Source: Phyto melanocephala
Lineage: Eukaryota > Arthropoda > Insecta > Diptera > Rhinophoridae
Length of the DNA stretch: 64,000 nucleotides
Direction of reading: 5' to 3'
NCBI GenBank assembly: GCA_941918925.1
Contig: OW799234.1
Location: forward strand, 76,094,543 to 76,158,542
Below the pieces are notes generated by a model, which was not told the origin of the DNA, made no database searches, and worked only from the letters and a program-made list of their open reading frames with translations. Position numbers and translations under genes: made by a program. The stretch's first letter is position 1. Each line of letters opens with the position of its first letter. Positions 1 through 64,000 of this stretch are shown in pieces.

Positions 1-900
1 CCACAATAACTCAAGCTATAAAATAATTCCTTTTTCTTAGCAAAAATCAATATTATATTAAAACTTTCCCCTGAGAATAAATGTTCATTATTATTACTAT
101 TATTAGTACTTTTTTCCTTTAGTCATTCATTTTATCAATCTAAATGAAATGACAATAATTCGATTAAATGAATTGAAATGTATAAAAGTCCTTAATCTCA
201 AATAATGAATTATACAACATTATGTAGTACATACATATATCTTGTATGTTAAAAATACTAAAACAAATATAAGAAGAGTGTGTATGGCAAACAAATGAGA
301 AAAATAGGATTCTTCAACTAAATACGTAAAATGACAAGAGCTATAAATAAGAAATATTATAAGATTTGCTTTTAATATAACCTTAACTAAGATTTAAAGA
401 TTTGAGCAAAAATTTTCACAAATCTTTAAAAGTGAGAAAAACAACATGTATTTCATTCGCAAACTTCATGGGATTGTATGCCACTGATATCTCCAAGGTA
501 TTTCAGGTATTTATTTATAAATTTTGTTGTTTTAATATTTCCCCCCTGCCAGCAAACTTATGAACACTTGACAGGCTTTGAAAGTTTAGAACAGCAAACA
601 TATAAATGTTGTGAATTTTTTTTTTTATTTGTTTTGTTTTTGATTTCTTTTATAAGCAAATCTTCAACATCTTGTCAGAAAAATGCTTGCACCTAAGCCT
701 TTGTAAATTCTTTACACAGCAACCAAATAATTTGAGCAATAAATTTTAGAGATTTTGACAAATGTTTTGAAGCGGTGGAATATTTAATAAAATTCTTACT
801 TTTTGTTGACTGCACACATATTTACTGTAATGTACTTATATGCTGTTTTGTGGAATTCCATATAGTGATAAATACATAAGTACATATATACAGAGATAGT
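1..900. other. AT-rich non-coding stretch, nothing recognised
   Basis: The sequence is strongly AT-rich with short homopolymer runs. The longest open frames are short and low in complexity, and they resemble no family I know. No inverted repeat, splice-flanked exon or RNA gene was seen. Confidence 0.6.
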
Positions 901-904
901 AGCT

Positions 905-1360
905 ATACCCTTCACAGAGAGTGTAAGGGTATATATAGGTTCATCATTCCGTGTGAAATTTCTACAGCATTCGTTTGGCAGCATATAAAATATATATTTT
1001 TTGAAAGCTTATGAATAGCGAAGTTGATTAAGCATTATCCGTCTGTCTGTCTGTCTGTCTGTCCATCTGTCTGTTCGTGTGTATGTTGAAATCAACTTTT
1101 TTAATGCCTCTGTCTTTTCGCTAATGTTCACCAAAAAAGAAATTAAAAATTTTCCAGGTTTAGGATAATCTCTAGACACGGATGTTAATATTTTTAAATT
1201 TGATATAATTCTGGAGATACTCATGAAATATTTTAGACAAATTATATATAGTAAATAAAAAAACGTATTGTATGAAATCTAAGCTAAGCTACGATTTGGT
1301 CATTACACCTATCTACATGACGGTGAAGGGATTTATCAGATTCGGCATGACCGAATACAT
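905..1360 (-). repeat. Y-family hairpin-ended repeat, shortened copy
   Basis: On the minus strand this runs from a hairpin with ATTCGGC-type arms (1340-1356) to the closing hairpin (905-932). Between them are the family's conserved middle segments, including a GTCT/GTCTGTCC run at 1039-1076. The A/T-rich core seen in the full copy at 9206-9943 is missing, so this is an internally deleted member. No coding content is visible. Confidence 0.7.
1039..1076. repeat. (GTCT)n simple repeat
   Basis: About nine tetranucleotide units with slight variation. It lies where the Y family normally has a few CCGTCTGTC units, so it looks like a local expansion of that segment. Confidence 0.8.
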
Positions 1361-1639
1361 CATTCCTACTAATTTGTATTTTTTTTTTTAAGAAAAAAAT
1401 AGAAATAAAACCCTCATTAATATTGTTAGGAAATAAAGATTCTCTCTATCTACTATTATTTCCTCTCTAATTCACACAAAAACAAATTCGTTGTGACAAC
1501 CGAATTAATTTAAATCGAATAATTCAATTTCGTTTTATTTATTCGATCGATGACAAGAATCGTAAAGACTCTGTGCTGGCCAATATTAAAATGCACAAAT
1601 TAAATTTTGTAGTGCAACTATAAGCTTTCAATTTCAAAA

Positions 1640-2500
1640 CTAGAGAGTGTGTCAGGAAAAAATTATTCACAAAAAAATTATAGTTTTTTAATCACGTTAA
1701 CTTTTAAAAATATGTCAGATATTATTTTTAACAAATCATTTATTTTCAACTGTTATTTTGGCCAAAAAGGACAGAAAAAGTAGAAGTGAAAAAAATCCAC
1801 AGCAAAGTATCTGTAGGTTCATTGACACACTGTTTAAAAAGTCATCCACAAAAAAAAATATATAACATGAACATTGAAAGAAAACCTGGGTCGGGAAGAA
1901 AAGAAGCTGTAACCGGTACTGGCAAGGCAAAATAATTCGAACAATTTTTTCGGAGAATACCAGGCACTGCTATCAGAAAATAAGCTCGTAAAGTTAAATA
2001 CTCTGCTATTTCTTGGATGAAGTCGTATAGAAGGTTACGGAAGGTTACAGATTACAATGCGGCAAAGAACTAAGCAGCAAAAAACGAGACAAAAGTCGAA
2101 GTCAAATTTACAAAAAAATACGCCTGTTGTGTGATGGGTGATGGAACTTATGTGTTGGTAGACTTTTGAAAACTCTCGGCTCAAAAATTTTTGTTTTATC
2201 GAACAAATAATAATTCCCCAAGAATTTTATTATTTGGCAAGTCATTTGATGTCGTGGCAAAAGAAACCAATCCTTTGTGACATCAGGCACAATAAACACA
2301 CGGGGTGTCTACCAGAATAACTCTTACCTTTCCCAGAGCAGCACAAACTGCCTTGATATATTCTTACTTAGATCGGAAGATGTTGTCAATCTCAGAAATA
2401 AAGTTTTTATCCAGCAGCTTTATAAATTAACTATAAATTCTTATACCGATTCTTAATTTTTGTATCTTCGTTAATCCTCTTGGGAGCATAGGACTTCTAC
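1640..2500 (+). pseudogene. Tc1/mariner-superfamily transposase relic
   Basis: Translated in shifting plus-strand frames, the stretch gives a string of recognisable transposase pieces broken by stops and frameshifts. Examples are RKPGSGRKEAVTGT at about 1869-1915, IPGTAIRK followed by ARKVKYSA at about 1960-2005, KKYACCVMGDGTYVLVDF at about 2113-2166, and QSFVTSGTINT at about 2270-2300. The VMGDGTYV piece sits where the family has its first catalytic aspartate. The pieces come in the expected order but the gene is dead. No clear terminal repeats were found, so the ends are approximate. A Tc1-like element with a D37D-type catalytic domain is my best reading, from memory of the family only. Confidence 0.6.
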
Positions 2501-3512
2501 AAAAGCATCTTTATCTTATACGTTTTTCCGATATTGTTTTTCTTCTACCCATATTAGATTTTTCGATCTTAGTTCTTGGAGTATTGTACGTCTCTAGGTG
2601 TTCCTTGGTCTGTTACTGTCTTAAAACAACAACATTATGTAGATTTGCTGAAGCCACTTAAATAAAAACACGAACGCTGAAAGTTTTTTGTCTCTACTGT
2701 TATTCTAGTTACAGTCCTACGGTTTGAAATTTAGTGATTTAACTACTACACGATACCGATTTCTGAAGCTTTGCCCAACATTTGATTTGAATAATGACAA
2801 TATGATAAGAAAATGTCTAAGGAACTATATTTTTCAAATATAAGAACTAATGATAAACCCTTTTAAAGAACTATTTCCGTAAATATTTTAATTTTCTTTT
2901 CTTAAATTTCTTAGGTTAATCAATGTTATCATGCAATCTCTACAGTTGCTCTTAAACTACACACTTTTTTATTATCCAAGGTAGTGAGATGATAGTAATT
3001 ACCATCCATTAAGTCAAGAATTTCATTATTTATCCACCTCTTGTTTACTTTAATTTTTTTTATTATAATTTTTTTCTTTTTATACTAGTGTTTACTTAAT
3101 TATCACTGCAGGCAATTCTTTACGCAGGAATTAATATATTTAAGTGATAAATCTCATGTATCATCTTGTAAATAATAATATATAATGATAAAGTTAAGGG
3201 TGCTCTTTGTTATTTTATTTGCAAGTCACATACTTGCTGTGAAAATATTTAATGAAAAATGTTCGGAAAATATATATTATTTTAGTTGTTTACCTTTTAA
3301 TGCAAGCGGCTAGGGTAACTTCAAAATACCATTCAATAATCAATACACACTAGAACAGTGTGTAGTTTGTGGATAAAAGTACTACTAGCAATGAAGCAAA
3401 AGTTGGTTTAATCAAGAATTTATCTAAAGATTTATAAATTAAAGAAAACTTCCATTAAAAAGAAATAACATGATAATTTTACATACAACATTTTTTTATT
3501 AACAAAAGATAG
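2500..3512. other. AT-rich non-coding stretch, nothing recognised
   Basis: No coding frame, terminal repeat or tandem array was recognised. The first part, 2500-2640, is somewhat less AT-rich than its surroundings but translates to nothing I know. Confidence 0.5.
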
Positions 3513-3513
3513 T

Positions 3514-3770
3514 TCTGTGGCTTTCATGGGCAACCGCGTATGTTCATTCAATACGATTTTTAGTTAATAATGTCATATTTCTTGGTATAAGACGGCATTC
3601 ACTTGGTCTTAAAAATGTCTGAAATAGGATTGACCCATTCCGATTATTTCAATGGCATAACAACGTAACTTCTATGTATATTCAAAAATCGTTTAGCACG
3701 AACATGGTTTTGTAGCTCTCCTGAAAAATTTGATTATAAGACATACGTGGTTGCCCACGAAAACTACAGA
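3514..3770. mobile_element. Candidate MITE with TCTGTGGCTT-type ends
   Basis: The left end (TCTGTGGCTTTCATGGGC) and the reverse complement of the right end agree over about 31 bases with a handful of mismatches. The shared core is GTGGGCAACC. A GT dinucleotide lies directly outside both ends and may be a 2-bp target duplication. The element is 257 bp and has no coding potential. The first ten bases match the ends of the element at 12012-13010, so the two may share a transposase source. Confidence 0.55.
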
Positions 3771-4541
3771 GTTTTAATATGAACTTTACAGTAGAAGCGT
3801 TTAAGTAGACGCGTCAAAGTAGTTTCTGTTAATAAATTCAACTTAGAGATTTCAATATAGTCCATAGTAAAATTATATAAATTTATGATAAAGCGTTATA
3901 TGAGACGTAGGCGTTAAACCGTCGACTAAAAACCTATAACTGCGAAATTTCATCACTATACCTCTAATTCTGTCGGTTTTATGAGCTTTTAAATTTCATT
4001 AATAGTAGATAACGTAAAAAGTGGGCGTTAAAGTAGGCGTGTCAATATAGGTTTTACTAATAAATACAGCTCAAATATTTTAATATTGTCCTTTAGTCTT
4101 TCAAAAACTGTGTCAATAGAAGAATTATATAAATTTGAGATAAAGCGTTATAGTGGGCATGTCGTATTAATTTACCGTTAGTACAAATCCATTTACCAAA
4201 AAGCAACGTTTGTAAAATTTCAGAGTCATACATCTAATTTTGCCAGTTTTACGTTTTTAATTTTAAACATACCGCAAAATACACTGTGCGATATTAATTT
4301 TTGTACATTTTGACTTTTCGTAAAGTATAGATTTGACAAATTTTCAGAAAAGATATTTTTTTTACTCAGGAAATATACGTTCGAAATTTTATCGCTCTAC
4401 GTCAATGCATTTAGACACAATTGCATTTTATTCAATGTTGAAAGGACATGGCTTTTTTGACCTACTCTTGCATTACCAGCTATAACTCTCTTCCCAATAT
4501 ACAGATTTACTCCATAAAATTATACTATGACTCGGAAAGTA

Positions 4542-5479
4542 CAGGGTTGCCCATATTCGACGGACCCATCTGGCAACGCCATAACTTTTGACAGAGATGT
4601 CAGATCGCTTAATGACATACCGCGTTTGAAGCGTCAGTCCAAGCAGATTTTTACCATGCAACAATACACGAGACGCGAGCGCTCTGAAATAGTTGAAATT
4701 TACATTCAACAGAACAAGTCAATTGTGAAAACTCAACGTGCTTTTAAAATATTAAAAAATGTGAGAAGTGCGCCTTCTAAGAACACCATTAAGCGTTTAT
4801 ACGAAAAATTTTCGACTGGTGAGGCTCTTTCTAATCCGAAGAGGCCAAATAAAAGTCGACCAAGGCGATCGGCCGAGAATATCGCTGCCGTACGAGCCAG
4901 TGTTGAGAGGTCCCCAAGAACATCCCAAAAACGCCGTTCTCAGCAGTTGGGCATGGCTCGGTCCACTTTACAACGGATTATTCGCGTTGATTTGCATTTG
5001 TTCCCGTACAAAATTCAATTGACGCAAAGATTGTTGCTCCACCGCACACAAGTCGCATAACAATCGATTTTCTGAAGAATTTGTTTCCGGGCCGTTTGAT
5101 GTCGAAAAGTGGTGATTTGGACTGGCCACCGCGTTCGCCCGATTTGACGCCGCCTGACTTCTTCTTGTGGGGATATTTGAAGTCAAAGGTTTACGTTAAC
5201 AAGCCAAGGACCTTAGAAGAGCTCAAGGACAACATTCGTGAACAAATAGCCGCTATTCCGGCCGAAATGTTGGCGAAAACGATGGAAAATGCTGCAAAAA
5301 GGGCACAATACGCCATCAACGCCAGAGGCGGCCATTTGAGAGATATCATATTCAAAAATTGATGTAAACAAATCTACTTGGAAAAAATTAAATGATTAAG
5401 ATTGCCAACCGCCAAATTTTTATTTTTTTCTTTGATTTTTTTAAAAAAAACATGGGTCCGTCGAATATGGGCAACCCTG
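4542..5479 (+). mobile_element. Mariner-like element, internally deleted, TA-flanked
   Basis: Perfect 26-bp terminal inverted repeats begin CAGGGTTGCCCATATTCG (4542-4567 and 5454-5479). Each end is flanked by TA (4540-4541 and 5480-5481), the usual Tc1/mariner duplication. At 938 bp it is several hundred bases shorter than an autonomous relative. The perfect terminal repeats suggest a fairly recent insertion. It lies inside an older X repeat. Confidence 0.9.
4656..5362 (+). pseudogene. Mariner-like transposase, deleted in the catalytic core
   Basis: The first open segment (ATG at 4656, to about 5035) encodes an N-terminal helix-turn-helix region: MQQYTRRERSEIVEIY, then a basic linker (RPNKSRPRRSAENIAAV), then the second helix-turn-helix (RSQQLGMARSTLQRIIR) and the start of the catalytic linker. 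An in-frame stop follows at about 5058. In another frame the C-terminus continues from about 5038 with APPHTSRITIDFL, SPDLTPPDFFLWGYLK (third catalytic aspartate) and a normal tail NARGGHLRDIIF, ending at 5362. The part holding the first and second catalytic aspartates is gone, so the protein cannot be active. The HTH part could still bind the element's ends if expressed, which is only an inference. Confidence 0.85.
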
Positions 5480-5579
5480 TATATACTTTATGGGGTCTAA
5501 AATTGATATTTTGATGTATGTATGACGAAATGAATATACCCCCAACTTTTTTTTTTTTTTTTGATGGTGGTTATAAAAA

Positions 5580-5665
5580 TAATCAATTTTGTGCTATAAA
5601 AGTACATAAAATCGATGGTGGTTATCAAAAATTCGGCACAGCCAAACATAGTGGTCTAACTTGTT
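5580..5665 (-). repeat. X-family 5' end, solitary, inverted
   Basis: Read on the minus strand this is the X-family start: an ACAAGT-like beginning, an ATTCGGC-type hairpin and the ACCATCGATTTT-type segment. It directly follows the 3' end of the X copy to its left but in the opposite orientation, so two X pieces abut head to tail or one was rearranged. Confidence 0.6.
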
Positions 5666-6958
5666 TTATATGAAATGTTAAAAAATATTATTATTTTTAA
5701 ATTTTTTTTTTTAATTACATATGTCGAGCTGAACGTGGATGTAATATAAATATTCAATGTATCAAGACAGTACTTTGTTCTCAATAAAAACTTGTAGAGC
5801 CAAAGCTATAATCGCTTTTGTTCATAAATAAAAAGTTTGTTAACAATTTAACGGCACATGATGATAGGTTTTGAATAATATTTTTTTCCTACTTCTTTGT
5901 GTAGCAATCACAAACAGGGAAGGAATTATCGAATTTCGCCCTATTGTCTTCATATTTTCACTTAACAAACAAACCACGATCGATTTCTATATTTATTAGC
6001 TGAACTTTAACCCCCTTCCTTGTTTACTGTGTAATTAAAGCACAATTCCATCAAAGAATAAAGTTATTTTAATGTAATTTATTACATTCATTTATTGTTT
6101 TAAGGGTTTTAACTACGTATTACTTTCACAACAACCCAGTAAAAAAAATTACATTTTACAAGCTCCAAACGAAAGTAAACGGCATTTATGCGCTTAACGC
6201 TACACCTTAGTGAGAAGCATCAAAGTAAAAAATAACGATTAGAATAATTTTGTATAAACTAAATTAAAAAAATTGTAGACCTTTCACAGAATCGGCAATA
6301 AGCAATTCTATGTGAGATTGAGCGAGTTCTTGCCAAAAAATAAGATTCAAATTACATAACAAGTAAATGTTAGTAATTAAATTGCATTTAAAGATTAAAG
6401 GTCGTTAAAAAACTCGCGAAAAATCTTTATGGAAAAATTTAAATTGCGCTGATACATACTGAAGGTACATATAAGTACATGTGTATGTATATATTTATAT
6501 ACTTTTGTTTTTTAAGTGTGTATAAATATTTAATATTGTTGTGTTCGGTTCTTTGTAATACATAATTAAGCTGTTTGTAAGTGAGTACAGTCTGCTTTGT
6601 TTTTATTTCTTTTTTATAAAAGTTAACGGTTATTTTTTCTTTGAAAAGAAGAATCATAAACAATACACCTTTGTTTTAAAAAAAACCCTCTTCAAATAGT
6701 AGAGGTCATTAAGGACTGCAAGATTTTGGTTATAGACATTGATGCTTTAAATCTTTTTAAAACAATTCGATGTCGGACTCTGATCAATTCTTACTCGCAT
6801 TGTTAATATGCATATGATTTAAGTTTTTTTGAAAGGAAGTTATATATGTTATTAGTGTATTATTTAATTGAATTGTTTTTATTACGAAATTGAATATAAA
6901 ATATATTACAAATAAGTCAGCTTAAGCGATAACATTATTTTTTTGTTCCTTATTGATA
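5666..6958. other. AT-rich non-coding stretch, nothing recognised
   Basis: No inverted repeats, transposase motifs or RNA genes were recognised. Open frames are short and built of AT-rich codons. Confidence 0.55.
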
Positions 6959-6959
6959 T

Positions 6960-9089
6960 GAAACAAGTAAGAGCACTATATTCGGCTGTGCCGAATCTTT
7001 TATACCCACCACCAATTTTATGTACATTTAAAGCACAATATTTATTATTTTGTTAATCGCTATGGAATAATCTCTTTATAATAAAATATGTATTACTTTC
7101 TTTGTAGAGAGTGGTTAAATTTTAAGGGCCCATGTTGAAGGTGAACTACACCTAGTCTTTAAATTTGTTTTCTGCATTTCACTTGACATTTCTCAATTTC
7201 AAACTTACTCAATTGGATCCGTGGAAAGATACGCAAATGAGCAACGCTTTAAAGTTATTCAGGTTTTTTATAAAAATGGGCGTTCAAATCAAAATGCATT
7301 TTGTGCACTTTCTTTTGATCAACATAATCGTTCAAATTCGTCCACAATCGGGAGAATTGTAAAAAATATTAAAATTTCTGCAAAACAGGTCTGTATAAAA
7401 TGTTAGAAAATCTGTGAGTGCCTTCTTAGTTCGTTGAATGGGAACCACTGCTGGTTTTTGCGATAGTGTGGCAAAGGAGCAGTCAACCTCGCCTCATCAT
7501 CATGCCCAACAATTGAGCATCAACATTGTCATTGAAAATTTGGACCATCAGATAGAGGAGTGTCGCCAAGGATGGGGGTGGGTTGCATTTGGCCGATATT
7601 TTGTTAAATACATAATTGAACCATACAAATATTATCATTATAAAAAGAAATGATAATAATTTCCTAAATAATTTGTGTTTTATTTAAATTCAACATCGGT
7701 CCTTAAAATTTAACCACCCTTTATAACTTCGATATGCTACTAAAATGCTTTTGTAAATGTAGTCTTTCAATGAAAGTCGGCGTTAAAGTAGGCGTGTCAA
7801 TAAAGTTTCTGCTAACAAATAAAAGTTAGATGTTTCAATATAGTCCTTTATTTTCCCAAAAACTTTGTCAATAGAGAAATTACATGAATTTAATATAAAC
7901 CGTTATATTGTAGGTGGGCGTGTCACCTAAACTTTTTGGCACAACAATAACATTAGATTAGAAGGATATACGTAGCAAATTTGATCATCATACCTCTAAT
8001 TTTGGCAGTTTTTTGAGCTTTAAAATTTCATTAACGGTATATAGCGTGAAAAGTGGGCGTTATAGTAGGCGTATCAATGTTATTTTTGCGAATGAGTACA
8101 ACTTAAGTGTTTCAATATAGCCCTTTATAATTCCAAGATCTTTATTAATAGAGAAATTATATGAATTTTAGGTAAAACGTTATATGTGAGGTGGGCGTAA
8201 AATAATGGCACAGTAATGACAATGCCAAGGGGGATATGCGTAGCAAATTTTATCATTATACCTCTAATTTTGGCGGTTTTATCAGCTTTTAAATTTCAAT
8301 AACGGTATATAACGTGAAAAGTGGGCGTGTCAAAGTTATTTTTGCGAATGAGTACAACCCATGTGTTTCACTATAGCCCTTTAATATTCCAAAATCTTTA
8401 TTAATAGAGAAATTATACGAATTTTGAATAAAACGTTATATGGGAGGTGGGCGTAAAAGTGGGCGTGGCACATTGATTTTCCGTTACAAAAAAGCCACTA
8501 ACCAAAAAGCAGAGTGTGCAAAATTTCAGAGTCGTCCAAGCAACTTTGTTGCTTTTATGACGTTTTAGTTTTTATATATACCGAAAAATACACTGTGCGG
8601 TATAAATTTTCGTACATTTTGATCGATAACTCCTCTCCTAATGCATAGATTTTGATATTTTTCGGGGAAAAATATTGCTTTTACTCAGGAAATATATATT
8701 CGTTTCATGAGTCTACGTTAGTGCGTTTGGACACAATTCCATCTTATTCGATGTTTGAAGGACACGGTTTTTTTGACCTACTCTTGCTTTTCGAGCTATA
8801 ACTCTCTTCCTAATATTCCGATTTAGCCCATTTTCAATACCAAACAAACCTTATCTATAAGAAAGATTCTGGCAAAATGTGAGACCCCTAGCTTTTTCGG
8901 TGCGACCTCTATCGTGCTTTCAACAGACAGACAGACGGACAGACGGACGGACATAGCTAGATCGTTATCAAATCAAACCCTGATTCAGAATATATATACT
9001 TTATGGGGTCTAAAATGGATATTTCGATGTGTTACAAACGGAATGACAAAATGAATATACCCCCACCATTTTTTTGGTGGCGGGTATAA
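6960..9089 (+). repeat. X-family repeat, full-length copy with MD1 inside
   Basis: It begins with AACAAGTAAGAG and a hairpin with 7-base arms (6980-6986 pairing with 6990-6996). It ends in a long hairpin, ATACCCCCACC...GGTGGCGGGTAT (about 9057-9087). From 7770 to about 8480 there are three tandem segments of roughly 280 bp, each containing GTGGGCGT and a TTTTGGCGGTTTTATGAGC-type piece. The last 600 bases carry a segment with ACGGACAGACGGACGGAC. The mariner derivative MD1 sits at 7107-7721. No protein is encoded outside MD1. No target duplication is evident, which together with the end hairpins makes a Helitron/Helentron-like origin possible but unproven. Confidence 0.8.
7107..7721 (+). mobile_element. 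MD1 mariner derivative, copy A
   Basis: Terminal inverted repeats of about 30 bp contain GTGGTTAAATTTTAAGG. TA lies outside each end (7105-7106 and 7722-7723). The interior keeps two transposase scraps: an N-terminal helix-turn-helix (ERYANEQRFKVIQVFYKNGR, from 7224) and a C-terminal region (ENLDHQIEECRQGWG, about 7533-7580). The whole catalytic middle is absent. It occupies the same place in the X repeat as the copies at 22676 and 31165. Confidence 0.85.
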
Positions 9090-9205
9090 AAACAATGAAA
9101 TCTTTCCCTGAAAATTGCTTAAATCTTAACATTACGAGAGGAGTTATAGATTGAAATGTACAAAAATTTTATCGCACATCATCCTTTTTGGTACATTTAA
9201 AACTA
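9090..9205 (-). repeat. Short X-family fragment
   Basis: The sequence AAAATTGCTTAAATCT followed by GAGGAGTTATAGATTGAAATG matches, on the minus strand, the segment near the 3' third of the X family. It is squeezed between a complete X copy and a complete Y copy. Confidence 0.55.
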
Positions 9206-9943
9206 AAACAAGTAAGAGTGCTATATTCGGCCGTGCCGAATCTTATATACCCTTCACAACGTGTAGACATGCAATAACAGTAGTTTGTATCACCATTCAT
9301 CTCATATGAAATACGTACATACTTAAAAAAACATACATATATAAAACATCCCATTGAAAAATTATATATATGTATGTTAAAAAAACAATAAAAAAAAAAT
9401 TTTTTAAAAAAATTAAACAAAAAAAATTTAAAAAAAAATTAAAAAAAAATTTTTTTTAAAAAATTTAAAAAAAAAATAATTAAAATATAAATAATAAATA
9501 TATAATAAAAAAAATAATAAAAAAATTTTTTTGGCTCAGCTGAGATTCGATCCCACGTTTACTCTAACCAATATACACGTTTGTATGTATGTATGTTGTT
9601 GTTGTAATGTTGTTTTTGTGAAAAAAAATCAAGGTGGTCGTGGGTTTTTGCTCATATCTCAGTTGTTTATGTACCGATGTTTCTGATTTTCAATAGCGAT
9701 CTACTCTTGAATATTTCTGATAGTTTTGTACCTCACCCGGGTCCAAGCGATGTCGGGGGCTTCAAAAAGTTGATTTCAACATACACACGAACAGACGGAC
9801 AGACTGGCAGAGCTTAATCTACTCCCCTATTCATAAGCTTTCAGAAAATATGTACTTTATGGGGTCGAAAATGAAAATTGTAGAAATTTCACACGGCATG
9901 ACAAACCTATATATACCCTTTTTCACTGTGTGAAGGGTATAAA
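9206..9943 (+). repeat. Y-family hairpin-ended repeat, full-length copy
   Basis: It starts AACAAGTAAGAG like the X family and has a perfect ATTCGGC/GCCGAAT hairpin (9225-9241). It ends in a second hairpin, TATACCCTT...GAAGGGTATA (about 9912-9941). The centre (9380-9530) is almost pure A and T homopolymers. Next to it is GCTCAGCTGAGATTCGAT, a segment that recurs in the other Y copies. A conserved TTCAACATACACACGAACAGA block follows. There is no coding potential. The shared start with X suggests a common replication or transposition machinery. Confidence 0.8.
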
Positions 9944-9951
9944 TATAAAAC

Positions 9952-10330
9952 AAAATTGACCAAATTATATGTATGATTCTAAAAATTCTAAAAATTATTC
10001 CTTGATCCATAGACTTGCAAAAACGGAAAATTAAGTTAACACGCCCACTTTAACGTCTACCTCTTATGTAACGCATTACCTCAAATTCATTCATCAATTT
10101 CTTTTTGGGAAATCGTTTTGAAGGAATAAGTGACTCTGTATTGAAATATGCAAGTTAAAAGTATCAGCAGAAACTACTTTAAGACGCCTACTTCACGCCC
10201 ACTTCTCACATAGCACAATCTTAATGAAACTAAAAATTTCATAAAACCCACAAAATTAGATGTATGCTGTTGAAATTTTGCATATGTAGCCTTCTGGTAA
10301 ATTTAATTAATTATTATATAAAAACTACCG
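9952..10330 (-). repeat. Degenerate X-family fragment
   Basis: On the minus strand it shows GTAGGCGTCTTAAAGTAG and GTGGGCGTGTTAAC pieces spaced as in the X tandem segments. It has no recognisable ends. Confidence 0.55.
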
Positions 10331-12010
10331 TTTGTTTAAAAAAAATTAAATTATCAATAATTACTATTTAAAGAAAATTTCCATATCTTATAAATCTTTA
10401 GATAAACTCGTGATTGAACTAATTTTCCTTCATTGCTGTTAGTACTTTTATCGGCATATCCCTGTAGATGCAAATAAGCTATGAGCTTTCAATAAACAAA
10501 AAAGAGCTAAGAAAGAAGTGCTTCCAATAGGTAATAAAAATGCGGTTTTGAGCAGACGTAAATGGTACCCTTTATAAGAGCATTTATATCACAGTTAAAT
10601 ATTAATAATCAAAATAAAGTTATTTATTTAAAAGGTAATGCTTACAAGTGGTTAATTGCCACATGAAAATCATGACTCCTGTAAGCAGGCTTGTAAGAGG
10701 GATTTTTTTTATAAAATTTAAAGTTAAAGTTATTTAATTTCGGTCTGAGCACAGAACAAGGGCAAATAAATAATTATTAAGAACAAAACATAAAAGGCAG
10801 AGCTAGAAAATGTTTTAATAATATGTATTGAAAAATTTTCAAACATTTTGTTGTGTTTTTTTTTAACTTTATGCTCTGTTCAGACAGATATTTCTAATTA
10901 TTTCAATTTAGTGTTGATTGAACAATTAAAATAAGTGTTCACTCAGACTCAATTTATCTTACTCCATTAGCATTTGATAGCTGTAAAATACAATGCATTT
11001 ATAACAAATCAAGTAATGCCTTCTCTTCAGTTTTTTCCTGTTCATAAAACATATTTACAATTATATATATATATATACATAAATTTGTATTTGACTTTAT
11101 TCAAAAATTTTATTAAAATTTCCATCAACCATTTTCCATATTCTTACTTTTTGTTTTTTGTATATTTATTTGTTTGATATTAGAAATGCCTTGAAAATTC
11201 TATTGAATTTTCTTCTCACTAAACATACTTCTCAAGAGTTGTAATCCGAATTATATATTGCTCAATTTAAAAGTAATTTACCATACTATAGTAAATTGAG
11301 CTCAATAAAGGCCTTTAATTGCGATAATATTATAAATTAACAATTAAGGCGCGTGTGTGAACATAATATTACACGTTTTTGCTGAATGTAAGAAAATAAA
11401 ATAAATAAATTTCTAAATTGCTGTACGTTATGTATCAAACAATAGATTTTGATTCATTGTTTTTTTCTAATAAAAAGTCAATTTCTTTGAATGTCGTCGT
11501 AAATCTTTATAAAATACCACAAATTTTACAGACCTTTACTTAGTTTTTTATTGAAACAGCATTTATATTGATAACTTTGCCCTTTTTCCCTAACATTAAT
11601 TTTTTTTTATATAGAGTGATTAATTTAAGTCACATTCTCAGCTCGTGTAAAAGCACAAAACGTTAAAGGTCTTTCTCTTTGTCCTAAAAAAAATGTAATA
11701 AAAACGACTGATTAAATAACAACACTAAGAAAAAATATAATAAAGAATTGTAACTAATTTTTGGGTTTTGATAGCAAGGTTGTTTTCAAAAAGATTTTTA
11801 CTTATTTATTATTTTTTTTCTTTTATTTTTTTTTTTGCCGGAAAGCATAATTTATGAACAATTTTCTTTTAGTGTTTCGAAAATACATTGTGTGTGCAGA
11901 AAACGGTTCGTTTAACAATTTAAATTGATGTGTGAAGATATGTATTAACATAGCATTATATAAGCATACATAGGATTTATGTATGTATATGTTTAAAATC
12001 ATGCGTATAT
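10331..12010. other. AT-rich non-coding stretch, nothing recognised
   Basis: I saw no repeat-family similarity, coding frame or RNA gene. A short AT dinucleotide run lies at 11062-11078. Confidence 0.5.
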
Positions 12011-12011
12011 A

Positions 12012-13010
12012 TCTGTGGCTTGGAGCTAAAAGAGCCAATGTGAAAATATTTACTTTTAAGAAAACTTGATATGCCTACATAACAGTGATGCCAGAACTTG
12101 ATTAGCAAAAATGGCTAAAATTCTGGAAAGAAATGGCTAGAAACTAGCTAAAAGAAAGCTAAAAAATAGCTTAATGTTTTAAGTACAAAGTTTTCAATAT
12201 TTTAAGAAAAAAAAATTATAAAAAATTGTTTTAGAGAAAAATAATAAAATTAAAGACAGTTCGTAATATTCTCAATACATCTTTGACTAGTTATAAAGTA
12301 CAAGAATTGTTATAATGGTGTTAAAAGGGCCAATTATCATCAGCATCTAGCTCGCTATTATTGTCATTGTCATCTTAACTTTCTTTAGATCCTATCAATT
12401 TAAGATAATTATGTGCTACTTCAGATTAATAACAGCATTTGTCAATCCTTTTTAAGCCGTATCTTAAAAAAAGAATATAGAAAAAATAAAATATTGGTCT
12501 TTCGAAATAAACCAAACTCTCTACAATCTTTATAAGTCAATATTGAACGTGCCGTTCATGAAAATTTCTTTTTTTTATTTATTTATTAAATACACATGCT
12601 TGGTTGGTATTTTTACTGATTGATTGCAATTTTTAAGTTAAAAAAAAAACATTGTTTTATAGAAGCGTTTTTCACTATTAAGGAAACGAAACAACAACAA
12701 CACTTAAAAGCTAAAAACAAAAAATGGCTAAAAAATATCTAGGAATGGCTAAAAAAATGGCTTATAGCTAAAAGCAGATTTTGCTAGCTAAGCGTGTTCA
12801 AAAATAGCTAAATCTAGCCATAAATAGCTAATTTGGCAACACTGCTTCATAGTGACATTGGCCAGCATTTTATTTATGAAGCTGTTCTGGGTTAAGTATG
12901 ACTTTAGCTGTTTTACCATAATGAAAAAGAGCAAGAAAACAAATCTAATGCAATGATTAACTCAAAAGAGCAAAAAAGTGACATTGGCCCTTTTAGCTCC
13001 AAGCCACAGA
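12012..13010. mobile_element. MITE with TCTGTGGCTTGGAGC ends, hosting a hAT MITE
   Basis: The left end (12012-12040) and the reverse complement of the right end (12982-13010) agree over about 29 bases with roughly one mismatch (GCTAAAAGAG against GCTAAAAGGG). TA flanks both ends (12010-12011, 13011-13012). Without the 762-bp inserted element the MITE is about 230 bp. It has no coding potential. Confidence 0.75.
12083..12844. mobile_element. Non-autonomous hAT element (MITE)
   Basis: The ends are CAGTGATGCCAGAA (left) and, reverse complemented, CAGTGTTGCCAAAT (right), the typical hAT terminal pattern. The flanking octamers are CTACATAA (12075-12082) and CTTCATAG (12845-12852), an 8-bp target duplication with six of eight positions kept. 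Near both ends the motif ATGGCTAAAA/TAGCTAAAA recurs many times, as expected for subterminal transposase binding sites in hAT elements. No transposase is encoded. Confidence 0.8.
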
Positions 13011-13012
13011 TA

Positions 13013-14990
13013 TTTACTCGTATATTCGAAACAACAGCATGAGTCGCTGTAATATGGCGCGTATGAATAATATTATTTACAAATAGTGATTTAGTCTATA
13101 ATACTCATACGTACACGAGTACACGCCAAATGCTTTTCCAAACTAAATACATATCGTTAGCTTAATTTGAAGATGGTGTATTTAATTTGGACATACATAA
13201 AAGTTTAACTTATGATTTTATTTAAAATGTATAAAATGCTCTGTGCTGTATGTTTTTCAATAGTTCTAACCTACAGACAAATTACAAATGGTTTCTCTTT
13301 TTAACTGGGGTTAGACTATGCAGGCACACTTCAAACACATTTTAAGAAATGCTGAATTTCAAAGGAAGAATATATTTCTTATATTTCCATTAAAACAGCA
13401 TTATAAAATCATAAAATTATTGAAAGACATATCCATAAATATTTTCGACAAACGATATAAAAATATTTTTTTTTTCAAAATTTTCAAAATACATTTTCAT
13501 CCAAACTAGCAGCAGTCCAGCAGTCAATAAATAAAATAAATATTTAAATATGTAGTATGTCAGATTTTTTAAATTCTTACACCGTTCGCCTATGGCGCCA
13601 AGGTTATTTATTCCACAATATTTATTTTTAACACCACAAAGTGTATGTTTTCTAAAACCGTGTGTTGGTAAAAAAAATATACAACTTTAGAAGTTCACAT
13701 ATAATACACCGACTTGTGTTTAGCATTAAAATTTTCCTAATATTCAGAAATTAAATGCGATAAAAATTCAGCATAATCACCTTGTCTCTGTTTTTTTTTT
13801 ACATATTTTCACCAAAAAATTAACATTTTTCAGCCCAATAATAATTTTTGGATATGTTTTTTTTTTACATCCGTAGATGTTCTTTTAGGGCTACTCGTGA
13901 AAATTTCGTTATTAATTCGTCACTAATCGGTATAAGTAAAAATTAAGTTATAGGTAAAAATTAGTTGGCAGAATAAATTTTTTAATAAATGAAATATTGG
14001 ACATATTTGTAACACTAATGTGCAACCCGTGGCCTACATAATTACTATTGCGAGACATCAAGAAATTAGTTTGAAACTGACTTAGATATCAGCACCAAAA
14101 CAAAATTCCTTTGGTATTTTTTAAACGACTAAGAGTAGATGAAAGAACCAAAAAATTCAGCTAATATTAAATATCATCTCTATCCCTTAACATAATACAC
14201 TCAAGCTCATTGCAATTTAAATAAACATTAATGCAAGTCATTCATGCTCATAAATGTAGAAACTCAAGATATTTTATTTTATATATATGACATGCCACTT
14301 TTATTAATATTGCAGCTTATATCTAAATCGTTTGTCTGACAACGATTTCCATTTTGCAAAGGCTTCATATTTTTCTTTTGTCACCCGTACATGTGTAAAT
14401 AATAATGTATCTTTGGGATACAACAGTTATAATCAGAATTAAATTTCTTATTTGGGCTCTTAAATATATTAAAATTATTTATCCTGAATATTTTATAGAT
14501 TCAGCATTTTGTAGCAATTTTTTCAGTAGAAATTTTGCAAGTTATATGTCATCTTCAAAAAGACGGTCGCAAATAAAAGCATTTGTTGGGGTGACCATAA
14601 TTCAAGAGCCAGATAATATGTATTATAAGATTGTATTATGGTGATTAAAATACATAAAAGTTACAAGTAATCATTTTAAAAATTTAAAAGCAACATAAAG
14701 GGTATCATCTTATGACCACATATGTCTATTAAATAAACCCTTAGAATTATATTATAATTTAATAACAAAATTATCATAATGTAATCTAACGTAACCACAA
14801 TAAAATTATATTCTTAAAATATTTCAAATTATTATTTTATATGTAATTCAAAATATGTAGTCATCATATGACCCCAAACAATTAGATGATAGTTAAAAAA
14901 AGTTTTGCCTTTTACTCAAACAATATTTTTTTATCTATTTAATTTAACTTTTTATATCTTCATTTTTAAGACTTTATTGTACATTTCACA
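13013..14990. other. AT-rich non-coding stretch, nothing recognised
   Basis: Some open frames of 60-80 codons occur (for example 14405-14644), but their composition is that of AT-rich noise. No transposable element was recognised. Confidence 0.5.
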
Positions 14991-14997
14991 GGATAAT

Positions 14998-15055
14998 TTA
15001 AAAGGGTATATGCATATAGGTTTGTCATTCTGTTTGTAACTTTTTTGATAATAAT
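14998..15055 (-). repeat. Small Y-family 3'-end fragment
   Basis: AAAGGGTATATGCATATAGG followed by TTTGTCATTCTGTTTGTAAC matches the terminal part of the Y family on the minus strand. Confidence 0.5.
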
Positions 15056-15077
15056 TTGAGACTTTATAAAGTTTATT

Positions 15078-15192
15078 TGCCGTATTCATTAAAAATATTT
15101 AAGGTTTATTTAAGGCTTATTTGACGGATATTTTACAGAAATTTGTCAAATAAACCTTCAATAAATCTAAAATATTTTTTATGAATACGGCA
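15078..15192. repeat. Hairpin MITE (near-perfect palindrome) with TGCCGTATTCAT ends
   Basis: The two arms of about 48 bases are reverse complements with a handful of mismatches, separated by a short loop around 15125-15145. One arm matches the solitary half-copy at 57648-57684. Such hairpins can be non-autonomous DNA transposons whose interior has been lost. Confidence 0.7.
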
Positions 15193-15199
15193 GTATATG

Positions 15200-17640
15200 T
15201 TTTGAATTTATTAGGGAAAATGTTTTCAAAACTAAATAAATCGAAAGAAGAACATCAACTTCTGAGTTTTATGTATATCAAACAAAAATCCAAAATTTTT
15301 TGAAAATGAGCGAGTTCACTTAATTGTGAATCAATTTGATAATAATCAATCGATTTTTCTGATCGGAATCTCATTTTATTGCTATTACATGAGGCTTTAC
15401 GAAAAAACAATAAATTTGAAAAAAATTTTCCGTTTCCTATTTTTTATGGTATTTAAAAAAACCTTTTTTTACGTAAAAAGTTTATTTTTTCATAAATTTT
15501 ATTTTAACTCCGAAATTACAAGTCCGATTGAAACGCAGTATATAAACGGATTAAAGGCCATATAAATCTTGATTTTCTAAGTTTATGTTAATAATATCGG
15601 ATTAACATTTTCTGAGTTTTCATTAATTATGTGGAAAAGCGTCTTAAAAAGCTTTAATTTTACTAAAAATTAAAAAAAAAATTTAACTATATTAGTACTA
15701 CTGGAACCACAATACATTAAAATTCCATAGTAGTTTTTGAAGCCTTAAAAATTGTTTTAATTTTGTTTTTGTTTGTTTTACTCCAACATACTCACGTGTG
15801 TATGTTGGAATCAACTTTTTAAAGCCCCATCGTACACCTAAGACTCTTGTATGAGTTAAATATTTCAGATATAATTTCGGAATTTTTTTTGTAAGAAATC
15901 AGTTATATGGCCATATTACGAGCTAAGATATGAGCGAAAGTACACGATTGCTTCTGTTTTTTACCTAAACAAAGTCAGATTTTGCAGTTTTAAGGGAACT
16001 TCTTAAAACGCTTGTTGCGTATTTATAGAATATATGCTTTTGGCAATATCTTGAATTCATGGATCAATTATGGCTAAAAATATGGGCGAAAAACTCTTAA
16101 TTAACAAAAAATTAAATACATACTTTTGTCAATATCTTGAATTCATGATTAAAATACCAACAAGAATATCGGCGAAAAAAAAATTTTTTTTTTTTTTTAA
16201 ATCTTTTTTAACAGTTTTAATTATCGATTGACAGGTATGGTCTTAAAACTGTAAAGTTTGAAAAGCACTCTAAAAAAAATTATATATTTATAAATTACCA
16301 TAAATTAATCTTGTCCTTTTATTACATACAAACTCAACATATGTAAAACACGTCACACCAGTAGGTCCACAAATCTCAAATATAGATTACGAATATGCTT
16401 GTAACTTACAAAAGTCGGTTATACTTTACAATATATATCGCTACTAAAAATCGTCATAACTGGCCTTTAAATGACTAAGTTCTGAACAGGAAAGCAAATA
16501 CCTCTATCATATGTTATCATTCTATCCTAGCAAAATAATTGGAAGTAGTGCAAAGAAAATTACATTTTAAAAAGTTCTAAATTAATTGTGTAATTACTCC
16601 CTTACTTATACGAAGTAATTTGTCATAAATGATGTGCCTAAAAATGAATGCAACATCATGCAGAATATCATATACAATTCATGTAAACAAACAAAATTAA
16701 CTCATGTAACAGCGGATGATTTTCACCATTTATGCATGAGTTCTGTTCACTTGTTAAAATAGAGCGTAGTTCATTAAAATATGTACATGTAAACACATGA
16801 TCTCCAGTGACACGTTAATGTTAAAATCATTAGTATTTTTACCAAAATTTAATCCCTTCGCCACCAGTTGAACTCCTGCAAATTCACTTCTTTGTCATAG
16901 ATTTTTTGCTGGGATATATGTATTACCTGTCATCCTTTACACATTTTGTGTATATGTCAGAAGAGATATCGTTTTGTTTATATATATATGTCTAAGTATG
17001 AGATTATTTTAGTTAACAAAAATTCAATTAACATATATACACAAGTGTATTGATAAAGTTTTTCGAAATACTTATAAAACTCTATAATACAATATTATCA
17101 AAAATTAATAAATACCAAAAGACATAAAATGAATAAATGATTAGAAATCAAACACAACCTACTGATAATGAATTTTTCAGAATTAAAAGAGTTTTTTTTT
17201 CTAAATTAAATACAATCATTTCGATATGATAATACAAACAAACAAACAAATAACAGATTGCCATAAACAATATCAATCAGAAAATGACAAAAGCAGAAAA
17301 ATAAATGAGAAAAATACAACCAATGGCAGGGGCAAATACGCCTGTCTTTATGTATTTGCGAGTATTGAAGTAATAGCGATTAAGTGTTTGCTTTTTTATC
17401 TTTCATTACTGAAAATAATAATGAAAATATAATAAAAATGTATTGAAAGAAATAAAAAAAAAAGATGAAAAAATTAAACGTATTTACAGTACGGTGCAAT
17501 TTTATAACAGAAAGTAAATGCTTCAAACTATTTTCTTTATTACTCTTACCAACATATGTTTGTGAGATACATTTTGATTTTTAATGTAATGAAGTAATGA
17601 AAATATTACGTATATCACAAACAAACATCTTGACTTTTAT
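15200..17640. other. AT-rich non-coding stretch with one faint Y fragment
   Basis: At about 15780-15960 the sequence resembles the central part of the Y family (GTGTATGTTGGAATCAAC, then TCGGAATTTT). Otherwise no feature was recognised. Open frames are short and AT-driven. Confidence 0.45.
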
Positions 17641-17646
17641 TATACA

Positions 17647-18410
17647 CTAGCTAATACCCGGTGTGCTTCGCCACCGCCCACATAATTACTAAATCAACCA
17701 TTTCTTATTCAAATAATCATATAGACGTCAAAGTGTCTCTTGTAAAATTTGGCTACTCCAATTATTATCGCTTCCCAGATATACGAATTTTTGTATTTAA
17801 TTCATATGACAGGTGCCACGCCCACTAATACTAAAGCATTCATTTCTTATAAAAAAAAATAGTCATATAGATGTCAAAGCTTCTCATGCAAAATTTGGGT
17901 ACTCTAACTGTTTTTGCTTCCCGAATATACGAATTTTAGTATTCAATTGCTATGAGAGCTGCCACGCCCACTATTTCTAATGTACCCATTTTTTCCAGAA
18001 ATGTTTATTAGGGTGTCAAAGTTGCTCTTGCAAAATTTTAGTACTCTAATCGATATTGTTTTCCAAATATACAAAATTTAGTATTTAACTCATGTGGCCA
18101 CGCCTACTATTAAAAGTTCGCCCATATTTAACCCAAATGTTTGTGTGAATGTCAAAGTTTACCGTACTTAATTTTAAGTCTCTAGCTGCATTAACTTTCG
18201 TGATATATAATATTTAATACTTATTCTTTAATAGGGCGTGGCATCCCGCCCACTTACAATTTCAAACTAAAGTATAGCCTATAGTTCCTTCCAGACATAC
18301 AGAAAGATTCTGTAAAAATTTCAAGGAAATCGGTCTAGCCGTTTAACCGTCTATAAAGCACAAACAAACATACAAACACACATTGATTTTAATATATATA
18401 GATAGATAGA
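17647..18410 (-). mobile_element. Helitron-like element HF2, copy a
   Basis: On the minus strand it begins at a TATC microsatellite with TCTATATATATTAAAA and ends in CACACCGGGTATTAGCTAG followed by T, the expected 3' CTAG and A/T target pattern of Helitrons. There are no terminal inverted repeats and no target duplication. The interior contains several degenerate GTGGCACGCCC... segments of about 125 bp. No Rep/helicase is encoded, so it is non-autonomous. The same family recurs at 28913-29560. Confidence 0.7.
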
Positions 18411-18802
18411 TATGTTTTGTATAGTCTAACAAAAAAAGTCAAAACATGTGTCTTATAGACGCAATTGCTCGAAAATTCTTTTTAGGATATTTTGCTGAAG
18501 TATTTATTGCTCACAAAACTCACCAAAATGTAGAAGTTCTTTAGCAATAAGCTTTACCAAATGGAACTAATTGTGCAACAAATAAACACAAAAGTTGCTA
18601 TATTAGTGATTCTAAAAAAAGCCGTATGTTAATGAAAATGGTATTAAAACTTTTGTGTGTAAACCAAGTGTTCAATTAAATTATTCTCTTAATTTACTAG
18701 ATTTAAATTAATTAAAAGATTTTTCTTCTAATGTTTTTATGTGTGTCGTATGATAAGGTGTGTTGCAGTTCCCACAAAGTTACATATATTGAAGAAAAAT
18801 TG
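18411..18802. other. AT-rich non-coding stretch, nothing recognised
   Basis: No family similarity or coding frame was recognised. Confidence 0.5.
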
Positions 18803-19425
18803 TTTTTATACCCGCCACCAAAAAAATGGTGGGGGTATATTAATTTTGTCATTCCGTTTGTAACACATCGAAATATCCATTTTAGACCCCATAAAATATA
18901 TATTCTGAATCAGGGTTTGATTTGATGACGATCTAGCTATGTCCGTCCGTCTGTCCGTCTGTTGAAAGCACGATAGAGGTCGCACCGAAGAAGCTAAAGG
19001 GCTCAAATTATGCCAGAATCTTTCTAATAGACAAGGTTTGTTTGGTATTGAAAATGGGCCAAATCGGAATATTAGGAAGAGAGTTATAGCTCGTAAAGCA
19101 AGAATAGGTCGAAAAAACCGTGTCCTGCTTACATCGAATAAAATGGAATTGTGTCCAAACGCATAAACGTAGAGTCATGAAACTTCGAATATATATTTCT
19201 CGAGTCAAAAGAATATTTCTCCCCAAAAATTGCTTAAATCTATGCATTAGAAAAGGAGTTATAGGTCAAAATGTACGAAAATTTATACCGCTCAGTGTAT
19301 ATTTGAAGTTTAAAACGTAATAAAACTGACAAAACTATATGTACGGTTCTGAAATTTTGCAAACATGGTTTTTTGGTCAAAGTCTTCGTTATAACGGAAA
19401 ATAAATGTGCCATGCCCACTTTTTT
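18803..19425 (-). repeat. X-family repeat, 3' part only
   Basis: On the minus strand it includes the closing hairpin ACCCGCCACC...GGTGGGGGTAT (about 18807-18840), the CCGTCTGTCCGTCTG block, the GAGTTATAGCTCG block and the start of the GCCCACTTTT tandem region, where it breaks off. The remaining 5' portion and the MD1 insert are missing. Confidence 0.75.
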
Positions 19426-20277
19426 TTTAAATTTTTATAAAAATATATTAGTCATATTCATTAGCATTTATTCATTGCAGATGGCAACATCTGTTGAAGG
19501 CGCCACTACATTTTGCAAACACTGAGGATGATGTCTTTGCTAAACATCACGTAGAATACTAGAAGACTCTAGTAACATTTCTTTGCACAAACTACAAAGG
19601 AATTTTATAGGGGCTTGTGAAAACGAAAATGACCGAAGTTTGTTGACAAAAATTAACTAGAGTAATGATTTGTGTCCAACTTTACATATAGTTGTACACA
19701 CAGTCTTATGAGGTTTAAGATTTAAAAATATTAAAAAAAAAAAAAAATGTGCATCAGTAGATTTAAAATAAGTATTTGAATATTTAAAATACATATTTTA
19801 ACTAAATTTTTTTTTTATCTATCTATTCTTTTGTAAAGGGTGGTTAAATTTTAAGGGCCACAGGGTGATTGAAAATAGACATTCTCAGCATTTTGCTAAA
19901 ATGGGAAATTTATAAGTAAGATTTTGATTTTTAAAGTTCTATAATATTTTACTTTTAAAAGATTTTCAAACGAAATAAGTTTTGTATAATTTTAAAGTTT
20001 GTTAGCCATTAGTACATGAAAATAAATTGTTTATAATGTTTAGAGATAATTTTTTTTTTACTTAGGTCAAAATTTTCCTAAATTCCCATTTTAAATACAC
20101 CATATCTTCTAGAAAACATAAGATAACAAAAAGAAATTAGCACCATTTAGTAGATAAAACTCACCTCTATACCCCTATACCCCAATTTTTGTGACACAAG
20201 GTCAAATATTTTTTGCAAAATTTTAGTAAAAGAGCTAAACAAATTTTTTTGTAATGTGTTTTTTTAAAGTATTTTAG
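19426..20277. other. AT-rich stretch with an MD1 terminal-repeat scrap
   Basis: At 19838-19861 a single MD1 terminus, GGGTGGTTAAATTTTAAGG, is preceded by TA. It joins directly to CAGGGTGATTGAAAA, which may be the end of another mariner-type element. The rest of the stretch is not recognised. Confidence 0.45.
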
Positions 20278-20715
20278 TTTTTATACCCGCCACCAAAAAA
20301 ATGGTATTTATATTCTTAATCGGGGTTTTATTTGACGACGATCTAGCTATGTCCGTCCGTCTGTCCGTCTGTTAAAAGCACGATAGAGGTCCCATCGAAA
20401 AAGCTAGTGGGCTCAAATTTTGCCAGAATATGTCTTATACACAAGGTTTGTTCGGAATAAAAAATTGGCTAAATCGGAATATAAGAAAGAAAGTTATAGC
20501 TCGTAATGCAAGATTAGGTCGAAAGAACCGTGTCCTTCCAGCATCGAATAAAATGGAGTTGTGTCCACCAGCATCAACGTATGAGTCATGAGACTCCAAA
20601 TATAAACTACCTGAGCAAAAACAATATATCTACCCAAAAATTACCTAAATGCATGTATTAGGAAGGGAGTTAGAGATCAAAATGTACGAAAATTTATATC
20701 GCGCAGTGTACAGAG
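20278..20715 (-). repeat. X-family repeat, 3' fragment with damaged hairpin
   Basis: The closing hairpin starts normally (ATACCCGCCACC) but its second arm and the segment after it are deleted. The CCGTCCGTCTGTCC block and the following segments up to GCGCAGTGTA match the other X copies. Confidence 0.7.
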
Positions 20716-20920
20716 AATAGTCATGTCATGTCTTATATCTCAGAAAGCTTTGTAACGATTATGCTAGATTTTGTGAAAATATGTAGAGGTTTTTAAAGTT
20801 GTTTTTAAACAACACACTGACATATGGACAAACGGACATACCTTATTCGACTCCCCTATTCATAAACTTTCAGACAAAAGTCATATGTAGGGTAGGAAAT
20901 TAACATTAAAGAAATTACTA
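20716..20920 (+). repeat. Partial Y-family repeat
   Basis: ATCTCAGAAAGCTTTG, then ACAAACGGACATACC and CGACTCCCCTATTCATAAAC match the 3' half of the Y family in forward orientation. Both hairpin ends are missing. Confidence 0.55.
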
Positions 20921-20935
20921 CTGAAATACCAAATA

Positions 20936-22068
20936 CAAAGTGTGGTTAAATTTTAATGGCCGATATTGAATGTGAACCACACCTAAACGTCAGTTTTTTT
21001 TCTGCATTTCATTTGACATTTCTCAATTTCAAACTAACTCAATTTGAACCATGTAAAGATACACAATCGAACAAAGCAATAAGTAATTCAAGCTTATTAT
21101 TAAAATGGGCGTTCAAAATGCATTTCATGCACTCTTGATTCTTTTGGTCAACATAATCGTTAAAATTCGTCCACAATCGGGAGAATTGTGAAAAATATTT
21201 AAATTTCAGCAAAACAGTTCTGTGTGAAATGTGAAAACATCTGTGAATGCCTTCTTAGTTCGTTGAACGGAAAACATTAGCGGAACTCACTCTTTGATGC
21301 AAACTACCCTTGAAAGTCGTGCAGACCGTGCAAGTCTAGCAAACAATTAAACTTGTGAACGACTACAAAAACAAATTCTATTAAATTGCAAATTGCATCA
21401 CTTGAGCAAATATGCACAACTAAAAATCAGTGCAAAGTAATGTCACACAAATTTGCACAACAGATACGCAATTTTTTTACTCTCAGGATTTAAAATATCC
21501 ACAAATTTAATTTCATACATGGCATTTTTTACCAAAAAAATTGTGATATTATATTTTTCCGTTGATTTTGGCATTGTAATTTATTTAAAATGAATTCATT
21601 TTCCTTTCGGAAAATATTTAAATACAGAATCTTACTTATTAATTTAAAAAAAGATTTGTTGTTTCTTAAATACCTAAAAAAACAGCTCGTTGCCATAAGT
21701 TTGCAACACACATGAAAAATGCACTCACGCTTGGTAGCAAAAACTTAGTGCATATTTGCACTAATTGCAAAAATGCTACCAAGAGTGAATTCCGCTATTG
21801 CTGTTGTAAGCGATAATGTGGCAAAAGAACAGTTAACCTCGACTCATCATCGTGCCCAACAATTGAACATCAAAATTGTCATTGAAAACTTGGACCATCG
21901 GATCCAGATGTGCCGCCAAGGACGCGGCGGCCATTTTGCCGATATTTTTTAATACATAATTGAACCATACCAATATTATCATTATAAAAAGAAATGAAAA
22001 TAATTTCCAAACAAATTTGTGATTTATTCAAAATCAACATCGGCCCTTAAAATTTAACCACCCACAGG
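20936..22068 (+). mobile_element. MD1 mariner derivative, copy B (outside any X repeat)
   Basis: It is flanked by TA at 20934-20935 and 22069-22070. The ends are a little longer than in the X-embedded copies, CAAAGTGTGG on the left and CCTGTGGGTGG on the right when reverse complemented. The interior has the same N-terminal and C-terminal transposase scraps as the other MD1 copies, including a better-kept CRQGRGGH end at about 21910-21935. It is interrupted at 21279-21796 by another element. Without that insert it is about 612 bp, the standard MD1 length. Confidence 0.8.
21279..21796. mobile_element. MITE with AGCGGAA-TCACTCTT ends, inserted in MD1
   Basis: The left end AGCGGAACTCACTCTT and the reverse complement of the right end, AGCGGAATTCACTCTT, are inverted repeats of about 16 bases. 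ATT is duplicated at 21276-21278 and 21797-21799. The MD1 copy at 22676 has an uninterrupted ACATTGCTG at this place, which is the empty site and confirms the borders. The 518-bp interior has many TTTGCAC-type repeats near the ends and no coding frame. The superfamily is uncertain. Confidence 0.8.
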
Positions 22069-22070
22069 TA

Positions 22071-22528
22071 AAGTAAAAAAAAGCGTATCTGAAGGTAGCC
22101 ACATAATTTTTCTAAGGTAATTAAAGCCGCCAGAATACATTCTAGTTTTAGAATAAAATAAAAGAATTTTGACTTTTCCTTAGCAAGCGATATTTAAGTG
22201 TCTACAAGTTATCTATACTTGGTACACAACCCTTAATTAACGCCAATACATTAAACATTTCATCACCGTTTTAATTACTTTTTGTTGTAATTGATTGGTA
22301 AGAAGTAAAAAAACCATAAATTATTGTACATTTTAACTGCCATTATCTCTAAATAGAATTTCGATATAACGTTATTTTCTATTCAAGCTAGCACCTAAAA
22401 TACATCGCAGAGTTCAGTCGCACAATAGTACCTGTGTTATTTTTAAAGCGTATTTTTAATGCTCTTATTTTAAAGGACTAAATCAAATTTTATATATTTA
22501 TTGCTTCGGCGCAATGAAAAAAAAAAAT
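22071..22528. other. AT-rich non-coding stretch, nothing recognised
   Basis: No family similarity or coding frame was recognised. Confidence 0.5.
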
Positions 22529-24640
22529 AAAACAAGTAAGAGCATTATATTCGGCTGTGCCGAATCTTTTATACCCACCACCAATTTTGTGTACATTTAA
22601 AGCACAATATTTATTTTTTTGTTAATCATTATGGAATAATATCTTTATAATAAAATATGTATCACTTTCTTTGTAGAGGGTGGTTAAATTTTAAGGGCCC
22701 ATGTTGAAGGTGAACTACACCTTGTCTTTAAATTTGTTTTCTGCATTTCACTTGACATTTCTCAATCTCAAACTTACTCAATTTGATCCGTGGAAAGATA
22801 CGCAAATGAGCAACGCTTTAAAGTTATTCAGGTTTTTTATAAAAATGGGCGTTCAAATCAAAATGCATTTTGTGCACTTCGTAATTCTTTTGATCAACAT
22901 AATCGTTCAAATTCGTCCACAATCGGGAGAATTGTAAAAAATATTTAAATTTCTGCAAAACAGGTCTGCATAAAGTGTTAGAAAATCTGTAAATGCCTTG
23001 TTAGTATGTTGAACGGAAAACATTGCTGTTTTTCGCAGTGGTGTGCCAAAAGAGCAGTCAACCTCGCCTCATCATCATGCCCAACAATTGAGCATCAACA
23101 TTGTCATTGAAAATTTGGACCATCAGATAGAGGAGTGGCGCCAAGAATGGGGGGCCATTTGGCCGATATTTTGTTAAATACATAATTGAACCATACAAAT
23201 ATTATAATTACAAAAAGAAATAATAATAATATCCTTAATAATTTGTGTTTTATTTAAATTCAACATCGGTCCTTAAAATTTAGCCACCCTTTATAACTTT
23301 GAAATGCTACTAAAATGCTTTTGAAAATGTAGTCTTTCAATAAAAGTGGGCGTTAAAGTAGGGGTGTCAATAAAGTTTCTGCTAATAAATACAACTTAGA
23401 TATTTAAATATAGTCCTTTATTTTCCCAACAACTTTGTCAATAGAGAAATTACATGAATTTAAGATAAACCGTTATATAGGAGGTAGGCGTTAACTTTTT
23501 GGCACAACAATTACATTGATTAGAAGGATATACGTAGCAAATTTGATCATTATACCTCTAATTTTGGCGGTTTTGTGAGCTTTTAAATTTCATTAACGGT
23601 AGATAACGTGAAAAGTGGGCGTTATAGTAGGCGTGTCAAAGTTGATTTTGCGAATGAGTACAACATAGGTGTTTCAATATAGCCCTTTATTATTCCAAAA
23701 TCTATATTAATAGAGAAATTAAATGAAATTTGGGTAAAACGTTATAAGGGAGGTTGGCGTAAAAGTGGGCGTGGCACCTTAATTTTCTGGCACAGTAATG
23801 ACATTGCCTAGTGGGATATACGTAGCAAATTTGATCATCATACCTCTAATTTTGGCGGTTTTATGAGCTTTTAAATTTCATTAACGGTAGATAACGTGAA
23901 AAGTGGGCGTGATAGTAGGCGTGTCAAAGTTATTTTTGCGAATTAGTACAACTTAGGTGTTTCAATATAGCCCTTTTGAATTTTAGATAAAACGTTATAT
24001 GGGAGGTGGGCGTAAAAGTGGGCGTGGCGCATTGATTTTCCGTTACAAAAATGCGGCTTACCAAAAAGCAAAGTGTGCAAAATTTTAGAGTCGTACATCC
24101 AATTCTGTTGCTTTTATGACGTTTTTGTTTTTAAATATACCGAAAAATACACTGTGCGGTATAAATTTTCGTACATTTTGATCGATAACTCCTCTCCTAA
24201 TGCATAGATTTAGATAATTTTCACGCAAAAATATTGTTTTTACTCAGGAAATATATACTCGAAGTTTCATGAGCCTACGTTAATGCGTTTGGACACAATT
24301 CGATTTTATTCGATGTTTGAAGGACACGGTTTTTTCGACCTACTCTTGCTTTTCGAGCTATAACTCTCTTCCTAATATTCCGATTTAGCCCATTTTCAAA
24401 CAAACCTTGTCTATAGGAAAGATTCTGGCAAAATTTGAGCCCCCTAGCTTTTTCGGTGCGACCTCTATCGTGCTTTCAACAGACGGACAGACGGACGGAC
24501 ATAGCTAGATCGTCATCAAATCAAACCCTGATTCAGAATATATATACTTTATGGGGTCTAAAATGGATATTTCGATGTGTTACAAACGGAATGACAAAAT
24601 GAATATACCCCCACCATTTTTTTGGTGGCGGGTATAAAAA
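22529..24640 (+). repeat. X-family repeat, full-length copy with MD1 inside
   Basis: It has the same order as the copy at 6960-9089: start with ATTCGGC/GCCGAAT hairpin, MD1 at 22676-23291, three tandem segments of about 280 bp beginning near 23340, 23610 and 23900, the CGGACAGACGGACGGAC block near 24483, and the closing hairpin at about 24605-24636. Some segments are closer to the family average than in the other copies. Confidence 0.8.
22676..23291 (+). mobile_element. MD1 mariner derivative, copy C
   Basis: TA flanks both ends (22674-22675 and 23292-23293). The terminal repeats and the two transposase scraps are as in copy A. It shows the uninterrupted ACATTGCTG site that is split by an insertion in copy B. 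Confidence 0.85.
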
Positions 24641-25119
24641 CTAAGAATAATTATGGGTAAATTTTTTTTTTGTCTTTTGTAGACGCAATTCTCTTTAATT
24701 ATTTAGTTATAAGAAACCATTAAAGTTTTATAAAGAGCCATACAACTTAACTTTTATGAAAACTTTATTTATGAACGTTTCTAAGCCATTAATAATTTTT
24801 ATGAAGACAGTCTAAAAATTGCATCAAAGATATTCTTCAAATAGATAAGAAATTGAAAAAAATTTAAATTGATTTAAATGTTTGCAATGTTTTCGTGTAC
24901 GTACAAGGAAAACAAATATTAAAATTTTTATAATTTAGTTTCTACATAAAATTATAGCAAGGAATTTAGATGGGCTCTAATTCATTTACTATTTTGTACT
25001 AATTCTACCAGTTCCAATCCCCAAAATCCCGGTCCCAAAAATCGCGGAATTTATTTTAAAAATCCCGTGACGTCCAGATTTTTTTCTAAATATTCATTTT
25101 CATTCACGTTTTAGAGAAA
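24641..25119. other. AT-rich non-coding stretch, nothing recognised
   Basis: No family similarity was recognised apart from the hAT relic that follows. The AAAATCCCGGTCCCAAAA-type sequence near 25020-25070 may belong to that relic. Confidence 0.4.
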
Positions 25120-25539
25120 CGGTCAGGTGATTTTTGTGTATCACTGTCTATTGCAATAATATATTTCACAATAGACGGAGCTTCTATAATGCTGCAAACC
25201 GGAAAAGTTATTACACCCAAGCAGCAACTATCTTTTGCACACGCAATTCATCTGGCAGTTACTGATATTTTATTCAACGGTTTTAGTTGTACAAAAGGAA
25301 ATGAAGCACCTTCATCAGATGATGATAATGACGATAACCATGACTTAATTGAGTTTTGGATCATTGAAACAAATAGCAATCTCACTGGTAAATTTCACAT
25401 TAAGCTTATTAGTCATAAAAGTTTAAAAAAATGTCGCCAAGAAGAAATGAGATTTTGCAAAGAGATGTTACAGAAGAAAACGAAAAAAAGAATTGAAACT
25501 TATTTTCAATTACAAAATAAGATGGAACACACTTCTTGA
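25120..25539 (+). pseudogene. hAT transposase relic
   Basis: From about 25150 the translation reads ...IIYFTIDGASIMLQTGKVI, then QQLSFAHAIHLAVTDILF, an acidic stretch SSDDDNDDNHD, and a basic tail. The block with D in FTIDGAS and the following C/H-type FAHAIHLAV segment is the pattern around the second catalytic aspartate in many insect hAT transposases (normally followed by CYAHGIQLAV or similar). Only this piece of the gene remains. The open part from 25189 is 116 codons, but it has neither the N-terminal BED finger nor the C-terminal dimerisation domain. Its ends were not found, so it is a fragment. Confidence 0.65.
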
Positions 25540-25673
25540 TATGTGCCAACGGATTTGTGAATGGGAAATGTCTATTTAAAAGGCATCAAAAATTTTTATT
25601 TATCACAAATAAAAGATAAAAAATCTGCTATTCTAAAACAAATAATAGTAAAAGTTATACTTATATATATACT

Positions 25674-26361
25674 TTTTATACCCTTCACCTGTGGTGCACA
25701 AGGGTATATATAGCTTTGTCATTCCGTTTGTAATTTCTACAATTTTCATTTCCGACCCCATAAAGTATATATTTTCTGAAAGCTTATGGATAGAGGAGTC
25801 GATTAAGCCCTGACCGTCTGCCCGTCTGTCCGTGTGTTGGTTGAAATCAATTTTTAGAAGCAACTATATGTTCCCCAGATCTGTGTATGGTATCAATCTC
25901 TTGGAAATATCCAGGAATGAATTGCTATTGAAATTCAGCATAATGGCCCCAAAACTTTCTGAGATATTAACAAAAAACCACGACCACCTCGTTTTTTTTC
26001 ACAACTACAACAACAACCTACATACATACTGGTTAAAGTAAACGTGGCATCGAAATCCAGCTGAGCCAAAACAATTTTTTTTATATTATATATTATTTAT
26101 ATTTTTTGATTATTTTTTTTTAATTTTTTTAAAAATTTTTTTTTACAAAATTTGGTTTTAAAAAAAAAATTTTTTTGTAATTTCTTTTTTGTTTTTAATA
26201 TATTTTTTTTTTTTTGCAATTTTTTTTAGAAACATACATACGTAAACTCAATTATAATTTATATGAGATGAATGGTGATACAAACAATTGTTATTGCATG
26301 ACTACACATTGTGAAAGGTATATAAGATTTGGTACGGCCGAATAAAGCTCTGTTACTTGTT
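25674..26361 (-). repeat. Y-family hairpin-ended repeat, full-length copy
   Basis: On the minus strand it begins with ACAAGTAAC and a GGTACGGCCGAAT-type hairpin (near 26330) and ends in ACCCTTCACCTGTGG...AAGGGTATA (25678-25710). The A/T homopolymer core lies at about 26070-26230, next to the recurring GGCTCAGCTGGATTTCGAT segment. It ends against a poly-T run and a mariner fragment. Confidence 0.75.
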
Positions 26362-26379
26362 TTTTTTTTTTTTTTTTGA

Positions 26380-26560
26380 AACTGCTATAAAAAAGTGTAG
26401 CTGCGGCTGTGTGGCACGTAGCGCCGTCCTGTTGAAACCAAATGTTGCCAATATACTTCTCTTCAATTTTTGTGAACAAAAATTCGTTCAACATGGCCCG
26501 ATAACGATCGCTATTGTCTACGGCCACTCCTTTAAGGCGCGTGTGTAAACATAGTACAAG
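26380..26560 (-). pseudogene. Mariner transposase fragment around the second catalytic aspartate
   Basis: On the minus strand the frame reads NSDRYRAMLNEFLF, then GNIWFQQDGATCHTAAATLF. QQDGATCHTA is the hallmark around the second catalytic aspartate of one insect mariner group. The fragment is open over about 60 codons but is preceded and followed by unrelated sequence. It starts at the edge of the adjacent Y repeat. Confidence 0.8.
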
Positions 26561-26910
26561 ACAATCTGTTTGCAATTGAAATAAAAACACTTGACATTAC
26601 AAAATTAAAAATATTGACTAATTAGTCACTCGTATCCCAAATACGAATTTAATAATAAATTTTGAAAATGATAAACAAGAGGAAAAAAAAGATTTACAAT
26701 ATGCATTTATTTTCCAGTCTGCATACATATGTACGTTTACTGAAAACAATACCCTGACAAAAATTTAAATGAATAATTTTAATGCGTTAAAAGTTGCAGA
26801 TAATTTATTAAATTATAATAAAAGAACGAATTATAATAAAACAAATAATAACGACAAAAAAAATATTCACAGGCAGCTTGTAGTATTGAAAAGCAAAAAC
26901 AACAAACATT
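26561..26910. other. AT-rich non-coding stretch, nothing recognised
   Basis: No family similarity or coding frame was recognised. Confidence 0.5.
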
Positions 26911-27069
26911 CTGCCTGTTCAACGATGTCGAAAGAAAACACAAGCGAAATTTAATTCGTACAAATATACTGAAAACAACAACAAAAACTAAAAATTTGTT
27001 TTTGTTTTCAACGTATTTGTGCGAATGAAATTTCGCATGGGTTTTCTTTCGACATCGTTGAACAGGCAG
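26911..27069. repeat. Foldback hairpin element with CTGCCTGTTCAACGATG ends
   Basis: The two arms of about 70-75 bases are reverse complements with a few mismatches, separated by a loop of roughly 10-15 bases near 26985-26997. ATT lies directly outside both ends, possibly a 3-bp target duplication. There is no interior, so this is either a hairpin MITE or a foldback made by inverted duplication. Confidence 0.75.
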
Positions 27070-27129
27070 ATTATCTGACATTAAATGTATATATAGTTGT
27101 GTTGTTGTGAAGTTATTAAATACAGTAAT

Positions 27130-27440
27130 TTGTATACCCCTTAGCCTTTGCTGCTAAAGGTATATTGCTTTAAACATTCCGTTTGTAATGTCTACAATAT
27201 TTATTTCTCAACTTAAAAAGTTAGTATTTTCTGTAAGCTTATGTCTAGGGAATTCAATTGATCAATGTCCGTCCGTCTGTTTTATAACTTGTCAATATAA
27301 CAAGCTGCATATGTTTTTTTATCAAAATGTCAACCACAAAAATTAACCCTTTCTCAGCTCTCAGATAATTTATAGACACGTTTGTTTTAATTTTTAAATA
27401 TGATATGTTTTTAGAGATGTTAGTAGAAATTTTGAACAAT
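27130..27440 (-). repeat. Partial, diverged Y-family repeat
   Basis: TATACCCCTTAGCC...AAAGGTATA forms the closing hairpin (about 27132-27165). The GTCCGTCCGTCTG block follows at 27269. The rest of the element is missing or too diverged to follow. Confidence 0.6.
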
Positions 27441-28912
27441 TCCCAAACTGACAGGCAAAAATATCTTAGAATTAAATCTTTTTTAAATATGTCCGGTTAA
27501 TTTCCCGGTTAATTTTTGAACACGATGGTAATACTAAATTGTAAACCGTAGTTGTAATAAATATCCCAGAAAAATATTAAGAAATCAGTTTAAAACTGAC
27601 TGAAATAAAAGCATTAAAACACAATTGCTTCGGTGTTTTCCTAAAATTCACAAACGAAAATCGAGTTTTTTCAACCTTTAGACAATCAAGAGTGTCAAAT
27701 GATAGGGCTAAATTAAGAAAATGAAATACTCTATAAGAAATTTCAAATCCATGATAGAGGACACTACAAAATCTGCTTATTAAAACTAGCTCAGATTGTA
27801 TCTATGCCAATGCCTTCAACCTCATTATATTGATTTTCAATAAAGGCGCTTGATAAGCAAAAACGATAAACCATTTTTGAATGTTTTATATAATAATAGA
27901 CATGTAGCTTCCAAAGCAAGTCAATATTTTTTTCACAACCCCATCAATATAGGCATCAAATGAAAGCACTTTCCTAGTAGAACACACCCAACTGTCAAGA
28001 ACTGCGGCTTGTAAAAAGGCATCTGTCTTTTGAAAAAAAGAATTATAAAATTAAGAAAACGTATGCAAGTAAATGCCCAATCTTAAGCGTAAGAAAACCA
28101 CCTCGTATAAACAGGTAACGAAAGCAACTATAAAATCCTTGTTGGGAGCATTTCCGGCAAAAGTGGAAAAATTAGTAAATACCGTGTAATATGCCAATAT
28201 TTTAAGGTTGAATATATTTGTACAATTATTAAATAAATTACATCTTTTTTAAAAATTTTTATAATGAACGGTTAAAGTTTTATTAAATTTAATACGAATA
28301 TAAGTTTTTTCTGGCTCACTCTTTAATAAAGACAAATGACGTACAAATGTAAATATGAAACCTAGGCTATGCTGCAATGAGTTCATAAAATATATAAATA
28401 TAATAGTGAAGGGTGTTATCAGTTTCGGTACGGCCGAATATAGCATTTTTAACATGCAGTAAATAGATAACCTTTATACAGCAAATCAATAATCTTGAAG
28501 TTTTAATTAAAGGCTTTCAGAAAAAACAATACAAGGTGAAAGTATAAAAAAAAAACTATTAAATAAAAACAATTATCACGGTACTTTAAATATTTATTGC
28601 TTTTTTATCTCTTTCTGTTTTCAGTATTAATGTGGCATAAATAATAAATAAGTGAGGATGCAAAAAATTTAATTTAAAAGTTCGTGGCAGATAATTAATT
28701 CACTTGCGCTAAAAAAATAACAAAAAAAGGTAAACATTTTGCTGTATATATACAAATAACAATACTAATGTTTGCTTGAGTTCACTTACTTTATTGTATT
28801 ACAAAATTATATAATTGTAGAAGTAGTGTCGTAGTATTTTTCTATTAAAAACGCTTACAGTGGATATATGAAACAAAATAATTATAATAAATTTATTATA
28901 TAACTAGCTAAT
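27441..28912. other. AT-rich stretch with one tiny Y-family scrap
   Basis: At 28388-28450 the sequence GAAGGGTGTTATCAG, then TTTCGGTACGGCCGAATATAGC, looks like a Y element reduced to its two hairpins. Nothing else was recognised. Confidence 0.45.
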
Positions 28913-29560
28913 AAACGGTGTGCTTCGCCACCCCAAATTTTAGTAATTAATGCACCCATTTCTTGCCTAAATGTTCATTTGGGTGTCAAAGTTGCTCTTG
29001 CCAAATTTTACTACTCTAATCGATATCGTTTTCAAAATATATGAATATTAGTATTTAATTCATGTGGTAGGTGCCACGCCCACTATTGATAATGCATCCA
29101 TTTTTTGCCTAAATGTTCATTTGGGTGTCAAAGTTGCTCTTGCAAAATTTTACTACTCTAATCGATATCGTTTTCCAAATATACGAATTTTAGTATTTAA
29201 TTCATGTGGCCACGCCTACTATTGCAAGTACGCCCATTTTTTACCCAAATGTTCGTGTGGATGTCAAAGTTTACCGTACTTAATTTGAAGACTCTAGCTG
29301 CATTAACTTTCGTGATATATAATATTTAATACTTATTTTTAATAGGGCGTGGTACCCCGCCCACTTACAATTTCAAACCAAAATACAGCCTATAGTTCCT
29401 TCCAGACATACAGAAAGATTCTGTGAAAATTTCAAGGAAATCGGTCCAGCCGTTTAACCGTCTATAAAGCACAAACAAACATACAAACATACAAACATAC
29501 AAACATATAAACATACAAACACACATTGATTTTTATATATATAGATAGAAGATAGATAGA
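28913..29560 (-). mobile_element. Helitron-like element HF2, copy b
   Basis: This is the same family as 17647-18410. The minus strand ends in CACCGTTTATTAGCTAG followed by T and starts in a TATC microsatellite with TCTATATATATAAAAAT. GCCACGCCCACTATT-type tandem segments recur in the interior, and a CAAACATA microsatellite has expanded at about 29478-29515. No protein is encoded. Confidence 0.7.
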
Positions 29561-29709
29561 TAACAATATAAAAATTTATTTTCTAGTATTGAACTTTTAA
29601 AATATGATGTATGGTCTTTCTCTGCGGGTTTTTTAGTTAAAACATAAGTTGACTAATTAAACTATTTTTATTAATAGGGTGAAATGACATCATCTTTAGG
29701 AGCCAAATA

Positions 29710-30851
29710 CAGTCAAATCCCGATAAATCGTAATTCTGGATAATTCGTAATAAACTGTCGGTCCCTTGAAAAATCTCGTTAATTCGTAAAATTTCCATAC
29801 ATGTTGGTTCCCTCGCTAATTCGTATTTTTTTTTTTTTTTTTTCAAATAAAATCTTCTTTACCTCTTATAAGTCGTAATTGTTTGCTAACTACCACCTAT
29901 AATTCGTAATAAAAATAACAGAAACATGGAAAGAATGCTTAAAGCTAACAATATAGAAAGTGGTGACGACGACGATGATGGCAACAACGAAGTTCCCCTA
30001 ATGACAAATAAAGATGCAAATTTGACAATTGAGGGATCGCCGCAAATAACGTTGCAAATGACAAAATAATAATTTTTCATTAGAGCAAAAAAACGTATTT
30101 AAAAGGTTTGATTATCTTTTTTTTAATACTTTTCCTTTTGTACCTCTGTTACACTTATCAATCATTTTTGACAATTCCGTTCGTAGACTTTTGTTTATAA
30201 CTTACAACGTTCTTCCACTAACTGACTCATTGTAATTGCGTTTTGACGGTGATAAACTGCACAATTTTGATGTTTTGGTGTTTGAACAAATGTAAGAGAG
30301 TAATTTTAACGGTAATCTGCAAAAAAAAATAGGTTTTACAAAATTTTTCTTTTACAACGTTATTCGCGGCTTTGCTTCAATTAATAAATTAAGATTTTAT
30401 GTCTCCAAGCATACTGTGGACGAAGAAATTTTTAATTCCTTAATAAAAATAGAAAATACCTTGGACAACCTCCGTGAAAAAAGTCTGAAAAAAAAGCATA
30501 TCACTCATTTTTTTAAAAAATTAATTTTCGACAATGTAAATAAGTAAAGAAAATGAATTTTTCAGTTTTATTTTTATTTAATTGTTTTTTGTTTGCTATT
30601 AAAATTACATGTATTTAACGCTAAGTGAATGCATTTGCTATTTTATTTTATGTATTTATTTTGTATTTAATTTTCAACAATGGTTTTTTGTGTTTATTTT
30701 TATCGTTTTAGTAAATAAATTGAAAACCCCCGTTAATTCGTATTTATTTTATTTTTACCCCGTTAAATCCAAATCTCGTTAAATCGAAACCCCCTATAAT
30801 TCGTAAGAAATGGCGGGTCCCTTGCGATAACGAATTATCGGGATTTGACTG
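29710..30851. mobile_element. Pogo/Tigger-like element, internally deleted
   Basis: The ends are CAGTCAAATCCCGATAA on the left and its near-perfect reverse complement on the right. The base pairs outside are TA (29708-29709) and TG, so the expected TA duplication has decayed on one side. At least eight copies of ATAATTCGTAA or GTTAATTCGTA-like motifs lie within 220 bases of either end, pointing inward or outward. The interior has lost most of the transposase. Confidence 0.75.
30376..30547 (+). pseudogene. Possible C-terminal end of a pogo-type transposase
   Basis: The translation reads LRFYVSKHTVDEEIFNSLIK, then IENTLDNLREKSLKKKHITHFFKK and a stop. A lysine-rich tail ending in xITxFF is typical of the C-terminus of pogo/Tigger/jerky transposases. 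The frame is only about 55 codons and nothing of the CENP-B-like DNA-binding or catalytic domains is left. The acidic piece ESGDDDDDGNN near 29955-29990 could be another scrap of the same gene. Identification rests on the short tail and the element's ends. Confidence 0.5.
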
Positions 30852-31017
30852 TGTTGTATAATTTCTTCGATCTTTTTTTAGAAATTGTTATCCTTGATCT
30901 CAAGCTACAGGTCAAATAGTGTGTTATTTATTTATTTAAATTATAATTATTTCCCTTAAGAAGCTAACTAAAATGTTAGCAACACATTGAAAGGAATTAG
31001 TAAAGTTATTTTTATAT

Positions 31018-32586
31018 AAAACAAGTCAGAGCACTATATTCGGCTGTGCCGAATCTTTTATACCCACCACCAATTTTGTGTACTTTTAAAGCACAATATT
31101 TATTATTTTGTTAATCATTATGGAAAAATCTCTTTATAATAAAATATGTATCACTTTCTTTGTAGAGGGTGGTTAAATTTTAAGGGCCCATGTTGAAGGT
31201 GAAATACACCTAGTCTTTAATATTATTTTCTACACTTCACTTGACATTTCTCAATCTCAAACTTACTCAATTTGATCCGTGGAAAGATACGCAAATGAGC
31301 AACGCTTTAAAATTATTCAGGTTTTTTATAAAAATGGGCGTTCAAATCAAAATGCATTTCGTGCACTTCGTAATTCTTTTGATCAACATAAACGTTCAAA
31401 TTCGTCCACAATCGGGAGAATTGTAAAAAATATTTAAATTTCTGCAAAACAGGTCTGTATAAAATGTAAGAACATCTGTGAATGCCTTCTTAGTTCGTTG
31501 AATGGGAACCACTGCTGGTTTTTGCGATAGTGTGGCAAAAGAGCAGTCAACCTCGACTCATCATCATGCCCAACAATTGAGCATCAACATTGTCATTGAA
31601 AATTTGGACCATCAGATAGAGGAGTGGCGCCAAGGATGGGGGGGGCCATTTGCCCGATATTTTGTTAAATACATAATTGAACCATACAAATATTATCATT
31701 ATAAAAAGAAATGATAATAATTTCTTAAATAATTTGTCTTTTATTTAAAATCAACATCGGCCCTTAAAATTTAACCACCCTTTATAACTTCGATATGCTA
31801 CTAAAATGCTTTTGTAAATGTAGTGTAGGAGTGTCAAGAAAGTTTCTGCTAATAAATACAACTTAGATATTTCAATATAGTCCTTTATTTTCCCAAAAAC
31901 TTTGTCAATAGAGAAATTACATGAATTTAAGATAAACCATTATATGGGAGGTAGGCGTTAAAGTGGGCGTGCCACCGTAACTTTTTGGCACAACAATAAC
32001 ATTGATTAGGAGGATATACGTAGCAAATTTTATCATCATACCTCTACTTTTGGCGGTTTTATGAGCTTTTAAATTTCATTAACGGTAGATAACGTGAAAA
32101 GTGGGCGTTATAGTAGGCGTTTCAAAGTTATTTTTTGCGAATGAGTGCAACTTGATTGTTTCAATATAGCCCTTTATTATTCCAAAATCTTTATTAATAG
32201 AGAAATTATATGAATTTTAGGTAAAACCTTATATGGGAGGTGGGCGTAAAAGTAGGCGTGGCACCTTAATTTTTTGGCACAGTAATAATATTGCCTAGGG
32301 GGATATACATAGCAAATTTTATCATCATACCTTTAGTTGTGGCGGTTTTATGAGCTTTTAAATTTCATTAACGGTAGATAACGTGAAAAGTGGGCGTTAT
32401 AGTAGGCGTGTCAAAGTTATTTTTGCGAATAAGTACAACTTAGTTGTTTCAATATAGCACTTTATTATTCCAAAATCTTTATTAATAGAGAAATTATATG
32501 AATTTTAGTTAAAACGTTATATGGGAGGTGGGCGTAAAAGTGGGCGTGGCACACCCCACCCATTTTTTTGGTGGCAGGTATAAAAA
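31018..32586 (+). repeat. X-family repeat with MD1 inside and a 3' deletion
   Basis: It starts with AACAAGTCAGAG and the ATTCGGC/GCCGAAT hairpin. MD1 is at 31165-31782. Three tandem segments start near 31830, 32100 and 32388. The last unit joins directly to the closing hairpin (about 32551-32584), so the roughly 600-bp segment with the GTCCGTCTG block is deleted compared with the other full-length copies. Confidence 0.8.
31165..31782 (+). mobile_element. MD1 mariner derivative, copy D
   Basis: TA flanks both ends (31163-31164 and 31783-31784). Near its right end the reverse complement reads GATGTTGATTTTAAATAAAA, the uninterrupted counterpart of the site where a Helitron sits in the copy at 53015-54371. 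The N-terminal and C-terminal transposase scraps are the same as in the other copies. Confidence 0.85.
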
Positions 32587-32717
32587 TTGATCTAAAGCTA
32601 GTGACTCTGACTCCCCCAGAATTTGAAAAAATAACTATTTTAATTAAAAATACAATCAAAATGAACTCAGTTTAAATTTTTCACCCAGAAAAAAATTTTA
32701 AAGCTTTTATAACTGAA

Positions 32718-33848
32718 TTTTTTATACCCGCCACCAAAAAAACGGTGCGGGTATATTCATTTTGTCATTCCGTTTGTAACACATCGAAATATCTATTTTA
32801 GACCCCATAAAGTATATATATTCTGAATCAGGGTTTGATTTGATGACGATCTAGCTACGTCCATCCGTCTGTCCGTCTGTCCGTCTGTTGAAAGTACGAA
32901 AGAGGTCGCACCGAAAAAGCTAGGTAGCTCAAATTTTGCCAGAATCTTTCTTAAAGACAAGGTTTCTTTAGTATTGAAAATGGGCTAAATCGGAATATTA
33001 CAAAGAGAGTTATAGCTCGAAAAGCAAGAGTCGGTCGAAAAAACCGTGTCCTTCGAACATCGAACAAAATGCAATTGTGTCCAAACGCATTAACGTACAG
33101 TCATGAAACTTAGAATATAGATTTTTCAAGTCAAAACAATATTTCTCCCGAAAAATTTTTTACATCTATGCATTAGGAAAGGAGTTATAGATAAAAATGT
33201 ACGAAAATTTATACCGCGCAGTGTATTTTTCAGTATATTTTAAATTTAAAACCTAATAAAACGGACAAAATTAGATGTACGATTCTGAAATTTTGCAAAC
33301 ATTGCTTTTTCGTGAGAGGCTTTACTGTAACGGAAAACCAATGTGCCACGCCCACTTTTACGCCCACCTCCCATATAACGTTTTACCTAAAATTCATATT
33401 ATTTCTCTACTAATAAAGATTTAGGAATAATAAAGGGCCATATTGAAACACCTAAGTTGTACTCATTAGCAAAAATAACTTTGACACGCCTACTTTAACG
33501 CCCACTTTTCACGTTATCAACCGTTAATAAAATTTAAAAGCTCATAAAACCGACAAAATTAGAGGTATGATGATAAAACTTGCTACATATATCCTTCTGA
33601 TCAATGTAATTGTTGTGCCATAAAGTTAAGTTGACAAGCTTACTTTAACGCCTACCTCCCATATAACGGTTTATCTTAAATTCATGTAATTTCTCTATTA
33701 AAAAAGTTTTTGGGAAAATAAAGGACTATATTGAAATATCTAAGTTGTATTTATTAGCAGAAACTTTATTGACACGCCTATTTTAACGCCCACTTTCAAT
33801 AAAAGACTAAATTTACGAAAACATTTTACTATAATATCGAAGTTATTA
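32718..33848 (-). repeat. X-family repeat, 3' half plus tandem region
   Basis: On the minus strand it has the closing hairpin (about 32722-32755), the CGTCCATCCGTCTGTC block, the GAGTTATAGCTCG block and about two and a half tandem segments. It then meets the TA and end of an MD1 copy exactly where the other X copies have MD1. The 5' end beyond MD1 is missing. Confidence 0.8.
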
Positions 33849-33980
33849 AGGGTGGTTAAATTATAAGGGCCGATGTTGAATTTAAATAAAACACAAATTA
33901 TTTAGGAAACTATTATCATTTCTTTTTATATGATAATATTTGTATGGTTCAATAATGCATGGAACAAAATATCGGCCAAA
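33849..33980 (-). mobile_element. MD1 mariner derivative, copy E (one end only)
   Basis: The end AAGGGTGGTTAAATT and the next 120 bases match the MD1 3' portion on the minus strand, down to ATATCGGCCAAA, where similarity stops. The rest of MD1 and the X 5' end are gone. Confidence 0.75.
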
Positions 33981-34800
33981 AAGATTATTTAGGCCTATTT
34001 AAGTTCTCAGTAATTATAATATTCTTAGGATTATCAAAGGATGGGCCTTTTTAAGTTCTGAGTAAGTGCGGACAGCCTTAAGGTATATTTGGTTACACCT
34101 TATAATACAAACTTAATACTCACCGTATTGTACGAAAAAAGTTTTATAAAAAAAATAAATTACCATAAACAATCATGTTTTGCTTTGTCTGCAATTGACA
34201 CTAATTCCCTTATAAGACACAGTTATTACAAGCACCAATATATTTTATATATTGTGAATAGATATAATATTGTTATAATATTATTATAATTGATTTTTGT
34301 GTATCCGTCTTGTTGTCATTAGAAGCGTATTTTCATTTTTAAAAATATTATCAGTCGGACTACTACTTAATGCGTACTTTGTGTTTTCACCAACACAAAT
34401 GCGTACTTGTCTAGTATAGAAAGTCTATTATAACGAAAATCTAATTGACATGTTTTAAAGCTATTTTTATTTAATCAGATCAAGTTTAATATTTTTAGCA
34501 TAATTTCTATGTTATTACAAAAACTAGCAGAAGTGCTATGTTCGTCAGTGCTGAATTTTTGATTGCCACCACCACCCACCAATATTGTGGAATAATTTCA
34601 TAACATACAATTATTTATCTTTGGTGTGGGTGAGCTACATTATTCTCCTTTTATCAACTTAAATTGACCAAAGGGACACATTTTATAAGGTTTTATGTTA
34701 GAGGTCCGATATGAGAGGTAGACTTTAAAGTACACGTGCCAAAGTAATTTCTTATTATTATAAATTCAACTTAGATATTAAAACACACAGTCCTATATAA
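33981..34800. other. AT-rich stretch with a faint X 5' end
   Basis: At about 34528-34590, GCTATGTTCGTCAGTGCTGAA followed by CCACCACCACCC is a decayed X-family start. Nothing else was recognised. Confidence 0.4.
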
Positions 34801-34802
34801 AA

Positions 34803-35434
34803 ACTTTTACGGAGAATGTAAGGGTATATATCGGTTTATCATTTCATGTAAAATTTCAACAAAGTTTCTTTACGACCCCATTAAGTATATATTTTCTAGA
34901 AAGTCGATTGAGCAATGTACGTTTGTACGTCTGTCCGTGTCTATGTTAAAATTAGTTTTTTTGAGGCTTTTTTCGGAGATCTCTTAAATTCATGTGTAGT
35001 ACCAAAATATTATAAATATTTCAAAACAGATTGGCATTTAAAATTACAAACAACTAAGATATGAGGAAAAACCAAGACCACTTCCATTTTTCACAACACA
35101 TCCATACAAACGTAGAATAATGGTAAGAAAATAGTTGGTATTGAATTCCGGCTGAGGCAAGACAAAAATTCATTTTTTATATTTTTATTTTTTTAATTAT
35201 TAACAGATACACTTGTACCTTAATTTATTTTATAATTTAACGATAGAAAGTTTTTGAGCGGATAAAAATGTTATAAGGAATAATAAAACTTATATACGAA
35301 TTTAACCCAAATAGTATTGATATCAAATAAAAGGGAATACGGTAAATGATGAAAAAGCTAAAGTCCAAGGTGGCATTCTTAACAAATTGGGGCATAATTT
35401 TTTTTCTCAATAGCCGAATATAGCATTGTTAGGT
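34803..35434 (-). repeat. Y-family repeat, diverged copy
   Basis: It has GTAAGGGTATATATCGG at one end and AGCCGAATATAGCATTG at the other, with the TACGTCTGTCCGTG block and a GGCTGAGGC-type segment between. The A/T core is shorter than in the copies at 9206 and 25674. Confidence 0.65.
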
Positions 35435-35469
35435 TTTTATTTAAAAATTTTTGCCCATATAAAAGTATA

Positions 35470-37374
35470 TGGGTCAATTTAAAAAAAAACGTACACATCG
35501 AGTTTTTTTTTTTTTTGCTTATTTTTAAAGTTTTTTCAATTCGCCGGTAGGAGTGGCCAATTTATGTAGAAATTGATGAAGATTCCGGTGGTACTTTAAG
35601 GCTCTCAAAAAGATCAATATTTTTTAAATTTTTTTAGGTTTTCTATTATTTCTATCTTGAGCGTCACACACCAAATATGTATAAAAAATCGCTAAAAATG
35701 CAAAAATATTTGAAATTCAAGCTTACTACGATGTTCTTTTGTTTCTCAAGATTGACTTTTGCGAAAATCACCTTTTCGATTATAAACACAAAATCACGAT
35801 TCACCTTGATTTTTATTTTTTTTTTTAAAGTGACTAGTTATTTTAAAATTTTAAGATGAAAATATGTAAATTTTTTGGTAAAAAAGATTTGAACTTAGAG
35901 ATTACTTGCAAAGTAATAGGCTTGTAACAATTAATTTAAAAAAAATTAATTATAAGCGTTTTAAGAAAAAACTAAATGTGACGCTCAAGATATTTTGTGA
36001 CGATCAAGAGATTTTGTTGCACGTAAACAAGAAATAATGCCAAATTTAAAGTTTAACGAAAAAAAGTTTATTCTTTTACAAAAAGTAAGTAAAAAAAAAC
36101 AAAAAATCTTCAAAAAACAAAAATTTTCATACAAAACTAAACATTTACATATTCTTTTATGTCTTTAACAAAAATGGAAAAAAGGAAGTAATTTTTGAAG
36201 AAACTTAGACACGTATGTAAATATTTGACGCAAAACAATAACATAACTTAATTTAATTTATAAATTTACATTCGAATTCTTATTCTGAATCTGTATAAAC
36301 TTCATGAAATGACAAGCGGCTTTGTTTTTTTTTTATTCTCATTAATTTTTACTACTTTCGAATTAAGCTTGTGGCAGTTGCATAAATTTCCGGTGTCCCA
36401 GAGGTTTAAGTTGCAAAAGCACGATTAAACTCAAATATACCACGATTATACTTTCTTTCTTCTTTCTTTTATATTCGTCATTACGCGCTTTATTGAGCTT
36501 TATTTTCTCTCGATATCTTTATGCTCTTTCAGCCGCCATAAATTTTGTTGTTTTACTCTTAAAAATTAAAAAATAAAATCATAATTAAGCATTTAAAGCT
36601 ATGAAGCAATATATATCAAAAGTGATGCTCATGAAATTTTTGCCTATTCTGGTTATTTTTCGTATGTAATTTATTTCTCAAACTCACAAATTATAAAAAG
36701 ATGAGTTGAAACCATGTAAACAATGATTGTCAACTTCAATTTTTTTACATTTAATATATTTACTTTTAAAAAAATTAGCGTGACGCTCATGAAATTTTAT
36801 CGCGCCCTTACCATGGTGTTCACAAAAACTGCGCAAATGCACACTTTTTTACAAAGATTTTTTTTCGCTTTTTCACTTTTGTAATAATTAAGGTTTGTAC
36901 TTTCCTTACGTTATTTACTTTATTTAAGTGTAAATTGAAAACTAGTAATATTACTTGAATTATAAAAAAAAAGTGACGCTCAATGCAAATTGTGGGGACA
37001 ACCTTTCTTTGCAACACCAAATTCGCACTAATTTAGTTTTGACGACTATAACAAATGAAAACACAAGAAAGAAACTCTGTTAAACTGTTATTAAATGTTG
37101 CATATTTACTTTTTTCTAGATTTTATTTAATTTTGTTTACTAAAAATTCTAACGGGGGACACATGCTTTTGTATGGAAGGAGTCCGAGGAAGAAACAAAA
37201 CACCATTCTGAATAAACAAAAAAACAAACATACAAATTTGAGAATTACGTTTTTTTGTTGCATATTCCTCGCTGATCGCTTTCAAATTTTTTATTTTTTT
37301 TTTTTGTTTTTTTACCTAAAATAGTAGTGTAAAGTGCGGGGATACAAAAATTGCGTTTTTTTTAAATTGACCCA
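35470..37374. mobile_element. Unclassified 1.9-kb element with TGGGTCAATTTAAAAAAAA ends
   Basis: The left end and the reverse complement of the right end agree for about 19 bases starting TGGGTCAATTT. TA flanks both ends (35468-35469, 37375-37376). The motif GTGACGCTCA or a one-base variant recurs at about 35657 (inverted), 35978, 35998, 36622, 36779 and 36971, often followed by AAGA or TGAAATTTT. No protein over 100 residues is encoded and no known transposase piece was recognised. The TA duplication points to the Tc1/mariner group, but the ends and repeats match no family I know. Confidence 0.6.
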
Positions 37375-37376
37375 TA

Positions 37377-39005
37377 TGAATTTAGGATTTTAATATATGT
37401 AAGGCGGGCACTAAAGAAGGCATATCAAAGTAAGTTATGATTATGAATTCAACATATTTAGATTTTGCAATAAAGACTCGTTTATCCTTCCGAAATCCTC
37501 TTCCTAATAGAATTATGGGAAAGTTTTATATTAGAGGTGGGCACTAAAGCAGACGTTTCGTTTATTTTTAGACGTTTTAAAATTAAAATAAACCAAGAAA
37601 AATATTCTTCAGGTTGTATATATGTATGTGTTAGAGGAATATCGATTCAAACCACTACCATTTTGGGTCTTTTTCTGATCTCCTTTTATCCCCAGTGATT
37701 TTATGGCTATCAATCGGCATCCCTTTCTTCATTGAGTTCATTATGGCCAACAATTGGCATCCATTTCTTTATTGCCTCATAACAATTTCTGCAAATAATA
37801 AGAATGTTAAAAAAACTTTGTACCAGAAAATCTTGATGGTGGCATATATAGTCATTGATCTAGAATACAAAGTACCATCATCATTTTTGTCTGTATGTCG
37901 TTCTAAGCTCAACTGTCTGAGAAACTACTGGATAAAGTTTTATAAAATTTTGTTTAACTATACCTTGTTAATAGATGAACAAATGCAATAAACAAGATTG
38001 CTACGAAATAAATGCAACTAACAATAATCAACCATTTAGTTTTGCCAACAGAAAACGTATATACAGCTTACGTGACACGAAATTTGTGTAACATTTTATT
38101 AAAATTGATTACCAAAACTATAACTTATCAAAATAAAAAATGTGCCTTTTGAATAACAACTATCCAAAAATAAACTTTCATTTTCCCGCAAAAAAAATTG
38201 TCACCAGAAACGTTAGTATTTAAAAACTTAAAGCAAATTGAACTTTACCTGTCTATAAGCATGTATTGCTAAACTGTCGAATATTTTTCAAGCATTTACT
38301 GACTGCCGGTAATGGTTGTGTTTCTGCCTGCAAGGCTGATTCTTGCATATCTATTGCCTGCATTGAAAAATTTAATGTTGCTCTTAGGATAAAAATTCTA
38401 CATTTTTTGTTGCCTAACCTGTCAAAAAAATATAGAATTTCCTATGCCACTAGGTGCTTTATTCGAAAACCATCCCACGATCTTCGTATGTCTTATAATA
38501 GGATGCGTTTTAAGATCTGTTACCTTTTGTAGTTGGATCGAGTTAAAATTTCTGAATTTGTCACCCTTTAAACTTTTTCTCTGGCCTTTCTTACTTTTTC
38601 CTTAACCTTTTTTGCAATTCTTGATTGTCCATCCCCTTTGAAATTCTTCGGTCATTTCCATTTGTGTCTTTAAAAAAATTCATAAAATATTCCCACAAAT
38701 ATTAAAGAAAGGACATTGATTTGCGCAGTGCTCCATGTACGCAGGCAAGATTAAATGGAAACTGGAGGTCAACAGATATATAAATAGTACGCACCGCTAG
38801 CGCATGTAGTCACACAGTGGATAAGAGTAGATTTTATTACAGTCTACAACTCTTAAATCACTACGAGTCTAATCTCACATAATAATCCTATAGAAAAAAA
38901 GTTACCTAATTGTATAGTCCATTAGCCGCTCCTACACATAGGGGAAAAACAGAAGCTAACAGTTGGATATTATTAAGTATTTTTTTGTGCATCATTATAT
39001 GTAGG
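37377..39005. other. AT-rich stretch with decayed X-family tandem units
   Basis: At about 37397-37575, GGCGGGCACTAAAGAAGGC and GAGGTGGGCACTAAAGCAG are diverged X tandem segments. The open frame at 38266-38532 (88 codons) is less AT-driven than most and contains several cysteines, but I do not recognise it and it has no clear splice or promoter context. Confidence 0.4.
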
Positions 39006-39009
39006 CCCT

Positions 39010-39335
39010 AGCATCAATTACACTTGTAAAATTGTTTCTCTCCACGTGAAGCTATTGTTGAAATACCAGCTCTAAATTTATTCCTAAAGAAGCCATTCAA
39101 CCGATTTTTAATATTAAATATTTCTGATGTATCAGAAATATAGTAGCTAAATTTTATCCCCCTAACTTCTTCTGTTCGAGGTCTATAGTGCTTCAACAGG
39201 CGGACACACCTAGATCGTCATTAAATGAAGCCAGAACTCAAACAATATATACATTATGGTGTCTAAAATCAATATGTCGATATGTCGATATGTCGCAAAC
39301 GCCACGATATAATGAATATTTTTTGGTGGTGCGTA
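39010..39335 (+). repeat. Degenerate X-family 3' fragment
   Basis: GAGGTCTATAGTGCTTCAAC, then GGCGGACACACCTAGATCGTC, ACATTATGGTGTCTAAAATC and TTTTTTGGTGGTGCGTATAA follow the order of the X 3' end in forward orientation. Many substitutions indicate an old copy. Confidence 0.65.
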
Positions 39336-41090
39336 TAATAAATAATTGGCTAAAGTTATTTATTTTTTATAAATAGGAATAATTTTAAAATGTCTCTAGT
39401 GGGAATAGAGAATTTATTGAACCGACATACATTGGTATGTGTATAAAAATGTTTATTCTAAATGGACAATATATTGCAATAATCCTAATTTCTCTGGCCT
39501 AAGGAAATATTTGACAAGTATCCATTAAATAAATTTATACACATATGTGTATATAGTATGTGTGTATATTTGTTTGTTAGTATATACGCATGTTAATGTT
39601 TATGTAGGTACAATATAACGTATATATTACGATCATAAAAAGTCAAATTTTAAAGGTTTTGGTAGAAGACATTTTACATTTTTATGTCATAAAATTCAAA
39701 TTTCACTTCGTATCCACCCATCTTAAATTTATGATACCACATAAAATAAATGTTCTGCACATAAAACTGTTCATTTTCTTACATTCCTACACTAAAGTTA
39801 AGCAGTTTCTACTTCAATTTACCAAAAACCACATAATAATGCTATTTTTTACGAAATGCGCAATTATGACTACATGTCATAAGGAAAAGAACAAGACTGG
39901 TAAAAGGAACACCATGACTTTGACTTACCAATCATTATTTAAATGCTTGAGAATTTATTATTTATTGTTTCTTACCAAATTTCTTTTGTTGTAATTTAAT
40001 CCTCACCATGCCTTTTGTAAAGTGATTTTGCTTGGCTTGTTTGGTAGTCTGTCTAATAAAATATGCCAGGCCTAGGCTCTACATTTATTATTTAAGCAGC
40101 TATATATGAACGAGTACATATACATGCATACAAACAAACACTGCAAAATGGCACCACCAACAACAACAGCAGAAAACAAATAGTAATTTTGTAACGAAAT
40201 AAAAATTATACGAATACACCACAATAAATAAAGAAACAATAAAATATGTATGTATGTTGGGTGTATGTATCTATCTATCTTGCTTCGGCAACAATAAAAC
40301 AAGTTAAATCGACAAAAGAATAAACAACACCGAACCCAACGCCTTAACTTAAGGCTGTGCGTTCAACTTGATAAAAATGTGCTCGAATAAATATAGTTCA
40401 GAAATTAAGTCTTTAGAGTAAGCTAACAGAAATAACAGAAATAATAAAAATAAAATAAAAAGTGTATTAGGAACAAGAACAAGAAACCCCAAAACATTAG
40501 CATTAAAATAATAATATAAAACACTGAAACATAGACAGACAACTTGTAAGACACACAACCGTTGTAGGTTAGAAAAAAATCGTCCTGTAACTGATGCAGA
40601 CAAATCAGAACTTGTTAGGTTATTATTGGGAGAGTGGTTTTCGTGGGAACAACAATAAATTCACACTTAACAATAAGATATAGATGGCAAATATGCACAT
40701 ATCTTAGTCCTTAAAAAAAACATTTACAAATAAATAAACAAAAGCTGTTTATAGTCAACATAATCATCCTAAGGCGGGCTCCGAACAAGCGCAAAGTACT
40801 ATGAACATAAAATCCGATTACAACAAAAAAAAAACTTTAGATAACAAAAAAAAATTATTTTTTTTTTGCTTCGTTTTGCAGTCGAAATGTTTTAACCCAA
40901 AAAAAAACAATACAGATGTAACAAAATATATAAAAATAGTTGTTATTAAGCGGTCACAGTTTGACCGTAATGTCCTTAAGTAACTCATTCGCTATTTGTT
41001 AGCTGGATATATTTAACTTTAATAAATATTAAACTTTTATAATGTTAAAAATAAAATGCGTTAAGATTCCTAAAACCTTTTACGAAAATT
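39336..41090. other. AT-rich non-coding stretch, nothing recognised
   Basis: It contains CAACAACAACAG-type runs near 40155 and several short AT-rich open frames. No repeat family or coding similarity was recognised. Confidence 0.5.
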
Positions 41091-41094
41091 GACG

Positions 41095-41378
41095 GTTTAA
41101 TCAAAATTCATTGCAAGTATTTCGTGATTTTTTTTTTGGTCAGCGTAATCGGTAAAAGTGCTTGGAAATTTTAGCGGATCTGTAGGAAAAGTGTGATTCA
41201 CGATAATATGGCAGAAGAGCCATCAATCTCGGCTCATCGTTGTGCCCAACAACTGAACAACGAATGGTTGGTTGATCAGATACAAGGGAATGTCGACTTT
41301 ACAAAGAAAATCATCTTCACCGACGAGGCACACTTTCACCTTATTGGATTTGTTAACAAGCCGAGTTCCTGCATTTGA
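41095..41378 (+). pseudogene. Mariner transposase relic, same group as MD1
   Basis: Early sequence gives FNQNSLQVFRDFFFGQRNR (41098-41155), the counterpart of the MD1 N-terminal helix-turn-helix. From 41193 the frame reads DNMAEEPSISAHRCAQQL, then after a deletion KKIIFTDEAHFHLIGFVNKP. TDEAHF carries the first catalytic aspartate. The linker between the second helix-turn-helix and the catalytic domain is deleted and the frame stops at 41378. A possible second-aspartate scrap (KDGAPCHS) occurs at 41946-41969, so the relic may extend to about 42000. Confidence 0.75.
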
Positions 41379-41999
41379 GTAAATGATAACGCACGATTAA
41401 TTTGTGCATCCACAAATAGTAACAATTTTATATTTAAAGAGATATGTATTCCAAATGTTTTCTCATCAAGAAAATTATAAAGAAAAATATTTCTTAACTT
41501 AAAAGCTTTTAACAATAAGCATCATGCGTTAGCAATTTTTTAATTTTAGAAATAAGTTTTACATATTAAATGAATAACTATCAATTATTATACCTCGGCG
41601 AATATTGCAGTAAAAATATTGAATTGTAACACTGGCTGGCTAGTAGACAACACTTATGGTAAAGTGAGATTTATGTGGCTAGAATGGACGAAAGTTTACA
41701 ACTAATTCCAAAAAACCTGAATTTTCTATCGATCCCAACAATGCAGGTTATTCGCTTAAACGCTTCAATTGACTCAGCCGTGGAGGCAAATTCCTTCATT
41801 ACGGCTTCAAAGTTTGGGCTTCACAGAAGTTCAAATCATATCGTCCATTGCTATCACTTTTAATTTGAGAACCTGCACGTCATTGCCGATAATCCAATAC
41901 ATAAACAGAGAGTCATTTAGCAACATTCAGCTGAAATATAAGAAAGGATGGCGCACCATGCCACTCAGTTCATTAAACACTTTCGCGCAATAAGTTTGA

Positions 42000-42650
42000 A
42001 ACAAGACCATTTACAAAATTGTAGGAAATTAGCTTGACTGAGAAAATGGGAATATACATACATATGTTGTTTTTAACCCATAATATAGCAAAAGAAACGA
42101 AGTCTAGTTCATTTTATTTAACTAAAAATTCTTGTAAGTAGACCACCTGTTATTTACAATTTACCGAGGTTTATTAGTGTAGATATTCTAATAAAAATAT
42201 TTATATTTACAAATATTTTAAGCATTTATTTATTTTAACTTTTTTATTTATATATACCATCTTTGAAAGAAGACTTATTGTCATAAGATCTAGTAGGTTC
42301 GGCTTCAAGCTATCAATTTTAACAGCTACCTAAATGTTTCACAAACTATTGCCACCCCACATCGTTTGTAAAGACAGTAACTTGCTGTGTTTGAATTATG
42401 CCATTCAAGTATTACCAGTTATAAACACAATGTTTGCTATTTTATTTTGAATACAACAAATATTACACACAAGAAATCACAATAACTTGATAAGCAAGGG
42501 CGAACGGAAATTGTCAAGTACGGAAGCTAAAGCCTTATGAAGTATAAATTAATAGCAATAAAAACTACAAATAAATAGTTGGTGAAAATATTTTAAAATA
42601 ATAGAAATTGAGCGTATTATGAGAAAGAACATTATTTTTTTAAAACTTTC
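42000..42650. other. AT-rich non-coding stretch, nothing recognised
   Basis: No family similarity or coding frame was recognised. Confidence 0.5.
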
Positions 42651-42653
42651 TTA

Positions 42654-43134
42654 GTCGAAGGTCACACACGACGATTTTAATTGCCCAACTTTTTCCATAT
42701 TTTCTTTTGAACTTGCTTTTATGTTCACACACGACAATTTCTGTGGCGATTTTTCTGTTTTGTTTAGCTTTTATTTTCTTACAATTTGTCATTTGTGCTT
42801 TAGCCGTCAATAGCAATAATAAAAATAAAAACACATAAAATAATATAATTCATTTTAATTAATGTTTTTAATAAAAATGTTTTTACTAAATTATATTTTT
42901 GTTTTTTTTTTAAATATTTTAAACGTTTAATTAATGACGTTTTTAATTCAATTATTAAATTACTTACACACATCGAATGAAAAGAAATGTCAAATATTCA
43001 ACAACAACAAAATTGCTTCAAATGGCCGAGAACCGGCGATTATTTTTCCCTTTTTTTCCTCCTCACCTAAAAAAGTAAAAACGACTATAAACTCAAGAAT
43101 TACCCAACGATAATCGTCGTGTGTGACCAGCGAC
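42654..43134. mobile_element. PIF/Harbinger-like MITE with GGTCACACACGACGATT ends
   Basis: Left end GTCGAAGGTCACACACGACG and the reverse complement of the right end, GTCGCTGGTCACACACGACG, form about 23-bp inverted repeats with two or three mismatches. TTA is duplicated on both sides (42651-42653, 43135-43137). A 3-bp TWA duplication fits PIF/Harbinger. An internal CACACACGACAATTT at about 42725-42740 repeats the terminal motif. No protein is encoded. Confidence 0.75.
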
Positions 43135-43137
43135 TTA

Positions 43138-43827
43138 CTAGTGCTTTGTACCATGGGAAAGGTGAACCCTGATTAAAATGAACTTAAACTTAAAATGTTA
43201 TATATTTTAGCAGTCAAAAGAGTTATTAAAAACGCGAATATAACCTTAAAGTTAAATGAAAAATATATTTTAAATAAAACCTACAAAGTAAGTTTACACG
43301 CATTTAGTTTTCCTCCCCACTGTATCACCAATTTAACACAATCAATTTCAAATCACACAACCATACGAACAGAAACAGATGTTTTTTTTTTATTTATTTA
43401 TGTTTACCACTAGTGGCTTAATACCAACAGCAATTTTTTGTTAAATATAGCGGCTATTGCTCTTACTCTCCGACACTATCATACCAAAATTAGCCTACAA
43501 TTTTGCTCCCTAAACCAACATACATGCACGCAATCGAATGAACATACATAGTTATGTTGATTTTATGGACATTGTGGTTTTGTATTCGAAACACTGAATA
43601 AATTTACAAAAATTTTCAAATATTTAACAACTTACTGTACTGTTTATTTATGTATGTACATGAGTATATGTATGTATTTTTATATTTATTAACATGTTTT
43701 CTACACACGTATGCATGTATATTTACCAAAGAGAGTGTGCGTATAAATACTTGTATACACACATGTACATACATAAATTTTTGGAGTAGTTTGTTTTGGA
43801 CTACATTAAGTTAAAAAAAATTATTTC
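43138..43827. other. AT-rich non-coding stretch, nothing recognised
   Basis: No family similarity or coding frame was recognised. Confidence 0.5.
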
Positions 43828-43967
43828 TACAGGGTGGACCAAAAGTCGTGCCTGCGTGTAAAAATTGAATAACTTTTTTGTTTATTATTAATTTTTATTA
43901 AATTTTTTTTTTAATTATAATATTATCTTTGTATGACCTAAATTTTAATTATGAAAAATAATGTCAG

Positions 43968-44146
43968 AGAGATGACCACCATTTTCATCGATGCACAATT
44001 GGGCTCTTAAGCAGGCGTTTTGCATAACTGCACGCAAGGTTTCAGGCTCTATTGCCCTGATCTCAGCTTCAATGTTGTTCTTTAGCTGCTCTATAGTTTG
44101 AGGCTTGTTTACATACACTCGTTCTTTGAGATAACCCCATAGAAAA
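43968..44146 (-). pseudogene. Mariner transposase C-terminal part (downstream of the insertion)
   Basis: The minus strand reads FLWGYLKERVYVNKPQTIEQ, then ENGGHLSDIIF, which is the complete C-terminal tail expected after the third catalytic aspartate. It is open throughout. It would directly follow SPDLTAPDY encoded at 47393-47420 once the inserted transposon is ignored, showing that this was one reading frame before the insertion. Confidence 0.85.
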
Positions 44147-44149
44147 TAA

Positions 44150-44797
44150 CACTAGGCAACAGCCATTTTGTTATTTGGTTCTAGCATACTTTTTCTCATG
44201 GATTTGGACCTACTGAACACGAAAATGAATTTTAAAAATTTTTCTGTCGATTGGTTTGCGAGATACAAATTTTTTAATTATTTTTTTTTAATTTTTGGAG
44301 GTACACTTACTATTTTGAGCATATCTTTAGTCTTCTTTGACCTATTTTATCCTACTACTACTCAAATTAAAGACAATTGAGCCGTCTACAACTTATTCTC
44401 AGAAAATTTTCAAATCGGGTTAGTAGTTTTGATGTTGGCGGCTTAAAAAGGTTAAAAAACTGGGTTTTTTTAGTAAAAATGTGGCTGAAAAATTCATATA
44501 AAAATTCATATAAAATATAAAACGCGATGTTAACAGCGATTTTAATTTTTTTACGTATAGCTGACACTTTTCCAAAGAAAATAAGCCCTTACTTAACAAA
44601 ATCTGATGACAAATGGCCGACTTATTATTTTTTTGGTAAACGACCGAAATTCCGCTATTTCACGATTTTTTGATTTTCATTATTTGCACAGCTTACCTAC
44701 CCAACGCAAACGAATAAATACATTTGAACTTAATTTAAAATAAACAAATTAGTCTTCGTATATTGTTTTTTAATTTATTTACAGCACTACATGCTCA
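44150..44797. repeat. Left long terminal inverted repeat of the CACTAGG transposon
   Basis: 648 bases reverse-complementary to 46733-47389. Differences seen by eye are a few changes in a T-rich run near 44280, one substitution near 44386 and one near 44765. The outer segment (44157-44178) is shorter than, and different from, its partner. It ends 98 bases before the transposase start codon, so the promoter probably lies in or next to this repeat (inference). Confidence 0.9.
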
Positions 44798-44895
44798 TAC
44801 ATATTTAAACATAAGGAGACACGGTTATCAATTGCATTTCAAAACTGTCTGTGAAAGTGTAAAGAAGTTAATATTTAGAAAACGCAAGGAAGACA

Positions 44896-46627
44896 ATGAG
44901 TAAAAGACTACGTGTGTTCGAGTGTTTGAACGATCCAGACAATTTCTGCAATGTTTGTGGCCAGTTTATAAAAAAAAATCACGCACACAAGTTTACTCCA
45001 GCAGTACAATTGCACTATTTGAATTATTTTGGTATTTCACCAAATATCACAGAACCATGGACACCTAAGTCGCTGTGTGATCTTTGCTATATAATCTTAA
45101 CCAACTGGGCAGCTGGCGGAAGGTAAGAATTTTTATTTAAACACATTATACATAGCGAATATAGTAATTTATTTTAATTTTAGCCGCCATATGAAATTCG
45201 ATACACCAATGATGTGGAAAAAGCCGCTATGCCATTCCACAGACTGTTATTTTTGCCTCACCACAAACAGTGGGGTAGAAAGATTTTTTAAATGGAACTA
45301 CGCTCAAGTGGGATCGTTTGCGCTTCCAGTACCACATTCGCATGATGTGCCATATCCAGTGTGCCCTGGTGCATCTCTTCAAAAAGCAGAATCGTCAGAA
45401 GAAGAGTCCGAGTCAAATGCAAGCGAATTTGAGCCGGGTGCAAAGCGAAAATTACTGTCACAGGCCGAACTAAACGATTGGGTGCGCGATTTTGGTCTCA
45501 CTAAGGAGAAAGCCGAACTTTTTGCGTCTCGGATGATACAGTGTGGATTTGCGGCTTCAGAAGTGAAAGTAACAGCGTACAGAAACCGTCACAAGGAGTA
45601 TGCAAAATTTTATACAAAGAAAGACCAAATATGTTTTTGCAGCGACATTTCAGGCTTGTTCCAAGAGCTTCACCAAATTCACAACCCCAACGAATGGAGG
45701 TTGTTTATTGACAGCAACAAAGAGAGCTTGAAGGCAGTTCTCTTACATAATGGGAATGAAAAGCCATCTGTTCCTATTGCTCATGCGGTTCATTCAAAGG
45801 AGAACTATGAAACTATGGACATTTTGCTGAAATGCATAGAGTATAGGAAATACAATTGGAAAATATGCGCCGACCTTAAAGTTGTGGCCATTCTGTGTGG
45901 ACTCCAAGGAGGCTATACGCGACATTGCTGTTTTCTGTGCCTTTGGAATAGCCGCGCTGATGATCAGCATTATATAAAAAAAAAATGGCCGGTACGAACG
46001 AAACCTGTAGTTGGAGAAGCGAATGTTCAGCGCAAACCACTAATAGAGAACCGTGAAAATATAATACTTCCGCCGCTGCACATAAAATTGGGTTTGATTA
46101 AAAATTTTGCCAAAAAATTAGACAAAGAAGGTGAAGGTTTTGCCTATTTACGGTCAATTTTCCCTTACCTTTCGCTGGCAAAAATTAAAGAAGGAGTCTT
46201 CGCAGGACCCGAGATAAAAAAAATTTTGAAAGATGAAAAATTCCCAAAGCTGTTATCACCCATCGAAGCCGCAGCATGGAATTCCTTCAGGCTTGTTGTG
46301 GAAAACTTTTTAGGAAACAACAAAAGCCCGAATTATAAGGACATAGTTGAGGATCTGGTAAAGAACTATGAAGCCATGGCAGTGCACATGTCACTTAAAA
46401 TACACTTTCTGCATTCTCATTTGGATTTTTTCCCTGAGAATTTAGGAGACGTGAGCGACGAACACGGCGAGCGCTTTCATCAGGAATTGAAGGCTATGGA
46501 ACGACGCTATCAGGGCATCTATGACACGGCTATGATGGGTGACTATATTTGGACCCTAATACGTGATACCGATTGCAGCGAATACAAAAAACAAAGAAGA
46601 AGTCAGCAGTTTTTCCACATGGCATAA
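44896..46627 (+). CDS. DDE-type transposase of the CACTAGG transposon, 556 residues, one intron
   Basis: The coding sequence joins 44896-45122 and 45184-46627 across a 61-base GT-AG intron (donor AG|GTAAGAA, acceptor TTTTAATTTTAG). The start ATG has A at -3. Splicing is in frame and gives 556 residues without stops. The N-terminus has a cysteine pattern, FCNVCG (C18, C21), CDLCY (C61, C64) and CHSTDCYFC (C92, C97, C100), probably a zinc-binding DNA-recognition region. An acidic linker (EEESESNASEFE) follows. The likely catalytic domain has D252 (LFIDSNKESLKAVLL), D306 (CADLKVVAILCG), C325 and C328 (HCCFLCLW), H483/H486/H488 (HFLHSH) and E502 or E505 (DEHGERFH). That order matches the CMC/Transib-type fold. 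The residue assignments are my inference; the family call is moderate. Confidence 0.85.
45123..45183 (+). other. Intron of the transposase gene
   Basis: 61 bases, starting GTAAGAA and ending in a T-rich tract plus TAG, with a possible branch point near 45160. The unspliced reading would stop at once (GGTAAG gives a TAA), while removal joins 75 complete codons to the 480-codon second exon in phase. Short AT-rich introns of this size are normal in flies. Confidence 0.85.
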
Positions 46628-46732
46628 AATGTACACTTATATCTTTGTTTTTACTCATTTTTTTTGTGCGTTGATTTGCTTAATTTAATTATTTAGTTTA
46701 ATTTCGTTAGTTTAGCTAATTGTGCGATACAT

Positions 46733-47389
46733 TGAGCATGTAGTGCTGTAAATAAATTAAAAAATAATATACGAAGACTAATTTGTTTATTTTAAATTAA
46801 GTTCAAATGTATTTATTCGTTTGCGTTGGGTAGGTAAGCTGTGCAAATAATGAAAATCAAAAAATCGTGAAATAGCGGAATTTCGGTCGTTTACCAAAAA
46901 AATAATAAGTCGGCCATTTGTCATCAGATTTTGTTAAGTAAGGGCTTATTTTCTTTGGAAAAGTGTCAGCTATACGTAAAAAAATTAAAATCGCTGTTAA
47001 CATCGCGTTTTATATTTTATATGAATTTTTATATGAATTTTTCAGCCACATTTTTACTAAAAAAACCCAGTTTTTTAACCTTTTTAAGCCGCCAACATCA
47101 AAACTACTAACCCGATTTGAAAATTTTCTGAGAATAAGTTGTATACGGCTCAATTGTCTTTAATTTGAGTAGTAGTAGGATAAAATAGGTCAAAGAAGAC
47201 TAAAGATATGCTCAAAATAGTAAGTGTACCTCCAAAAATTAAAAAAAAAAAATAAAAAATTTGTATCTCGCAAACCAATCGACAGAAAAATTTTTAAAAT
47301 TCATTTTCGTGTTCAGTAGGTCCAAATCCATGAGAAAAAGTATGCTAGAAACAAATAACAGACAAAGGTTTGTTATTTGTGACCTAGTG
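46733..47389. repeat. Right long terminal inverted repeat of the CACTAGG transposon
   Basis: 657 bases, partner of 44150-44797. The outer 40 bases contain their own small inverted repeat (CAAATAACA and TGTTATTTG, about 47353-47378) that the left end lacks. AATAAA at 46751-46756, 124 bases after the transposase stop codon, may serve as polyadenylation signal for the gene. Confidence 0.9.
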
Positions 47390-47392
47390 TAA

Positions 47393-47640
47393 TCAGGGGC
47401 AGTTAAATCCGGTGAACGTGCTGGCCAATTAAATTCTGAATTTTTCGATATAATTCGGTCGTCAAAAATTTCATTTAAAAGCGTCATTGTGGCACGGGCC
47501 GTGTGTAATTGGCGCTGGTGAACAACTCTGGGATTTGTAGTACCCCAAAATCGCATATTTTGTTCATTTACGTATCCATTTAGATGAAAATGTGCTTCAT
47601 CACTCATTATTAAATTGTTAAGAAATTGAGCGCCCATTGG
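47393..47640 (-). pseudogene. Mariner transposase part with first catalytic region (upstream of the insertion)
   Basis: The minus strand reads LIMSDEAHFHLNGYVNEQN, then RFWGTTNPRVVHQRQLH joined directly to TARATMTLLNEIF, then NWPARSPDLTAPDY. SDEAHF holds the first and SPDL the third catalytic aspartate. The join at QLH|TARATM marks an internal deletion that removed the second aspartate. The frame then runs into the CACTAGG transposon. The N-terminal helix-turn-helix region is missing. Confidence 0.85.
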
Positions 47641-47789
47641 AAAAGTAAAATTCTACCACTTTCGTTCGTCGTTAAATATTGCATGGTGGTGTAACACGAA
47701 TAAAATCTGAAAAAAAAATAAAAAATATTAAAAAAACAAAAAAGTTATTCAATTTTTACACGCAGGCGTGACTTTTGGTCCACCCTGTA

Positions 47790-48130
47790 TATTCTTTTAG
47801 ATATAATATGTATGACTACATATGTATTGTAATATGTATAAAAACTTATACATATGTATATGCAAGTATTTTTTTAATATAAATTCATGCCTTCCTTCCT
47901 TCCTTCCTTTCAACAACAAAAAATAAATATAGCAACAACAAAATGATAATGAAAGAAAAAATCTAAAAAGATAATAATAAAAAAGCTAAGTGTGTCAGTA
48001 AGTTACCAGAGGGGGCTATTTATTTGTTGATAAAGCGGGTACAGTACAAAATTTATGCCTAAAGCTTGATACAAATCAACCGTTGGGAAAATATACAAAA
48101 ACCGTTATCTATATATTTATAAACAGTACC
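47790..48130. other. AT-rich stretch with a (CCTT)n run
   Basis: A CCTT microsatellite of about five units lies at 47889-47908. Nothing else was recognised. Confidence 0.5.
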
Positions 48131-48137
48131 GTGCCAT

Positions 48138-48345
48138 TTAACAAACAGTGACTCGATTTGGGTGTATCGTCTTTTCAATGTATGCGTGCGGATTTTCTGT
48201 GCCCCAAATGCGACAATTTTGTTTGTTTACATACCCGCCAAGATCAAAATGAGCTTCATCTGAAACGATGATTTTTTTGGCAGAATTGGTCAAAGTAATG
48301 TCGCAATATTTCCCATCGTTGTTCAAGCGTATACACAACCATATT
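48138..48345 (-). pseudogene. Mariner transposase fragment around the first catalytic aspartate
   Basis: The minus-strand frame reads RLNNDGKYCDITLTNSAKK, IIVSDEAHFDLGGYVNKQN and CRIWGTENPHAYIEKTIHP, then VTVC. SDEAHFDLGGYVNKQNCRIW is a standard block around the first catalytic aspartate of insect mariners. The fragment starts and stops abruptly, has no terminal repeats, and differs in sequence from the nearby 47393-47640 relic. Confidence 0.8.
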
Positions 48346-49018
48346 CGTTCAGCGGAAGGATAAAACTAATTATCTGAGACATGAGCTAAGTGTTACCATT
48401 CACGAAATAAGCACTAGTTGAAAAAAAACGTTAGATGGCGGACCCTTTATGTTAAGGCATTAAAAAAACTGTGCAATCCGTCGTTTGATTTCGCATGCCA
48501 TTTATCGTTATTCGTAATGTACATATTGCTTTTCGTAAGTAATTTTTTTTTAATACCAAGGATGCTTCTTCCAAATCATTTCTATTGATTTCCGGATTTA
48601 CGTCCCAGCTAACACTAGAGATATATGATATGATCCTAATATATTTTAAACTTCGTAAAACATTTTTTAAATTTAATTAAATTGTAGTCATCCCAAGAAT
48701 ATTGAAAAACTATTCCGATGTTAGCCGGAATATTCTTGTGATAATCACATTTTAATTTTATTTAAAACAATGTTTTAAAAAGTTTAAGAAAAGAAAAATT
48801 AACTTACGGCAGAGTAAATGATTTGCAATAAATTTGAGAATAAAAAGTTCGAATAAATATTATTTTATAATATTTTAATTATATAAAAAAGAAAAAAATT
48901 AAAATGATACATCATTTTTTTTTTAATAACCTCGGACACCGTTGCTTGCAAGCAGCTTTGTCAACTCTGAAATTTTAAAAAAGAGCTATACCGATAAAAA
49001 AAAAACTCATAATCTTAA
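48346..49018. other. AT-rich non-coding stretch, nothing recognised
   Basis: No family similarity or coding frame was recognised. Confidence 0.5.
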
Positions 49019-49712
49019 AACAAGTAAGAGAGCTATAACATTACATTTACACTTCAAAATACCAGATTTGACTCATATATAAATTTATTTTCCGCCATTT
49101 TGTAGTCGTGATCAGCATGAATTTTAGTTTTTTTATAGTGCTTATATTGCGCTAGTCAAGTCCTTTTAGATGTTGTCCTTTCTCGGTTGTCTACAAGTTA
49201 AAAAAAATTGATTTTCGTTTATAAATTTTTGAAATATATATTTAAAAAAAAAATTTTTTTCTTTACCGATTAGAGCACGCTTTATCCAAACTTTTCATGA
49301 ATATCTCTAGATGCATATTATATCTACAAATAGTGACAAAGGTGCCTATAAATTATTATATGACTCAAAAACTTTAATCTTGGTGGTAAAAATATATCGC
49401 AGTTATTGGCTCATATCTCAGAAAGTTATAAGACGATTTTTTTGTATTTCAATACCGATTCATTTCCGGATTTTTTCAAAAGATTGATACCATACACAGG
49501 TCTGAGGAACATGTGGTTGCTTCTAAAAGTTGATTTCAACCAACACACGGACAGACAAACACACAGACGGACAGGGCTTAATCGACTCCTCTATTCATCA
49601 GCTTTTAGGAAATATATACTTTATGGGGGTCGGGAATGAAAATTGTACAAATTAAAAACGGAATGACAAAGCTATATATACCCTTGTACACCACAGGTGA
49701 AGGGTATAAAAA
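49019..49712 (+). repeat. Y-family repeat, nearly full length
   Basis: It starts AACAAGTAAGAGAGC but the first hairpin is altered. It ends in TATACCCTTGTACACCACAGG followed by GAAGGGTATA (about 49674-49709). The block CACGGACAGACAAACACACAG (49541-49570) and the ATGGGGGTCGG segment match the copy at 25674. Confidence 0.7.
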
Positions 49713-49819
49713 ACAATAGCAAAACGAAGTTACACAAAGAAAGAAATATTTTAGTATAAAGAGAATATTCCATCGCAATTACTGTTAATAACAAAATAAT
49801 AAATTTTTTGTTAAAAAGG

Positions 49820-49885
49820 TACACAAAATTGATGGTGGGTATCAAAAATTCGACACAGCCGAATATAGTACTTTTACTTATTTTG
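49820..49885 (-). repeat. X-family 5' end, solitary
   Basis: On the minus strand, AGTAAAAGTACTATATTCGG, then CTGTGTCGAATTTTTGATACC and CACCATCAATTTTGTG are the first 60 bases of the X family. Nothing of the rest is present. Confidence 0.6.
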
Positions 49886-50836
49886 TTTTTGTATATTAAA
49901 AATATTTCTTTTAGATTCAAATAAATTAATTCAAGTGTAATTTTTTAAAATTTTTTTAGTCTTAAATATGTCTTACAAAAAGTTTTTATTTCATTCTTTA
50001 TAAATATACTACTTTAGTGCAAGCTTATTAAATAATTCTTTATAAGTGTTTCTTTAATATTAACAATATTTTGTATGCTTGTTATACTAGTTGGTAACTT
50101 GAAAGTTTACTTCTCCCACTTTGTATTTGTGAATCGGTCAACCTTACACAAAGAAATCTAATGTCGTTGTGAAATTCGCTAGCCATGGTTGAAAAGAAAA
50201 GATTTTTGATGCATAGGACGTGTAATTATTTAAAGAATTTATTTATGTTTATATTTGTTGTAGCTGTGTTGCTGTGTTTGTTAGATGTTCCTGGTATTGT
50301 TGATATTGTTTATATTGTTGCGTATAATGTTAATAATTCCGATGTCTTCTAATTGTTGACTGTTATCTAATTTAGATTCATTGTTATATACGGTGTTGAT
50401 TTTTTGTTGGTTGTGGGGTATGTCGCAATTAGTTTTTTTCTTAGTTTTGAATATGAGCTTCCCGCTTGAAGCAGCTATCAACATATTCAACATTTCCCAA
50501 GAGCATGATAATATTATTTCCTTCTTAAAAACCATATTGAGAACAATGTTTTTGTTGATTAAGAATTGAATGTTGTTTTTAAGATTATTTGAGGATCCAA
50601 ATCTACACTATCAGCTCGACTTTTCGTGATATACCGTTATGTTCAAAATTAATGCACTTCCACTACACATATTGAAATAACTTGAAAACGGTTCCCTATT
50701 CATTTCAAAATGAGGTACCCTCACTTAATTTTGAATAAAAGCGAAACTTTACGTGAAAGTGTCATTTTTTTGACATTTTCAAAAGTTTGATTATTTTTCA
50801 AAGGTACATCTTTAAAAAAACCATTTTGAAAATCGC
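49886..50836. other. AT-rich non-coding stretch, nothing recognised
   Basis: No family similarity or coding frame was recognised. Confidence 0.5.
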
Positions 50837-50839
50837 TTA

Positions 50840-51133
50840 AGGATATAATACACGACATGTTTTTTACATCTGACATCTACATGTCTGCCAAAATTGTACT
50901 TTTACAGGCAACCGTCGCTGACTGCTTTGCAGTGGCAGAGATTTCTGCCAACGTCTAATGTCACATGTTTTGATAGAAGAAAATAGAGCGCGCTCTAATT
51001 TAAATTTTGTTATATGTCTCAACACATGTTTTTCCGCAGAAGTAATGTTTTAAAGGTAACACAAGACATGTTTGTATTTGTCAGTGTGGAATTTGTCAAG
51101 TCAGATGTACAAATATGACGTGTATTAGCTCCT
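50840..51133. mobile_element. PIF/Harbinger-like MITE with TAATACACG subterminal motif
   Basis: The left end AGGATATAATACACG and the reverse complement of the right end, AGGAGCTAATACACG, continue in parallel to ACATCTGAC, giving inverted repeats of about 35 bases at roughly 80% identity. TTA flanks both ends (50837-50839, 51134-51136). ACATGT recurs several times inside (50858, 50880, 50965, 51025, 51086). No protein is encoded. Confidence 0.65.
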
Positions 51134-51139
51134 TTAATG

Positions 51140-51640
51140 AGGAGTAAAGTTATGATTTCTTGAACTTTTAATTTATGAAAAAAAGTCAAACGAAGATTAG
51201 ATTTGATATTAGCGACCTCAAATTAGTTAAAAATTTTAATAAAGTTCCAGTTAACACAAAAAAGTTCCATTTTGTTCCCTTGTGTTATTATTAATAATAT
51301 TATATTATTCTAAATAACTAATAAATCTTGTAACAATAACTTCTTTATGAGCTTTATCTATTACAGATAGGATAACAATGGTTATGTAGTTTTTAACATC
51401 TGATTCGTTGCCATTTTTTAGTACTAATAGTTTTTTAACAAATCCTGCAAAATTGCATGTTTCACAATTAAGTTTATTAGCCTACTTGCATTTACTGTGA
51501 TGCTTTTTGCTTTTATAACGTCGTCGCCTGAACTAATTGAAGAGAATCTGGTTTATTTCGAAGGACCAATAACTTCAAATAACCCTACAAGAAATAGTTA
51601 ATAGTTAGTGTTAAATCACAACTTCTGTGAGACCATTCAT
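51140..51640. other. AT-rich non-coding stretch, nothing recognised
   Basis: No family similarity or coding frame was recognised. Confidence 0.45.
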
Positions 51641-51642
51641 TA

Positions 51643-51956
51643 TCACAATTTGCTGTGTGGCCCGTAGCCCCATATTTTTGGAACCAAATGTTGTCAAGAT
51701 CAACTGTTTCAATTTCGGCCATAAAAAATTGTTATCATCGATTTATACCAGTTTCATTTCGAAAAAAGTACGGAACGATGATTTCACTAGACGTAATGGT
51801 AAAAGATGTAATGGTTAATGGTCATTGGTTCGAAGTAAATCCAAATCCCATTCATAACATACGACTTGATTTAGTGGAAAATTGCTCGAAAATTGGGTTC
51901 ATCGAATTCGTTCCTGTAGAAAAAGTCGTGGAGGTCATTTGAATGACGTTTTTTTA
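51643..51956. pseudogene. Rearranged mariner transposase fragments in opposite orientations
   Basis: On the minus strand 51701-51643 reads DLDNIWFQKYGATGHTAN, the segment around the second catalytic aspartate with that residue changed (QKYG in place of QQDG). On the plus strand 51892-51956 reads NWVHRIRSCRKSRGGHLNDVF, the C-terminal tail. The two parts of one gene are thus inverted relative to each other, so a local inversion or two separate insertions happened here. No terminal repeats were found. Confidence 0.7.
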
Positions 51957-51959
51957 AGA

Positions 51960-52436
51960 ACTTAATTGTATGGATTGTACTTGACATTAAATAAAAAAGT
52001 TTTGAATTTTCTTAACAATAGTGTGTTTTCTTTAAAGAAATTATATTACTCTGATACGTAAAAGTTAGGCGCGAAATTGTTCAAAATATTGTTTGAATTT
52101 TCATTTTTTAAATTTTTTTATTAAAATTTTATTAATATTTTTTTGTTTGCCAATTATTTCATTAGCTCAAACCTTAATTTAGTTTTTTTTAAGATGAAAT
52201 TAACGCATTCTAGAATTTCCAATATACACTCTGATTCACTGATTTAAACGCATTAAAAATTCCATATTCAGAAACATGTATCTTTTGCAACTTTTAAGCG
52301 ATTGCAGAATCTTAAAATAAAAATCGAAGCTTGACATCCTGAGATATAAAATTATGCCAATGGTGGTTTCTTAACTTAAAGAACTTTTTCTGAGCAATTT
52401 ACAAAAACAAAGTTAAAAAATGTGCTTCCTTTTTGG
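51960..52436. other. AT-rich non-coding stretch, nothing recognised
   Basis: No family similarity or coding frame was recognised. Confidence 0.5.
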
Positions 52437-53045
52437 TTCAATTGTGTCCAAACGCATTAACGTACAGTCATGAAATACAGTCGAATATATATTTCTCGAG
52501 TCAAAACAATATCTCTCCCCAAAAACTGCTTACATCTATGCATTAGGAAAGGAGCTATAGATCAAAATGTACGAAAATTTTTACTGCGCAGTGTATTTTT
52601 CAGTATATTTAAAATGTAAAACCTAATAACACAGACAAACTTAGATGTACGAGTCTGAAATTTTGTACACTTTGCTTTTTGGTGGGAGGCTTTGCTGTAA
52701 CGGAAAATCAGTGTGCCGCGCCCACTTTTACACCCACCTACCTAAAATTCATATAATTTCTCTATTAATAAAGATTTTGGAATAAAAAAAAATTAGGTGA
52801 CACGCCCACTTTAACGCCTACCTCCCATATAACGGTTTATCTTAAATTCATGTAATTTCTCTATTGACAAAGTTTTTGGGAAAATAAAGGACTATGTTGA
52901 AATGTCGAAGTTGTATTTATTAGCAGAAACTTTATTGACAAGCCTACTTTAACGCCCACTTTCACTAAGAGACTAAATTTATGAAAAAAATTTACTATCA
53001 TATCGAAGTAATTAAGGGTGGTTACATTTTAAGGGCCGATGTTGA

Positions 53046-53065
53046 TCTATATATATAAAAGTGAA

Positions 53066-53096
<31 letters not shown>

Positions 53097-53798
53097 TAGC
53101 TATAGACTCCGAAACTGTAAAACCGATCGGGCTCAAACTTTGGTAAGTTGTTGTACACATATCAGGGAGTGTTTATGGGTGGAAAAAAGTGGGCGGGGCC
53201 ACGCCCATAAAAAATTAGTTATCATTTTAAGCTACTCACACATGGCCGATTTTTCTGAAACTTTGCACAAATATCGAGCTCTCATGACTTAATCATCTCG
53301 TGATTAGAAAAGTGGGCGGGGCCATGCCCATAAAACATTTTTAATTTTGAGGTACTTGCACTGGAAGGAATTTTTTGAAACTTTGCACACATATTCTGCT
53401 GTCATGACTTTATAATTTCGTGATTAGAAAAGTGGGCAGGGCCACGCCCATAAAAAAAGTTATAAGTTTGAGGAACTTGCACTGGACCGATTTTTCTAAA
53501 ACTTTGCACACACACTAACCTGTCATGAATTTACAATTTCATGATTAGAAAAGTGGGCAGTGCCACGCACATAAAAAAAGTTTTCATATTGAGGTACATG
53601 CACTGGACCGATTTTTCTGAAACTTTGCACACATATTGAGCTGTTATGACTTTACAATTTCGTAATTAGAAAAGTGGGCAGGGCCACGCCCATAAAAAAA
53701 ATTATAGTTTTTAGGTTTTTGCACTTGATATTCAATAAAAATTCAGAATGCAAATTGATTCATTAAGGGGCGTAGCAACGCGCGCCGGGTTTGGCTAG
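53046..53798 (+). mobile_element. Helitron-like element HF1, copy a, with reconstructed empty site
   Basis: It begins TCTATATATATAAAAGTG and ends GCGCGCCGGGTTTGGCTAG. It lies between A53045 and T53799 with no duplication. MD1 copy D (31165-31782) shows the same site uninterrupted as GATGTTGATTTTAAATAAAA, so insertion was exactly between A and T, the known Helitron target. The interior has a GT run (53071-53098) and about five ~120-bp tandem units, each with AAAGTGGGCNGGGCCACGCC and AAACTTTGCACA. No Rep/helicase is encoded. Confidence 0.85.
53185..53700 (+). repeat. Tandem repeat, ~120-bp unit, inside HF1 copy a
   Basis: GTGGGCRGGGCCACGCCCAT begins a new unit near 53190, 53311, 53431, 53551 and 53673. 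Each unit continues with AAACTTTGCACA and a CATGACTTTA-type stretch. GGGC/GCCC pairs in each unit could fold as short hairpins. Confidence 0.8.
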
Positions 53799-54515
53799 TT
53801 TTAAATAAAACACAAATTATTTAGGAAATTATTATTATTTCCTTTTGTAATTATAATATTTGTATGGTTCAATTATATATTTAACAAAATATCGGCCAAA
53901 TGCCCCCCGCCTCCCCTTCCTCGGCACCACTTCTCTATCTGATGGTCCAAATTTTCAATGACAATGTTGATACTCAATTGTTGGGCACGATGATGAGTCG
54001 GGTTGACTGCTCTTTTGCCAGACTATCGCAAAGAACAGCAATGTTTCCCATTAAATGAACTAAGATGGCATTCACAGATGTTTTCACATTTCATACAGAC
54101 CTTCTTTGCAGACATTTAAATATTTTTTACAATTCTTCCGATTGTGGACGAATTTGAACGATTATGTTGACCAAAAGTTTCACGAAGTGCACAAAATGCA
54201 TTTTGATTTGAAAGCCTGAATAACTTTAACGCGTTGCTCATTTGCGTATCTTTCCGCTGTTTAAATTGAGTAAGTCTGAGATTGAGAAATGTCAAATGAA
54301 ATGCAGAAAACAAATTTGACGTCTAGGTGTAGTTCGCATTCAACATGGGCCCTTAAAATTTAACCACCCTCTACAAAGAAAGTGATACATATTTTATTAT
54401 AAAGAGATTATTCCATAGCGATTAACAAAATAATAAATATTGTGCTTTAAATGTACACAAAACTGGTGGTGGGTATAAATGATTCGGCACAGCCGAATAT
54501 AATACTCTTACTTTT

Positions 54516-54990
54516 TTATTATTATTTTTAAAGTAAGCAATATTTTTTTTGGACAGAGCGATTGTTTATTTTAATTGATGAATTCGTTCGCATTTAAATT
54601 TAATTCTAATTTATAGAAAAATAAATTTTGCTAATTCATGGAGAAATTCCACTTTTAAAATAAACAGATTAAACTATAAAGCTCTTATTCAATTATATTT
54701 AAAATAATGACTGTGAAAAATTTATCTCATGCAGCACACCCAACTCCTACAACTTGTTAATAAAAATTTTGTGCTATTAGTCTTTAATAAAAATAACACT
54801 TAGCCAATTCAACGTGGCCAACAAATAAGGCTGAACAATAAAAGTCTTTAGCTATTTTAATTGATTATTTTGTAATAAAGTTTGTTTGTTAAAATGTTTT
54901 TTTTTATCTTCAACACTAGAATTAATGACGGAGTAATTATCACTTACATCAGTAAGTCAATGGTACCAGCAAAACTACATGTGTGTTAAA
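54516..54990. other. AT-rich non-coding stretch, nothing recognised
   Basis: No family similarity or coding frame was recognised. Confidence 0.5.
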
Positions 54991-54992
54991 AA

Positions 54993-55983
54993 TCTATCTA
55001 TCTATCTATCTATCTATCTATATAAAAGTGAAACTCTCTGTGTGTGTGTGTGTGTGTTAGCTATAGACTCCGAAACTGTAAAACCGATCGGGCTCAAACT
55101 TAGGTAAGTTGTTGTACACATACCAGGGAGTGTTTATGGGTGGCAAAAAGTGGGCGTGGCCACGCCCATACAAAATTAGTTATCAGTTTTAGCTACTTAC
55201 ACTGGACTGATTTTTCTGAAATTTTGCACACGACTTTATAATTTCGTGATTATAAAAGTGGGCAGGGCCACGCCCATAAAAAAAAGTTATAATTTTGAGG
55301 TACTTACACTGAACCGATTTTTCTGAAACTGTGCACACATAGTGAGCTGTTTTGACTTTACAATTTCGTGAGTAGAAAAGTGGGCAGTGACACGCCCATA
55401 AAAAAAGTTATTATTTTTAGCTACTTAAACTTCATCGATTTTTCTGGAACTTTGCACACACATATTGAGCTCTCATGATTATACAATTTCATGATTAGAA
55501 AAGTGGGCAGTGCCACGCCCATAAGAAATAAGTTATCATTTTTAGCCACTTGCACTAGATCGATTTTTCTAAAACTTTGCACACACATATCATGACTATA
55601 TAATTTAGTGACTAAAAAAGTGGGCAGGACCACGCCCATAAAAAATGTTATAATTTTTAGGTACTTGCTCTGTACCGATTTGTGTGAAACTTTCCACACA
55701 TATTGAGTAGTCATGACTATACAATTTCTTGATTAGAAAAGTGGGCAGTGTCACGCCCATAAAAAAAATTATAATTTTCAGCTACTTGAACTCACCGATT
55801 ATTCTGAAACTTTGCACACATATTGAGTTGTCATGACTATACAATTTCTTGATTAAAAAAATGAGCAGTGCCACGCCCATTAAAAAAGTTATAATTTTTA
55901 GCTATTTGCACTTAATATTTAATATAAACTTAGAATGCATTTATTCATTAAGGGGCATGGCAACGCGCGCCGGGCTTTTCTAG
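54993..55983 (+). mobile_element. Helitron-like element HF1, copy b
   Basis: It starts in a TATC microsatellite (54993-55022) with TCTATATAAAAGTG and ends GCGCGCCGGGCTTTTCTAG followed by T. About seven tandem units of roughly 105-125 bp start with AAAGTGGGCAG near 55147, 55255, 55377, 55499, 55617, 55738 and 55858, two more than in copy a. There are no inverted repeats or target duplication, and no protein is encoded. Confidence 0.75.
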
Positions 55984-57640
55984 TATTGAGATAAAATACC
56001 TGACTAACTGTCTGCATATTATACTGAGAGGTGTAGCATTCATTAACTTAATGGCATAGTGTTCGTATTTATGTAACGTACTTAACTCCCTAATATAGAC
56101 ATTATCCTACACATTTTATTTACTTATCTTTATTATTAAGAAATGCCTTTTTGTTTATCTTTGCCTAAAATCTGTGCAAAAATATATATTATATTTACCA
56201 ATTGTGTGGATAATGTAAAATTCAAATTCTCTTTAGTCTTATTTAGTTGAGACTCCTTTAATATTATTCATTGTCATAAATGCCCTTCAGCTGTAATGTT
56301 ATAAAAACATTTTATCAGTATGTCTGTACGTAAGCAGTCCCTCCTTTATGTCGACTTAAGTGTCTATTAGAAGCATGAAGAGTGCCAAAGGCTTAAACTT
56401 CTTTACGATGAACTATAATTAAGTTAATGTCTAAAGGGATTTGTTTTGTTGTACTTATGCTAAAGCGCCAGTTGTCATACCAGCATAAATTGCTATGACG
56501 CCTACCTGCATACTTTGCTTGATTTGTATGTGTTCACAAGTTTGTATATTTGTACTTGTATATGTAAATATGTTTGTAAAGTCAAATAAGAAAATTCTGC
56601 TCTTGCATAGCTACGGTATGCTTAGAAATTATTACAAAAGTTAAAGGAAGAAGAAGTAAGTTGACCTTTTAATAGGTCCTACTTAGCAGACACGATGACT
56701 CCGTTTCCTTTAATTAAGACATTCGTTTTTACACTCATTGACAACCAAATAAAGAACTTCTGCAATAAGGAGTGATGTCGGAAAGTTCTTAACATACTTT
56801 TTGTCTTCTAACTCTTTCAGAAGCAATAATCCAATTCTTTTTATCTTTAAAAATTATATCAGTTTTAATTTTTAATGACAATCATGTTGAACTGTTGTGA
56901 GCTTTATCAAAATAAGTGACGTTAAGGAAGAAGTTGTTATTAAAAAATCCTACAAAATATTGGCCAATTAAAGGTCTGCTGTCAATCTGTTTCTAATGTT
57001 ATCTTATAGTATAATAAGAATTTTACCATTGATAGGAAACCTGTATCTGAAGAAAAAAGCGTACATAATATTGGGAAACTCAAGAAAATTTAAAGCTTTT
57101 TAAAAAAGAGCTCCAAACACATCTGGTAGAAAAGTAGCCCAGTTATGTTTTTGCTCTTAAAACCAATGCACCCTTAAAAATATTCGTGCAAAAAGTTTAA
57201 GACAGGAACACTGCAAAAAAATTAGAAGCCAAAAGCTGAGCACGAAAACTAAAATCAAATTTCATAATAAAATATTTATTTGTCTAATAAGCGACAAAAC
57301 GTTTGTACTGGTGAATTTTTCGCTGCTACCGGGAAAATTTTTTCGGCTGCTAATGTTTGAGGAATTGTTAAGGATAAGTTTAGGGTCACCGAGCAGACAC
57401 AATTTCTTAAAAAATTCTCCGTATGTCAAGCTTAAGAAGCAAGCAGAAGCAAGTTATTTGTTACAGTGGGCTCTAAAAACACCGAAATATACATTAACGA
57501 GGGTTTACATAAAAAGAAAATTATGGAAGATTTTAAAAAGAGATGATTAAAAGTGACCTAAACAATTATCAAATCTCGAATGTAAGGGTGTGTGTAACGG
57601 TGCAGACTATTAGAATTATCCTCGCTCAAAAGAAAATAAG
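55984..57640. other. AT-rich non-coding stretch, nothing recognised
   Basis: An open frame of 79 codons at 57311-57550 is slightly less AT-driven than the rest but matches nothing I know. No other feature was recognised. Confidence 0.45.
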
Positions 57641-57647
57641 AAATAGC

Positions 57648-57684
57648 TTTTAATAAACCTAAAATATTTGTTTATGAACACGGC
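57648..57684 (-). repeat. Half of a TGCCGTATTCAT hairpin MITE
   Basis: TAATAAACCTAAAATATTTG followed by ATGAACACGGCAG matches one arm of the palindromic MITE at 15078-15192. The opposite arm is missing. Confidence 0.55.
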
Positions 57685-57815
57685 AGAATACAGAATAAAT
57701 ACATACAATATAACATATTAAAGAACTAGTCACAACACCAAACGTCATATTTTCAAAAGTAAAGGGGGTGCATATTCGACCTACATTCAGAGATGTGTTT
57801 ACATTATAACATATC

Positions 57816-58116
57816 GTCGGCTTAATATGCAAACCTGCTTCATTCACTTTTTAAGTTTATTGAGATTTTGATAACGTGTGATAGAGATATCTCGTGATAG
57901 ATACATCTCGTCGACCAGCATGTAGGATTTTTTCAATTTAAGTCTTGAAGTGTGTAAAGAGGTTTGATAAGAAAACACACATGAAGAATACCATAAAATA
58001 AACCAATTATATTTTTGGTTTTCCTCTCAAGATACAAATATGAAATATAAAAATTTTTTTGTCCCTCCTGTAAAATTTTCTGAAAAGGAGTTAGCAGGTT
58101 TGCATATTAAGCCGAC
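57816..58116. mobile_element. Candidate MITE with perfect 24-bp inverted repeats
   Basis: GTCGGCTTAATATGCA (57816 onward, 24 bases in all) has a perfect reverse complement at 58093-58116. ATAT lies close outside both ends. Beyond the ends a direct copy of AACGTCATATTTTC occurs on both sides (about 57743 and 58142), hinting at a larger arrangement. No protein is encoded. Confidence 0.55.
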
Positions 58117-58292
58117 AATATTATAAACTGGTGGTACAACCGAACGTCATATTTTCCTCCACCTATGCACAAAGAAATTCTACTGTTTAAAGATCTTGAT
58201 CAAAGCGAGGGAAGGAAGTCAAAAAATTATAACTTACCTATTAAGTTTCGAATCCAATAGAATGTACTGGGCTGCAAGGAATACTGACTTAA

Positions 58293-58878
58293 AGGCTGGG
58301 GCACAATGAATCCGTCGTCCGTCAAACTTCAACTTTTCCAACTGACAACTAAGTTAAAATACATGTTTTCTTATGAGTGTTGTCACATTCAGTACGTCTC
58401 CAAACACAAAGTACAAAAGTTGACCAACTTTTAACTTTTGACGTACGTCGAGTACTTTGACAACTACCATATGGTTGTGCGCAAAAAGCGAAGTCAACCG
58501 GCTTTACAGCAGCCGCCGTACTTTTTTGTGATGCATGAGCCGTCACAGAAGCATACAGTTGTTTTCGGTTAAAAACTCTTATTTTATATATAGATTGTAT
58601 GAATTTGAAGCAAAATTGACATTTTCTTAAAAAAATATTATTTTGTTTTATTAATTTTTTGTTATTGTGAAGATAAGTAAAAAAAAAAATTATATAAATA
58701 TTATCGGCCTTCAGCCGCCGCTGTTTGTTTTTGATTTGTCGCAGCAGTCAACAATTTAACTTGACTTATGATCCGTCAACACAAAGTACTGATTGTGCCA
58801 ACCCCTCTCTGTCAATACGTTGATGTCAGTTGAAAAAGTTGAAGTTTGATGGACGACGGATTCATTGTGCCCCAGCCT
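58293..58878. mobile_element. PIF/Harbinger-like MITE with AGGCTGGGGCACAATG ends
   Basis: Inverted repeats of about 55 bp start AGGCTGGGGCACAATGAATC and differ at only two or three positions. TAA is duplicated on both sides (58290-58292, 58879-58881). The 586-bp interior has TTGACNNAC-type repeats (ACGTACGTCGAGTAC near 58440) and no recognisable transposase. TWA duplication suggests PIF/Harbinger, but other TWA-duplicating groups, including the Chapaev3 type, cannot be excluded. Confidence 0.8.
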
Positions 58879-59002
58879 TAAGTCACATCTGTAATAAGCT
58901 TCAACCTGTCTATTTTATTAAAAACAAAGTCGGTTTTTCTGCTATGTATGAAGTAACTTAAGCTTTAATCTGCTGATTGGCCACTATTATTTTAATATTC
59001 AC

Positions 59003-60355
59003 TTGGCTCCACGAAAAGCCCCCCAATGAAATAACGCCCAAACGAGAAATGAAATATTCTCAAAATTTTTTTCATACATTTTTGGGTGTTATTTCATATT
59101 ATTTCAAATTATGAAATAACCTCCAATGAAATAACATACAACAAACTTTTAAAATTCGGGGCTTGTTTTATAGCGTGTATAATTTGGGTGTTTCTTCATT
59201 TCGTATTCGGGGGTTATTTCATTTTTAAAGTTGTTGGTTTTTGGGGGTGTTTTTGCTTGTAAATTAATTATATAAAAATAGGCCTTTTACAAGAAAACTT
59301 TTAGCTTGTGAATATATTACAATATCTTTTCAAATACATAAATGATAACGTTCTGGATTTGGATGGTGCGACCTTCGTGATAGACTACGAAATTAGTCAA
59401 CGGACGGCAATAATGATTGTTTTCCCTAAATCAAAAGTAATCGGTTGTTGGTTCCACTTCTGCCAAGCAGTGAGGAGGTACATAATAACAAAGTGTAACC
59501 AACTGGCAGCAATTATACATACAACGTATATTTTCTCCATCTTGAATTCATGAGCAACCATTTTGTTCTTTTTTACCATTCCTTACGTATAATGTATTAA
59601 GTTTATTGTTTATGTATGTACATGAAAACAAATTTTTGGTAGTTGGGTTTCAAAAATAAATATATTGGAAATATTAAACCATTATTTGTCCATACTTCCT
59701 CACATCTCCATTACAGAAAATTACTGCCTTCTTTACAATATTGTAACTATAGCAACGTCTCCCATGAGTTGGATTTTCAAACCATTCGTAAAATTTTAGG
59801 ATAGCTCGTTGGTGGCTGATCTGAAATTGCTTCCATCGTATAAGGGAAAATAACTGCACTGGACTTTGTCCATTTACAAAACCAAAAGTAGTCACTATTA
59901 AACGAGCTTTGTATGTTCTTTCACCAAAAAAAAATTGATTATGAATGCTGGCACACTTTCAAAGTTGCATAAATCCTTATTATGAAGAAGACGCCCGCGG
60001 GCCTCCACACGATTTATATCAATAAATTTGCGATTTCGCTGTTGGTCCATATTGACTTAATGAAATCCTTAATGAAACTGACTCTTTTATGAATTTTGGG
60101 CATAATTTCATTTTTGTTGCTGATGGGTTTTATTTCATTGGGGGTTATTTCATTTTCATCATTGGGAGTTATTTCATATGAAATAACTCCCAAACATTGG
60201 GGGTTGGTTCGTTTTTGCTTTAGGGTTTATTTCATTTATTTTTCGATGTTATTTCATTCACTGTTTTTTGGGTGTTATTTCCAATGTTTTGGGGTTTAGT
60301 TCATTGGGGATTGTTTTCTGGGCGTTATTTCATTGGGGGGCTTTTCGTGGAGCCG
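59003..60355 (+). mobile_element. Mutator-like element (MULE), degenerate
   Basis: The ends share GGCTCCACGAAAAGCCCC and continue with CAATGAAATAACGCCCA for about 36 bases in inverted orientation. The flanks ATATTCAC (58995-59002) and ATTTTCAC (60356-60363) look like an 8-bp target duplication with one mismatch. GGGNGTTATTTCATT or its reverse complement recurs about 15 times near the two ends, a dense array of subterminal repeats. A MULE transposase scrap lies inside. Confidence 0.75.
59308..59553 (+). pseudogene. MULE transposase fragment
   Basis: The frame reads LDGATFVIDYEISQRTAIM, then VFPKSKVIGCWFHFCQAVRR. The block D-x-E...A...FP..KVIGCWFHFCQA.RR is the recognisable core of the MULE transposase domain around its second catalytic aspartate and the C/H motif. 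Only about 80 codons are open. Minus-strand frames at 59674-60045 (MDQQRNRKFIDINRVEARGR and TFGFVNGQSPVQLF) look coding-like but are not identified; they could be a second gene of the element or an inverted piece. Confidence 0.7.
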
Positions 60356-60363
60356 ATTTTCAC

Positions 60364-61095
60364 CCCCACATATATATTTTATTTTCGTTCTGCTATTAAA
60401 ACGTATCTTTTTAGTTTTTCTTTATTATATTTATTTATCTTTATTTATTTATTTTTCTTATTTTTAGTCCAAAAGGAAAACTAATGGTGGTGGTGGTACC
60501 GCCCACTGTTTACTACTGTTGAATTTCACATATACTAAATTGTTATTTAAAGTTTCAGAAGTCTCGTTCAGCTAGCGATTGTTATAACATAATATTTACT
60601 TTGAGTGGGCGTGCGTAAATTGTATAACAATTTTAAATTTTAAATTCACTGTGTGTGCAAAGCAAATTTATTTCGTATGAGCGTGACACCTTATCATTAT
60701 ATTATGTTGTAACTATAAGGGAAATCGAGAAAATTATATTTCAAAATGATGTCTAATTTACACATAAACTGAAGTCATATTTTAAAATTTGCTTGTTGGA
60801 GTAATTTCTGCTAATGAATTAACCTTAGGCATGCAAGCAGTCATTATCCGTACAAAAATTATATGAATTAAATAATAATCCTTGTATGGGAGGTGGGCAT
60901 TAATTTTCTGGTGTTGCGTTAGTGTTGACAAAACCATTTAGAGATAAACAACATCGAACATTTATTTCAGTCGGCTTTGAATTTTAAGTAGACCAAAAGA
61001 AACATTGTCTGGGATAAATTTTCTTAAATTTTAATCTACAACTGTTTTTACAATGAAATGATTTTCAAAATTTTACAGATAAACGAATATGTTTA
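60364..61095. repeat. Faint X-family remnants
   Basis: GAGTGGGCGTGCGTAAATTG (60604) and CTTGTATGGGAGGTGGGCAT (60881) are scattered X tandem-segment pieces. They are too diverged to delimit. Confidence 0.4.
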
Positions 61096-61099
61096 CTGA

Positions 61100-61830
61100 A
61101 AAATATTTATTTATTTGTTTATTAATTTATTTATTTATTAATTTACTTATTTATTTATTTATTTTTTTAATTACAGTTTAATTATCCTTCATAAGAACAA
61201 GAGGAAACATATAAGTTAGAAAAAAAAAACACTTATTTATTTTCTCAATTAAAGTATAAGTTACAAAATAATAAAAAAAAAAATAGCTTAACAAATAATT
61301 TTAAAAATATGAAAATTTTTTAAATAAATCAAACAGATTTTACTTCACTATACATTTTTGGTAGCCAAGATTTGTGTAAGTTATGAAAACTTTGACCGGA
61401 ATTTTAAATACTATGGGACACATAGTCATAAAGTGCTTTTTGGAAACTGTTTTTTTCGAAATGATTTTAAAATGTGTCGGTAAAGAATTCCATAAATTAA
61501 TAGCGTTAACGAAAAATTGTCTGCTTGTATTAAGGTAGGTATGTCTGGGCAGAATTAAGGTTGTGGATCTAGAATATCTGCCAAAAACTAACTTTTCATA
61601 GAGATATAGATGCTTCCTCTGGTAGATCAGATTGTGTAAAAACAAAATATTGCGCATGCTAAGGTAACAGGCAAATCACAACCCAAAATCATTCTCCTCC
61701 ACGATGAGGCACTACTAAACCGAGACAGATTATATACGTAACGCGTAGCATTATAAAAAGAAACCTGTAACTTATGTAATGAATGTGAATCTAATCTACT
61801 ATAAACCAATGATATTTTATCAGTCTACTT
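61100..61830 (-). mobile_element. LINE (non-LTR retrotransposon) 3' end with TAAA-type tail
   Basis: On the minus strand a reverse-transcriptase C-terminal coding piece (61809-61340) is followed by a ~170-base untranslated part and then a run of AAATAAATAAATA-type repeats (61165-61100). Order and polarity are those of a 5'-truncated LINE with a microsatellite tail. No target duplication was delimited. Confidence 0.7.
61340..61809 (-). pseudogene. LINE reverse transcriptase C-terminal region, frameshifted
   Basis: The first frame gives SLHKLQVSFYNATRYVYNLS and ILGCDLP. After a frameshift near 61655-61660 the second gives MRNILFLHNLIYQRKHLYL, FGRYSRSTTLILPRHTYLN and RQFFVNAINLWNSLPTHFK. The pattern KLQ...N...RY, LRN...F.HNLI, SRS..L..PRH and FF.N....WNSLP is typical of the region after the reverse transcriptase core in jockey/CR1/Kiri-like LINEs. 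Everything upstream (endonuclease, RT core) is missing, so it cannot move. The clade was not determined. Confidence 0.75.
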
Positions 61831-62415
61831 AATTTCGATTATACTTAAGCGCATTTTGTTTTATGCCAATAGGACATTTATGGTGACCCACTTTTAAACT
61901 ACAATGCCAATAGACAGATTTTTCTCACTTGCAATAACAAAAATCTCTGATAGATTAAAAATATTTAAGTCGAATTTTATGCCCCTAGTTTTTTTGTCCG
62001 ACCTATGTCGCGCTTTCAACAATTGGATAGACGATGAACATAGCTAAATCGGTCTTAACTGCAACCAGTACTCACTATCAGTAACTAGCTGGAAAAACAG
62101 ATGGTATACTTTTTTTATACCGAATAGCATGCGGATAATGCATATAAATTATTAATTGCTATTTTTATTAATATTTATTTAAAATATTTATGTAATGTTA
62201 TGTGGCAGTTGCTACACTAAATCTAATCGATATATTCAACAATGGATCAGTGTTGCTATTTATTAAAGTTATACAATTTTTTTATTAAAAAAAACCATTC
62301 GTTTATTGTGGCAAGAATTAATACACGTTAGTATGTAGTATTTTGTATATTTCGTGAAATATTTTCTTAGTCTTCATTTAAACATACCATGGCAAAATAT
62401 GTTTTTTATGAGAGA
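61831..62415. repeat. Region with a degenerate X 3' fragment
   Basis: From about 61955 to 62115, TTATGCCCCTAGTTTTTTTG, GACCTATGTCGCGCTTTCAAC and GACGATGAACATAGCTAAATC follow the X 3' end in forward order but at low identity. The rest is AT-rich and unrecognised. Confidence 0.5.
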
Positions 62416-63171
62416 CTAGCCAAACCCGGCGCGCGTTGCTACGCCCCTTAATGAATCGAAATGCATTCTGAATTTTAATTGAATATCAAGTTCAAAAACC
62501 TAAATATTATAATTTTTTTATGGGCGTGGCATTTCCCACTTTTCTAGTCACGAAATTGTAAAGTCATAAGAGCTCAATATGTGTGCAAAGTTTCAGAAGA
62601 ATCGGACCAGTGCAAGTATCCCAAAATTAAAATTGTTTTTATGGGCGTGGCCTTGCCCACTTTTCTTATCACGAAATTGTAAAGTCATAATAGCTCAATA
62701 TGTTTGCAAACTTTCAGAAAATTCGGTCCAGTGCAAGTAGCTAAAACTGATAACCAATTTTTAATGGGCGTGGCCCCGCCCACTTTTTAATATCGAAATT
62801 ATAAAGTCATGATAGGTTAATATGTGTGCAAAGTTTCAGAAAAATCGGTCCAGTGCAAGTACCTCAATATTAAAACTTTTTTAGGGGCGTGGCCCCGCCC
62901 ACTTTTCTTATCACGGAATTATTTAGTCATGACAGCTCGATATGTGTGCAAAGTTTCAGAAAAATCCGTCAAGTGCAAGGAGCTAAAACTGATAACTAAT
63001 TTTTATGGGCGTGGCCCCGCCCACTTTTTTCCACCCATAAACACTCCCTGGTATGTGTCCAACAACTTGCCAAAGTTTGAGTTTGATCGGTTTTACAGTT
63101 TCGAAGTCTATAGCTAACACACACACACACACACACAGAGATTCACTTTTATATATATAGATAGATAGATA
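62416..63171 (-). mobile_element. Helitron-like element HF1, copy c
   Basis: On the minus strand it starts in a TATC microsatellite with TCTATATATATAAAAGTG and ends GCGCGCCGGGTTTGGCTAG followed by T (complement of 62416-62415). About five tandem units of ~120 bp match those in copy a. The CA/GT run lies at 63115-63137. No protein is encoded. Confidence 0.8.
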
Positions 63172-64000
63172 GACGTTTCAGTAGGCGTGCAACACTCATT
63201 TCGGCTGATAAATTTAATTTGCATATTAAAACACAGAGACTTATTTATATTTCAAGTCTTTACCCATATTAAAAGTATAAATGGAATACTGAAATTAATA
63301 TAACCCCAATTTTATTTAAGTTTAATTTCTACCCTAACACAAGTCGTAAGATTTTGATTAGATTTTGCAGTAGCGATGAAAATTTATTACTTTTGTTTCT
63401 TGTTCAGTATTTTGTAATGCAAAAATCTTAAAAATTGTATTGAATTTTAAACAAAGCTTTAGTGGTGGCTATAAAATTATATAAGGACAGTACACGAGTA
63501 CACAACATATACTTCTACACTACTACGATCGAAGAATTCGAACTAAAATTCTATATCTAAACTTTTAAAGTCAATATTAGCAATAAAGTAACAATAAAAA
63601 CGTTTTTTGTAGTCTTTTGTCTAAAAAGTTTTATCGTTTTTTTTTTATGTAAGTAGAAATATTAAAATTAATTTGCATATAAAAGGTCTGTTTAAATCAA
63701 GCACATTATAAAAGTATAAAAAGCGTATCACAGTTAATTTTTAGTGTCTTTTAGTATTAAATTAATTTTTTTTAGGGCAAACAGTAATCATATTGGATGA
63801 ACAACTTTCAACGAGGTTTCTTTCTTTTATAACTTTTGTTTACCTTATTTTAAAGGTTGCATATCTGTCATTTAATTTCTCTTACAACAACAAATATCGC
63901 TTAGGCCAGCCTACAGTATGTATGGCACTACATATAATATTGTTGGTCAAAATTTTGCACCAAACAGTAACTTTTTATGGATAATCTAGTTTTTTTTTGA
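63172..64000. other. AT-rich stretch; faint X remnant, possible TATA region, nothing firm
   Basis: 63172-63320 shows a decayed X tandem segment (CAGTAGGCGTGCAACACTC). At 63472-63540 TATAAAATTATATAAGG is followed by a less AT-rich stretch, which could be a core promoter, but no reading frame or long terminal repeat supports it. Confidence 0.4.

Follow-up and report, generated by a model that had tools for sequence, protein, structure and literature searches.

We describe here a complete member of a young transposon family that has many copies and a two-exon transposase, found in a 64,000-nucleotide stretch of the Phyto melanocephala genome (the window, to which all coordinates refer). Our reading, to which we give a probability of roughly 0.83, is that the family belongs to the Chapaev3 group, that it is excised in a RAG-like manner, that its two tips are distinct, and that its interior is inverted by recombination between its long arms. 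The superfamily is already known; the structural variant is new. A single copy could not have revealed that the distinct tips are fixed or that the interior of other copies lies in the opposite orientation.

The element measures 3240 bp, with CACTAGG at 44150 and CCTAGTG at 47389 as its ends in the window sequence. These ends, together with a TAA duplication, had been proposed in a sequence-only reading of the window and were confirmed, the left TAA lying at 44147–44149 (preceded by A) and the right at 47390–47392 (followed by T). The element has inserted into a mariner-like element on the reverse strand, recognised by its reading frame and inverted ends, of which the left part occupies 43828–44146 (inverted end 43828–43911) and the right part 47393–47789 (inverted end 47710–47789). 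Once the transposon and one TAA are removed, the mariner-type reading frame is continuous across the joint; the mariner-like element is the older of the two. A related mariner-like transposase, broken and spread over two overlapping frames, lies at 4518–5362, and open stretches at 25090–25539 and 61340–61675 resemble what we take to be a hAT transposase and the end of a LINE reverse transcriptase, respectively. No Rfam match at gathering scores was found in the window.

The whole arms, at 44150–44797 and 46733–47389, are about 650 nt each. The same reading had described them as long, near-identical inverted repeats and had rightly flagged them as unusual for the group; near-identity holds for the inner arms but not for the outermost tips, two distinct sequences that mirror each other in CACTAGG alone (left tip up to nt 19, right tip up to nt 29). 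By self-comparison, the inner common part begins with TGTTATTTG at nt 20 of the left arm and nt 30 of the right, and extends over 44169–44797 on the forward strand and 46733–47360 on the reverse strand. Inward of the outermost 29/39 nt (left/right) the arms agree in 615 of 619 columns, with three substitutions and one gap, and BLASTN of arm against arm gives 99.2% over 629 nt. The left (L) tip, 44150–44168 on the forward strand, consists of CACTAGG and a 12-nt spacer before TGTTATTTG, while in the right (R) tip, 47361–47389 on the reverse strand, the spacer is 22 nt. A nonamer resembling that of recombination signal sequences (RSS) was considered as a further component of the tips and is not supported, since 4558 of 5000 shuffles reached the top score of the L tip region (4/9) and 116 of 5000 that of the R tip (7/9).

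The sequence-only reading had suggested searching the host assembly (740 Mb in 9 contigs) for further copies, and many were found with the same borders. Allowing up to three mismatches, the host genome has 133 matches to the L tip pattern and 136 to that of the R tip, and none to either pattern reversed. In the first DNA search 40 out of 196 candidates received a score; 40 places from its list were examined, and 39 of these proved complete at both ends, with identical 3-bp flanks of any sequence in 37. One identical R tip is shared by 37 of these 39 copies, the exceptions being the window copy, which has a private base in this tip, and copy L017. Over 1935 bases, the bodies of 37 copies differ from the majority at 0–8 positions (mean 0.17%), and the transposase frame is intact with its GT-AG intron in 25 of the 39. 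Since the copies are near-identical and many frames are intact, a recent burst of amplification is indicated, as the earlier description of the element as recent had implied. In the 28 of 39 copies free of indels, non-synonymous changes number 59, synonymous changes 21 and stop changes 3, where absence of selection would give 59.6, 19.5 and 3.9; the copies drift after insertion, and the counts say nothing for continuing activity. L038, of 3923 bp, contains part of the body a second time, in inverted orientation, and L054 has a second CCTAGTG with TTA 13 bp past its R end, an interior that matches in both directions, and N in its sequence.

The element contains no long frame other than that of the transposase. 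Exon 1 (44896–45122, forward strand), assigned from its frame and homologues, contains the start of a Cys-rich N-terminal region; it is followed by a putative 61-nt GT-AG intron (45123–45183) and by exon 2 (45184–46627, including the stop codon), assigned from frame, motifs and predicted fold. Joined, the exons encode 556 residues, with 75 full codons in exon 1, 480 in exon 2 and one split between them. A frame of this length across a GT-AG intron had been read from the window alone and was borne out by homologues: of 94 with at least 530 residues, all but one extend into exon 1, and 85 of those 93 align across the junction without a gap. The protein search returned 2528 relatives; among the 120 listed, the five with a species name are all insects. 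In exon 2 aligned with 109 of those 120 (the 11 with poorer exon 2 coverage were excluded), the following residues, in exon 2 numbering, are invariant across all 110 sequences: D176 (45710–45712), D230 (45872–45874), C249 (45929–45931), C252 (45938–45940), H299 (46079–46081), H407 (46403–46405), H412 (46418–46420) and E429 (46469–46471). Of the motif residues, only the L of LH falls short of this, being nearly invariant. The predicted fold has a RAG1/Transib-like catalytic core. As regards the N-terminal Chapa zinc-finger domain of Chapaev3, conserved Cys residues lie in exon 1 and early exon 2. Neither the transposase nor any homologue scanned was assigned to a family above cutoff by Pfam or NCBIfam; below the cutoff, zf-AD matched in 6 of 80 cases and RAG1_imp_bd in one of 80. 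A sequence search of PDB chains gave only weak matches to unrelated proteins. No relative was found in the viral and prokaryote contigs scanned, and an arm piece likewise found nothing in the viral contigs scanned.

Placement of the element in the CMC/Transib group, and within it in Chapaev3 with its TWA targets, had been suggested from the window and is supported by the motifs, the target sites of the 39 copies and the predicted fold. Chapaev3 elements duplicate a TWA target that lies between A and T, terminate in CAC...GTG and encode a DDE transposase marked by C(2)C, LH and H(4)H, and in the Merrow and Garfield elements the transposase is in two exons (PMC4079192, in the part considered here). 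The present family shares the termini and motifs, and its intron, as judged from sequence, gives it the two exons. Identical TAA or TTA flanks were found in 32 of the 39 copies, the other 7 being without a matching TWA pair, and A precedes and T follows the target site in 36. Garfield_BM likewise has a transposase of 556 residues, and the exons of Merrow_PM encode 78 and 484; these elements are shorter, at 2,289 bp and 2,451 bp, respectively, than the 3,240 bp found here, and the same part of PMC4079192 makes no mention of 650-nt arms, unequal tips or a two-way interior for either. In our searches of the open-licence PMC literature, we found no report of a Chapaev3 element with long arms, unequal ends or a flipping interior. 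Long inverted arms are also found in Galileo, of the P superfamily, and in Foldback, and, as far as these sources (PMC3573991, PMC3688188, PMC4168063) were considered, Galileo provides a precedent for long arms in a superfamily whose other members have short ones; its transposase probably belongs to a different superfamily, and its arms are internally repetitive. The element described here shares its predicted catalytic core and its CAC ends with Transib, ProtoRAG and RAG1 (PMC4411706 and PMC8289069, in part), differing from these systems in that the transposase is the sole long frame and the L tip has no RSS-like nonamer. ProtoRAG, as described in the part of PMC8289069 considered here, also has unequal ends, with a 27/31-bp spacing element compared with spacers of 12/22 nt here, and its target duplication is 5 bp rather than the 3-bp TWA.

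Transib elements also duplicate 5 bp of their target, compared with 3 bp here, and the RAG1-like core of that group is present in our predicted fold. In Galileo and Foldback, unequal tips are not known. Judging from its predicted RAG1/Transib-like fold, the transposase would nick beside CAC, form hairpins on the flanks and excise the element, which would then be joined to its target with a 3-bp stagger.

One L and one R tip are found in 38 of the 39 complete copies. Another 20 places were chosen by their L tip; an R tip accompanies it at 17 of them, with matching duplications in all 17, and in the stretch at the other 3 no second tip was found. Pairing by coordinates covered 197 tips from C1 to 96.6 Mb of C4, taken from the first 100 of the 133 L places (all exact) and the first 100 of the 136 R places (at most one mismatch); among these tips all 81 pairs were L+R, with no L+L or R+R. 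The remaining 35 of the 197 have no partner within 6 kb, and ten of these are in loci we examined. The opposite tip is present with more mismatches at L024, L025, L037, L041, L047 and L052, and a second tip was looked for and not found at L039, L045, L046 and L050. The sole R+R copy among the 39 is L017, whose flanks are unmatched (TTA on one side, TAA on the other) and whose left R tip has a net 10-bp deletion that makes its spacing equal to that of an L tip. The distances from the two tips to GCATAC are accordingly 34 and 44 in all 39 copies, L017 included, and its R+R state may have arisen after insertion.

This pattern is compatible with a paired-end rule of the 12/23 type, under which cutting needs a short-spacer end and a long-spacer end together, and inheritance alone could also produce it. 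On balance, we lean towards the view that the constant L+R pairing was inherited from one founder and answers no functional need, with conversion ending where the arms stop matching. Since inversion between the arms preserves L+R automatically, simple inheritance is compatible with the unvarying pairs, and a conversion running through a tip would need to stop inside the 7 bases that the tips have in common. Arm alleles were compared in 35 copies (the R+R copy and three longer copies were excluded), and in these the two tips differ at every tip-specific column, none of which has changed type. In 4 of the 35 the L arm has T at nt 29, which may represent conversion reaching the edge of the tip. 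Against inheritance alone stands L017, the one case in which two R tips occur together, since it lacks a matching duplication and its left R tip has been cut to L spacing. The related ProtoRAG also works moderately better with unequal ends, although 3'/3' substrates were cleaved no less in vitro (PMC8289069, in the part considered here). It is thus conceivable, if somewhat doubtful, that the 12/22-nt ends act as a working paired-end rule, in which a transposase with a RAG1-like core would bring together one short and one long end differing by one helical turn, as in RAG 12/23, while the arms would serve as an inversion cassette that flips the gene and keeps L+R.

Relative to the tips, the interior runs from L to R (LR) in 18 and from R to L (RL) in 20 of the 38 copies with mixed tips. 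Assignment by coordinates, in a set that overlaps these 38, gave 29 LR and 32 RL for 61 of 89 protein-bearing places. The likeliest cause is that the interior is flipped by recombination between the arms. In the 35 copies compared, the alleles at arm nt 128–129 mostly track the tip, and in 5 of 5 cases a 12-nt deletion at nt 339–350, one of two tandem units, falls on the body's right side; crossovers inside the arms would yield this pattern, for which the informative sites are few. Furthermore, private variants are present in both arms of the same copy in L010, L015, L029 and L033, from which it follows that arms exchange within single copies.

A single ancestral flip, after which LR and RL master copies were amplified side by side with no flipping today, could also explain both orientations, and we consider it unlikely, though credible. 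In its favour, the body phylogeny is star-like, with shared sites that are only doubletons; similarity is slightly greater within an orientation (permutation p 0.045), and the nearest neighbour has the same orientation for 22 of 37 copies, although one copy is the neighbour to most. The exchange between arms of single copies argues against it, as does nt 234 of the L arm, which is T in 6 LR and 5 RL copies and C in 11 LR and 13 RL copies. Such a distribution implies that the interior flipped a second time, that a further exchange took place or that a CpG mutated recurrently, and since the T/C site lies in a CpG we use it as suggestive only. That the orientations are an assembly artefact, with the interior placed arbitrarily between near-identical 620-bp arms, is very improbable, for while such an error would flip the interior alone and leave tips and flanks correct, and N is present in 2 of 60 loci examined (L039 and L054), an assembly of so few contigs suggests long reads, and three derivatives with short arm matches show both orientations (L043, 128 nt, LR; L055, 96 nt, LR; L059, 157 nt, RL; L037, whose match is also short but whose arms are long in pieces, was not counted among them).

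Two sets of copies, each sharing one and the same broken protein match, one found in both orientations (3 LR, 4 RL) and one all LR (4/4), were considered as non-autonomous lineages, a reading that we have dropped. The frame contains a run of ten A (45976–45985 in the window), and nine or eleven A elsewhere shift it; the frameshift in these sets is one A more or fewer, with nine A in L048 and L058 and eleven in L041 and L057 among the members examined. Since changes in the length of an A run can recur, nothing was drawn from either set.

With recombination between the arms as the preferred cause of the flip, homologous recombination between them would invert the interior and leave the tips unchanged. 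With two arms so nearly alike in sequence, either could house promoter and poly(A) functions. Inversion changes the direction in which the transposase gene is read relative to the ends, an effect that is measurable in the copies, and the presence of both orientations provides many natural copies in which to measure recombination between inverted repeats. Being young, present in many copies and outside the Transib/ProtoRAG branch, such a transposon bears on the origin of the 12/23 rule of antibody-gene recombination: with a predicted RAG1-like core and ends that differ by one helical turn, it would allow a direct test of whether unequal ends are ancestral or have arisen twice.
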